This document shows positions 1 through 64,000 of a stretch of 64,000 nucleotides of DNA, piece after piece. Origin of the DNA: Tetmemena sp. SeJ-2015 (lineage: Eukaryota > Ciliophora > Spirotrichea > Sporadotrichida > Oxytrichidae); contig JAJKFJ010022835.1 of the NCBI GenBank assembly GCA_027382625.1, forward strand, positions 1-64,000. The letters run 5' to 3'. Positions within the stretch are counted from its first letter, which is position 1; every line of letters starts with the position of its first letter. The position numbers and the translations under genes are program-made. The notes beneath the pieces were generated by a model. That model had not been told where the DNA came from and did not search any database. It saw only the letters and a list, made by a program, of their open reading frames with translations.

Positions 1-416
1 ATTACCCAGAGAGTCGGATTTTCAGCTAGCGATCGTCTAAACTATCCAGCGATTTCAAAGAGACTTTTTGACCCTTGCTGATTACACTTGTATTTAATTT
101 TGACTTCACCCCTGATTCTTACAATAACATTTTATTTTTCTCATAAAGACTTTCCTGACCCACAACAAACTTTGATTCAAGACTTCATTTATTTTAGTGT
201 GAATATTTTATGTTTAGACTCCATTATGAACGAGGACCAACACAACTAATCTGAGCAAAGAGAATAACAAATCGGCCCAGAGAAACCCCAAATAGAACCA
301 AATTTCAAGGAGTTTGCCTTTATATTATTCTTAGTCTGTCTCTTTAAGAAAATGCATTTAACTCATAAATCTAGCTATAAATTAGATCTTAGTTGAAGCT
401 AGATATGTAAAACTAT
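1..416. other. Window start, no gene recognised
   Basis: AT-rich sequence upstream of the first gene. I see no convincing reading frame under the ciliate code, no tRNA-like fold and no telomeric repeat. Confidence 0.4.
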
Positions 417-943
417 ATGAGCAGAGTCACTCAAGATAGGTAGCAGAAAGTTGTTGAGGCTGTACCTTCTCAATAGCTTTAGCCTATTCCACAATAGGAT
501 TAGCAAATGATGGACGACTATCATCTCTCTTCTTCGCAAGATGAAGAACAGAAAGCCAATGCCTAGATTGTATAGGCTGACTATGATGAGGGGGAGGTTC
601 TTCGGTTATCAGAGGTGTCTCTGACCAAACTGCATAAGCACTTCAAGCAAAGAAGACTACTCTTCAACTTTGAAGAATACTCAGAGGAGGCGGTCAAAGC
701 TAGGGCCCTCAAAAGATAGTTCAAGCCCACTCCCTGCTAGCGAGTATACATACCTCTTATAAAGTATTTTAGATACAATTTATGTGTTAAAATGATTACA
801 TGGCAGTTGCTAAGGCTGTTCTCTACAACGAGGAGAGATGGACTGATATCCAGAATGTCACTAGATGCTGGTGGACAGAGAACATAAAGAGAATCAAAGA
901 TTAGAAGTAAATATAATTTATGTTTGAGCCTATTCAGTCTTGA
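417..943 (+). CDS. Hypothetical protein, interrupted
   Basis: Reads from ATG at 417 (MSRVTQDRQQKVV...) through several TAG=Gln codons to about 750, then resumes in another frame from about 812 (VAKAVLYNEERWTD...) to TGA at 941-943. The interruption between about 750 and 812 is AT-rich; I could not settle whether it is an intron or an IES. The product is about 150 residues, charged, with no membrane segment. An acidic stretch (NFEEYSEEAVKARALKR) precedes the break and a Trp-containing basic tail follows it. I do not recognise the family. It lies head-to-tail with the next + strand gene. Confidence 0.5.
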
Positions 944-1221
944 ATTAAATATTTTTTTTTCATTTTTGGGTCTTTTTTTTAATTAAAAAAAGCTTTCTAG
1001 CATAATTTAAGACTTTTATCTCCTTTAAATTGATGAATAATTAAAAAAAGATATTTCATCTGTTTTTTGCTCTAGATAAAGCAATTAAAAAATATACATG
1101 TTTCTAAAATTTCTAATTCCACTAATATAGGTTCTTCAAAAAATGATATTTATTTTGAAATTCTATTCAAATCACTAAATTAATATTTTAGTAGTTGAAT
1201 AAGAAGGTGCATTCTCTTACT

Positions 1222-3617
1222 ATGTTGAGGCAGCTGATTATTGATTCACTTAAAGCTGAGGAATTCATTGAAGTATTTGAGAACCACTTTTGCGAACCCC
1301 TCATTCTCAAAAGCATTATGATAATATATTTTTTGATTATGATGATCCTACAAATAAAGACTGAGTACATTAGTGTAGAAGGAGAGAAAGTTAGGTTTAG
1401 TGCTACTATAGATCGCAAAACTTAGCAAAAGAACTCTCAATGGGATGAATTTAACCCTCTTATTTATTAGATCTCAATCTTATCTATTCAAAATATATAT
1501 TTGGCTATATAAGAATTTAAAGAGCTCATAAACATTTTTTTTAAAAAAATAGAACATGAAAATTATTGAGTCAAAAGAATTGAAACAAAAAGTTTTCAAG
1601 CATTTTAAATTTAATTATTATCTTGAGCTAGATGAGAATCTGCGACCTGCGTTCTTGCAAGCATCCATGAATTAAATATTTCCAGTAGTGGACTAAGTCA
1701 ACTACTCCCTCTTCAAGAACAAAGGACTACTTGGCAAATCAGGCAAACAAATTGACATATAACAAAAAAGTAAATAATATATTTACACATTTTTATGAGA
1801 CAGACTATTGAAAGAAGTAATGAGATGAAGAGGAAAACAAAATGGACAATGGTGTTAAAAAACTTATTTGGAAATAAAAATACCTTTTTTATGCTTATGG
1901 TGAAGGAATTAACGAGTCTAAGAAAATTCCTAAACTTGCAAAGACTCTTGGCGAGTCCGAAAGAATGTATAAGCAGAGCAAAACCAAGTTTTCTTCTGCC
2001 ACGGATGCTTCTCTCCCGAGTTTGGCAAAGCAACAACAAAAATAGCAATGCATGGTTTAAATATATTTTAGTTAAGATGCTCATCTAAATCCTAGCAACC
2101 TAATTCTGGAGGGTATAACTAAAATCCTAGAAGCAAGTAACTACAGCAATAGCAGAAAGACTTTAATAAAAAAATATAAATACTATTTATAAAATGACCT
2201 CCTTCAATTCAATAAAGGTTCTGGTGATTCTTAATTAACCTAATTCAATCAGCAGCCACATCACTCAAGCAACTTTTAATTTCAGCAACAGCGAATGATG
2301 AATTAAAATCCAGGCTTCAATAGTATTCCAACAGCTTTTCAAAATCAGTTTTCTTCAAATAATCAAGGATTGAATCAGTAAAACCCTTTCTTATTCCCTC
2401 AAAATTAATAAGATAGTCTCTAGACTGATTTAAATCACTTGGAGAGCGCTACCAACAGTTTCCAAGATCGCCCTTAGTAATCGCTTAGAGAGGAATAAGA
2501 TGATGTCAATCAAAATTAATTTGAGGAGAAAAAATAGCAATTTTCAATGGGGAGATAAGGCTAGACAGGAGGAGACTATCCCAAAGACTTGCAACAATTT
2601 GACTCAAAATAAATCAAGCAATCGCTTAGATAAAACTCTTGGGGATTATCAGGAGCCAGTAAATCAAAAACTAAATTTGTAGAGCACCAGTTCTAAAATC
2701 TTAATTTGGGGTTGAGATCGGGCCCTCTTTTGCATTAAAGAAGACCTTCTTAGAATAGCTAGGAAGAATTTGAGGAAAACAGTGAGCGCTATGGGGATGA
2801 TGAAGAAGAAAACTTCTAGCCTTCCCATGATTTGGAGTAGAACTAAGATGATTAAGAGTCTCAGAAGATTGAAGATTTCGAGAGCTTCAAAGTTTATCTT
2901 GGAGAGGGAGAGGAGCAAAGACTCTTCCTGAAGATAGATCTACAGATTATAAACTTATCAAGGGTCTATCATATTCTTTGAATATTTGAATGAGACTAAC
3001 AGGAAGAGAAGATTTGAGGAGATTGGGTATAGTATGGAGCAAGAGTCTCGAGCTGTTCGCTTGCTAGAGAACAAGATCATCTAAATTGGAGACCCTGATA
3101 TAGATTCTGAGACTGTGCAGATCCATATTCAAGAGGAGATGATCTAACTCTTCAACAGACAGCAAGATTTAGAGAGACGGTTGTAGGAAAGCCAAGTCTC
3201 GACCTATACTGTGTCTCAGTTATCCTAGGATCCTCATCCAAGGAATCGACTTCAATAGATGCCCGTTGAGAGCTAGTAATCAAATTTGGACCAGGTTTGG
3301 GATCAGAGTCAAGATTTGAGAAGTCAGTATCACTAGGTTTAATAAAGGGATAGGGGTTCCCAAAACTAGAGAGGCCTCTATTAAAATTTAATATGACTAT
3401 TTAATAAAATTGATGACAAAAAATATTTTAAAATTACAAGGTGGAGAGTGCTTTTGACATGCCAGACGGGGAATACTACTTAAGTGGGTAAATCCCTGAC
3501 GATGAAAACACTACTGTGAACTATCTTGAGGAAATATAGAAATAGATAGAAGAAGGAAGCAAAGGAAGTAGTGAGAATGAGCCAGAGAGTGAGGGTGGAA
3601 GCGAATCCATGTCTTGA
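1222..3617 (+). CDS. Q/N-rich hypothetical protein, several segments
   Basis: Segments in order: an ORF from ATG 1222 (MLRQLIIDSLKAEEFIEVF...); a second segment from ATG 1556 (MKIIESKELKQKVFKHF...); a GT..AG intron from about 1768; a Lys/Ser-rich segment (EGINESKKIPKLAKTLGE); a long Q/N-rich segment from about 2210 to 2980; a coiled-coil-like segment (RRFEEIGYSMEQES...); and an acidic C-terminus (VESAFDMPDGEYYL...) ending at TGA 3615-3617. Dozens of TAA/TAG codons sit where Gln fits. The 1222-1569 ORF may be a separate gene, because its join to the 1556 segment is unclear. No domain is recognised. The C-terminal Q-rich then acidic layout suggests a regulatory or RNA-granule protein, but that is only inference. 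Confidence 0.5.
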
Positions 3618-4250
3618 ACCAGATTTTAAAATGATTAAGTTATTTCAAGTTAATTTATTTCTAAGTAAAAGTTTTCAATTGTATTAGAGTGGAATGTTTG
3701 ATAACAATATTAGGAAATATATTTTGAATTAAGTCTTAATGTTAGATTTGTAGTGTAATTTAGCTTTACCAACTCTAAAATTGTGAATGTTTTTCTCTTG
3801 GAAACTTATATTCTTTATAATTATAATTATATTGTGACAACTTATTCATTTTTAGAATAAAAGCTAAAATAGTATTAAACTCGTAACAAGAAATAGAAAA
3901 TTAAAATATCTATTTTCTTTGAAATAATATTAGTATGCTTTTTAATTGAGTTATGATTGTTTTTAAGTAACATAAGGATTTCAATTTTTAAATAAGGGAT
4001 AATAAAGAAGCGCCAGACTAGTTAAGAAGTCGCCTCATCACTATATCTTATAAACTAAGTCTTACTATAAACCGTAGTCCTAAATACTAACTCAAAACCA
4101 AGCTTGCTTTATTTGGAATCCTATTAAGCTATAACTCACAAGGTTACATTTTTCAACAAAAATACCTGCCCAAGACAATCAGGCTTCTGAAGAATCGAAA
4201 ACACAACTTCATCTAGCTTCACAAACACAACAACATTTTTACTATAAAAA
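3618..4250. other. Intergenic, AT-rich
   Basis: Spacer of about 630 bp between two + strand genes. It is AT-rich with scattered stops in all frames. I see no gene, repeat or structured RNA here. The promoter of the cold-shock-domain gene should lie near 4200, but no motif stands out. Confidence 0.5.
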
Positions 4251-7200
4251 ATGCAAAATCTAAAGCAGAATCTTTTCTCCATGAGCGACGCGCTCTCCCA
4301 AGCGTCTTATTTTCTCTTGCATACTGCTTCTGGCTAAATTCCCGTTTCCTAGACTCAAAATGCCCCGGATGAGGAAGGCAAATAAGATTTGCTTATGCAA
4401 GCTAGACTTTCAGCTTATTTAAAGACAAAGGGGCTTATCCCTTACTTTGATAAGGATTTTCAAGCTATTTATCATAAAACCATCTAAGGCCACCCCACCT
4501 CAAATCCAAGCTAGTTACTTTAACAATAGATATATATTGCTACTCATCATATTATTTTAACTTTACGCAGCCGTGGCTTAAAGCCTCTGGTTTGACAGTT
4601 CAAAGTGGGAGAAAGTCAGAGAATCTCTCTAGAAACTTTTAAGTGAGCAGCTTTCAAGCGTGTAGTAAGTTATGGGGGATATTTGCCACCCTCCTGAAAC
4701 CATCATGAGTTTAGATGCTAAAGTCTTCCTCACTAACCTTGAAGATCCCTCGAACGATCAGACGATACTTCTAGCTTTTTGTGCAGTTGCGCTTAATCAG
4801 ATGCGTACATTTCATTTATTTCTTTATAGACTAATAATCAGAGCTACTCCTTAACTTTCTTTAATGAGAAGAACGAACTCCAAACATGGGAATACTAAGG
4901 AAGTGAAACTGCCTAAAAGTTAGGACAGAGAGAAGACTAGATACTCACAGAAGCTCATAACCCACTCATAAGTTTTAAGCTTTCATTTAATGAGGACAAA
5001 AATTCTGTCTAATCTAAGCAATTTAGAGAAAAAATATCCTAAAATATATATATAAAGCACAATCTAGCTTTCTTCGTAAATTCTCCAAGATAATTACTAC
5101 CCTTGGTTGATTCTGCTACTTATTCGCGCCATCATCTCTGGAAATTTTTCTAGAAATAAGAATCTGACTCTAGCAGTCAGGTAAAATCAGAGTCCTAATA
5201 GAAAAGGCCCAGAGTGAAGTTTTATTTTTGCTTTATCTTATTAGTATTTTAACAATTGAATCTTCTTATAGGAGCTCAGAGATCAGAAAATCCGAATATA
5301 ATAGGAAATTTAAACTAAAGCAAATCAAACAAAGGCTCCGCTATCCATTCTCCTACACTTTCAGCTTCCTAACCAATAGGGATTATACAAAACACTGTGG
5401 TGACTACTCCACCTCCTGGTCTTGGAATGAATATGAATCAGTAAATTGCAACTGCTTAGCCCGTTTCTCTAGGCAATCAATCTCCTCAAAGTTTTTACAA
5501 TGCTCAAATGCAGTAACAAGCCATCTAGCAAATCAATGGTTTACAGTAGCAGCTTCATAACCTTTTAAGATCATTTATTGATATATAGCTTGGTCAATAG
5601 CAAGATATGGCTTCCGCTTAGAATTTGGAAGCTATCAGGTTTTAACTGATGGACTAAAACAGAATAAGATCTTTAATCACGAGTTTATTTATCATATCCT
5701 TAATTTATCTTAGACTTAGAATCAGCAGCAATAGCAGATGCAACAGTAGGCAGAATTGTAGCAGCTTTAGGCAGCATAGAAGTAAATGAATTCTTTAACA
5801 TAGCAGAATGGCTCAATCTCTCCTGCTTAGTAATGCTGGCCAGTAGTAGGCCTGATTTTACAATAGTAGCAACAACAACAGCAGTTAGCCCTGCAACAGT
5901 AATAGCAACAGCAGATTTAATTTATAAAGAGATTAATTTTAAGATGAATTAGAACTAAATGCTCCAAATGAGAAAGGCCCAACTTGCAACGGAGGAATCG
6001 GCTAAGCTAATGCTCTGAGTGCTTCTAATATTCAAGGCTCCCTCAACAATAGATAAGTGGAGTTTTGTAGGCCTCAACTTCTAGTGATGCCTTAAACTAA
6101 ATTGAATGTAAATCTTAATTGTAAGCCCATTTTTAAAGTTTACATGAATAAGTTCATGAATGGAGCACCTCTAGTGAGTATCTTAAGAGGAACTGGATGA
6201 GAAAGGATCTGAAAATCCAGACTCTTCAATCAATAATTCTCAAGCGGCCAGCTTACAATCCGCTATGCCTGCTTAAGCGATGAATCAAAACTTGGGCTTA
6301 AACACGACTAGCTCCACCTAATTTTTGCAGTCTCAAAATCAATCCATGAATAACCTCTAAAAGATGTAGATGTCTTCTATGATAACTTGTACAAGTGTTT
6401 AAATCTATTTAATTAATGAATGGGAATGAGCTAGATTAATATGGGACTCTAAAATCCAATGATGAGCACTACTTCACTCCAAAGCATCAATTCTAATTTC
6501 ACAAACAGCACTGTTGCAAACAATATGAACAATACTCCTTATTAAAACCGTAACAACAACACTTCTTAAGTGGGCCTTCCCCTTCAATAGCAGTCTAATT
6601 AAAATTTGTTTCTCCTGGAATGGTCGGTTTCAGCAACACACCATGCAAATTGGAATGAGCCCAGCTGCTATGATGCAAAATTAAGTCCCTGGTGCCAACA
6701 TCAGACCGATGATGTATGGCGGACCCAAATGGACTTTAACAATTAAAATTTTGATCTTTTAAACAATGTCATGCAAGGTTAAATGATGCAGCCCCCGATC
6801 CCAGACGTTTGCAAAATCATCAGTCTCTGAACTTTGATAATCTTCATTAACCCCTTTCAGGAAGCGTAGCTCAAAATCAGTAGATGTAAGGACATATGCC
6901 ATATGCAAATTTACAGCATGGAACAACAACCAGTCTTGGGGGGTTATATCAACCCTGCTTTTTAAGCCAACCAAGCTAATAATCTGATGAGGCAATATTC
7001 TGGAATGCAAGCCCCAATCTCTGAACGATCTGGCTCCTTTGTAAGAATTGATGATATCTAGGGCCTTGGAGCTAGTTCCCAAGTTCAAGCTTAAAATTCT
7101 TAAACTGTCAACCCAGATACTATGAGGGTTACTGGAACCCTTAAGTTCTTAATAATTTTTTATCAAATTTTAACTTCTTCTACGAAAATGAAAACTACGG

Positions 7201-7692
7201 TTTCTTGGTCGGTGACACTGACAACAAGGATGTATTTTTCCATATGGATGACATGAAAGGAAAAATTAAATTTTCTATTCTCCTTTTCCTATTTAAACTA
7301 AGTTGACAAAGGAGCAGTTCATAAACTCCAAGGATAACTATATCATTCGTTTCGCTTACAACAAGCTAGCTTATTTTGGAAAGTATGGATTGAGTATGAA
7401 AGCAATCAACATAGACTTCGTTGAAATAGTTCAGCTGCCTAAGACACAACCACCAGCTTCCAATACACCAGTTGCAAACAATGGTACAGCTACAAACTCT
7501 TAACCTACTGTTACAACTCAACTTAACTAGGATAATAATCTCCAAAATATGACTTCAGAGTTTTTTCTTTCTCTATTCTTCTATTTATTATTTATGACTG
7601 GATTTTCAAATATGTCTGTCTCTATGGTCTCAAATTCCACAACCTCGGTTCTCTAAAATAACAATTCAACCTTTTAAGCAAGCAACCAGTGA
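4251..7692 (+). CDS. Q/N-rich protein with cold-shock-like domain
   Basis: Starts at ATG 4251 (MQNLKQNLFSMSDALSQ...) and ends at TGA 7690-7692. The N-terminal ~350 residues are folded-looking (WFDSSKWEKVRESLQKL, MGDICHPPETIMSLDAK). A poly-Q/N-rich middle follows. Near the C-terminus a cold-shock-type OB fold is visible once two short IESs are removed: VTGTLKFFYENENYGFLV, then KDVFFHMDDMKG, then IIRFAYNKLAYFGKYGL. Cold-shock domains bind single-stranded RNA or DNA, and the Q/N-rich flanks suggest an RNP-granule role (inference). At least six direct-repeat-bounded segments interrupt the gene, and their removal restores or keeps the frame. This is one of the clearest demonstrations of germline organisation in the window. 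A few further frame shifts, for example near 6796, remain unresolved. Confidence 0.7.
4517..4565. other. IES candidate, pointer ACTTTA
   Basis: ACTTTA occurs at 4517-4522 and 4560-4565. Removing 43 bp (one repeat plus the interior) joins SQLL to YAAVAQSLWFDSSKW in one frame. Without removal the frame is lost, and the segment has no GT..AG ends. Confidence 0.7.
5917..5939. other. Micro-IES candidate, pointer TTAATTT
   Basis: TTAATTT at 5917-5923 and 5933-5939. Loss of 16 bp joins the poly-Gln run (QQIQF) to QDELELNAPNEKG in frame. The interior between the repeats is only 9 bp. Confidence 0.6.
6608..6631. other. Micro-IES candidate, pointer GTTTC
   Basis: GTTTC at 6608-6612 and 6627-6631. Loss of 19 bp joins QSNQNLF to QQHTMQIGMSPAAMM in frame. 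Confidence 0.55.
7146..7179. other. IES candidate inside cold-shock domain, pointer TTCTT
   Basis: TTCTT at 7146-7150 and 7175-7179. Loss of 29 bp gives TGTLKFFYENENYGF, which matches the expected first two strands of a cold-shock fold. The interior is almost pure A/T. Confidence 0.7.
7275..7293. other. Micro-IES candidate, pointer CTATT
   Basis: CTATT at 7275-7279 and 7289-7293. Loss of 14 bp corrects the frame shift between VFFHMDDMKGKIKFS and IQTKLTKEQFINSKD in the cold-shock-like domain. Confidence 0.55.
7549..7599. other. IES candidate, pointer ATGACT
   Basis: ATGACT at 7549-7554 and 7594-7599. The 45 bp removed keeps the frame and deletes a Phe/Leu-rich run that is out of character with the surrounding N/S/T-rich tail. 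Confidence 0.55.
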
Positions 7693-8095
7693 GAAAATTT
7701 AAAGATAAGAAGAACCACTCCTCTTTGAAATGTGGCTCTCTAACAAAATTAATTACAACCTTATACTCTTCTTACACACACATATTAGTACTTACAGATA
7801 AAGCAATTAGAAATACAGACGAACAAAATATACCTAAGTACATCTTATAACTCAGAATTATCACGTACAAACAATCACAGCTTATATAAAACCAATAACC
7901 TAATTCCCTATATTCACATCAACACACAAAGAAATCTCTCTTAAATTATTAGATAGATTAATTACGTAAATCACTCAAACCATAAATTCTCTTATTTTCA
8001 GAGAAAATTCAATGTAAAAGTTAAGAAATGTAAATTAAGAAGACCTTTTAAGAGGTGATCTTAGTTATTGATACAATGATGTGTTCTTCCTATTG
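7693..8095. other. Convergent intergenic region
   Basis: About 400 bp between the + strand cold-shock gene and the end of the minus-strand propeller-like gene. AT-rich, with nothing recognisable. It probably holds the 3' UTRs of both. Confidence 0.45.
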
Positions 8096-9350
8096 TCAAT
8101 TAAAATTGATCTCTAAGTTAACAGCCGCACTAAGGAAATTCTAATTGAGATCGAATCTCTTCAACACTGATTATCTGGAACCTGAGCCTACTTCACAGTA
8201 CTCTATCAAGATTAATTGTAGAAGACCGTCTTCTTCCCAAGATCTGTCTATCAGCTCTAATTACTGCTAAGGGAAGGGGGCCATTAAGTTTACTGATTAG
8301 AGAAGCTGCTTGTGTTTTTGCTCCTCAAAGTCTATTAGAGTCACTCCAAGCTCATAAATAAGGTAACAAAGAATCTTCCTTAATTTTTATTTTCATCTCT
8401 AACCAAAATGAATTCATTCTACTGATTTGGGGAGATAAATTTCCTAATGCAAATTGGGCTTTGAGTCTCTCCGAAAGAAACTTTTCTCATAATTTATTAT
8501 GAAGCTCTGTCTATCAGGTATAGTGAGCTATCTTCATCAAGGGATACAATTAGATTCTTTTAAGCTTCATCACCAAATGACAGTCCTTGATAAGTAAGCA
8601 CTCCTCTAACATGTTTGTCATTAAAATATCTTTCATCGCTTAGAGTGATTTTAAAATACAAAAATAATTTCCCATTCCTCAGCATCTAATGATGCTTGTT
8701 ACTTTTTGAAATTAGCGATGTAAAGTCCGTTATTTGTAGCTAAAGCATATTTATAATGTTCATAATTATTTGAGAAAATATAAAAATATTCAGACTCTCC
8801 CTCATCAATTTAAATTATTTGTATGATGTGACTCACTTCCCTCAGCTGCACTGTCTTAATAATTTCATTGCTTTACGTGTCCAACAGTTCTATAAATCCT
8901 CTTCTTTCTCCTATTATGACTATATCTTTAGAATATTTGACCATACAATAGGCATTTTGCTTTAGCTTAGCATGAGCTATTCGCTGGAATCTGCCACTGC
9001 AAACGTACAGATTTTTATTCTAGCAAGCAAGATAGTATCTTCCATTTTGCGAGTGGCCTGCAATCAAGTTATTCTGCGTCGTAGAAATTGTAGCGATGAA
9101 TCTAAAATCTTCAACTGAGAATACATCAATATCGTTGTTGAGTCCATCTACTAGCACATACTCCTCGTCACAGAAAACAGTGTAGCATCGGTCTCGCTTG
9201 AAAGTCATATATCGAGTCAGCTGGGGTGGAATCAAGTCTGTAGAGGAATTTTCAGAATCTATATCGTCATTGTTTTCTTCTGTTTGATCCTGCTCAACTT
9301 TACTTCTTTTGGGTAGCTTTCTCTGTGGAAGGCCTAGCACGCTTTAACAT
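8096..9350 (-). CDS. Beta-propeller-like protein
   Basis: Read on the minus strand from ATG at 9350-9348 to TGA at 8098-8096. After an acidic N-terminus, short strand-turn-strand repeats recur: RYMTFKRDRCYTVFCDEE, EYVLVDGLNNDIDVFSVED, NGRYYLACQNKNLYVCSG, DIVIIGERRGFIELLDTQ, NGLYIANF, NLIVSLDEDSSLYLID. These resemble WD40/propeller blades, although no canonical GH..WD pair is seen. The first codons need a small deletion (repeat AAAG near 9318 and 9343) to join MLK to LPKRSKVEQ. One further frame shift near 8640 is unresolved. The upstream minus-strand gene is open into this one, so the two could be a single very long gene. Function unknown. Confidence 0.5.
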
Positions 9351-12300
9351 GATTGAATGAAATATAACTCTTCTTATTATATATTTAAAATAAACTTCCT
9401 TTGTGCTCCTCTATATCTTCATGGTTCATTGAACTCTATTATGTGAGTTTGAAAGGCTTTTTGAAATAGGATGCAATGGCTTCTTGCTGCTTTTTCTTTA
9501 TGATTTCTACTAAGTTCATGCTTGTCTGAGAGAGCTTGGTTTACAAGAAAAGCTGGTGCATGCTATCTTTCCAGTCCAATTGAGTGCAGGTGAACTTGTC
9601 TAAAATAGACTTTAAGTTCTTTAAGTAAAGTCAAAAAATAATTATGTCTGAATATCCTTCTTAGCGGAAATAAAAAATTCATCTTTAAACTTTCTTAGGT
9701 GTAACTGCACTAATTTCCTCCTTGATTTCCAAGTCAGTAGTACACTGAATTGTCTTATCGCAGACGCATTTCCTGAGGTCGAAACCCATCACATGGTTTA
9801 TGAACTATAAGGACTGAGGTCATTTACAAAATGTTCAATTTTTTAAATTGAGTATATTCTTACCTTTGAAGAGCTAGATATAGTAATTTCATAATTAATT
9901 GAATTTTTTATTTTAGATTTGAGAGACTAGCTTGAAACAGGTGTATCAAGTCTTAGAAGATCTTTCTCATGATTTCTCTATGTGTCATTTTCAGTTATTT
10001 AAAAAGTCTCTAGCATTAAATCGTCCTAATTTTCTAACTCAATTGAAATGACTTAATCTTCTTTAACTATGGCTATATCAACCATAGTCAAAGCAAATAC
10101 TTATAAATGTAAAAATCCAATTTACATATATAGTTTACTTTTTCCTCTATTTAAAGTGGCTTAACTTCTTTTTAGGGTATTTCAATAGAATCCACATTCT
10201 AAACTTGAAGAATTTAAGACTATGATTTATTATCTTCAATAGATAATTGCACAATCTCAAACTAATCAAGATCAGTAAATTTTTATTGTAAGCTAAGTTC
10301 AACAACTTAGTGTGCTTAGAGTTCAGTCCTCTGCTTTATGATTTCTAACTCTGTAATTTCAAACATTTGTCTTTCAAGAAGAGTTTCTGAATTTAATTGA
10401 TCGATTTAGTTAACTGAGTTTTAATTGCTTAATTCATTAGAATCTAAATTTTCTGTTTCCTCTTCGATAACTATATCAGAGAAACTCTAATCTCCCTCGT
10501 ACTCTAAACTTTTATCAGAGTCAAATTCTTAAGTTTCAAGATCCTCATTTGCAAAAGCTTTCATCTCTTCTTCATTTTGTAGATAGTTTTAAAGACTCAA
10601 GTCTAATTTGCCTATTATTTATTCAGAGTTATGGATATGCTACAAGATATATTCAATATCTAGAGGATTAGTTCTAAGAATTTCAATAGAAATATTTTGT
10701 AAGTCCTCTTGAAGGTTTTCTTTCCCAAAATGATTATTTGTATTCTCTAACTCTAGATTTCCATTAGAAAAGTCAAGCTCTTCATTTTAGAGATAGGGAT
10801 TAAAACTGCTTACTTTAGTTGGCTTAGAATTTTTCTTTTTAATGATAACTGTGTCTTACTTTTTGAGATTATTATTCAATTCCAAACAATTTACTAGCTT
10901 ATCAACATAACAGAGTCTTAGCTCCTTTTCTAAAGGCTTGATATCCACAAAAGAATCTTAGAGAAATTCTTAATCCAAATTCGACAAAATTTCTGATACG
11001 TAAGGCTTTGAATATATCTCGAATTTTGATAAATAGAGTTTCTTTATTTTTTCGACTGCTTCAACGCCTTTATCTTTTGTAACAGCTCTTATTGTTTATG
11101 AGCTTTATGAAAGTGTTGGAGTTTTTATTTCTTAATTAGTTTACAAAATTTGATCTATCTAGTCAGATTTAGAAGTTTTGGAAATTATGGTCTTAGTTGA
11201 AGTTAAAGATAGAGAAATTTCTAGAGGGCAAAGTTAAATCTCTCTTAAATGCACTTCGAATTAGCTATCATTAACTTGCTAAAGGCTTTAAATTTTATTT
11301 TCAAGTGTCGTAGGATCGTTTTCATTAGATTTAAGCTCTTCTGATTAATGGTTGATATTCTATTTTGTAGCATCTAAATATCTTCTAGTGCATATCTAAA
11401 AAGTCATCAAATATCTCATTTACACAATAAGCACAAATACATAAAGAAATATTTTCTTCTCATTTTCAGCCTTCAAATAAGTCTATTTCTAATCATCTAA
11501 CGTTCTGGTATTCCTATAAGATATCGCTTTTTCTTTTTGAATGGACTCACCACCCATTAATTTATTAGGCTTTTCTACCGATTATATCTCCATAATTTTT
11601 GAAGCATACAAGCTAGCTGTGCTTTCATCTTTGTGATGATCATCTATAGCCTCTCCGAAGATCTCATGGATTTTGGCCTTCATAGTTTTGAGAAGTGATC
11701 TTGCCTACTCTTTGGACTGTATTGCCTAAAGAGTGCTCATCAAATGATGATCTGACTCCAGGCTTTCTGAATCAGTAGCCCCCTTACTATGTCGATTCAT
11801 GAAACTACCTGCAAGCTTATCTTTGCCTTTCTGCTTTAGTGAACTAATGCTAAATCTACTTTTCATCTTTGAGAATTCTGAAGCCATCTTATCTATTTTC
11901 TTTTGCTTGGGATCGGTTTGAATTTCTTGACTTGTAAACTCTAAACCATGTCTCTATATTATAACTTATCTTTAGTTCGAAGGTAGATCCAATTGAATAA
12001 TAGCAGCTTAGATATCAATTTCTGGTAATTCTAGTGCCTTCTCTTATCCTATATCAGCTTTATAATTAGTTGTATCAAGAACAGAATATTCTTAGACCGG
12101 TGGATTAAGTTATTTATAGATAGAAATCTCTTCCACGTTACAATCTAATGATAGGTTATGATTTACACTTTGGGCTTATAGAATTTCAAAAAGCCCTAAA
12201 TTGGAATCAAGCTGAACTGGCCTGATTTTATTCTCTTGAAGTAAATTGAAATCTTCAATTATGTTTTATACTTATATACTTTGTAACCGACTGTCGGATT

Positions 12301-15300
12301 ACAAGATTTCAATGCCATCCTATATATTTTGAGTAGATAATGATTCCAGTTCTTTTTCTTAAAATTCGAATTGGAAGCAGCCATAGATTTCTGTCAGATT
12401 ATTTAATTCTCCATCTATAGATTAGATTTACTCATTATGAGTTTGGACATCCTCATCAACTAGCTATAGTTTACTATTTTCTTTAAATTCAATGGTTGCT
12501 AGATCTAATGTATCTTATTGAAGATCTCTTGCCACTTTAACTCTCTTTGTCTTTACTATGCTAAGATTTTCTAAATCTTGGATATTATTCAGATCTAGAG
12601 GATTAAACTCTAGCTCTTAATCTGGAGCTTTGACTATGTCTAGACCAATAACTTGAATTTCAATATCTGTATTTAATACAGGTTGAGCTTCAGAGACCCA
12701 CTCTATCAAACCAAGCTCTAGGTTTTAAATTTCCATTTAACTCAAAATGTAAATAGAGAAGATATTATTTGATAAATTTAACTTACACCCTCAATTTTCT
12801 TCTTCTAAAGTTCTGCTATATGCTCACATATAAGAAATGTCTAGAATTCAAGATCTTTCAAAGCTATTTCCCCTCCTTGCTTTTTTTCTATATTGAAAGT
12901 GGATAATTGACTAATTGTAAACTCTCTTCATTTGAATTTAAGTCATTCTTCTGCTCTTCTTCTTCTTAGGATTGTGATTCTTGACAAAGAAGTTATTCAG
13001 CTCAAATATAAAATTCATCTGTTAGAGACTATTTAAATAGTGGTGATTACTCTTCGCTCTATCCTAGCTATTTAAGCTATCAATAAAATTATCACACTAA
13101 ATAATCAAGTATTTCAAAAAAAAGCTTAGGCTAGGAAAATCTGTCTTGCTGATTAAATCCACTTTCCTGGATTTCTATTTAGCTAGACCCAGAAAATATC
13201 CTTGCACTCCTTTCTTCATTATTAGATTAATTTTGAATCTCTCTTTCACTACCCTCTTCTTTATCCTCATACATAAACATCTCATCTTAGTCATCAATAG
13301 GATTGAAGTATTATCAAGATCTCTTATAGAAATTAATCTAAGGACTATCTATAGATTAGAATAATAGTCATCTTGATAAATTCTGGAAGAACTGACCGGT
13401 GGGTTATTGTTCGAGATTCGTCCACTCTCAGCAAGTAGATCCTCTGCAATCTCATACTGAAGAATCTTAACGCCTTCTCTTTATGAACTACGCTTGCTTA
13501 TCTGATTGTTCAAAAGTCTCTCTTAATTTTAATTATCTCTATTAATTTCCTGCTTCTTTAGGAAATCGAGGTTAAGTTTAAGTGAAGGTGGTCCGGATAT
13601 AGAGGAGAGATTAAGCGATTTATTATTCTGAACGATCATTGGGTTTTACAAACTCAAACTTATGGAGTTCCTCAGACTCATGCTCTGATGTTATTTTAGA
13701 GCCTAAGATTGAAATAAATTTTCGAATGAATAAGAATATTATTGATGAGTGTCTTCTCTCCTGTCGAGAACAGATTCATCATCACTTGAATTTAATTTAA
13801 AGGTGATATAAAATTTAGTAAATAAATTTGAAGACTAAGACTCATTAGTCTCGTTCTAAATTTATTCAACCTATTAATTCGCTTCTCCTCCCTATCTTTA
13901 AGATAACAACTGTAGGGGATCACTCTGATGTTTTTCATTCTCAAGCCTTTCAAGTTTCTCTAAAAACGACTCTTATCTTCTTTAGGGAGCTTTCATTATC
14001 CTTGGCTGTTCCTATTCTTGCTGAATTTCTTATGGAAGGATTAAATCTTCATCATTCTCTTCTTCGTTCAGCCTCTCTAGCTGATCTTATTGGGACTCCC
14101 ACCTACTCTCCATAGATTTCATCACTAAATTATTCTAATAGAAGTAAGAATGAAAGTATGGTTAAATTATTCCTAAGACCTGATCGTGATTTCTAAATTT
14201 GGTGCTGCTGTAAACTTCTAGCTATGTCTTACTTATTAAGGTTGGCATTTTAAGTGCCTTCACTTCTGTCGCTATGAAGAATCTAAGCTAGATCATATTA
14301 ATTTTGAGAAGTGCTTAGTGACTTGTAGCTTTTATCTATCTTTTGAGCTGAGGAAGTCAAGAATTGCTAGCTACTAGATAGTTAAGGGTTGGCATTATTA
14401 TTGTGATGGTTGAATTCTGATAGTAGATTATCAATTTAAAGCTGCTACTATAAAAGCAAAAAGTGAAATTATTAATCAGACTACTAAATGTTGATGACAC
14501 TTTAAGTTAGATCTCTGCGATTGGAAATAACTCTGACTGTAGAGGATCCTTAAACAGCCTAGGGTTGGCTTATTTCATCAAGTAGCTCATGTGTTCCATA
14601 TTTCTAGGGACTAATCCTGATAGAGTAGGGATTTAAGTCTTCAAGATCTAACATTCTATTTCCTAATTCATTTCTCAAAATCCCTTCCAAAGACTCCTTG
14701 AATAAACTCACAGAGTCTTAAACCTTCTGTCTAATGGCCTAAGGATGAGTAGAATGGACAAATGAGTTGTTCAAGCTCTAGGATTTTTAGCTCAAGTTAA
14801 GTAAGCCATCAGGCTGCTTGTTCATGCTAAACCTTAGGAGGTCTGAACGCTTTTGCTTTCTTGAAGTTGGTAATTCTTAGTTTAAAGATTGGACTAAATC
14901 TTAAATATCTTTTTACAGTTGATTCAATTTCTTAATTAAAGATCTAGTATGGGAGGGCCCAAACTCATCTCCCATTTCTTAATCTCCTATATTAGAACTA
15001 ATTGCATAGCTTTTTAAGAATTTATGTTGAATAAGAATAAATCAAGATATTAATTTTTCTGAGATCATGAGGCTCTCCTACAATTTTCTTCATGCCTTGA
15101 CCAAGACTTTAAACTGAATCCTAGATTTATAGATCCTTCTTATTTGCTCTGATTACTTATTTTGGTGAATCTATATTTCCCACTTCTAATTAATAATGCT
15201 CCTCAGCGGCTTACTGTTAAATTTATGAGGCTTAAAATTTATCGAACAGCTGTTGCTAATTTTCTGAATCACGATTATTATCATCTGCATCCCTTTGGTT

Positions 15301-15972
15301 CAGAAGAGCAGAGTTTTCTCTTTTGTAGTAATTTTGAGGGTTTTAGCTGTGGCTTCTTGAAGAAACTTGTCGCTTGAAAGAGAAAGGAAAAATTGAAAAA
15401 ATTACAAAGAAAATTTTAAGAGCTCTATATGGCGAGAGTATCCTAATTATTTAAAAGGGGTTCTACTCTAGCAGTGAGAGTCCCTTCACGAGTAGGCAAG
15501 GGAGTGGTTTATAAAAAGCTCATGCGTGTACTGCTTCTGGAGATAGCTTGAATTATGATATCATCCACCTTGAAGTTGTACTCCTTGCAAACTTTAGCTA
15601 TCAAGTTTTAGGCCTCCTCAACATTCAGGTAACCAAACATGGTGATTATAAAATCCACCAGAGCTCGCTTTACTGCTTAGTGCTCCTTCTCTTTAGTCTT
15701 AAATGTGCGCTCTTGAAGTCTCAAAACCTTGGCTTTGTAAGTGATGACATCTCGGAAGTGATTCTAGCTCCTTTATGTCGATGGTTATTTTATCTTGATC
15801 ACCTGTGGCTGTTCCTCCTCCGGTGGTAGTTTCTCTTCTTGGGGTATTGCTAAAAAGAGAAAATCAAATCGGATGTAAAGAAGGATTGAATTGCCGCTGG
15901 GAGTGTAATCTTAATGGGTGAGGGTGTCGAGTCGGTTGCTTTTCTCAAGCTCCTTATAATTTTGGGATTCAT
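9232..15972 (-). CDS. Very long acidic Q/S/N-rich protein
   Basis: Starts at ATG 15972-15970 (MNPKIIRSLRKATDSTPS...). An N-terminal ~120 residue region looks conserved and helical (FRDVITYKAKVLRLQERTF, KRALVDFIITMFGYLNVEE). A very long low-complexity body rich in Q, S, N, E and D follows, in which TAA/TAG are used heavily as Gln. The C-terminal part is more ordered and Cys-containing (GFDLRKCVCDKTIQCTTD; DKFTCTQLDWKDSMHQLF). The last clearly coding residues are near 9430 (ASYFKKPFKLT). The first in-frame TGA is 9234-9232, inside the next gene, so the true end is uncertain and a fusion with the downstream propeller-like gene is possible. Several IESs are visible (15378, 15846, 13311). The length suggests a scaffold protein; no family is recognised. 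Confidence 0.55.
13311..13357. other. IES candidate, pointer GATT
   Basis: GATT at 13311-13314 and 13354-13357. Deleting 43 bp joins YQDDYYSN to PIDDQDEMFMYEDKEE on the minus strand in frame. Confidence 0.5.
15378..15422. other. IES candidate, pointer AAGAG
   Basis: AAGAG at 15378-15382 and 15418-15422. Deleting 40 bp joins DTLAIQSS to FKRQVSSRSHSQNPQN on the minus strand. The interior is T-rich on the coding strand and contains no intron borders. Confidence 0.6.
15846..15894. other. IES candidate, pointer ATTGC
   Basis: ATTGC at 15846-15850 and 15890-15894. Deleting 44 bp joins KITLPAA to IPQEEKLPPEEEQPQ on the minus strand in frame, 25-30 codons after the start. Confidence 0.65.
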
Positions 15973-16181
15973 CCTGTGGATAAAAGATTCAAAAACCTTC
16001 ATAATACTTCAATGAATTCTAAAATTGGATGCTATGAGTCCATTTTTTTCGAATTTGTATCAAGGTTTATTCACACTTTTAAATATATCAAGTTTAATAA
16101 GATAACTTTTACAATTACTCATTGTTCCGATATCTTATCTGAAACATTTTCTATCTTTGTAAAGTATTTGTGAGAAGTGTC

Positions 16182-19100
16182 ATGTGGATTCTTGCAGCTC
16201 TCTTTACTTTTGTAAGATTTAGTCAGTAATACTAACCTAATTAAATCAATAGCTGGCTTCACTCTCGTATTTCGGCTACTACCTCATCTTCTAAGACTTT
16301 GGAGAGAAAGTGTAATAGAATCCTCAGGATGCAATCAAGTGCAAGATATATTTCACACACGCCTTTAACTCTATGGTCATGGGCTATGTGCAACTCTTCT
16401 TCAAAATTTTAATCTTAACTTATATCAGAAATTGCATAAGAAAATTTTGGAGTCGATACTCTTTCTTATAGTTCAGATATTCCGACTCGTGATGGTGATT
16501 TTTCCTTGGAGGAAGAAATGCCTCAACATCAAATTGCAATAAGGTATTCACAAAACCTATTTTTCTCCCTACTTACAATAATTTAAAATTCTCTAGATGT
16601 GAGTGTGTATGTGAAGGCAGGTTTGATAATCATAGAGTCTCTATAGACTTTGCTCGACTTGCCATTCCTTTTCATTTTAGCACCAGTCCTGTGTATAGTC
16701 ACGCCCTATCGAATCAGATACATGAAAAATGACTATGACAACCTGTCTGGCGAACTCTGGAGAGGAAGAGTCCTTATATACTTTGGCAGAGCTATATAAG
16801 ATATACCTTACGTCTTTTTCCTGCTACTAATAATTGCAAGTGATAATGAATGATGATAAATTTATTTTCTTTTAAGTGTAGTATTCTTGTTGAGGATGAT
16901 TGCCTCAATTAAAGAGAGACTTAAAAAGGGAAAAAGATTCAAATAAGATATCTCATTAGCAGATGTATTCGAAGATGAAATCGATATCGCTTTTGAGGAC
17001 TTGCTTAGATTCACTATCAAAGCTACAGTCTTTATTTTTCTTCTGATTGTACTACTTTCAGTCATGATACTTTCGTTTATGAGAATTTTTAACCACTTCA
17101 GTACACTCAAGACTATTTACTCCAAAGTGAGGAGTGGCTTTATCTGTAAAATTGAATTTCTCCTTAAACTTTTTAGATGATTACAAGCTGATGGATCTTG
17201 TAGAAGAGATAAAAAATGGACTGATAGTGGCAGTTTTTGACATAGCTTTTCTCTTTCTTTTGCTAGTATACATCTTCACCTCTATATTGGTTTTCTGGAG
17301 AGTAGCCATTATCGCTTGTTTATTATCATGAAATATTCTGTCTCAAATTATATTTATTTTAATCGCAGATATCCTGATGACTCAATTTTCTTTTTTAAGA
17401 AAACGTTTTGGTAAGTTCTCAATCTACCTTTAATTTACATAACTTTTAGGTTCAGGGAGAGCTAAAGATATGATTTAATAGAAATTTATTTTCCATCACT
17501 CTCTCTTTCATTTTTAGTAGTAATTAATATGATGAAAGTTCTTAGAAGCATGACCAGACTCATTCGTTTAAACTTCCTAGCACTTTTCTTACAAGATCTT
17601 TGTAAAGTGCTTGGCTATTACTTGCTTATGAGTATACTTCTTCCTAAATGGAGAAAGTCAGAAGCTGTTGCTCTTATTCGCAAGTGGCAGAATATAGAAG
17701 ACTAAATGCAAATAGAAAAGAACAAAGATAGAAAATAGGATAAATAAGTAGTGGAGGATGTTAATCAGCAAGCGCAATAGAAACAAGTTTAAAATGTAAT
17801 AGATAATTAAGAATAGAAAGAAGTAAAGCAAGATAAAAACTCTAAGCATGATTAGAAAACAGAAAAGAAAAAGCTCAAAGGAGACTTAAAATAAATTGAG
17901 GACCAAGAGTAGAGAGAATAATTTTAAGCTGCTGAGAGAAAACTCTTCGGAATCATTCATGGATATGAATACAAGAGAAATATCTATTTTAGCAAGGGTC
18001 TCACCTCCCTAGTAGATCTTCTTCATTTGAAATAATAATTTGATTATTTAATTATTTGAGCTTGGCTATCCCTATCTCAATCTTAGCTCCTTACAGAGTT
18101 TCTTACTTATACTCAGACTTGAAGAAACAATTTTAGTTTATTTTTTCTTTGTTTAACTTTCTTTTAAACACACTTGTGATTAATGCAGAGAGTTATTGAT
18201 CTCAGGCTTGATCGAGAGCATTTGTGATTTCCCCTATGTGCTCATGTTTCTATGTCTCTGCCTTAGTGGTTATTTCGCTTTCAGGCTGAAATCGATGACA
18301 AAGAAAATTAATTTAGTTTTTAAAGAATATTTCTAGAAAAGGTGTGAGTAAGAGAAAGTGGAACTGAGGGATATAATAAGAGAGGAGATTTCCAAGAACT
18401 TCATTAAGTTGCTGAAGACAATCGCTAAATTTATCATCTTCACAGTCATACTTACTATTCACTTCTCACTCATTATACTCTTGCCGCTTAGAATGGCTCA
18501 CAACTTCAATTAATAACTTTAATGTTTCATATAAGCTTATAAATTTATTCATGCAGCTGAAGAAAGCAGTGAGTTTATTCCGAGTTAAACTGTTGAGTAA
18601 GTTTATAAGCTTTAATGTTTTCCCATTTAGAGAGGGAGAATGCAAAGTTCATTACAAATGAGATTAAAAAGAACTGGCACAACCTCATGATCGACCCTTT
18701 CATAGCCTTCTATGGCTTAATTTATTTCGCATTCTCGATACTGAGTCCATGGAGACTCAAAGAACACATAGGAGAGATCAACAAAGATCTTGTCAAGATT
18801 ATCACAGATTAAAAATACTTTAAGGGTAAAACATTTCACAAATCAATAATATCTGTTTTAGACGACTCTTACGATTTGAACTTGCAATATAACCATGATA
18901 AATTGAAATTTAATAAGTTCAGATTAGTAGATTTTATTAATCTTTTATCTATACCTTCTTGCGGCAAAAGTCTTAAATCAAGATGAAGAACTTCTTCCTA
19001 GATATACTTCTCGCTCTCACAATTGTCTTGAATCTAGTGCCGTTCTGGAGATACCCCCTTCTTAGGCATCACTATCTCTAGGGGACTTTAGACAGAGACA

Positions 19101-22100
19101 TGCTTCTCTAGAATCCAAAGTTCATTATCAAAGATATCTAATGGGAGGTTACCTTCTTCATTTGCCTGCTAATTTCACCTTGGAGGATCCTAACTACTTA
19201 CTATAACTTGTGCCTAATACACGAGCACTTCGAAGACAAAAGTAATTAACTAATTAGCGTTTTAAACTCATTTTTTAGAGATGGTGCGAATAGAGACTTT
19301 ACTCACAATTAAACATTCTTAAAATTAATTAAAGACTGATTACATAGTAGCCACTCTCGAATTAGGAATGCAAGATTGGTACTACATGCCTCAGACTTTG
19401 ATATTATATTATAAATAAATATCTACATAACTTTATTTATTGATAAGTTGCTTGAATCCTTTTAAGTTCAGCTACACGAAGATACTTTTCTTCTCTCGGC
19501 CACTAAATTATTAAAACCTGGGGAAGCTGTAAAATAGTGAGCTGTACAGGAAGTAAATCATCATGATCATCTTTGTCCAAACTCTAAAGGATATCCTCCA
19601 CTATCTTAATAAATATGTAAATAGTGTAATTAATTGATTATTAATTAATCTGATTGGGTTACCTGTGACGATAGTGAGTATATTCTATATAGGACTCCTA
19701 AGGCATCTACTCAAGAACACTCACAGATTAGTAAAACGCAGCTTGGTTAATGAAGATGGAAGTTCAAAGTCTTTAATTTGAGTTTGTTTGAATATAAGTT
19801 AGTACCAATAGCAGATTATTGATAAACTCAAGAACCATTTATCTCTAAATGATGTTAAAGCGCTCTCAGCCTTCCCAGATATTTACAGAAAATAAATGTT
19901 TTTATTCAAGTATTTTATTTTTGATATTGCTCCCCTTGTATACGTATACACATACCCAATTGGTTGGAGGTTTGCAGTCAAAACAGTCAATCTAGAATTA
20001 GCCAAAGCTTTAATCTTACTCCCTTTCATTCCTCTAACCCTCTGCTTCAATCCCTACAGAACTTTAATTTAAAGTTTTTATTTGAGAGATATAAATTGAA
20101 CTTATTAATATGCAAATTTAAAATCACACTTTAAACTTGGGACTACTTTATAGGTAATGAAAGACACTACTTTATTAGATACCCCACTCACCTCACCCTC
20201 AGCTAAATCAAGTAGGTTGAGGATGTCAAACGCAAAAATATTTTGTCCTACTTCTACCAGAGTCTCACTGATTTTCTGGCTTTGATCTGCTGCATTCTGA
20301 TTGCGATAACTGGAGTGAGGACTGTATATCTGTTGGCGATTCTTTCAGTAAATGGCCATCTTCAAAAGTTCAACCCCTTCTTGCGCAGAGTCACTAAGAG
20401 CCCACTTCTTATGATTAAACTGCAACAGGCTGAATCTAAAACGCAGGATAGACAAAAATCACTACTCAGACTCAAAGAATTATAGAGGAAGAGGAAAGTA
20501 CAAGAGAAGTAAAAGATAGAAGGAAATCAAGAGTAAAAAGAACAGCTAGTGAAAGAGGAGGAAGAATATCATATAAATATAAAGAAAGAGAGATTATAAT
20601 ATTTTCTGCATTTTATTATCAACAATTATGGAGTATATATATGAGCGAGAGGAATGCAAGTCTCTCTATCAAACTCTGCATTTGGTACTCTTATAAACAT
20701 TTAGAATGTATTTTCCTTCTTTCGTTGAATGGTTTATGGATATTTTGCTTTTGCCTTTTGTAGTGGCTTTCTTCATTCTTTTGCCTTGGAGGTTAAATGA
20801 ACTTTTTGCGCTTGCAGTGAGTTAGTTTGAACGAGTACCCACTCAAAAAATGCGAAAGCAAAACTACTTGAGAGAAGTGAATAAGGGTAAACTTCCACAG
20901 AGAGTGCAAGCAGTCGTGCTTTTCTTCAGGTGTTTAATAAGTGACACAATTTCTGTTTTGCTGGCTATCATTCTCGTTATCACTATGTATTTATTGAAAA
21001 TGAGCGACTTATATAGGGAATATTATGCTTTAATGTGGAAAGCTTTCGACACGATGGCTATCTTGATAAACCATGTCAGACTCAGATTTACTAAAAGCAA
21101 GGGAACAAGGAGCTATCTCCAAGCATTGATAAAGGACTAAACTCTACTGTAACAACTAGCCTACCAATTTTAGGTGCTTTTGGTAGACCTATGTTTCCTC
21201 ATTCCTCTTATTCAAAATAATATAATATAAATATCAATTATATCTTAATAAATAAATAACTAGTCAATTAATTAATTATTTTTCTTTATTCTGGTGTACG
21301 TAATGATATTAAGGGTAAGGCAGATCACAAGCAGACTGCGCTAACTCTACATTAAAAAGAAGCAGAGAGATGAGATAGTGGCGGTGAATTTCCTGGCCAA
21401 GATCAAGAATTTCTAAAACCTGGTTGGACTTAAAAAAGAGTAGCAGCCTGGGGATAAGAATAACAAGTAATAGGATCCTAAGCAAAAGAAGTAATTCAAT
21501 ATATATTTAAGGAATTAGGAATAGTGATATAAATTATTATATTTTTAGTAGTTTAAGATAGGAGACCTGAGTAAGAATGTGATGTCAGTCATGCTTCCAT
21601 ACCTCGATTAAAATGAAATCCTTTGGATTGAACAGACGCAGAAGAAAATTTACTCATGCCATAATGCTTTAGAAATGTTCACATTTTTAAATGATGATTC
21701 ACACTCATTTCTGGCCAGTATGGAAGAACATATTTACCGAATAGCATTGCAAGAATGACAAGATACCTCAAGAGTATAGAGAAATGAATAATAACGAAAG
21801 AGAAAGTAATGATTATAGAGCTGCTTGTGAGAGATGTTTCAAGTACGCACAGAAGAATCTTGAAATTGAAATTCCTGAAGAGCTGCTTGACTATACCAAA
21901 GGTGCTCGAGTCATCATAGTATAAAAAATTAGATACCTAACTCTATATGTAATTTATAGTTGAGGAGTTAATAATGTCAATCTAGAATTTACCTTATCTT
22001 ATTTACGGCAAGCCCATGGAGTTAATAGCTTGGGGTTTAGATTGGCTGACTGTAACACTCGTGCAATTATATGATTCTAAAACTGGAAAATAGGCTTTCG

Positions 22101-23003
22101 ATGCCAAGGACTAATATCTACTCTTATTCTATTGGAGTTAATCGGAGCTAAGACTTCGACAGATATGAGGATGTAAATTTATTGCCCCAATTTTTAAGTT
22201 TTATTATCATAAAGTCAGTTGATAGTAATTTTATAAATAAAGAGAGAGAGTCAGGGAAAATGGATCAATTGATGGATAAGAAGAACATGGATTTGTCTAG
22301 CTTCACGCAAGGAAAAATTAAATTCTGCTTAAATAATCTTTACTTATATCCATTTAAGGGCTGGACATTTTGGACAGCAAATTTAGGCAAAGGTTCTTAG
22401 ACAAGCATCGCAAACTCAAGGCCAGCATCCATCAATGTCAGTATAGAGCTTACTCCCACGAGGGGCTAGCATTCGCTGATTCTGAAGCTCAAGCAAGGCA
22501 GTGCTTCCTTCCCATGCTACTGATAAGAAGACATGCCCAAGTGCTTATGGACAATTCTAAAGAAGATTTTTATCAGTGCCTCTAAAGGACTGAAGCCAAA
22601 TAACGAAATTTTGAATGAATTTATTTTCTTTAATGAAGCTGAGGTGTCTGCAGCAAACGGGGGCATTCCAATCTCAGAGAGCATCTATCACCCTGGTCTA
22701 GACACTGGAAGGAAAGAGTGCCTCACAAGCTACAAAAATACTCTCAAGAAGAATATTCCCATAGTCAACTCTTACTATGAAGGATACCTCAAGAACTTTA
22801 GTCCCTCCGATGGCTCGCTCATACAGAATATATTTGTAAAAGGAGTTCTATCTTTTTTAATTAAGATTTTGAATATGAATGAAGAGGAGGTTAACAAAGT
22901 TATGGGACATGATAGCTCCAAACAGAGAGCAGGAAATAAGAAAGAAACAACTATGGATTTATAAATTAAAGAGCTATCTAAATAGAACAGTGACATTTTA
23001 TGA
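16182..23003 (+). CDS. Large polytopic membrane protein with repeated PWR-like motifs
   Basis: Reading begins near ATG 16182 and ends at TGA 23001-23003. Up to about 21150 the product is a series of hydrophobic segments, each closed by a short motif of the type P-[WY]-R or [FG]WR: VMVIFPWRKK, IVTPYRIRYM, SILVFWRV, ILLPKWRKS, ILAPYRVSYL, AFSILSPWRLKEH, LVPFWRYPL, LLISPWRILTTY, YPIGWRFAV, FILLPWRLNELF. Long Lys/Gln/Glu-rich loops lie between them (17700-17950, 20440-20590). From about 21290 to the end the protein is soluble and more conserved-looking (GLAFADSEAQARQCFLPMLL; NGGIPISESIYHPGLDTG). Many introns or IESs interrupt it, and two adjacent genes cannot be excluded (possible split near 21150). 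No known transporter or channel signature is recognised. Confidence 0.55.
22556..22587. other. IES candidate, pointer TCTAAAG
   Basis: TCTAAAG at 22556-22562 and 22581-22587. Loss of 25 bp joins HAQVLMDNSK to GLKPNNEILNEFIFFNE in frame. Confidence 0.65.
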
Positions 23004-23169
23004 AGTGGAAACAATAATTAGATGAGGGGATAACTTTATTTAAGGTTGAAATTAATTTTATGATTTCCTACTTATTTTTTTTAAAAAGGAATCGTCTCAA
23101 ACTTTTTAATTCGTTATTCATTTTTGAAAAATAAAACTGGCTTAATCTTACATTCTTTCTACTTTTTAT

Positions 23170-26100
23170 TCATTCCATTCTTTCACATTCCTCATCTTCA
23201 GCAGAGGCTTTATTATTTCTTTTCGTATCTTAATTAGGCTGGTTTTAATTAGGTTTGAACCTTTTAAAGTCTCTACCAAGACTAGTTGATGGATCTCTGC
23301 TCAAATCTTGCTTTGGAATTGCGTTAGTATCAGACTTGTCCTCCCCACTAATATTCTAAGCTCTTTAGGAATGGTCATTGCAATCCAGAAACTGCTCGTA
23401 TATTCTCTTTTTGCTGTTCTATGCTGAAACAGACCTGCTCTAATTTTCTTATAATTGATTAACTCTCCCTATCTGTCTTATTCTCCTATTTTGGGTACAG
23501 TAGAGATGTTTGATTCTACACTACCGTTTCCAGAGATCTACTATTGAGAAGAAAGCAAACTAGTCTACAAAGATCCTCCCACAAAATTCTAAACTAACGC
23601 CCTTTTCTGGTCTTAAAGATTAATTACAGTCAAATCTGATGTAGTTTAGGTAGATAAAGTGGGCTTTCCATCGTTTACAAATCTCTAACTTCCTTAATTC
23701 TGAATACCACTTGCTTTGATGGCTTCTTTATTCAGATGCTTAGCTTATTTTAAAATCAACATGTTACTTTTTAAAATAATTTATTGTTGGTTGACTCTCT
23801 TTCGAGGTGGGGATAGTGGCTTAAGAGTTAGGAAGGTATTTGGGAGGATTGGCTGCTAGTAGACCCTCATTAGATTAGAGCCCGCTATCATCTAATTAAC
23901 TCTCTGCTGCAAGCATTTAAAAAGAAGCTTACAAACTTAAATATTCGTTTAGTAAGGCAAGCCATCCAGATTCCTGTTGACTTTAGGCAACCTCAAATAT
24001 TTCTGCAGCCTCACATCCTATGCACTCTACTGCTGCTGCTTTGAATCATAGGCCTTTTAAGTTATGCTTTGCTTTTAGAGGTTTGAAATTGCTATAATCT
24101 ATTTAGGGGTATTCAAATTTGTAGAGAAGTCTTCACTCATGATTGCATCTCTTTGCGTTCTATTAGTTTGGAAAGTTCCCATCCTACTCAAATGAGCTTG
24201 GCAGCGCTCTCTTGCTTGTTCTCTTCTCATTTAGAAGTTCTGTATCTTCCTATCTCTCAAGTCTTATCCCTTTTCATTCATTACTAATTTAACTTAGGCT
24301 CTAGTTTTGATGAAGGAAGAAGAATTGCCTTGGGGTGAGGAAGGCGGAGGAGGTAGTCCATTATTTTAAGTTGGCTTGGCAGGAGTAATGAAAGCATCTT
24401 AATTTAAGAGTCTATCGATGGGAGGAAGCTGTGGCTTGAAAAGATCTATTCTACTATCAAATATCAAAAATATTTCTTAATGAGAAGTGTCTATCATCAT
24501 CTTGGGGATTGCAGTTGTATTTCAAAATCTCATTACCATACTGGAGAGTGATGCTTTCTATGAATTCATCCACAGTTATCATGAACTCTTTAGCGCGTTC
24601 TTCAAGCTGACTCTTTGTCATTGGAAGCCCCAACTAAGGATTCTTAGTTACAAAGTTGAGGTACTTTTACAAGGGAGAGATAGCGTCACCTCTGTAGATC
24701 CCTGATGGAATTCTATTGGCACCTTCGTTAGGATTATTTGACTCTTGATACTGCTGCACTCTCTAAATTTCGAATAAAGGCGTGCCAATATTATTGGGGT
24801 TGCTGTTCTGAGGAGAGGGGAACTTAGTTGAATTGGAGTGCACAGATTAATTGGGTGGTGTTTTATATTCGAAATCCTCAACGCCTTCATTTTCTTCTTA
24901 TAGCTGAGATAGTTTATTAATGACTCCATTTAAGTTCAGCTTTAATTGGATAATAATTCTATTTAACATTAAAAAAGGGAAGCTAATCATGACCCTCTTC
25001 TGGATCTATATTTCCATTGACGCTGTTCTTATCACTGTCGGTTTTTCCAAAAGATATTAATTAGTCAAGCTAATCATTGAAAGAGAGGTTAGGGTCAATA
25101 CGTTTATTCTGATTTTTCAAATGTTACTAGTTGATTCTTGACTAAGCAAGATGCCTGTTGAATTATTGGGATGCCTCTAAGCCCGGCGTGTAAAGAATAA
25201 AAATGTCAGAAACTAGAACATACAAACAAACTTTGAAGCTCAAAGTATACTTGCCGAAATCAAACACTTACTTCTATAAAGAGAAGTATAAAAAAGCAGT
25301 AACTTAATTTTCATTACTGAGGATTATTGTTTTGATAGCCATCTAATGCAAACTCTGTGAAGTCGCCTTAGTTTTCTCTAATAAATTTCTGCTACTCTTC
25401 ATAGAGCTAGTTGACCTTTGCTTGATCCATCTATTTCTTATTTGTAGTGGTGTCAATCTGAAACTCAACGTTAAAAGCAGGCTCTCTCATAACTTCGTCA
25501 GGCCAATTTCTCATATTACGGGGAGAAGAGTATGGTTGGATTTATTTTCTTTAGCCATTGCTGAAATTCTCATGCTCCCAATTGTTAATTAATTCCATTT
25601 CTTATTGTAAAAATTATTCAAAGTCAGCGTTATTATTTTCTACTCTTTCTTAAATGTCATTCTCTAGAACGTTATTGTCGTTTTGCTAAATAGGAGGCAG
25701 CTGCTTTTCTTCTTCAATAAAGAGAGGCGGCAGAGTTTTCTTGTTGCTGTAGGTGTAATTCGTTTCCAAAGGGGGAGGTGGATCTGTGGAAATCTTTGGC
25801 TTAAAATAAGAAGTTTAAACTAAAGAGATACATATTATAGCTCTCCACAAAGCTCTTAACCTAACTTCTCAATCATTTAAAAAACAACCCAGTTATTTTC
25901 CTATTTAAGGAATCAATTCTCTCATTTTCTTGCCTCTATAGCCTCCATATAAAAACTGTGATAAATGATATCATCCTATAAAATCCATTCCTCATCTCTT
26001 CTATTTCTGGCTTGTATGAATAGGAAGTCTAAGTTGGATTCGTCGTCGTCTATCTCGGAGCCAAGCAGGAGTTATTATTTTAGTAAGACGAATCGGAAAT

Positions 26101-27867
26101 CATTCCCTTATTTTTATATAAACTCTCCTTTAATATAAAGTGATGTTATTTTTCTTGATGTCCAGCTCAATGTCATAAGATTGCTTCTCTCTGATCAAGA
26201 TGCTCATTCCATCTTTGAATCCCTCTATCTCATAAAGTTTCTGATTTTTTAGTTCCTTGAAATTATGATAGTTGTTCAATATCTTAAATATAACTTCACT
26301 ATTATCCGTTCAGCCCAGATTTTTCGAAAACTTTTGAGTTTCCTTCTGTAAGGCCTGGACGAACGAGGACGAAGCATTGCCATCTGGGTTAAAACTTGGT
26401 ACTGTAAGCGCTCCTTGTCGGCCGAGTATTTCTACAAAGGAGTTATTATTTTAGTAGGACAAATCGGAAAGCATTCCCTTATTATATATATTATCTTTTA
26501 ATATAAAGTGATGTTATTTTTCTTGATGTCTAGCTCAATGTCATAAGATTGCTTCTCTCTGATCAACATGCTCATTCCATCTTTAAATCCCTCTATCTCA
26601 TAAAGTTTCTGATTTTTGAGTTCCTTGAAATTATGATAGTTGTTCAATATCTTAAATATAACATCACTATAATAATTTCGATGAGAGAATGAGAGAAATA
26701 TGGATAATTAATTTCGCATTTAGCATTTAATTATCTTGTTTGAAGGTAATTTCACAATGTCATTATAGTTTGAAGCGCTGCCAAATTCGCCTCTCACTAA
26801 CTAAAATTAAAAATAGAATTTCATCTTATACAGATTAGACAATATATTATATTAAACTTAATTTGAAACTAGTCATCTACAACCTCAAAGAGAGTTTAAA
26901 GAGGAGAGAAGCCCAAGATATCGCAGATCATTTTTATCAACTCTTGAAGTTTCATCTACAGGGAAAAGTTTCTGCAGATTCGGTACATATAAGAGTTCAC
27001 TCTCTCTATGAAAATTATCATACTGGCCGGCTATAGGTCAAACTGATCTTGGATGCTCAGCATGTCATCACTCTGAAACCTGTAGATAAACTTTTCATGA
27101 TATTAAAACGAAACAAGAATCATGGTTAGGTATTTATTTAGAGAGCAGCTATAATTGTTTTGAACGAATCTTTTAAGTCTATTCCAAACGAAAGCACTAA
27201 CAAAGTGAGTCTCGTTGACCAATTCCTGATTCTGAAGTCGCAAGAAACCAGATTCTGTTTAGATTGCTTTCTTAAACTAGTTTATCTATGGATAGCTCTC
27301 CTAATCTAGTACTTATGTAGTTTTAAAATTAATGATTACAATGAATTCCATTAAATTTGAATTGATTAAAGTTTCCCTGATTTATCTGACTGAAGGAACA
27401 AAGCTGAAGAGGCCTGAATTATCCAGAAACATGGGCTTCATTCACAAAAACTAATTTTACATTGTAAATGTGGATTAATTTGAATTGGATTGCGAAAAGT
27501 TGACTGCAAATTTATTGTCCCTCAGCAGAATGAGGATCGTAAGATGTCACTTATATCTCCTAATTTTCAAATAATTGTTTCAGTCTGTCTCCATAAGCGC
27601 AGTAAACTCTTATATTATTAGCTAATTACAAGTTAGTAAAGATAATTTAATTTCTTCTATAGTTTACTATCTCCACCAGCCAAGAGGAATTATAAATCCC
27701 GCACCCTTCCATTGAGATTAGTCTGTCTCCCTGATTTCTTAATAGGTTTTGCATTCTTAGATTAGGTATTGGTAACTTGGGAGAGGCTAGAGATGAAGAA
27801 CAGGGTTTTAGGGGTTGCTTGTGGCGGAGATTGTAGAATGGTTGCCCCTTTACTAATTTTCAGTCAT
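23170..27867 (-). CDS. Large hypothetical protein with internal duplicated exon
   Basis: Minus strand, ATG 27867-27865 (MTENQQRGNHSTISATSN...) to TGA 23172-23170. The N-terminal half is globular: AGFIIPLGWWRQ, VYCAYGDRLKQLFENQE, then long helical/strand regions (FLRLQNQELVNETHFVSAF; YMYRICRNFSLQMKLQEL). Near 26.1-26.7 kb the segment ILNNYHNFKELKNQ...IELDIKKNNITLYQ is present twice. The C-terminal half is acidic, Pro/Asn/Gln-rich (PKISTDPPPPLETNYTY; RNMRNWPDEVMREPAFN; LQKYLNFVTKNPQLGLPM). The last residues are DTKRNNKASAEDEECERME. Frame changes at roughly 27560, 26850, 25900 and 25250 mark IESs or introns. I do not recognise the family. It is the first gene of a minus-strand run that extends to 37.3 kb. 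Confidence 0.55.
26069..26306. repeat. Direct repeat copy 1 (coding)
   Basis: About 235 bp that match 26438-26671 with only scattered differences, offset by about 369 bp. On the minus strand both copies encode FKILNNYHNFKELKNQKLYE and the following ~35 residues. Confidence 0.85.
26438..26671. repeat. Direct repeat copy 2 (coding)
   Basis: Partner of 26069-26306. The unique segment between the copies encodes GRQGALTVPSFNPDGNASS... and then meets an in-frame TGA just before copy 1. Confidence 0.85.
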
Positions 27868-27966
27868 TTTGCAAATTAATAATTTATAAATAACTTTTTA
27901 TGACTTCCTTAAATTTAAAATGCAATAAATGATTGACTTAGTCTGCTATGCCCGCTTTTATTAATT

Positions 27967-28980
27967 TCATTAACCAACAAATTTTACTGCTCTGCCATAG
28001 AAGTGAGATTTACTTTTAATTTTCTGTTCAAATAATATATTGTATATTGTATATTGTCTGAATACTTTACGTTGCTGCTCCTGTGGCTTGAGTGCCATGC
28101 CAAATTTCAGATTCTTGGAGAGTCTGCGAAGTGTAGCGAACTGCAAAACATCCATGAGCAGATAGATTGCCAGGTAGTTAATGATCTTCATTTGTAAACT
28201 CCACATCATGTCTTAATCTGTTTAAAGTGCACTTGAAATTGAAACTTGGGAAATTGCTTTCTTGCCTGGAAGGAGTGAAGAATCCTAAGTCGACCATTGC
28301 CCAAATATAGAAGAGAAGAAGGAAGTTGCTGCCATGCTCACAGAATACCAAGTCAGGTCTAAGTTCTAAAGTGAATTTTTTACTTCTTAGTCTCAAAATA
28401 TATAAATTAAATTGCAATAAGTTATGAAGATATATAAGGTAAATACAGTAAATAAGAGAAAGATTAAGCAAATATTCATGGAGATAATTAAATTCTAAAT
28501 TCAAAAATAAAATTCAACATTAGTCTCCTCCTCCACCAGCAATCTAAACAACTTTCCCTCCTATCAACCAGTCATAGAAGCCGAATCTTTCTACTAAAAG
28601 TAGTGGCCAAAAAGAGTAAGTCATGTAAATACTTGCTTATATCAAGAAGAAGAACAGCTTGGGGAAAGCACTTGCGATTAAATTCCTCAGATTGCATTTA
28701 TCCACATTCATAAAGACCAGTTTCTAAAATTGCAATAAGACTCACATTTCTAAAGAGAAAAAATCTTTGTTGCTTGATAGTCTATCAGGAAGCTGAAATT
28801 AGAAGTTCACTTCGGAATACTTACTTAAGTGAAGTTCAAAGCAAGAAATAGAGGAAGGAAATAACTTTGAGCCAGGACTCAATAGAGAAGGAAGTTTATT
28901 ATGAAATAGGGGATGTCTAGGATGTACAAAATCAGGTGTTTTCTGCCTCGCTCTTGCTGAGGCTGCCGATGGTTTTTCAT
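27967..28980 (-). CDS. Multi-pass membrane protein, unrecognised
   Basis: Minus strand from ATG 28980-28978 (MKNHRQPQQERGRKHLIL...) to TGA 27969-27967. It has about five hydrophobic segments: LILYILDIPYFIINFLLY; SYFLPLFLALNF; LIASAFPKLFFFLIQASIYM; SNFLLLFYIWAMVDLGFF; IINYLAIYLLMDVLQFATL. A short lumenal or cytosolic stretch WPLLLVERFGFYDW lies between segments 3 and 4, and the C-terminus is basic (LKPQEQQRKVFRQYTIY). At least one GT..AG intron (after about 28815) and other interruptions are present. The positively charged N-terminus suggests a cytosolic N-tail. Family not recognised. Confidence 0.5.
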
Positions 28981-29163
28981 TTTATCTTTTCCTATAGTAT
29001 TTATTTATTTTTCAAATGGGATGGACAATCTCAGAGAAAATTAATAAATTCGATGATTAAACCTGAAAACAAAGAACTTCACTCACTCATCATCTCATAA
29101 ACTATGAATAAAAGATCAGTTTTTAAATTAAAATGCGTACAGTAGGATCAAATCTCGCTCTCT
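28981..29163. other. Intergenic spacer
   Basis: AT-rich spacer between two minus-strand genes; nothing recognisable. Confidence 0.4.
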
Positions 29164-29870
29164 TCACATATATTTTTCCTCCTTTTCGCCCATGACCATC
29201 TTCGATCTCTCTTTCTTTTCCTTAAATGCGGATGTGTCTATTAGCTTAGCTCTGTTTACTTGCAGGTCCTCCTCTACTTTCCTAATACGGTTCTTTAACT
29301 CATCCTCATCTCCAAAGATAAACAATATGACTGATGGATGATACAACAACATTTCTATATAATCTCCACCCATCATCTGCTTCTTTTTCTTCATCTCCTC
29401 CTTTTGTTTGAAGTGTTTCTCTAGATAATCTGGGATAGCCATTGGATTAGCCTTGGTGTCTACTTCTCCCACCAATGATCTAAACATTTTCTTCTCTCTG
29501 ATTATGCAGTTTCTGAAATTGTGATACTCGTCCATACAGTCAGACACACTACAAAAGAAAGGTTATAACATATAAGTATAGAGAGAGAGAGAGAGAGAGT
29601 GACTTACTTTTAAGATGCAGTCTTAGGTTTCCACATGAGGTTTTGACAATAGGAAAGATCGCAACCCACTTCCCTGCAGATCATCATCGAAAGCTCATCA
29701 ATGGTTAACTTGGGCGAGGCGCGATAATGCCGCCAATAGTTATTGTCCGTCCTGCAAATCGCATACAGTTCATCAGGGTGCTTCTCTTTAATCTGCTCCT
29801 GTCTTAGACCATCTGCTATCTATAATTGCAAGCTTGAGTTTAATTTTTCCTCATAAAAATTAAAAACATG
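29164..29870 (-). CDS. Twin CX9C (CHCH-like) protein
   Basis: Minus strand, ends at TGA 29166-29164; the start is not resolved (reading is open from about 29870). Two CX9C motifs are visible: CREVGCDLSYC and CMDEYHNFRNC, 17 residues apart and split by an intron. The intron starts GTAAGT, ends TTTTGTAG and contains a (CT)n run. Twin CX9C proteins are typically imported into the mitochondrial intermembrane space and oxidised there by the Mia40 pathway; many act in respiratory-chain assembly. The C-terminal ~100 residues are Lys/Glu-rich and helical (EKHFKQKEEMKKKKQMM). Assignment to a named CHCH subfamily is not possible by eye. Confidence 0.55.
29580..29600. repeat. (GA)n microsatellite
   Basis: About ten GA units, lying inside the intron of the twin CX9C gene (CT-rich on the coding strand). 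Confidence 0.9.
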
Positions 29871-30330
29871 GAGAAAAACTTCATCCAAGCTCAAGAGAAT
29901 TGAAAAATGAAGTGTGTCTTAATCATAATGCAGTGTTCTTCTTCTTTGGAATATTTCTCAAATAGAAAGTCTAAACTTTACCTTAGTCCAGAGGATGTTA
30001 GTTTGAGTAGCATCCTTCTTTTTCTTATACTATTACCAAAACTCCTCTGTCATGTTTTACCTTTTAATTATTTTAAGAATTTAACTTAAGGCAGTATAAA
30101 TATTATAAACTTGCACCTTTCCAAGGAATCAGAAAGGAATAAACAAGCCTTTTTGTCAAAGAATGATGAAAATAATAGTTTTATCAATTTAAGGATTTGT
30201 TCTGTATAATCAAACTCATATATAAGCGCTTTTATGACTTATAAACTTTGCTTTTCCATTTCTTCCATCCTGCCTGCAGTCAACTTGATTTTTATTTGAT
30301 AAGAATTTTAGAGAAGTTGTTATCTCAAAC
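29871..30330. other. Intergenic, AT-rich
   Basis: About 460 bp with short opposing frames only. It may contain the first exon of the twin CX9C gene, but no ATG joins convincingly. Confidence 0.4.
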
Positions 30331-33300
30331 TCACTACGCAGTGCCGTCTGCTGCCACTTCCTTGACTACAGCTTGAATTTTATCGCTGCCGATGACAATG
30401 CAGATTTCATGCTATTGCTGCTTGGCACCACCTATGCGGAATGTAGTTTTTCTTAGATCTCCAGTTTGACCATTCACTTATAATAACAGAGTGTGTCAAT
30501 TGATAAATGATAAATATTTGGATTGTTAAGTTTCATGTAAAGATTGATATCTTGGAGGATGGAATTTATAAGCTGCACTATTTCACTAGTCTATTCGTTA
30601 TTCACAGGCAGAGTTGAAGCGATGTCACCCTTGCTATCTACTGAAATCTGTCCTCTCATTTTATTACTTTTATCTATTATAATTATGCTTTTTCTATCCA
30701 AAGTTTTTTCTAAAATCAGAATCTGGATAAAAATTACTCACGAAATAATAAATGACAAGTATATATCATAGATAGATTAAGTAGGGTATATTATTATCTC
30801 TATATGCTATCATTTAAGCCTTCCTTATAAAGATTATCTGAGTGAATTGCTTTCACTTTAAGCAGCCCCTCCTCCTACTGCGGCAGCTGTTGAACCTGAG
30901 AGCATGCTGCTTTACTTCTTGCTCTGATATTAGTGAATGATCTAGTTCAAGCTTTATAAGTCTTCCCTATTTGCCTTAGTGGAAGATACCCTTTACTGAG
31001 AGGTTTTATTTGAAGAATGAAGTAAGGTCTGTGAAGTTTAGGCCAGTTGTTTAACTGGGTGCACATGGGAATTTACTGAGTCTGAAAGAGGTTAGACTCT
31101 GAAGCTGAAGTTTGGCTTTTGCTAATTTGGCTGGATCCTCCTGTCGAAGGATTGAGAGTCCTAGCTTTTAGCCAACTAAGCAACTTCTGGCATCTGATTC
31201 CTATAGTCTCCTACTTACTCCTAGCGAGAAGGGTTGGAGAGCACAGGATGCCTTTCTTGAGATACCGATAAGTCAATCTACTAATGTGGAAACAGCTGCA
31301 GATATCAACAAAAAAATACAGAATTGGTCAAATATTATAATCAGATGAAGCATCTCTTTCATCTCAGCTGATTTGTTTAGGATATCATGCATTAGAATAA
31401 ATAATAGTCAAAATCTTAAAAATATTCATATCATACTGATTCAAGGAGTCTCTGACATTTATATTTACCTATCGATGAGTTTCTTCCACCTAGAGGGAAT
31501 TAAATACCAATTATACAACGCTTTATTGGAAGATTGAAGCTCCAAAGGATTTTAGTTAAGAGTAAAGACTGATTCCTGCTTTACTTTACTATTAGCGTGA
31601 TTAAGCAGAGTGTGTCTTTCATTCTTATAAATTAAAAAATAGAGTATATCCATTCTCTTCAAAAAAGGAGAAAAATCAAATAATTTAACTATAAAATTTA
31701 TTTTAAAATATTTAAATATCGTTTTGCATTTTTTCATTTGTCTCCTGATTATTTGCTTCTGTTGGCCCATCTTCCTCCTTTAACTAATCTTGAACTAGAA
31801 CAAAAGCATCATCAACTCTTTTTGGCTTTTGATTCATGAGAGTTTACCACTTATGGAATAGAGAGGCTAGATCGAGCTCTGAGTCTGCTCTGACTTGAAT
31901 TCTTAGCCATGACCTACCAAGTTCAAAGTATTACAAATATTAATATTTCAAAGTATTGGCATTTGCAACACCCACATCTGATTTCATTGAATCTCTCACG
32001 CTCTAGTCTCTTAAAATCAGATCTGTGATCCCTTTAATTTAAAACTATCTTGCAAATATTATGTAAATAATTTCTATGATGATCGTTAAGGAGGCTCATG
32101 TTATTTATTAAAAAATATATTATGAAATTTTGAGTTTTCTGAACTGAAATCAGGTGAAAAAATACCAAAAGCATTTGATTGAACTTGCACATCCTCCTTA
32201 GCAGAAGAGCTCTTCAAGTCGAACATATTTGTATGATAAAGCTCTCGAGCAAGGCTATCTGAAACCTGTCCCTTATTTAATGGAGATTTCACCAACTGAT
32301 TTACAACAAAGTCTCCTCTTTCTTCAGTTTGAAATTTTTATTCTTAATTTGATGCATTCATATTATTCTCTAAGCTGAAGCTTCCACATCTCAAAATGTA
32401 GTTATTGTCATTGTCTTATTTCCCGTTTGTTTCAGCTCTTATACTATCAATTTTCTGTTTAGAGTCTTTCTAATCTTAGTTTTAAAAAAAATATCTTATA
32501 AAAAAATAGAATAAATGAGCATTCTTAGTCATACCTGCCTTGCTACTTTCGGAAAACTTAATCTAATTATTTACTGGCTAGTTGTGATGATAAGTTTTAT
32601 CTGTGTCTTATTACGATGTATTCTTTCCATTTATCAGATTTATCTTTTGATACTGTTGCTATTCCCTTTAACCTTATAAACCATAATATTTTAAAATTAT
32701 CATTTAATGATTACCTTAACTGAGATTTGCGAGATTGGCTGATCCTTTGAGCCTGAGAGAAAGTGGATACCCCTGAGGAGTTTTTGAGTTACTTGCTTAG
32801 TTAAAATTTTAAACTCGAATTTATTTCCTTTTTTCATTATTGTTTAGTAGTTTGGAAAAATTATTTTAGGCTTTTTTTTAGAGTCGGGAGATTATAAGCC
32901 CCCTTTCTGTAAACTTCTAATATTTAGAGTCGAGATGTCTTGATTTATAAAAGTCGAAGTTTCTCCTCTACTGCTTATTAGGGCTTACTTAAGTAGCTTC
33001 TTTTAAGATAGGAAAATTTAATATGGCAAAGTGAAAAAAAATGAATGAAGATATTCCTATTCTAAACACTTTAGAGGCTTTTAAAAGGCTATTTCTGAAC
33101 AATATGGGGGACTTTGGACAACTTATCATTACCTAAAACTTTAAATGATTAATAATTTTTATTTTAAATATTTCCTTCCCAATTAGAAATCCCAGTGCAT
33201 CTGTACTTGTGATTTACACTTCTTTAAAAGCCTAAGCTTGAATAGTCTCATAAACTTATTTCAAATTTTTGTTAAGGAATGATTCCCCTCTCTTAAAGTA

Positions 33301-34986
33301 CCCAAGTTTTTCTATATTATACTTAGTTGATCACCATCATTATTTCTAATCTAGATTTCTTTAAAAAATTGAAAATAATTTCTTGTAAAGATAGTGGCAG
33401 GGTAGATTTACTCTTTAGTTTGGCTTTTATCTAGAGTTTCAATATTTCCAAGCATGGAAGTATTCAAGGATCTATATTTATCCTAAGCTTTGCCTTCCAC
33501 ATTTTTATAATTACTCTATTGACTATGGATTCTTCTCTGAACAATCTTAAAGATAAATAATTTTAGAAATGTTTGTTCTCTACTTCTAATTGATGGAGCT
33601 AGTTCTAGGAGGCCCATAGTTCATGCTACTCAAGCTATTTATGAAGTTATTATTTTAGGCTAAGATTCTTTAGCCAGACTACCTATCAGCTCCAATACGC
33701 TCTCTTTATATGGGATAGTCAAATAAGCTGGACTCTTTGTCCCCAGGATTCGTCACCATTATTTAATAGTTGTTCTAACTCTGAGAGTGCAAAGCTTATT
33801 ACTTATTCTTTACAGTTTGTAGATTGTTTGAATGGTAGTAAGCGAAGTAAGAATTCTTTGCCGTGGAATTCTCTTCTTGGCTGCTTCTTCTATACTTAAC
33901 TTTTGAATTCATTTGAGTTTGAGGTCTTTATTGGAACTAGTGGTCTATTTCATGCTTCTTGTTCGCAAAATAAGCAGATGAAAAATTATTTTAGCGAATC
34001 ATTTAAGTTCTATTACGACTGTAGGTCAATAATTTAATTGGATTGGTCTTTCCTATCTTCAGAATTTTAACTCTCAACTTTCGATAATAAACCATCCTCA
34101 ACTTTCTAATTGTTGATGCTCTTTTTAAATTGCTGATTGTTGAAAGACAAATTATTTACCTGCTGTTGAGAGACCATTTCAGCTCTGGATTTCTAGCCAG
34201 ACCCTACTGCTTAAATAATAATTAAACTCTTCAAACTATACTACTTATTTTTAATATGCTAGTTTCCTCTCCTCGCTAACACCGTTTTATTCTTCATCAG
34301 CATTTCTTTTAGTGGCTAATTCTAGATGATTGACCTGAGATTATACACCTACTATCGAATTTGCATTTGAAGTTAAACTGTTAGTGGTCATTCCAAAGTT
34401 ACTGCTAGAGCCTCGCACAGTCAAATCCTACACACAAAAAGTTATTCACAAAATATATGCTGAGTTTGAAAAATGAAGGAGACAAAATGTATCTCTAGAA
34501 GTTATGATACACAATAGTTCATATTCAGAATGGTGGAAAATTAACTCCAGATTAATTTGAAACTTTCAAAATTTGGACAAACTAATTTAGCTTCACTCTT
34601 CTTACCTGATAATTTTTCTTTAGTGTATCAGTTAGCTCATCAAAAGCTAGACTGAAGAAGGGCTCTAGGTTTTTGTTTCTCTCTAGATAGCGCATGACTC
34701 TAGATAGTTTTACTATCTTTTTAGCCCATTTTCGCTCGTCACTAACAGGAATTTCTAGTTAATAATTCAGTTAATCAAGATTAAAAGAGAGAAATGAAAT
34801 GTATTGGAGCAATTCTGATTCTCATAAGGGGATTTTTCAATTCGAATTCTAAGCTTTTTATAATATGAACTTACCAAGTTAGATGAGTTTGAGAGCCTTA
34901 TCTGCGAGAAGTTAGATGAGCTTGAAGATGAGGGTATTATAAACTGACTCCTGCTGCCTTGTGGTAAACCCACTGTGAACGGACAT
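30331..34986 (-). CDS. Q/S/N-rich protein with helical N-terminus
   Basis: Minus strand, ATG 34986-34984 (MSVHSGFTTRQQESVYN...) to TGA 30333-30331. The N-terminal ~100 residues are helical and look conserved: YNTLIFKLIQLLADKALK, then after a GTAAG.. intron, ERKWAKKIVKLSRVMRYL and FSLAFDELTDTLKKNYQ. The rest is low complexity, rich in Q, S and N, with many TAA/TAG=Gln codons (QSQVNHLELATKRNADEEQ; MVSQQQVNNLSFNNQQF; ARELYHTNMFDLKSSSAK; GSTAAAVGGGAAQSESN). A short C-terminal block (GDLRKTTFRIGGAKQQQ; VIGSDKIQAVVKEVAA) closes it. The upstream membrane-protein frame runs into this start without a TGA, so the boundary is not proven. Function unknown. Confidence 0.5.
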
Positions 34987-34989
34987 TAT

Positions 34990-36500
34990 TTCTAATTTAA
35001 CTCTCTTACGAAATTAAAGTTAATTCTAAACATATAGTCTACAATAAAAAAAGAGATAAGAGATAAATATATTCAACTGTTCTGGATTATAATCTTCCTG
35101 CCTCTTATTATAAGTATCAGGGTTATTACAAAAGCTGGGATGTAGTATTCTACCTACGCGAAGTAGAAATAAGCCAAAGGAAGAGGCCAAGCCAGCCACA
35201 CCAGCCCATAAAGTGTGAATAAGAATTCTCCTGCTATCCCTAAAGCTCAAATAATTAATAGAAGGGAGTAATTTAAAGTGGGAGCAAATTTATTCTGATA
35301 ACTCTGGAGAGCTTGAATAGATATTCAAAGGTGCTGAAATAGATATTATTGGTAGTTTTAAGTGGGAGCATGACGAGGTAGTTGAAGCACCAGACCACGC
35401 CTTTCCAGCCAGTAGAAAGAGTCTTTTTAATGAACTGATAAATTATGTAAGCTGCTTCTGTCACTGCTCTCGAAGTCAAAAAATTTTAAGACTCCTCAAT
35501 TACATTTTCATCTTAATATTTAAGTCAAGTCATAAAGCTTTTTGAAAAAATAAGCGATCCAATCAAAAGCAATCTTCAAATAGAAGGCAGCTCCTTTACC
35601 AGCTCTCAAAAGTGGGTTAAGAATTCTACTTTTGATAAATGCATTTGCAATCTTAGACTTAGCTTTGATACCCTCCCAAGCAGCCTTTGCGAGTACAGTT
35701 ATTTTATTATAGGTCCACTAGCTACCACTCTTTATCTTGCCAGTGAGATAGTTGTAAATGTACTTAAGTAATTATTGGAGGAGAGTGAAAATGTGCAGAG
35801 GCCTGATGAAGGGGTAGATTTGGTACATTTCAAACTTTTAAAAGTAGGAGAACGCAAAGTCACAACAACAATTTAATTATGTGCATTTAGAAATTCAACT
35901 TATATTTTAAGTGTAGGTAATCGAATACGAGTAAGGAAATGAATATATATAGGTACATAATTATATTTAATAACTTATGTTATGAATAGATCTCTGATTA
36001 GATATTGGAAAAGATGGTCTGCCCAGAATATTCTCCAAATGATATTCATTACGACGTTAAAGACTAGGTATCTCAAGAGCAAGTAGACTAGAACAGCGAA
36101 TGCTAAGAATTGTAGCAAATACAAAGGCACAGCTTACAAATAGAAGTTAAAAATATTTTGCTATCAATTTTCTTATGCTTTCTTTAATGAGTATTCAGTA
36201 TGGGGCAGCTAAGGTGGAATTAATCTCAAGCCGTTACCCTTTGAACCGGCAGATAGTAGAGATGCTGCCGTAATCATAGCCCTGTGCAAGACAAATTTCA
36301 AGATGTTTGAAGAGATCGTATGAAGTGTTAGTAGTCTTGCAATTATTCTATTATAAGGCTACTGCCATAGTATTCCCAGCTCCTACAAATAATTTACAAC
36401 TTTTACAATAGATAAGAAAACTTACATCCTCATAAAATAAGAATAATTAATACGATAGAAAGGAATGTCAAGAAAGCAGCAGATTAATCTTAGTTAATTA
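34990..36500 (-). CDS. Membrane protein with amphipathic/basic domain
   Basis: Minus strand. A signal-like hydrophobic start (AAFLTFLSIVLIILIL) near 36470 precedes a GT..AG intron and a luminal-looking Cys-containing segment (FKHLEICLAQGYDYGSIS). A strong membrane segment follows (LQFLAFAVLVYLLLRYLVF), then basic amphipathic segments (KIANAFIKSRILNPLL; FDWIAYFFKKLYDL; TGWKGVVWCFNYLVMLPL) and a final hydrophobic segment (HTLWAGVAGLASSFGLFLL). IESs are visible at 35473-35528 and probably near 35270. No start ATG was fixed and no TGA separates it from the next gene, so both ends are approximate. The family is not recognised. Confidence 0.45.
35473..35528. other. IES candidate, pointer AAGTCAA
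   Basis: AAGTCAA at 35473-35479 and 35522-35528. Deleting 49 bp joins FKKLYDLT to SRAVTEAAYIIYQFIKK on the minus strand in frame. Confidence 0.7.
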
Positions 36501-36502
36501 GT

Positions 36503-37304
36503 TCAATTAATTCCAAACTTGCAGTCCTTTGCTATATGCCCTGGCTATGAACATATATAGCAAAGCTGTTCTTCCTTGATACCCCTCTGTCTCTCCTCAG
36601 CTGCGACATGGTATCTTTTACTTCTTTGGTTTCTAAAGCTGTCAAATAAATTGGAAGCACCTGAACCCTACACCTAAGGCTCACCTCCGAGCCCACGGCG
36701 TTCGATAAACTATGTTTGAGAAAATAAGAAAGTTCATTTCTTTATAATTAGGTTTACCTCTGGCAGAAAAATTGCTTGCTCCTTCTTCTGAAATACCCAT
36801 CTCTGACATCATCAGCTTCTACTTACTCTGAGCACTTGAGTTGTAGAAGCCCCCCGCAGAAGGTGCACCTCCTTAAAAGCCAAAACTCTCTCTTCCTTCT
36901 TCCTCGTCGCTTCTGTAGTTATCATCAGTTAGCTTAAATGGGAAAATATTTTAGATAATCATCTAGCACTCTAAGTCTGCTGCTCAATCCTCCTCCAACT
37001 AAGCTTGATCTATTTTCACCATCCTTTTCCTAACTCTGATTCTAATCCTTCCTGCTCCAGCCACTAAATCTAATTGCGAATTTTAAAATATACACTAGTA
37101 AGAGTTCTTATGGACTGTTTTTTCTTTCCGTGACTAGTAGTAGCATAGGGAAGGTTTCTCAGATCTTTGAGGGCGTATTTCTAAGCTATTATCTCTCTCG
37201 CCTTATCCTAATCTATCTTAGCAAAAGCTTGGAAGAAGTCCATGCAGTCATCAACTGCATCTAAGCTCATCTGAAGTTGCCTTGGCTTACTTAATTTTTT
37301 CCAT
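36503..37304 (-). CDS. CCHC zinc-knuckle protein
   Basis: Minus strand from ATG 37304-37302 to TGA 36505-36503. It ends with a canonical CX2CX4HX4C knuckle, CYICSQPGHIAKDC, 4 residues before the stop, typical of single-stranded nucleic-acid binding proteins. Upstream are a helical acidic segment (LDAVDDCMDFFQAFAKID), a Gly/Ser segment (SSLVGGGLSSRLRVLDDY) and a low-complexity linker with GASNLFDSFRNQRSKR. Three or more interruptions, one GT..AG-like, break the frame. The short size and single knuckle argue against a retroelement Gag, and no reverse transcriptase or protease is nearby. Confidence 0.6.
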
Positions 37305-37699
37305 GTTCTGCAGGTTTCTGTTCAAATTTAGTGATGAAGGGAGCAAAGGATTCTGAGTTAGGTCAAGTGAAGGAATAAGGGTAGATGGCACGCGAAGTAA
37401 TCCTTGGATGAGGAGTTAACATTTTTAGTTTGCATTTTCTGGTAGAGAAATTATCATGCCTATTGGGATGTCAACTTGAGAGTTTGAGGTGTAGGGGCTG
37501 GTTGAGATTTCTAGATATCTGGTTACGAAATACCTAGCTGCTTGATCTTTTGGATGGTCTGAAAAATTGGAGTTTCTTTACTAGGTATGATGAGTCTGGC
37601 TTGATTGGTTGAGTTATTTAGGCTAGTTTATCAAGCTTTAATGTTGCTAATTGTAATAAGACTGCCAATCAAAGCTTGTTCCTTAGTTTTAGTTCTGAG
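37305..37699. other. G/T-skewed region without assigned gene
   Basis: The + strand is rich in G and T here, unlike the neighbouring genes. The frame of the next ORF is open from 37607 but has no ATG before 37700. It is possibly the 5' part of that ORF. Confidence 0.35.
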
Positions 37700-38449
37700 A
37701 TGATTGATTTGCAATAGATGGTTATTATTACTGCTATCTTTGCATCATCTGCTGATATTCAAGCACAGTCATAGGCTAGCCTGGCTGAGGTAATCTGGGA
37801 GCATCTTAAATTTAAGAATTCTGAGCTTGAGATTAGCCAATAGAAAATGAAAAGCTTGGCTGTGAAGCTTATTAGGGCAGCTAAGGGCGAGGAGCATTTT
37901 ATTGAAATGAAGGTGGCTGATATTATTGAAAATTCTAAGCTTGGTACTGAGTTTACTAAGGTGGAAGATTATGTAGATTTTAAGCTTGTGGCTAAGCAGG
38001 AAAGCTGCCGTAGGGAGGAGGGAGTCTCATTTAGAAAGGATGAGGTGGGTGTTGTTGAAAATTGTGCGGTGGGAAATTTTAAGGAACTTGACCTGGAGGA
38101 TACCTGGGAGGCTGGACATATTGATAAGGATAAGGAGGTGGAGGCTATCTAATGTTCGGGTTTGGTTATAAATGAGGTTAGTGAGTGGCTCCCTAATAAG
38201 GCTATTAGCCTTAATTATAGAAAGAATAAAAGCTTAAGAGCTATAAATTTATTAGCCTTGAGGTTAGAAAGGCTATTGTTGAAAATTTTGCTGGTTGTCT
38301 GCCATTACTACTATCTGTATCTTTTGATTTTATAATTATTATAAGTCTATCTCAAACTCTAAATTAATAATAAGTTAATTCCTTTACAAATTTATTAATG
38401 TCAGAGGAGAAGAACTTTGCCATAACTAGTTTTGCTTTTGCTGCAGTGA
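37700..38449 (+). CDS. G/T-rich ORF, hypothetical
   Basis: A single uninterrupted frame of 249 codons from ATG 37700 to TGA 38447-38449, with a few TAA/TAG codons. It encodes a charged, acidic, probably helical protein (AEVIWEHLKFKNSELEISQQ; EEHFIEMKVADIIENSKL; GNFKELDLEDTWEAGHID). It is one of the few long ORFs here with no sign of IES interruption, and its base usage is strikingly G/T-biased. Its end overlaps the first 52 bp of the phosphate permease gene in another frame, so the true stop or last exon may be earlier. No domain is recognised. A germline-limited gene is possible. Confidence 0.4.
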
Positions 38450-41400
38450 CTGGATTTTGTATCGGAGGTACAGCATTAGGCAAATGTGATCGGCATACCC
38501 TATATTAGCAAAAGACTTTCTCTGTCAAGCGCAGTAAGATTACACTTAACAATTGCTTGAAAGTTCTCTATTTAATTTACTTTCTATGCTTACTGAAATT
38601 ATAATTTAGCTAATTATCTCAGTACTATTTGAGGCTATTGGAAACATTTTCCTCTCTAAGTATATCCTACTCGAGACAATCAGAAACACGATTAACTTCG
38701 AGCAGATCTTTTAGCGTGATAATCTCATTAACAAAGGGTTTGTGTCATTAGGCTCTTCACTTGTAAGGATTTGCATAGAAGAAAATTTCTTAGAATGGTT
38801 GAGTTTATTTTATTTCCCTTATAATTTTTACTTCTCTAGATGGCGACATGCCTTATCATGATCAATGTTACCATTTTTGCACTGCCGATGTCAAGTACTT
38901 ATATTACATTCAGTGGACTTACGGGAGTCACGCTTTTCGTTTTTGGTCTCAGATAAGATCAAGTGAATCTAGTGACCCCGACTTGGATTATTGGAGAATC
39001 TTTGATTTGGGTCTTCACTCCAATAATATCCATGAGCATCGCTTATATATTGTAAAGCATTAGTGAATTACTTCCCTCATGCTAATCTACTCTTTCAGGA
39101 GGGTACTGATTCAGACTTTCATATTTCAAAGGAGAGATGCAAGAAAGAGAGTCATTAAATTTACTCCCTATGCTATCAGCTTTGTATTTAGCTTCATGAT
39201 TTGCATACTCACTGCTAAGGATGTTGATTTATCTGACATAGATCATTTGTAATTTTCAACATTCCATTCAATTTAACACTTTTCTAGAGAGTCATTCATA
39301 ATATGTTCACTAGTTACATTAATGAAATTATTTAATCTCTTCATACAGATCCCTTCTTTATTATGCAAATTGTTCAGTTTCCTGTTGCTTTTGGTAATCT
39401 CTCGCTTCTATATGATTCGGAGAGCTATCAAAGAAGATTAAGTAAATAGTCTCTCAGCCAATATCAAGGACAGTCTTAAAATATAGTAAGAGAATATAAA
39501 GCTCAAATCTTTCACATTCAAAAATATTTCTTTAGTAATTCAAAGGTGCTTCTTGTGGCCTACTTTTTGGGGATGAGATGACTGTCAGCTAGAGGTTGCA
39601 AACAAGACTCACTAGACTTTCAATAGGCAAGCATCACAATAAACCCAAAAGAAATCCAGATGGATCAGAAAAGTAACAATTATTGCTTCTTTAAGGATAG
39701 TGAACCTTTAATTTTTAAAAGAGGCAATCGTCACAGAATGAGTTAGAACTCCAAATCAATAGGTTGCCAATCGAGTTAGACCACACACGGATCCCAGAAC
39801 TCTCTCATGAAAGTGAGGATTTAACAGACAGCAGAAATATGCTAAGCAGCAAGGGAAAAGGAGATACCCTTAAAAAGAATGAAGCCCCATTGCCAAAGTC
39901 AAGCTTGAAAGAGAAAGGAAGACTTAGAAAGTGGAAAGATCGCTTGTAGAAATGGACTAAGGGAGATTCTAGCTCAGAGGATGAGAGTGGCTCTAGTGAA
40001 AGTGACTACGTCTTTGATGACTATTAAAAGTGTGTGTTTTTATTATCCTTCCTTTAAAATGCAGTAGTTAATCCCTAGTCACAAATGTAGAACACTAAGT
40101 AAGATTAATACGATTTTGTAAACATAAATTCGAATTAGCAACTCTCAAGGTCAACCTGCCTCTCTAAAAAGTACTGGCAAGCTAGCTGCATAAGTGGCGC
40201 AAAAGTAGCCAGTATAGAAGCAGAAAAAGCTTGAAAATCAAGGAGATAGCAACTTCAAAGCAGACAAATCTGTCTTTATGTAATCACACATAAGTTGCAC
40301 TTAAATAATATCAACTTTTAAAATATTTAAAGTTTTGACATAAACAACAGTGAAGACTTAGGGAGCTCAGTAGTAAGTGAACAAGAGCAAATTCAAAAGC
40401 GGGATAAGTCAGACACAGACTCAGTTGAGTCCTCCAATTCTTAAGATGAAATGAAAACTGGTCAAAAGAAGAAGAAAAAAGAAGGACTGAAGGTGCAAAA
40501 CCTAATAGCAAAATCTATCACACCCAGCAAGAACAAGGAAGATAGGAAATAAATACTGCCTGCTATTGCCGAAGAAGAGTACTTGGAAACTTAGGCATAG
40601 AAAAATAATTAAGCAAAGCTGTCAAATAAGCTAGGTAGTTTGAAAGAGCGAAATAAATTAAAAAGTGTCACTATTACTAATGGGTAGTCTAAGAGCTTAA
40701 GGCAGGTGAGCTTCAAAGAAGAAGATGGGCAAGTGGTTCAACTTGGAATAGTTGCTGATGACCTTGAGGATAGTTAGTAAAAATAGAAGAAGAAAGAATG
40801 CTTCAAATGCTTCTCGAAGAATTCGAGGAAAACATTTTAACATAGTGAAAAGAGCATGAAGAAGAGTAAGAATTATAACTTCTTTTTACAAGTTATAGTT
40901 GATAAGCTTTTTCGAATTCCATTAGTCATGAGCACTTGTCTATTGGCGTTTGCTCATGGGTCAAATGAAGTTAATGTTGCTGCTCCAGTTGCAGCTATGA
41001 TTTTCTTATTGAACAGCAATCAAACTATCACTGATGCAGAGGCTTATCAAGGATTGGCTGTGGGGTTAGTCAGTTTGATCTTAGGAGTGCTAACACTTGG
41101 CAAACGATACCTTCATAAATACAGGAAGAAGTTTATGAAGACTACACTCTCAAAGTAAGCTCTATTTAAAGTTTATCATTCCTTGTAGTGGTTTCATCGC
41201 AAACATTAGTGCAAGTATAATTCTGTTGATATGCTCATTCTTCGGGTACCCTGCTTCCTTGACCTATCTAATCACTCGTAATATAATTTCGATGCTTTTA
41301 ACTTATTTAGCTACAATATACATTCTTAACAAAGTAACTAAGAAAAAGAAAATCAACTTCAAGAAGATTCTCTGGGGTGTGTTATTTGTTTTATGCACAG

Positions 41401-41513
41401 TAATTGCAAGTGCTTTATTCAGCATAGGCTTGTACTAATTAATAGCAGTCTTGGACTAAAATATCAATCTACCACCAAAGCCTAAACCACCTTCGCAAGA
41501 TTCATCAAATTGA
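38398..41513 (+). CDS. PiT/Pho4-family phosphate permease
   Basis: Starts at ATG 38398 (MSEEKNFAITSFAFAAVTGF) and ends at TGA 41511-41513. PiT (Pho4) proteins are symporters that bring phosphate across membranes. Family features in order: a divergent first repeat (GGTANVIGIPYISKRLSLS after a small frame correction near 38480); LIISVLFEAIGNIFLSKYIL; FALPMSSTYITFSGLTG, corresponding to the P-x-S-T-T/S region; TPTWIIGESLIWVFTPII; a long acidic, Ser/Lys-rich cytosolic loop (about 39480-40850); then the second signature CLLAFAHGSNEVNVAAPVAA and GFIANISASIILLICSFFGY near the C-terminus. The large central loop is usual for eukaryotic PiT proteins. Several introns or IESs interrupt it. The second signature is well kept; the first lacks the typical Asn-Asp pair. 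Confidence 0.8.
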
Positions 41514-42595
41514 TAAATTCAGGTATTGATATTATTTTATAATTGATCTAATTATTTCTAAAATTGTCATAGTGAAATACATATAAGATTGACCGAATTG
41601 TCCAGCTGGAGGTGGATTCTGACCATTTTATTTCCATCTTAACTTACTTATAAGCTTATTTATAATCCTCTCAGAGTTGGGTTAAGGCCTGGTTTTAGAC
41701 CATTAGCTTGACCAACTTGATGTAAAATTTTAAGCTCCTGCGCTAAGACCTGAGCTCGAGCTTACTCCACTGTTTGTTACTCCTTATCCTTGCTTAAAGA
41801 CAGCAGACCTCGTTACATTACTGTTTAATTGTCCCTGAGATGGATCTAAAAATTGATAAGCAACAAACTTTAAGAGCTTACTGTATTTGACTCTGTTTTT
41901 AGTATAATCAAAAAATCCTCCTGAAGTAAGAGAGCTGTTTCCTCCTTGATTAGGGGAGGAGGGTCTTTTTGCTGGAGCGCTTGCAGGTCGAGTCTGGCCT
42001 GCTTTGTTTGGACCAATTCTTGCCATGTTCGAAGCACCAGAATGAAGAATTGTGTTCTGATTGCTGCTTGCTGACCCAATTCTTTGCTATTGGCCTAGTG
42101 CGCCTCCTGAAATCGTACTGTTACTGCTATTCATGATTCTATAAATGGTTTAGCTAACTTAAAAAAGTCACTTACTTAATGGGGCCATTTCTGAAAGAGT
42201 TCAGCATATTCTTAGACTAAGTAGTTTATTGTGTGGTGCCACTTATTCCTCCATCTGCAGGATTCCTCTGGCCTAGATTTTGCTATGAGCTATTGTTAGT
42301 TATCATACTTTGCTATAGAAATGTTTTCTACTTGTTATAAGCTGTTCTAGTTTGAACTGTGCTGTGTAGAATTTCCATTATTTACTCTAAGAGCTCTTTT
42401 CATTTCTATCTAATTGAGGTTATTGCCTTGGAAGACTTGCTATCCTTGAGAGTTTAGAGTGGATCGCTTCTTAGCAGATGAGTTGTCGTGAAGAGGTGGC
42501 TACTTAGATTAAACGCTCGGTGAGATACCTCTAATTTTCTGTTGTGAGATGACGTTTGTTCCTGTTTAGGAGTTTCCGTGAGGAAGAGGAGGCAT
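41505..42595 (-). CDS. Basic Pro/Ser/Gln-rich protein
   Basis: Minus strand from ATG 42595-42593 (MPPLPHGNSQTGTNVISQ...) to the first in-frame TGA 41507-41505. Low complexity at the N-terminus; then a short ordered piece (WHHTINYLVQEYAELFQKW); then RIGPNKAGQTRPASAPAKR and FFDYTKNRVKYSKLLKFVAY; then a Ser-rich tail (VTNSGVSSSSGLSAG) and PNSERIINKLISKLRWK. It converges on the phosphate permease with overlapping or abutting stops. It is strongly basic and Pro/Ser-rich, as in microtubule- or nucleic-acid-associated proteins, but no domain is recognised. Confidence 0.5.
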
Positions 42596-42604
42596 TTAAT
42601 TTTG

Positions 42605-43344
42605 AGAACTTAAGTTTGCTTGATGAGCAATAATTTAGGGATTAGGATGCTATACAAGCTTTTGGGTTAGAATTTAAGAAATGCATAGAGATTTGAGAGA
42701 TTAGCAGGCTAGATATTTTAGAGATCGCTGACAGGATTTTCAATAAGCAATGTTATATTGTCATTGAAGAAAGGTTGATGTTGGATTTATCATCTGCAGG
42801 CAGAGTATTCTTCTAAGGAATCTTCTACGTTAACTCTCTTCTCTTCGGCTCAAGATTATTTGTTTAAGCTTGATAGTTCATAAAATTAGACTAGTCTTGA
42901 AGAGGTTGATGATGAGTAGTTGGCTATTATGGGTGTTGTTAGAATTTCTACTATGGCTGATTGATCATGATAATGTTTTCCTATTGAGCCGAGTTCTACA
43001 TCTGCTGTTTCAGCAATTGCTATTCCATGGACTAAGGATGGAAGTTTATCTAGGAGTGAGGTATTTATTGCTATTGCATTTGAAGAGATGGCTGATTTTA
43101 GTTGTGGCTCTAAGTCATACTTTGATTTTGAAGACCTGAAGTGTTCATTTATACAGTGACTGGGCCTCCCACATTAGAAGTCTTAGCAAGGAATCTCGAT
43201 TTAGGTACATTAAGTCCTGGTTATTACTGGGAAGAGTTCAATATCTAAGAGAGAGGTCCCTATGCACTTTGCAGCTGCTGTTATTAAACTAGTTTCTAGC
43301 GAGAGCCTTTAACTATTGGTCTACAATTCTTAGGTAGCTTGTGA
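42605..43344 (+). CDS. G/T-rich hypothetical gene
   Basis: Read on the + strand: FENLSLLDEQQFRDQDAI, EISRLDILEIADRIFNKQCY, KESSTLTLFSSAQDYLFKLD, SAIAIPWTKDGSLSRSEVF, FSCGSKSYFDFEDLKCS, TVTGPPTLEVLARNLDLG, GYYWEEFNIQERGPYALCS, LTIGLQFLGSL, ending at TGA 43342-43344. Frame changes near 42700, 42790 and 42960 indicate IESs; no ATG start was fixed. Base composition (G/T-rich coding strand) resembles the ORF at 37.7 kb rather than the Q-rich neighbours. The stop lies about 20 bp from the stop of the convergent phosphatase-like gene. The Cys-rich, strand-rich look suggests an extracellular or membrane-anchored domain; family not recognised. Confidence 0.45.
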
Positions 43345-43363
43345 TTCATAATGGGAGCAGGGT

Positions 43364-46300
43364 TCACCAAATTATTGCCCAAATAATTTAGAAGCTATAA
43401 GAAAAAAAATAATGTATTTAATGCATCACCAGGTCCTCTTCATCTGGTCCCTCCTCGGCAAGAGGTCTTTTCTGAAATTATAAATTCGGATTTTCATCAA
43501 CCCATTTCAATGTGAAATTTTTGTCCTCATCAATGTTCACCTATGAGAGATCAGCCTAATGCTAACTTCGCAAATTTATTATCCTCATTTGAGAGTTCAA
43601 GTAAGTGTTTCTTAGAATCAGCTCTTCATTTTCCAAATGAATGTTATTGTCTGAGAGCTCGGTCCATCTTTATAAGATTTATAGTTTTAAGAAACTGTCT
43701 CATCTCAAGATCTTGTCTCCTTGAGTTGAGGAATTCAAGGGTCTTAAGGAGACTCCATCTGTATCTTCTCATTATGAAAGCGGCAATTACGAAGCAAGCT
43801 CTTTTTTCCCTCTCTCATAAAATGTCATTATAAAGATCTCATCTGGTATTTTCTCCTATTAGTCAAAGAGAGTCCATCAAATAAATTGATCTCCCTCGAA
43901 GGTAGAGCACTCCTATTGGCTCCCAATGATAAATAATATTTATCTTAAAATGGAACACATTCAAATAAGTTGAAATTTACAACAACAATTTGACTTATAA
44001 ATAGGATTTTTATCTATAATTAATTTGCAAGATAGAGAATATATCATCCCCGTATATTTATCCTCTTTTAGGAGCTATTCATATTGTAGGTTATCAGGTT
44101 GGCGTTCGGAATAGTTATTTATTTATAGTGTTTATTTAGAATCTTATGAAGCGGCTGCTTGATATCTCCTTCATTTGTAAGAAGGAATATGCTTTGTGGA
44201 GCGAGTGTATGTGTTAGGATTAGATTGACCAAATTAAAGATAAATGAAGAGAGATAGACAGTCTGATAATAAAACTTGCTTGGCGAGTATCCTCTCAACT
44301 AATTTTAGATCAACTTGTTATGAGGCAGCTCCTATTAAATTTATAATGATAATCAATTATGGGTTTTGAGTAGATGCTGAACTAGGACCTGAAGTTAAAA
44401 TAGCTTATAATACGAAGAATTATACTTTGCTGATTGTTTTTCAAAATGAAGCTGTAACTTTTAAATGTAGAATTCTGATTGTTCACACCCAAGCTGCTAT
44501 TATTGCCACTAGTATTTTGATTTGTGGATAACTACTGGGTGGGAGTATGTGGACGCTTGGGCACTGAACCAGGCCTTTGAGGCTGAGGTATACCTCCCAA
44601 CAACCCACCACTATGGGAATTAGAGGTACTATTCTAACCAGAAGAAGAAGTTGGGGTATACTTTTGCACTTGGAATGGAGCTCTTTTCTTTTAATCACTA
44701 TCTGTAATTAATTTGAATAGAAAGTATCAGCAATTTTTGAAAAATACCAAGCTTTTGCTGATGTTGATTTGAGAGATAATTATTCAGAAGATTTTCAAGC
44801 TAGGCTGTCATTGAAGAATAAAATTGCAATTATAATAAAAGAAGATAAAACTTTTATTTTTATAATAGAGGTCTTTGCTTTACGGACTCATTAACCCTAA
44901 CTAATTGAACTTTATTAAAGAAGATCAGCAAGGGGAGCCATTTGAGAGTTCAAGAAGGAGTTTAAATTTTATAATTTCTCTTAATCGCATTACTAAGTCA
45001 GTCCATCTTTGAGTCTTTGGACCAATTCCTCTCTGGTAAAGTTTATTTTCGTACTGGGAGAGCTAACTCAAAAAGCTCTACCTCATCTCAACATCACTTC
45101 CTCATTCCCTGTCTATTATGAAATTTAATTTGCCACTTTTAGCAAGCTCTGTTCTATGCCTTTACAGACTGAACGAGTACAGATTCCTAGTTATCAATAG
45201 CCTCCTCCATGAATTTATAGATCTCAATCAATTCTCCATAATATTCTTCCTAAGAGAGTCTACTTCTCGTCGTCTTGCCAGTTCAAGGTAAGGTAGAGCA
45301 GCTTTAAATTTCTGCTCCCAATGATTTGGAAGCTGAGTGCCTGCTGTGTTCACCACTCTTGTAACCTTGTTTGCGACGACGAACTCCAAGTCCTGAGCAC
45401 CGAACTCGTCGCAAATGAAAATACCATCCTTGATCTTTTTTCACACCTATAATATCGCCCTAGTCTCCTTCCTCTCCATTTCTTTCCTCTTATACTTTCT
45501 ATGCTTATAGCGCTATCTGCTGCTATTATTGCTAGACTTGTTGCTGGCTTTGGTTGAATTGCTGGCTGTTCTAATTTTACGGAGCTTGCATTTAGAATTG
45601 CTATTGTTGCTAATTAAACCCGTTCAAAAAAAATATTTAAAAAATGCAAGTGGTAAGAGCAAATAAAATATTACGATTCTACTGAGAGGGCTGAGGTGCG
45701 GCATTGTGACCTCCGAAATAATTCTACTGCTATTAAGAAGCACCTGAATGGTTGAGTAGCTGCGAGGGAATCTGCTGATTGCCGAAACCTAATGGCACCT
45801 ACTGTTGTTACTATATCCCTACTATTTAATGTATCATTCATAAAGAGAGTGTAATCAAAGAATACTATAATTTGAATTGAGCCAGGTTAATTGAACTGGT
45901 TCTGATGAGCTTAATTCAAATGATTAGAAAAGTTCTAAGGTGCCCCCGAGAGCTGCTGATTTTGTTGGGTGTTCATCATCTGCTGCTGTTGTCGCTATCA
46001 ATTTAAAAGATAAACTAATAAATGAAGTTGGCTATTAGAGTTGGACTTTGAAGGAATCTTGAGGAACCGGAGGATGGTGATGGCCACTTGCTGCTTGCAT
46101 GTTGATACTGGCCCCTTGTGCCGCAGTGATTATGTTCCCTGAGGGTCCCACGTGCTGCTGAGAGAAAGGTCCAGCTATATTCGTAATAGATATAATAAAA
46201 TAAAAATATGAGCTAGTTGTTATTGAGCTGTCGTTGTGGTTTTCATATACATATTTTAAATGTAGAGTATTATTCTAATCAAAAAATATAACTATTACTA

Positions 46301-46401
46301 ACTTTATTCACTCACTCCTCTCATGTTACCGCTCCTGCCTAAATATCTGAGACTATCAAGAGTTCAAACTTCTTTTTCTTCTTTTTGCCCAGAGTATACA
46401 T
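43364..46401 (-). CDS. Dual-specificity phosphatase-like protein (catalytic Cys missing)
   Basis: Minus strand from ATG 46401-46399 (MYTLGKKKKKKFELLIVS) through a Q-rich linker (45.65-46.2 kb) to TGA 43366-43364. The phosphatase fold is clear: IFICDEFGAQDLEFVVANKV, TRVVNTAGTQLPNHWEQKF, EIYKFMEEAIDNQESVLVQ, then NRAC joined across a 1.35 kb interruption to FVIAAFIMRRYRWSLLKTLE and FLNSRRQDLEMRQ. The P-loop reads QSVKAQNRA where active enzymes have HCxxGxxR, so His, catalytic Cys and Gly are replaced while Arg is kept. I infer a pseudophosphatase that binds rather than hydrolyses. The C-terminus contains LRNTYLNSQ and DEDKNFTLKWVDENPN, then an acidic end. A further coding-like block (KKRAPFQVQKYTPTSSS, Pro/Gly-rich) lies inside the interruption at about 44480-44700. 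Confidence 0.7.
43793..45150. other. Large IES candidate, 10 bp pointer AGCAAGCTCT
   Basis: AGCAAGCTCT at 43793-43802 and 45141-45150. Removing 1348 bp joins VKAQNRAC to FVIAAFIMRRYRWSLLK on the minus strand in frame, exactly as the phosphatase fold requires. The interior contains at least one coding-like block that may belong elsewhere in the same protein. Confidence 0.8.
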
Positions 46402-46902
46402 GGGCTACTCTTTAAGTGTTAAAGTCTTTTCTCAATAAATAGGGTTTCTATTTTTAATATAAAAAGAGGAAAGAATACTAGAAAGTAGTACTACTCAAAC
46501 CAAAGTGAGAAGGAGGGTCAAAAAGTTTATAGTTTATTTGTAGTGGAAGTAGAATTTATTTTGAATTTTGAATTCCCTCTCTTCAACGATTAAAATGATC
46601 TTCAAAGATGGCAATAGATCATTACAAGGAAATTATATAAAATAGAAAGAAAAAAAAAAGATCTCAGAAAAATTTATAAGTTAAAAAACAAGTTCTACCT
46701 ATTTAAGATGTGGCAGTTTATAAACTTTCTGAATTTAATTTTATTAGAAATTTGCGAGCTAGTAGTGTAAACCGAATTGAATAATAATGCTTTGATTGAA
46801 TTAATTTGGATAATGACTCGAAACTGTTTAATATAAATTTAATATCTTTAAATAAGGTAGACTTCACAATACTTAGTTTTCGCTTCTAAACAAAGTTAAC
46901 CA
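46402..46902. promoter_or_regulatory. 5' region of Ca2+-ATPase copy A, duplicated upstream of copy B
   Basis: The ~60 bp before the ATG (AATATCTTTAAATAAGGTAG at 46841-46860, then ACTTCNCAANACTTAGTT-like) closely match 55901-55973 before copy B. Similarity continues patchily back to about 46550, so the duplication includes the promoter or 5' UTR. Confidence 0.6.
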
Positions 46903-48072
46903 ATGGCTGCCTTCTCCAAGAAAATAGACGAGCCACTGCTCTCAGAGGATTATGGTCAATTCGAAATCTCTGGAGAACAACTTATGTAAGCAATGGTTTA
47001 AATTTAAAGACTTCTCTCATCCAAGGCTCTTAGTCCATTCTAAAACTACTATTATTATGCAGAATATAGTAGAGAATTAAAGATGTTTAAAACCTAAATG
47101 CAATTAATAATTTGGTTTCTTATCCGCGAAGGAGGAGGCCATTTAATATTTATTGGTTCGATAGGAAATATTAGAAATATTTGAAGGGCTTTGAGAGAAT
47201 TTTAACTTTCCATTCTTACATCACAATATTAGGGAACTTTTCAATATTTCTAACATCTAAAAATTACACTATTAAATGGGTATAAGATAAATTAAATTGA
47301 TAACATCTTCAGCGGCCATTATAACGGGAATAAAATTTCACACAGTACTTATGAACTGTGGCACACCTACGGCGACACCTAGGGCATCGCCACCAAACTC
47401 AGATCTAGCCTTGAAGTAAGTCAATCAGATAAGAAAATAATTAACTCTCTAAGAACTTTTTTCCTCAGTTTAAATTAAAAAATCTTCTGAATGCTCTCAT
47501 ATCATCGTAAAGATTACAATCCATCCATCTCTGAGATAACATTAAAAGTTGATCAGGGAAAGTTAAAGGATTGTGAAATAAGATTTATTTTTTTAGAATA
47601 ATTTATTTAAAACGAAATAACTTGATAAGAAATTAATATCTTTTATTATAGAACGGAATTGCAGCAACTTAAAACGACATTAACTCTTTTGTTAAATAAT
47701 TTTTTATTTTTAAATTAAGAAGAGGATTGAAGAGTAAGTATTCTTGGCAAGATAAATAGAAAAATTATCTCATCATACTTTATTCTTAATTTTCCCTTTT
47801 GTTTAATCAATTGTTGAACTTATCTTTCTAGATTTGGTTCTAACAGTAATAAAACCTCACAAATATTAAAAAATGTGAGAATTACTTGGGTATCATTAAT
47901 TTCTTTATTTTAATAGAGAATGCAATAGGGAGCCTAAAAGATATACTAATCATTCTCTGTTTATTTAATTAACAGTAGAGATTAAAACTAGTAAACTATC
48001 TTTAATTGTATAAATATTATTTTTTTCCCTAATTCTAAACTCATTTTATTTTTTTAAAAAAAAACTGTAAAT

Positions 48073-48219
48073 TTTACAGAGTTGGCACGGGAGCTCGAAC
48101 AAGACAATTTAGCACGAAGCAAACAGAAACCATAGCCGCGCGCAGCTAAAAAATTTATTACCTTAAATGTCATGGTATTAAGACTATCTAGTTCAAGCTC
48201 CCGTGCCAACTCTGTTAAA
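48073..48219. repeat. Short element with ~25 bp inverted repeats
   Basis: The arms ACAGAGTTGGCACGGGAGCT at 48077 and its complement ending at 48215 match over about 25 bp with one mismatch. The interior of about 90 bp contains a small GC-rich hairpin (TAGCCGCGCGCAGCTA). It is MITE- or foldback-like. It lies within the interruption of copy A, about 0.3 kb upstream of the transposase relic. Confidence 0.75.
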
Positions 48220-48542
48220 TTGGGTTTTAAAAGATGGAGTTGCTCATCGGAAAGATAGACATTATTTATACAATTAGCAATAATTAACTAGTTAAAATCT
48301 CTATTCATAATGAAATCTAAAAAGATTAAATTCTAAAGTCTACTTCTTAAAATCTCTTGTATAATACTTCTTAAATTCTCTTGTATAATACTTATTATTA
48401 AGCGAGTCAAACGCGAAATTACTCAAAAATAACTACATGATCCATCCTATCTCAGTTTCATTTTGACTCTAAGGTATGGATGTAGTCACCCTTATCAGTA
48501 GTAATAGCCAGTTCTCAGCATCAACTCCATCTCAAAAATGTT

Positions 48543-49500
48543 GAGAGTGCCAGCGCGCACTATACTCTCGCATTTGAAAGTTGCAGATGAGAAAGTTAGG
48601 AGTTGCAGCTGTTCCTCATCGCACTTCTAAGTTTCAAGATGTCACATCAATTATTTGATTGATCCTCAAACTCTTCGCCACTAAGCGCACTTCAGTTTGG
48701 AGTAGCGCGCGAAGATCTTCCATAGATAGTTTCCTTATCTCAAGATCTCTCCGTAGACTGTAGCAAACATCTATCGTTGAAATGGCATAACGTAAAAACT
48801 GTGAATCGAGTGAAGCGCGTTATAGACTTCACTAAGCCATTTTATTATAATAATCTGAAATATATTTACACTGCTCAGGTGTGAGAGGATAGCGTGAAGT
48901 TTGTATGTGCTGACGAAGCTGTGTTCACACACAACACCTTCATGAAGAAGAGTTGGTACAAGAAGCACGATAACATAGAAGTTTACGAGTAGAAAGTAAA
49001 TATAACTACAAGTGCGTTACTTGCAGGAATCAGCGAAGACTCAGGCTTAGAAGCTTATGTCCTTCATCCTCGCTCTATCAAGCGAGAGCAGTATGTTGCG
49101 TTCCTTAAGAAGCTCAGAGAGAAGATCACAGACGGTGAGATCGTTCTACTCGTTGACAACCTCAGCGTACACAAGACAAAGGAAGCGAAGAAGGCATACG
49201 CTGAGTTGAACATCACTCCTGTTTTTAATGTTCCATACTCGCCAGAGTTCAACGGCATTGAGTTTTACTGGAACTTAGTTAAGGGACACTATAAGAAGCT
49301 GCTGCTCTATCACTTGATGCATGATTAAGCTATCGATACAGAGGATTTAATAGTGAGTAGTTGTAAGAGAGTGGAAGAAGAGAAGACAAAGTTATGTGCG
49401 AGATAAGGTAGAGTGAATATTTAGGAAAAGTATTTAAGCTTAATTAATGACTTAAGTCACTTTTGCTTATCTGGGAAGAAGGGATTCTTAGAGGATTCTA
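48543..49500 (+). mobile_element. Tc1/mariner-IS630-type transposase, decayed
   Basis: Two frames together give a transposase: an N-terminal DNA-binding part (YLKISPQTVANIYR, then after a one-base frame shift near 48778 LKWHNVKTVNRVKR), then a DDE domain (VCADEAVFTHNTF; EIVLLVDNLSVHKTKE; NVPYSPEFNGIEFYWNLVK). Asp, Asp and Glu of the catalytic triad are all present, with 34 residues between the second Asp and the Glu (DD34E), the hallmark of the Tc1/mariner-IS630 superfamily, to which the TBE elements of hypotrich germlines belong. A TGA near 48878 and the frame shift show it is degenerate. In germline DNA such elements are removed with the surrounding IES. Confidence 0.8.
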
Positions 49501-50823
49501 AAGCTCATTATATTTTGGTGTTTGAACGAACAGCCTCAATTTCGTTCTTATTTGACATTCATCTTTGAGATCTTAGAAGACCGAATTTTGCAAATCCTAT
49601 TGATTTTATCCGTTGCGCTTGTAGGAATCGGCATTTGGAATGACGGATCTTAACATGGATGGATTGAAGGTCTTTCAATTTTTATCGCTGTTACTATTTT
49701 CGTATCTGTGATTGCTGGAATCAACTACTTAAAGGAGAAGAAAGTTGAAAATCTATTCTCAAAGGCTGGTGACTAGTACATTGCGGTCTATAGAGGAGAA
49801 TAAGGATTAACAACCCGAGTCTAAATAGAATTGATCTCTATCATATAAATTTTTTGCAACTTTCTCTTTTAAATTTATGAGTGCTCAGCTCTGAATTAGT
49901 CATAGAAAAAAGCTTAAATAAATTGAAGTTAAATGATTAGTAGTTGGTGACTTGATCAAGATTGAGTCTGGGATGAGAGTGCCAGCAGATTGTTTGCTAG
50001 TAAGTGGTACGGATGTGGCCTGTAATGAGTCTATGATGACTGGAGAGTATGATTTGAATAAGAAAACTCCCCTATCAGCTGAGTCTTTTCAAAATAACCC
50101 TTGTCCATTCATGTTGAGCAAGACTTACATTCTTAGTGGCGAGGGGTAAGCTTTAATATGCGCTGTTGGACGTTACACTTATGCTGGTAGGATCTTTTAA
50201 AATTTGATATAAGAAAAAAAGTCAACTCCACTCCAAGAAAGACTCGAGATTATTGAAAATAAGATTGGGAAAATTGGTGTGTATGTTGCAATGCTTACCT
50301 TCATTTCTATGACTTTAAAGCTCATTATCACACTTGTTGTCAGCGATGCTAGCGTAAGTTAGATTCACATTATTCTTGAAATCTTGATCTCATCATAAAT
50401 TTATAGTACTTGATGTCTATTGGCACTTTTAAGAAGCTTCTTGAGTTTTTAATTATCGCTATCTCTTTGATTGTAGTCTCTGCTCCTGAGGGACTTTCTC
50501 TTGCAGTTACTATTTCCCTCGCCTTCTCATTAATAAAGATGAAGGATTAGAAAAACTTTGTTCGAAATTTTGACGCATTAGAGATTATGGGGTGCGCCAA
50601 CGAGATCTGCACTGACAAGACTGGCACACTCACTAAGAATGAAGCTTCTGTTCGCGAGATCTACTTCAACGAAGAAATCTACTCAGGTAGACCCTCTAAT
50701 TTCAGCTCAATCGTCAATGCTGACAAACTTATTGAGTCTGTCCTATACAATTGCTCTGTTCGAATTGAGTAAAACTAGAAAGGTGAACTCGAAGTTAAGG
50801 GTAGTGGCCCTGAGCAAGGGCTT

Positions 50824-50873
50824 ATTAAATTTCATAAGTCATTAACTTTTTGTTTCATACTGTTAGATATTAA
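50824..50873. other. IES candidate in copy A, pointer ATTAA
   Basis: ATTAA at 50824-50828 and 50869-50873. Loss of 45 bp joins EQGLIK to FVKDIGVDAHHIIRHKE in frame. The equivalent site in copy B has an IES with a different pointer. Confidence 0.6.
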
Positions 50874-51231
50874 GTTCGTGAAGGATATTGGAGTAGACGC
50901 TCATCACATCATTAGACATAAGGAAGATAAAGTGCTCCAGTAAATCCCCTTTAACTCAAGACGCAAAAGAATAACTACAGCTATCCGTCACCCCACTATT
51001 GTAAACCTAGTTAGAGTTTTCGTGAGGGGTACCCCGGAAATTGTGATGGAACTTTGCGACAAAATCCTAGATAAGGATGGTAGCGCCAAGGAGTTCAATT
51101 CAAATGAGAAGTAGAAGGTCCTTCAAGATATTGTATCCGACAATTTCACGAAAAAGGTATTCAGAACATTCCTCGTTGCCTATAATGATTTATCTCTTCA
51201 AGAATATGAAGTACTCCTAGCCAGTAATAAC

Positions 51232-51282
51232 AACTAATATATTAGTAAATCAATCATAGATACATTTTTAAGATTAGAAACT
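51232..51282. other. IES candidate in copy A, pointer AACT
   Basis: AACT at 51232-51235 and 51279-51282. Loss of 47 bp joins LLASNNN to FQDEKDKDALERGLTF. It is at the same position as the copy B IES at 58506. Confidence 0.6.
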
Positions 51283-51572
51283 TCTAAGATGAAAAGGATA
51301 AAGATGCACTTGAAAGAGGCTTGACATTTATTGGAATCTTCGCACTCTCCGACCCTTTGAGAGACGAGATTGTTGAATCAGTGAGCAAGTGCCGCCAAGC
51401 AGGCGTAAACATCCGTATGGTCACTCAAGACAATTTAACCTCAGCCAAAGCAACAGCCATCGAGGCGGGTATCGTCACTGCTGCTGAAGCTGAACAAGAA
51501 TACGTTTGCATGGAGGCCTAGCAGTTCCGCGAGATTTGTGGTAGCAAAAAGAACATGTTCAGTATCATTAAA

Positions 51573-52123
51573 GACAAGTTGAAATTGTAAACTATTTGCT
51601 TGCACATTAAACTATAAAATGCCCTTTTAATGGGAAAATTAGTATAGCATCGAGCTGTAAAACAAGGATTTAATTTAAATAATTGATATGCATAGTGATC
51701 TGGAGAAAATATTCATGCTCAGAAATAATAAAAAACTTTCGTCAGCAAAGAAGCAGAAATTTTATTGCGGGTACAGTGATTATTGGAATTATTCCATTGC
51801 TCTGTTTAACACTGGCAAGACCGTAAAGTTCTACTAAGAGGTAGTGAAATCCATCCTCCAAAAGCTTAGATCCGTATATAAAGTTTAGAATGATCAATCG
51901 ATTTTTTCTCTACAAATGCTTTTGACTACAAGAAGATTGCTATAAAATGTGTCACTTTTAGCATAAGAAATGCTTCTAGAGTAACTAATTTTGTTCTCAA
52001 ACTGAACTTTGTCTCTTTTATATATCAAACAATTCTTCATCATTACTAATTTCTTCAAATCAAACGATCATTAATGATAAGTGCAAGATTTTTACTGATT
52101 TAAATCTTAACAGACAAGTTGAA
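51573..52123. other. 540 bp segment between GACAAGTTGAA repeats
   Basis: AGACAAGTTGAA occurs at 51572-51583 and 52112-52123. Deletion would join KDKLK to [17 protein letters not shown] in frame. The interior holds a second copy of the start of the gene at 59026. It can be read either as an IES of copy A or as the boundary between a duplicated block and the unique 3' part of the ATPase. Confidence 0.65.
51688..51970 (+). pseudogene. Duplicate of the 5' end of the 59 kb gene
   Basis: MHSDLEKIFMLRNNKKLSS... parallels MHSELERIFKARTDQLKT at 59026 over about 65 bp, then diverges. The continuing frame (YWNYSIALFNTGKTVKFYQE, VVKSILQKLRSVYKV) has no counterpart that I see near 59 kb. It is part of the segmental duplication that also copied the ATPase 5' part. 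Confidence 0.55.
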
Positions 52124-53330
52124 GGTCATGGCTAGATCAACCCCAGAAGACAAATACATGCTTGTTACTCAACTCTAGGAGCACAAAGCTGTAGTAGCAG
52201 TTACTGGAGATGGCACAAGCGACGCCCCCGCCCTTAGGAAGGCAGATGTTAGTTTCGCTATGGGCATCACTGGAACCGAGGTTGCTAAGGAAGCATCAGA
52301 CATCATCCTGCTCGATGATAACTTCGCCAGCATCTTGACCGCAGTAAAGTGGGGTCGTAACATCTACGAGAACGTGCGTAAGTTCATCCAATTCTAACTC
52401 ACAGTCAACGTCGTTGCCATGTTCATCGTATTCCTTGGTGGAGTCGCTTAGAACGACTCTCCCCTCACTTCAGTGCAAATGCTCTGGATAAATCTCATTA
52501 TGGACGCCTTAGCTGCTCTTGCTCTTGCAACTGAAGCTCCCAGCACCAACAATCTCCAGAAAAAGTGCTACTCCAGAGAGGATCCAATCATTGCAGACTA
52601 CATGTGGAGAAATATTATAGGTCAAGCTCTCTTCCAAATAGCACAAATACACTTATGAGTCATCATTTTTAATTGCTGTGCTGGTGACTATACTATTCAG
52701 AGGGAAGCAGATCTTCGGCTTCGAATATGACGAAAGCATTAGCTTCTACTACACAGTTACAGTTGATGGCCAAGTAGTCTAAATGATGAACTAAACCTTA
52801 AAAGTAATGTTTAGTATAGATGACCAAGACAGCATTTTCTAATTCGTTTTAAATTACAGTTTAGCAGAAGATTGAGCACTACACTTTCATCTTCCACACT
52901 TTCGTATTTATGCAAGTCTTCAACTGGATCAACTCTCGCAAGCTTGGTTAAATCTACAACGTGTTTCAGGGTTTCTTCGATAACTTGCTCTTTCTCATTA
53001 TCATGGTCTTCACCATCATCGGCCAGTGTCTTCTCGTCCAATACGGAGGCTAGTCAGTTCGCACAGTTCCTCTGACCTGGTAAAAGCATGCTCTTTGTAT
53101 CGGCATTGGAGCATTAAGTTTGATTGTCTCAGTGTTCATCAAGGTCTTCTTGCCCGTTTCTTGGTTCTCTCGCTTCGAGATGAAGGAAGAGCCTCTCACT
53201 GAAGAACAAAATCAGGCTGTTATCAAAATATAGCTGAGAATTAAATTAAAATCGGTGATTAGTTAAAATACTAAATGGGGAATTGCAAATTCTAGACTGT
53301 TGAAATCACAGATTTACTCCTGATCTGTAG
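52113..53330 (+). CDS. P-type Ca2+-ATPase, 3' part (single copy)
   Basis: Begins at the motif GACAAGTTGAAGGT (52113-52126) and encodes [20 protein letters not shown], the hinge [20 protein letters not shown] (canonical TGDGxNDAPAL with Ser for Asn), [20 protein letters not shown], then membrane segments 5-10 ([90 protein letters not shown]), ending near TGA 53328-53330. Two interruptions (about 52650 and 52800-52865) are IES- or intron-like. This segment is better preserved than the 5' part just upstream of it. Copy B ends with the identical 14 bp motif, so I infer this is the 3' part of the copy B gene. Confidence 0.8.
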
Positions 53331-54676
53331 CTTGCTCGTTAGCTTTTCCAAAATTAATTTGAGTTTTTTCTTTAATCAACCTGAAAGCTCCCTCATTAGA
53401 AAGAAAAGTTGCACGCACTCATCATCGTTTTTTTCCAAATCTTATGTCATTAATAATTCTGTACTGAGTGCTCTCAAGTTGCAAGGATGAAAAGTTCTTA
53501 GAATTTGTTGCTGATTCGAATGGTGTAATAATTATTCAAATCTGGGATATTCCAAAAGTCATGATCTTATTCATTTATCATACAATATCTAATTCAATTC
53601 TCCTTTATATATATTAATTTCTTACCTATAATGGAATCATTTTTTGGAAAATAACTGATATCTGCTGTTAAAACTGACTATTGAAAGCTTTTCTGACATT
53701 AAACCTAGATTGACACTATCAACTGATGATCAACCCTATTTAGTTTTTAAGTCAAAATAGCATTATTTTGATAATTTTATAGTTAATTGAACATGATCAT
53801 AAGCTATGAATCAAGAATGATAAAAGAAGCGATTCTATTCTTATTTTTCGATAGAAAATGGATAAGCAAGTTTGCAAATAAGAGATCTGAGCTAAGAATA
53901 ATTGCTGCTTTTGATTCAATTTAATACTTGACTCATTCTTAATTTATAGTAAATTCAATGAAATGGAAATATAGGGTTTCTAAATTAATGAATGCAAAAT
54001 GATTTTATGAAAAGCAGTTTTTTATATTAATAATTGAATAGAGAATTAATTAACGCATTAAAAACCATAAACCCCCATCAAATGATGATAAGGATGTTAG
54101 TATAAGTTGAGTATAAAAATTAATAACATCATTAGAGTAGAAAATTAAATTAAAATCTTGTTTTATAATAGTAATAAATGAGGGCGTTGCAGTGGCTGTT
54201 GAATTAACAGATTTACCCCGATCTTAAGCTTGATTGATAAGTTTATTCTTTAATAATCGTCTGTGAACCTCTCAGCAGTGAGATATGATGCTGATTACAA
54301 ATTTTAGGATTTAAAGATGAATTGATTGTGTTATTACTAGTTTTAGATTGGACACACTTCAGCTACAGCTGATTTGTACTATTTTAATTTAATTTAATTT
54401 CTAATTTTTTCCTTATTTAAATTCTTTGATATAGTGGGAAAAAAGTTAATTTTTCATTAAAAATAAGTTCTTAAAATAAGTTAAGAAAGGAGATAGATGA
54501 TAATTTAATTGAGCAATAGATTTAAAATTAATTGTAAAATCTATAAAGCACTCATTTATATTTAATTCAGGCATCCAATATTTTTTATTTTACTATAAAT
54601 TCTTTAATGTTGAATTTTAATAATGCAACTACACTTTGGAATCATATAAATAATATTTTTATAGGTCTGATGTTGA
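53331..54676. other. Intergenic with a duplicated ATPase 3' tail
   Basis: AT-rich, no long ORF. The stretch around 54143-54300 resembles 53226-53420 (shared AAATTAAATTAAAATC, GACTGTTGAA/GGCTGTTGAA, ACAGATTTACYCC), i.e. a diverged second copy of the last codons and 3' UTR of the ATPase. Confidence 0.55.
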
Positions 54677-55177
54677 AACAATTCATCTTTACTTTTAAAA
54701 GTGAGGGTGTTGTTTAAGCTAAGTCAAGGTAAAATTAATTAGGAGAAGAATAGAACTGCTAAGATAGAAAAGGATATTGTTAAAGAAATTAAGTGTGACT
54801 TTAATAATCTCGCCACAAATTTTAAGCAAATATCTTTTGAAGATCTTTATATTTATCTTATTTATATTTCGATTACCACAAATTAAGTTTCTATTAGAGA
54901 ATCTAAATTATTTAATTTTGCTGACCATTTTAAATTAGATGAAGGTAATAGTAGTTTTCATACATTCTAAGTGATGGAGCACCAAAGAACGAAGCATAAT
55001 TTAAAACTTACTAAGTCCTGCAAAAAATTTTCTGGCCTTGAAGATAGATTAAGTTGCAAAAACTCAGATGATTCAAGATCAAGACTATGTGGACCTATTT
55101 ACTATTGGGAAAGAAAAATCTTAATTTCCCTTTTAAAAGACTTTTCGTAACAAATCTATTACCAATTGAAGGAGTGA
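54677..55177 (+). CDS. Hypothetical ORF, possibly germline-limited
   Basis: One open frame of 166 codons closed by TGA 55175-55177, using TAA/TAG four or five times. There is no ATG at its start, so an upstream exon or MDS is needed, or it is a fragment. The product is basic and mixed helix/strand (RTAKIEKDIVKEIKCDFNN; SFEDLYIYLIYISITTNQ; MEHQRTKHNLKLTKSCKKF; LCGPIYYWERKILISLLK). It lies between the ATPase 3' part and the copy B promoter, a place expected to be eliminated if the ATPase is scrambled. No family is recognised. Confidence 0.35.
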
Positions 55178-55973
55178 AATTCTTTCTTTTGCAGTGTCAG
55201 CAGATTTTATTTTGAATTACTTCACTTCAACAATTAAAATAATCTACCCATTGGAGGCATCATTTCATTTGGAATTGAGAAATTATAATAGGCTATCAAT
55301 ATAAAATGTATTTTCAACTCTAATAAGCTTTCCAGCTTTTAAGTTTTTGACTGTTTTTAGATATTTATCTCTCTCATTCTCTTTCTCTGCTTTTAACTGC
55401 GTTTTATTTCGAAGTCTAGCAATTAATAGTAACCTGTTTGAATTTAAGCTGGTTTGAATTAATAAATTCTGAGGTGGCAGCGATTATTATTGGATAAATA
55501 GAATTAGTTTATTGAAGATTCAATATACAAAATACAACAAATCTTAATTGCAAGTCTTAGTTTAATTAATTCTGTAAAGTAATTATATTAAAACCTTCAT
55601 GGCTTTGTAAAGAACACAAATCTCAGCATCTAAATAATTCTTAAGAGGCATTCCGGATAATAAATCTAAAACCCGCACTGCTAAAAAATCAATCACAAAG
55701 TACTTTTTCTATTCCAAAGAAAAAAATTTCACTGCACTTATATACTTTTGAGCTTATCCAAAATTCAAAGTTTCTAGAGGATTCATGCTTGTAATAAAAG
55801 CTTGGGTCCAATTTCACTGTTGTATATTTGTATTTCTGAATCTTCAATAGCCTAATTCTATTTATTCTATAATTACTCTCGTGGTTGCTCTATATAATTT
55901 AATATCTTCTTTAAATAAGGTAGACTTCCCACCACTTAGTTGCAACAAGAACAAACTTAAGCGATGGCTGCCC
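55178..55973. promoter_or_regulatory. 5' region of Ca2+-ATPase copy B
   Basis: Matches the region upstream of copy A in patches from about 55190 (ATTTTATTTTGAATT..., TTCAACAATTAAAATAATCT) and strongly over the last 70 bp (AATATCTTCTTTAAATAAGG at 55901-55920, then TAGACTTCC). There is no other gene here. Confidence 0.55.
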
Positions 55974-58909
55974 AACAAAAGAATATAGGAGAACCGCTCC
56001 TCACCAGCGATCTCTTCGACATCTCGAAAGAACAGCTAGTGTAAGTAAAAGTGAAAAGCTCATTCTTAATCCATGACACGAAATTCTTACTTACTATTCT
56101 TCTAGTGATCTTTTCCATTCGGATCATGTAATTTTAAGATTCAATTTAAACTTCTTAAAGTATATTGAATTAGGATAACATCCACAACTACCATGCTAAG
56201 GGAAATAAAGTTTCCCACAGTGTTTACGAGCTGTGGAACACATACGGTGGCCCCAAGGGTCTCTCCGCTAAACTCAGATCTAATCTCAAAGTAAGAAAAG
56301 CAGCCCAGCAATTATATATCTCTCTAAGATTCACTCCTTGCCTTGGTTTATATCTCGAGAACACTTAAGCCAGCTAAAGTGAATCACCCTAGCATGATCT
56401 CAGATATTACTAAGCCTTCACAGGGATTACGTAATATAGGGCAGTGGGTGGAGTGATATACTCAATCTCAAAGTACGATAAGCAGGCTTAAGCTCATAGT
56501 TTAGAAATTGAGAGTTAAGATGGAAATTGGAGCGAGATTTACTTAAAATTAAATGGCTTGATAAGAAACTAATCTATTTTTTAGAACGGAATTCTTGGAA
56601 CTGAAAATGACATTAACACTTAATATTATTGAACTCTATTCATCTTTGCTTTAAATTAAGGAGAGAATCAGTCAGTAAGTGTTATTAGCAGAGTTAAATA
56701 GAAGTGGTATCTACACCTACTTATTATATAATGAGATCTTTAAATTGATCAATTACTTATCTTCTGCTTATAGTTTTGGCTCTAATAGCAAGAGACTGCC
56801 TCGCATTCGCACTCTGTGGGAACTCATCTTGGAAAACTTCGAAGACCGAATTCTGCAAATCTTGCTGATTGCTGCTTTCGTGTCATTAGGTATCGGTATT
56901 TGGAAGGAAGGTATTGAACACGGATGGATCGAGGGTCTTTCAATCTTCATCGCCGTGGCTATCATTGTATCTGTGACTGCAGGAAACAACTATATCAAGG
57001 AGAAACAGTTCCAAAGGCTAGTCTCTAAGGCTGCAGATGAATACATCGCCGTCTATAGAGGAGAGGATGGATCAACCACCACAGTTAAATTAGAACTCAC
57101 TATAATAAGTGCATTCAACAAATTCTTCGTATTTGAGGTTAACACAACTTATTTTAGTGAGTGCTCAACTCTGAATTAGTCATGAATTTAAGCTTAATTG
57201 AATAAGAGATGATGAATTAGTAGTGGGTGACTTGATCAAGATTGAGGCAGGAATGAGAGTGCCAGCAGACTGCTTGCTTGTTAACGGCACTGATGTTGCT
57301 TGTGACGAGTCAGCAATGACTGGAGAGCCAGATCAGATGGAGAAAACTCCCCTCTCAGAGAGCACTTTTGAACACAACCCCAACCCATTCATGATTGGCA
57401 AGACTCTCGTAGTCAGTGGCTAAGGATAGGCTTTAATTTGCGCAGTTGGAGTTTATACTAGATCAGGTATGGCTGAGGAGAAATTGACTATTGAAGAAGA
57501 AGCAACTCCTCTCCAAGAGAAGCTAGAGACAATCGCAAATGAGATTGGAAAGATTGGTGTGTATGTTGCTATCCTCACCTTCATTGCAATGACTATCAAG
57601 CTCATTATCACTACTGCAGTCAGCGATGCTAGCGTAAGTAGACCCATTTTCTTCATTAAGCCTCGAACTCATGATCATTTTATAGCATTTGATGACTGTT
57701 GCCACCTTGAAGAAGCTTATTGAGTTTGTTATCATTGCTATCACTGTGATTGTGGTCGCTGTTCCTGAGGGTCTACCTCTTGCAGTTACCATTTCCCTCG
57801 CCTTCTCAGTCATGAAAATGAAGGAAGAGAACAACTTAGTAAGAAAGCTTGAGGCTTCTGAGACTATGGGAGGAGCAAACGAGATCTGCACAGACAAGAC
57901 TGGTACTCTAACAAAGAACGAGATGTCAGTTCGCGAGATCTACTTCAACGAGCAGATCTACTCTGGAAGACCCTCTCACTTTAACTCACTCACCAATGCT
58001 GATAAGCTCATAGAGTCTGTGCTATTCAACTGCTCTGCTCGCATTGAGAAAAACGCCAAGGGTGAACTCGAGGTTAAGGGTAACTGCACTGAGCAAGGTC
58101 TTATTAAGTTTCAATTGTCATTTATTGTTCTTACTGAAAGATATAAAGTTCCTCATGGAGGTTGGAGTTGACGCTCATCATATCATTCGCCAGAAGGATG
58201 AAAGAATTCTCCAGTAAATTACCTTCAGCTCCAGACGCAAGAGAGCTGCCACTGTTGTTCGCCACCCCACCATCGAGAACCTTGTCAGAGTTTTCGTGAA
58301 GGGTGCACCTGAAATTGTTATGGATTATTGCGACACCATCTTGGATAAGGACGGAAATACTAAGGACTTCAACTCCAAGTAGAAGGAGAAGACCCTCTAA
58401 GATATTGTCTACGGCACCTTCGCTAAGAAGGCCTTCAGAACTCTCCTCGTCGCCTACACTGACCTTACCCTCCAAGAATACGAGGCACTCCTCGCCGATA
58501 ACAACAACTAATTAATCAAGTAAGCATATACTCTTCTTTAATGCTTATAACTTCCAAAGCGAGAAAGACAGAGAAGTACTTGAGAGTGGCTTGACAGTTG
58601 CTGGTATCTTCGCCTTGCTGACCCCTTGAGAGACGAGATCGTTGACTCAGTGCGCAAGTGCCACCAGCAGGTATTAACATTCCGTATGGTCACTGGTGAC
58701 AGTCTTGACACCGCCAAGGCCATTGCCATCGAGGCAGGTATCATCACAGCTGCTGAGGCTGATCAAGAATACGTTTGTATGGAAGGCAAACAGTTCCGTG
58801 AGAGCTGTGGAGGCCTAGTGAAGATGGAAGATACCACTAACGGAGGTAGACTCAAGGAAGAGATCGGCAACAAGGGTATGTTCAGAATCGTTAAGGACAA
58901 GTTGAAGGT
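55974..58909 (+). CDS. P-type Ca2+-ATPase, 5' part, copy B
   Basis: ATG 55974 (MAAQQKNIGEPLLTSDLF). The first intron runs from about 56041 to an AG near 56161. Then VSHSVYELWNTYGG; LWELILENFEDRILQILLI and GLSIFIAVAIIVSVTAGN (membrane segments 1-2); the actuator VGDLIKIEAGMRVPADCLL; AMTGEPDQMEKTPL; VVAVPEGLPLAVTISLAFS (segment 4); phosphorylation site CTDKTGTLTKNE; FVKGAPEIVMD; RMVTGDSLDTAKAIAIEAG. The pump exports Ca2+ from the cytosol with ATP. Coding sequence stops abruptly after KDKLKV at 58909, before the hinge and membrane segments 5-10, at the motif GACAAGTTGAAGGT, which reappears at the start of the 3' part at 52113. Small indels near 58617 and 58670 disturb the frame. Confidence 0.85.
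58106..58150. other. IES candidate in copy B, pointer AAGTT
   Basis: AAGTT at 58106-58110 and 58146-58150. Loss of 40 bp joins EQGLIKF to LMEVGVDAHHIIRQKDE in frame. Confidence 0.7.
58506..58552. other. IES candidate in copy B, pointer AACT
   Basis: AACT at 58506-58509 and 58549-58552. Loss of 43 bp joins LLADNNN to FQSEKDREVLESGLTVA in frame. Same site and pointer as in copy A. Confidence 0.7.
58896..58909 (+). other. Candidate scrambling pointer GACAAGTTGAAGGT
   Basis: This 14 bp motif ends copy B and is identical to 52113-52126, where the single ATPase 3' part begins. The copy A equivalent (51573) matches only in its first 11 bp. Confidence 0.75.
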
Positions 58910-59025
58910 TCAACTACCTCTCATATTATAAAAATAGGTTATAAAGGCTCATTATAAGTGCCTGCAAAAAGCCATAATGGTCAAAGATTAATCAAAATAA
59001 TAGTAAATTAAAATTTTAATTAAAA

Positions 59026-62000
59026 ATGCATAGTGAACTGGAGAGGATATTCAAGGCCAGGACTGACTAACTTAAAACTATAGTCAGCAAAGAAGACAAG
59101 CAACAGTAAATCAATGCCTCCTCAAATGGATTATATTGAAATTTTTTTAAGTCCTTTCATTCATTCTAAATGGAGCAGGAGGAGGCTCAAACTCTGGAAA
59201 CAACCAAGGGCACATGCTAAACAGTGGCGGGTTCAAACGACAGAGGGGGTAATTCAGACCGCCCCTACAGCACTAGAAATCTCAACGACGATAATTTAGA
59301 CTCATCTCAGACCAAGGAAAACTTCTACAAGGAAGAATTCCTAAGATAACTTAAGCTCATGGACTAAACTCCCTAAATCAATCCTTCAAACTTATTCTAC
59401 CAGCCCTTTACTAAGCTCTTATCAGCAATAGTGCCTCAGCAGTGGTGGTGTTAACCTCCCTAATGTTCTGAATCTACACAGCAACTTCAAATGACTAGCT
59501 TCCTCTCTCGAGACTTGGACGAAAGCAAGACTAGACCAAGGCTGACCTTAATGGAAGCATGACTGCTGGTTCAGTTTATGGCTAGTCGGTCTAAAATCGG
59601 AAGGCCTCTCAGTTTGAGGGACAGACTTTGAATGAGAGAGTTAATGGCTCAGATCCTTTGAGCGCCTTTAGATTCATGACCAGTAAAAATCTGCTTGCCC
59701 AAGGAGTTTTTGAAGAACTCACTTCTTTGCAGAACCTGTACTGTCAGAAAATTATCTCAACCCAGGCCTGAAGAATCTGAGGAAGAGACAACAACTGTAA
59801 TAATAAGTATTTAGTTTCTACTTATAGTCATTTATTGTTTAAGATGAAGAGACGACTACTACTGTTGAGACTCATGAAGGAGTGGAAACCGAAAACTTAT
59901 TAGAGGACGAGACTCCAGGGTCAACTTAGCGTCTGGAGAAAGGAAAACTATAGAAGATGCTCTAGTTCAAAATTCAGAAGGAGGTAGCCGAGTAGATCAA
60001 CGAAGAAGAGAAAGCTAAGTTCTAAAAGGCGCAGTACCACATGGCGCATTTAATTTCCTAATATAGATGTATAGTTGTGTTTTAAGATTTCTTGGATGAT
60101 CTTTCTGCAGAGCAGAAGTACTACAACTTCCACTCTCCTTCGTTCTCACACAAGATGACTGAGAAGATGGGTCAGAGCATCTAGCAGTTTTGCACTCAGC
60201 TTCTGTAGAAAAAGAAACATCAACCTAGAGACTTATTTTAAAGGAAAGTCTAAAATTTCTAGAATCAGAATAGTCTATATTTAGGAATAAACAATGTTCC
60301 TGGCACTACTAACTTAGTCTCCTTATAACTTGGGGCTTCGAATGGAACCAATGGAGGCCTTGGCGGAGGGAATACAGGAAATCAGAATATGTAGATGACT
60401 CGCTAGCAGCGTCAAAATAGAGAGGACAGAGAGCGATTTGAAGCCAAGGAAAGAGAACTTACAGAGAAATTTATCTAATAAATGCTTATTGCATGAATGA
60501 ATCTTTAATCATAGATGCAAATTAGAGGCAATCAGATTGCGGAAGAGAAATCCCCAAGTAGAAGGTCTTAACGCTCTTGAACTTTCGATCGAGTAGATAT
60601 TCTCTCTTCCTACTCAGGCTATATTAAGCGAGAGAGACCAAACTATTTAGTTGAGAACAGACAATTCTTAAAAATTAATAATTTCCTTTTTATTCCTAAT
60701 CAAGAGGAGCCTCTGCCTCGCCTTCAAGGACTCCAACATCTGAGGGTTAGAGTAACTTAATGAATTACAAAGCAGATATTACAAAACGAAAGAAAGAGTT
60801 CACTTAGATTTTACTCAACCCCTAAAAGGTTCTTAAAAAATATAAAGTAAAGTAAAGTAAAATTTTAGGAATGGAATTAATAATCAATTTCAAATCTCAG
60901 CACTTAAAAGTACTAGATAAGAAACCGTACTATTATCCTGTGTAATCTTAAAAAATATAATTTACCAATTTCAATATCTTCAATGATTTTAAAAGCTTGC
61001 ACTTGATGATTCAGAGGAGGCTAGAAAAAGCGGTTGCTTGAAAAATTTGTGGAAGACTTATTCACTGAGCAACCTGAAATGGAGAGTTGGGTAGAGGCTA
61101 AAGAAATAATCCCCTCTTTAGAAGATAATGCCTCTGAGATAGGAGGAAAGGCAATCTCTAAGAAGACAGTAGGCGAGGCAGATAATATACACACAGAAAC
61201 TGCAAAAGGCAAGTCTCACTTTAAAGCTAAACTATTCAAATGCTTATAACATACATTAAGTCTGCTATGGAATAAATAGAGATAGCAGAGTTTGGTATCT
61301 TCAGGGACCTGGGTCCTTATGCGAGACAACTTTAGCCACAGAGCAATATTATTGAGAATTAACCTTAATATTATAAGCAAAGTTAAGAAAGAGAGGAAGA
61401 AAAAGCGGCGTATCCAGAAGAAAGTGCTTGAGAATCATATCCAAATTGACTCGCAGCAGCAGAACCTTAATGAAGAAATATACATGCTAGTTATAAGTGG
61501 ACTACTGCCACTGGATATGATAGTGAGTAGGATAAATGCGCTCAATCGCAGAGAGGCTTATCTCAAAACCCTTGCCAACAAGGTTGATCTCCACTATCAA
61601 CTTAATATATTGTAGATGTTAAAAGTAGTATTAAATATGATGACACTAGAATGAAAATGGGGAGAAGACTAAATCTCTTAATCCGTAAGTTCGATCAGCA
61701 GCTATGATAGGTCTTGGGATGCTTGAGTGCACACTCATAGACACCTCTCCTTCCTCAGCATCAGATTCGGAGAACTCACAGGACTCGAACGATTCTCAAT
61801 CTTTTAAAAGACAAACCCCTCAAACACATCATTTGATTGAATTCTTTCATATTTTTAGCTCAAAGATAGTAGCTCCACACCAAAACTTAAGGAGCCAAAG
61901 TTGCTTCAGCCTCAAAAGAATCCTAGAAAATAGGTGATAGAGATTTGGGGAACTAAGTAAACTCAAAATTGAATAATTAAGCTGCAAGGATAAGGGACTT

Positions 62001-64000
62001 TAGGCCGAGTCTGCTTGAAGATGATCAAGAAGAAGAGGAGGATTAGGAAGTAAATGATTTAATTTTGCTTTATCTGAATATGCTTTAAAGTATCTCACTA
62101 ATCTTACCAAAGGCAGAATAAGCTATAATAGAGAAGTGCTGCTCACACCTAGAAACTAAAGCTGATGAAGCAAGATGAGGAGAGCTTAAGCGATTAAGAA
62201 GAAGAACTGGTGGAGAGTGACTTGGAAGGGATTTTGAAGACGAGATCTAATCACAAAGAGTGAGCGATAAGAAGAGCAGCCAGAGACATAGTCAGAGCAG
62301 CAGAAATTAGAAGATCAATGGGATAGGAAGCACCCAGGGCTCGGCTGGCATATACTCTCGCAGAGAAAGCTCAGACGCTGTTCAAGCCTTGCTTATCAAC
62401 AAGTTTATTATCTTTTTGCGTTGCTGAGCCGAAGACTCCTAGAATCACAGCAGGCAAGTGGCTTGAAAGCTGACTAGCCTAAGAAAGAGATGAGCGAGGA
62501 GGAGCGAATGAGGTTGGAATATATAAACCTTCTCAAGCAGGGGAACAAGCGGAAAGGAAACAATAGTAAACTATATCTTGAGTTAGTTTATTGAAACAGA
62601 CGCGACTCTGTTATGTCCTCTTCAAATGAACTAAAAATCATTATAGGGTTTGTTAAAATCACATTTAAAGAAGAACGGAAAGGCTTTGGAAAGATAGGAT
62701 TAGAGAGGGTGAACTAAAATGAACTCTCAGTTATAAGCGAAGTAAACCACTCTTTGGTAGATCAAAGCATGACCAAGGAAGTGCTTAAGGCTTTTAACAA
62801 TTCCAGGTCCAACTACATTCACTTATAATTCTAATTGAAGCATAAGACTTTACTATATCATAGCTTGATTGGAGGACAGAACTTGAGTGAGTCACCCCCA
62901 CTGAGATTAAAGAACAATCGTGGCTAGTCCCCTCAGGACAATTTCTAAATTAGACTTCAAAAGGGAATCCAAGAAGGTTATGGCAGTGCTTAGAGCATGC
63001 CTGCACTACCCACAGTATATTAATAACCATTCTTTATTAACAGAGTGTGAAATATAGATCTTAGATAAGCTGAGACTGATTGAGGAATTGAGAAGTGCAA
63101 AGCGCTAACTAGAGACTGACTAGGAGAAGATGACCAAGTCAGTGCAGAAAAAGCAGACTTAGAATTTGAAAAACGTGGAGAGGATGCGAACTGAACTCAA
63201 TAAGCGAATTGAGCACCACCTTGAAAGCATCATCAAGATACTTCGATAATGCATATATTGGATGCTTCAGGATTATACTTGACAAGTTCTCAGAGGAGAT
63301 GGAGGATGAAGAGGATCCGATGCAGCAGAGGGACGACCTTGCTCAGCTGATTAGCACTGACACTATCCTTAAGTGCTCTGTAATCTAGAGTGAGGATATA
63401 GATGAGACTGTCAAGGCGAGGTTTCTCTCAAGATTGGTGCGTGAGTATAGAAAGAACAGAGAGAGGATGAAGCAAGAGTAGTTGAAAGAACAAGTCGAGA
63501 AGGAGATCGAGGAGAATATCTACAAACTTATTCACCCTTGCTGAATTAAATATTATGCGAGTTTTAAAACGCTTTCCTAGTTTAGGGTCAAGCCCTGATC
63601 GAGTTTCTAAGCGTTCAGGTAGCAGAGGAGATTCTCAATTCAGGATAAATTTGAACAACTCCCGTTACCATAACCCCAACAATAACAGCAACTCTTACTA
63701 TCAGCAGCAGTTTCAGGCTAACCTGAGTAGTTAGAGCCCACCACAAAGGAATGAAAGTAGGGGCAAGAGCTAGGGGAGGTAGAAAGGCCAGGTTAGCAAA
63801 TTCTTTTTGCATTAAATATTTTTTGTGATTAGCATGTTTGAGAGGGAGGACATTTCCCGCATGAAGAAAGGCTGGGGAGTGAACCAGTCGAAGAACTATG
63901 GTACAAAGCAGAGCAACACATTTAGCTTCCAACATGGATAGTCTAAATTAAGTTAGATATAAGCAGTGTCGATATTTATTATCTGCTAAAGATTCTAATC
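59026..64000 (+). CDS. Large coiled-coil, Q-rich protein (runs off window)
   Basis: ATG 59026 (MHSELERIFKARTDQLKTI). Segments: DNLDSSQTKENFYKEEFLR; ASQFEGQTLNERVNGSDPL; a helical Q-rich block (LEKGKLQKMLQFKIQKEVA; QRQNREDRERFEAKERELT); EDLFTEQPEMESWVEAKE; KVKKERKKKRRIQKKVLE; an acidic block (LLEDDQEEEEDQE; MKQDEESLSDQEEELVESD); KKEMSEEERMRLEYINLLK; a clear coiled coil (LDKLRLIEELRSAKRQLE, VERMRTELNKRIEHHLES); DKFSEEMEDEEDPMQQRDD; a basic helix (FLSRLVREYRKNRERMKQEQ); and an N/S/Q-rich tail still open at 64000. Introns (e.g. a ~30 bp GT..AG one near 59452) and IESs (63793) interrupt it. The length and coiled coils suggest a cytoskeletal or centriolar/basal-body scaffold (inference). No family is recognised. 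The gene is incomplete at the window edge. Confidence 0.6.
63793..63834. other. IES candidate, pointer TTAGCA
   Basis: TTAGCA at 63793-63798 and 63829-63834. Loss of 36 bp joins RQKGQV to SMFEREDISRMKKGWG, removing a Phe-rich out-of-place run. Confidence 0.6.

What the first reader, a model, noticed from the sequence alone, without database searches (positions are those of the whole stretch)
52113..58909. Probable scrambled Ca2+-ATPase gene: 3' part lies upstream of its 5' part
Copy B (55974-58909) is a well-preserved 5' three quarters of a P-type Ca2+ pump that stops at GACAAGTTGAAGGT. The only 3' quarter (hinge [11 protein letters not shown] plus membrane segments 5-10) starts at 52113 with the same 14 bp. 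The copy directly upstream of that 3' part (copy A) shares only 11-12 bp of the motif, has lost motif residues (MVTQD) and is broken by a transposon, whereas the 3' part is clean. The simplest reading is that the functional macronuclear gene is B-5' joined to the upstream 3' segment, i.e. permuted order.
Basis: partly seen in the sequence, partly recalled or inferred. Interest (0 to 1): 0.88.

Follow-up and report, generated by a model that had tools for sequence, protein, structure and literature searches.

The report
Calcium pump gene with inverted 3' end
In this ciliate's germline DNA a calcium-pump gene is split in two, and its working last third most likely lies backwards about 7.6 kb downstream, just past the end of the sequence that was read, while the piece inside the window that looked like the answer belongs to an older, decaying duplicate.

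Summary
The pieces in the finding are real: two copies (A, B) of the 5' part of a PMCA-type Ca2+ pump, a same-strand 3' part (T1, from 52113) between them, and a 14-bp repeat shared by B's end and T1's start. The main inference fails because the window ends too early. On the same contig a second, better preserved 3' part (T2) lies inverted at 66487-65402 and starts with the same 14 bp. T2 keeps GDGTND, a 6-bp and a 5-bp internal pointer and the last coding segment; T1 reads GDGTSD, has 2-3 bp at the first of these junctions, and no last segment was found. B and T2 show no departure at near-invariant sites; A departs at 9 of 60, T1 at 3 of 44. A paralogue on C3525 is split within about five codons of the same place, also with an inverted 3' part; one on C2600 is split there in direct orientation. 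So the gene is scrambled, most likely by inversion (B+T2). A and T1 belong to a decayed tandem copy whose 3' block is oppositely oriented. T1 has decayed much less than A, so past use of T1 as an alternative 3' end for B is not excluded. No somatic sequence of this species was available.

The parts
55964..58909 (+). Copy B: 5' part of the Ca2+-ATPase, in pieces (first ATG 55964; main block 56775-58909), ending in the pointer
   Evidence: Translations; Pfam Cation_ATPase_N, E1-E2_ATPase, Cation_ATPase, Hydrolase; 450 of 600 residues identical to Stylonychia P0001
58896..58909 (+). 14-bp pointer GACAAGTTGAAGGT at the end of B; identical copies at 52113 (+) and at contig 66487-66474 (-)
52113..53224 (+). 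T1: same-strand 3' part, partly decayed (GDGTSD; last coding segment not found)
49510..51587 (+). Copy A, main block of the 5' part: open but with many replaced residues (MVTQD, PEGLS)
46903..47690 (+). Copy A, first coding pieces (ATG 46903; 47299-47418; about 47655-47690)
48894..49400 (+). Tc1/mariner-like transposase frame (DDE_3) inside copy A
   Evidence: Pfam DDE_3, E 8.2e-20; coordinates read
46537..54755 (+). A unit: tandem duplicate of the B unit (55188 to contig 69246), with the segment 51762-54037 reversed relative to the B unit
51659..51753 (+). Start of the next gene, A copy (matches 58994-59095), lying between copy A and T1
51762..54037 (+). Reversed block of the A unit: matches contig 67220-67010, 66612-65402 and 65302-64953 on the minus strand
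55188..64000 (+). B unit, part inside the window; it continues on the contig with T2 at 66487-65402 (-), last segment 65359-65291 (-), and a GTP_EFTU-domain gene on the minus strand from about 68200 down

Best explanation
The window is ciliate germline DNA (in-frame TAA and TAG read as glutamine), probably of a hypotrich. It holds a scrambled plasma-membrane-type Ca2+-ATPase gene made of copy B (55964-58909, plus strand) and T2 (contig 66487-65402, minus strand, last segment 65359-65291). During development of the somatic nucleus T2 is inverted and joined to B at the shared 14-bp pointer GACAAGTTGAAGGT. The sequence between them (at least one other coding locus) is removed or processed separately. 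Shown: both blocks, the pointer, the in-frame junction, their preservation, and the same split in paralogous loci. Inferred: the joining itself. Copy A and T1 belong to a tandem duplicate of the whole unit in which the 3' block has the opposite orientation and both halves are decaying.
For: T2 exists and starts with the same 14 bp as B's end. B+T2 reads [14 protein letters not shown] across the join; the Stylonychia protein P0001, from one 3698-bp contig, reads FRIVKDKLKVLARS. T2 has GDGTND and 6-bp and 5-bp pointers at its first and last internal junctions, giving the expected protein. B and T2: no departure at near-invariant sites; A 9 of 60, T1 3 of 44. Branches: B 0.022, T2 0, against A 0.45, T1 0.14. 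C3525 has the same layout: 5' part plus strand, 3' part minus strand, 13-bp pointer about five codons from B's. The T2-GTP gene and 5' part-next gene neighbourhoods each recur in the A unit, which speaks against a chance assembly join.
Against: No macronuclear or RNA sequence of this species was available. The 14-bp pointer does not tell T1 from T2. B has three 1-base indels within about 72 bases, net -1 in frame. At T2's second internal junction only 3-bp candidate repeats restore the frame, and T1 has candidates of 4 bp and introns there. C2600, split at the same codons, has its 3' part in direct orientation, so an inverted 3' part is not general in the family.
Confidence: 0.8

Rival explanations
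1. One reading: the functional gene is B joined to the upstream T1, permuted order on one strand, and T2 is the spare copy.
For: B and T1 share the full 14-bp pointer, A and T1 only 12. The join is in frame. T1 is far less decayed than A.
Against: T1 has lost the N of GDGxND (118 of 118 homologues showing the pattern have it), departs at two more near-invariant sites, and its last coding segment was not found, while T2 is intact and uses the same pointer.
Confidence: 0.05
2. Both 3' parts are used, now or until recently: B is a shared 5' segment joined either to T2 (inverted) or to T1 (direct), as in alternative DNA processing; T1 is now failing.
For: Identical 14-bp pointers on T1 and T2. The residue difference A-B over T1-T2 is 2.42, outside the 1.0-1.54 seen for the two halves in 86 homologues. 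pN/pS 0.32 (A-B) against 0.17 (T1-T2), while C3525 gives 0.33 and 0.32 against B and T2. So T1 stayed under selection when A did not.
Against: T1 has catalytic and structural losses now. Partial gene conversion of T1 by T2 could also explain it: silent divergence is somewhat lower too (fourfold 45 of 131 against 76 of 174).
Confidence: 0.2
3. A and T1 still form a second, non-scrambled gene, joined by removal of the about 0.53-kb stretch between their 12-bp repeats, coding a divergent pump-like protein.
For: The A+T1 join is in frame. The 606 codons of A's main block and 330 of T1 used here have no TGA. A-B pN/pS is 0.32.
Against: A has TQD for TGD and PEGLS for PEGLP (119 of 119 and 118 of 118 homologues showing those patterns keep them); T1 has GDGTSD. 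A and T1 decayed at very different rates. With TGA as the only stop, lack of stops is weak evidence. A transposon interrupts A.
Confidence: 0.12
4. Assembly error: the inverted T2, or the tandem arrangement, is a misjoin of alleles or paralogues.
For: The assembly keeps near-duplicate contigs side by side, and B has clustered 1-base indels.
Against: A and B are only about 74% identical in DNA over the main block, so not alleles. Neighbourhoods of both ends recur in the A unit. C3525 independently shows an inverted split.
Confidence: 0.05

Closest known systems
Scrambled genes of Oxytricha and Tetmemena (Feng et al. 2022, PMC9797194; abstract, sections 8, 9 and 11 and passages read)
   Same: Coding blocks out of order or inverted in the germline, joined at pointers; local duplicates of blocks at scrambled loci; pointer positions conserved while sequences change; pointer sliding.
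   Different: Here the species is not identified and its somatic genome was not available; the comparison is between paralogues in one germline genome. 'ATPase' and 'calcium' do not occur in that paper's main text.
Alternative DNA splicing in Oxytricha (Chen et al. 2015, PMC4684698; passages read)
   Same: Duplicated end segments that could share one constitutive 5' segment, junction positions kept after duplication.
   Different: That paper reports no traces of degenerate duplicates of the shared segments next to its loci; here such a degenerate copy (A) is present. Two somatic products are not shown here.
Russian doll (nested) loci of Oxytricha (Braun et al. 2018, PMC5940158; abstract read)
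   Same: Other coding sequence lies between the blocks of one gene.
   Different: Nesting here is one layer as far as seen, and the inner genes were not worked out.
PMCA-type Ca2+-ATPase of Stylonychia lemnae (P0001)
   Same: Pfam regions of the family and catalytic motifs; 73% identity over the joined protein.
   Different: As a protein B+T2 is an ordinary pump; only its germline layout is unusual.

Membership tests
Scrambled ciliate gene (germline locus) | Order or orientation of coding blocks differs from the coding order | tested here: met
   B plus strand, T2 minus strand; coding order taken from Stylonychia P0001
Scrambled ciliate gene (germline locus) | Matching pointer at both ends of the junction, kept once in the product | tested here: met
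   14 bp for B-T2; the join is in frame. 'Kept once' is assumed
Scrambled ciliate gene (germline locus) | A somatic chromosome of the same species joins the blocks | not testable with these tools
   Best listed protein is 73% identical, from Stylonychia lemnae; no somatic DNA of this species was found
PMCA-type P-type Ca2+-ATPase | Domains and motifs DKTGT, TGD, PEGLP, GDGxND | tested here: met
   Met for B+T2; A and T1 fail at PEGLP, TGD and GDGxND. Best solved matches are PMCA2 and PMCA1
Alternative DNA processing (shared 5' segment, two 3' segments) | Two duplicated 3' segments with a pointer matching the shared segment | tested here: met
   T1 and T2 both carry the 14-bp pointer of B
Alternative DNA processing (shared 5' segment, two 3' segments) | Two somatic products sharing the segment | not testable with these tools
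   No somatic sequence of this species
Nested (Russian doll) locus | Coding blocks of another somatic gene lie between the blocks of one gene | tested here: inconclusive
   Long open frames between 59 and 65 kb, but none of the 4 pieces sent to Pfam matched

The most novel reading that the evidence does not exclude
The locus catches gene scrambling midway: after a tandem duplication of the whole unit, the surviving 5' part (B) can be joined to either of two 3' parts with an identical 14-bp pointer, one inverted downstream (T2) and one direct upstream (T1), and T1 was kept under selection as an alternative 3' end for B after its own 5' partner (A) began to die. That would be the intermediate predicted by the duplication-and-decay model, with the degenerate shared segment still in place.
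Probability: 0.2. Interest if true: 0.65.

Novelty: new member of a known kind. Interest (0 to 1): 0.42.

Why it matters
Inverted blocks in scrambled genes are known (13.6% of Tetmemena loci need translocation and/or inversion, PMC9797194 abstract), so the kind is not new. The locus is a good case for how scrambling arises: one junction is shared, within about five codons, by three paralogous loci, in both orientations, and one locus keeps a decayed duplicate of the whole unit beside the working one. In the trees the C3525 and A/B lineages separate before A/B separate from Stylonychia P0001, so if the inverted layout is inherited, the Stylonychia lemnae germline gene should be broken near the same codons with an inverted 3' part, which can be checked directly.

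Tried and rejected
Rejected: T1 as the only 3' part (T2 found). T1 as 'clean'. Another full copy of B in the assembly: the DNA search listed 8 matches, B itself, A, three pieces on C3525, two on C2600 and one on C1156 (only best candidates are scored). Alleles as the origin of A and B (about 74% identity).

Not decided: which orientation is ancestral. C3525 is inverted and C2600 direct; one inversion before the C3525/C3471 split with reversal in A, or separate inversions in B and C3525, cost the same. The clock from noncoding flanks was too weak: 62-80% identity against 60-67% for shuffled partners. The second internal junction of T1 and T2 was not resolved. Species: not found.

Nothing came of an Rfam scan of 46-64 kb and a tRNA scan of the window. 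Literature: a search on scrambling and calcium-transporting ATPase listed 10 of 43 papers, and none of those 10 holds that phrase; two further searches gave the papers cited. I make no claim that this locus is unpublished. PMC10901763 was seen as abstract and outline only. Recalled labels: 'GTPBP1-like' for the GTP_EFTU gene and 'kinesin-like' for the frame next to C2600's 5' part come from memory; the latter had no Pfam match, and a B-box match in the C3525 gap lies below Pfam's cut-off.
Full report
Setting. The window is bases 1-64000 of contig C3471 (81,655 bases) of an assembly of 146,216,379 bases in 5213 contigs. Coding frames contain TAA and TAG, read here as glutamine, and genes are interrupted by short stretches flanked by direct repeats, as in ciliate germline DNA. 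The best listed homologue is from Stylonychia lemnae (73%), so a hypotrich germline assembly is the likely source; the species is not identified.

The observation. Copy B runs from an ATG at 55964 to the 14-bp word GACAAGTTGAAGGT at 58896-58909. The 3' part T1 starts with that word at 52113. Copy A ends with AGACAAGTTGAA at 51572-51583, 12 bp in common with T1. In 285 random pairs of 85-base stretches of this contig the longest shared word was 11. Copy A carries MVTQD and a transposase frame.

What the window hid. Searching the whole assembly with T1 gave a second 3' part, T2, on the same contig at 66487-65402 on the minus strand, 83% identical in DNA, the match beginning at the base equivalent to 52113. 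It starts with the same 14-bp word. So B has two candidate partners: T1 upstream in direct orientation and T2 downstream inverted. The pointer does not choose between them, and B+T1, B+T2 and A+T1 are all in frame.

Which is the partner. Four results favour T2. First, residues: T2 has GDGTND and T1 GDGTSD; all 118 proteins with the GDGx[any]D pattern, of 120 held, have N. At sites kept in at least 98% of the 86 homologues (of 120) that cover both halves, A has changed 9 of 60 and T1 3 of 44, while B and T2 show no departure (a few residues at B's indels were not in the comparison). Identity to Stylonychia P0001 is 75.0% for B, 57.3% for A, 80.7% for T2 and 74.8% for T1. Second, internal junctions: at T2's first and last internal junctions a 6-bp and a 5-bp repeat give the expected protein. 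T1 has 2-3 bp at the first, and tblastn found no last segment for it. The junction between these two is unresolved in both copies, and there T2 offers only 3-bp repeats, T1 up to 4 bp and introns. Third, trees of 12 rows each (3 from this genome, 9 chosen from the 120 proteins) pair A with B and T1 with T2 (100/99 each), next to P0001 (98/98 for the 5' half, 93/96 for the 3' half), with branches A 0.45, B 0.022, T1 0.14, T2 0. Fourth, the paralogue on C3525 has the same layout: 5' part on the plus strand ending with the pointer at 116687-116699, 3' part on the minus strand starting at 126569, 13-bp pointer ATTCAGAGATATT, about five codons upstream of B's pointer. P0001, from one 3698-bp contig, reads straight across the junction. 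The query was itself a joined sequence, so the evidence is P0001's own sequence, not the coverage figure.

A shared junction. A third locus, C2600, is split at the same codons as C3525, with a 12-bp pointer TTTAGAGAAATA and the 3' part about 9.1 kb further on in the same orientation. Contigs C227 and C4606 are 91-99% identical to C2600 over the 3' part and most of the gap; both stop at C2600:151877, about 0.6 kb short of the 5' part's pointer, so they back the gap and the 3' part only. The split is thus shared, within about five codons, by three paralogous loci with differing orientation. Which orientation is ancestral I cannot say.

The duplicate. The A unit is more than a copy of the 5' part. 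In order it holds the upstream flank (46537 on, matching 55188 on), copy A, the start of the next gene (51659-51753, matching 58994-59095), a block matching 67220 to 64953 backwards (a stretch inside an open frame that I take for the downstream part of the GTP_EFTU-domain gene, then T1, then its downstream flank), and 54424-54755 matching 68653-69246 forwards (domain found in two neighbouring frames of that gene). So a region of about 14 kb was duplicated in tandem; the block with the 3' part has opposite orientation in the two units, and no match was found in the A unit for 59096-64952 and 67221-68471. This explains why T1 lies upstream of B and why the start of another gene lies between A and T1.

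An imbalance. If A and T1 had always been one gene they should have decayed together. A differs from B at 184 of 598 residues and T1 from T2 at 42 of 330, a ratio of 2.42; for the 86 homologues the ratio between the two halves is 1.0-1.54, median 1.26. At sites where B or T2 agrees with P0001, A has changed 125 of 439 and T1 24 of 260 (Fisher p = 5e-10). From the values, pN/pS is 0.32 for A-B and 0.17 for T1-T2, while C3525 gives 0.33 against B and 0.32 against T2 (0.40 against A, 0.31 against T1). Fourfold sites differ at 76 of 174 (A-B) and 45 of 131 (T1-T2). So T1 either stayed useful for longer than A, most simply as an alternative 3' end for B whose 14-bp pointer it still matches, or was partly converted by T2. 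The first would fit the duplication-and-decay model described in PMC9797194 (section 8 read) and the alternative processing of PMC4684698 (passages read); the latter says its authors saw no degenerate duplicates of the shared segments. I regard this as open.

Against my reading. No somatic sequence of this species was found. B has, by eye, three 1-base indels within about 72 bases, net -1 in frame, and C3525 has a 1-base slip about seven codons from the same place. I take them for assembly errors because both genes are otherwise preserved, but this is not shown; if real, B is not functional as it stands.

Verdict. A scrambled Ca2+-pump gene, most likely by inversion with a partner outside the window rather than by permutation with the piece inside it: a new member of a known kind, with a well-kept record of how a spare copy decays.

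Noticed in passing
58611-58682; C3525:116402 (locus L039): 1-base frame slips about seven codons apart in two paralogues (B and C3525); copy A has none. Assembly error or something real, not settled.
   Followed up: partly
53226-53294 and 54133-54244: Repeat at the end of T1, seen twice here and at 33 other places in the assembly at about 84-91% identity (lower bound: 40 of 1211 candidates scored); the pair is.
   Followed up: no
60844-60946: 105-base stretch 95% identical to C2600:142838-142942, a much closer match than the surrounding genes; probably a recent germline repeat.
   Followed up: no
47826-47862 and 49508-49605: The start of one coding block of copy A appears on both sides of the transposon region, about 36-40 bases duplicated.
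   Followed up: no
48070-48104 and 48187-48221: 35-base inverted repeat, 91% complementary, 82 bases apart, within the transposon region of copy A.
   Followed up: no
C2600 (L042, L043), C227 (L046), C4606 (L047): Three contigs share 91-99% identical stretches; C227 and C4606 both stop at C2600:151877, so the assembly keeps near-duplicate haplotypes or copies apart.
   Followed up: partly
C3525:116700-125400 and C2600:143351-152496: The gaps between split ATPase halves hold other open frames: a weak B-box-like one in C3525 (below cut-off) and a frame starting right behind the 5' part in C2600.
   Followed up: partly
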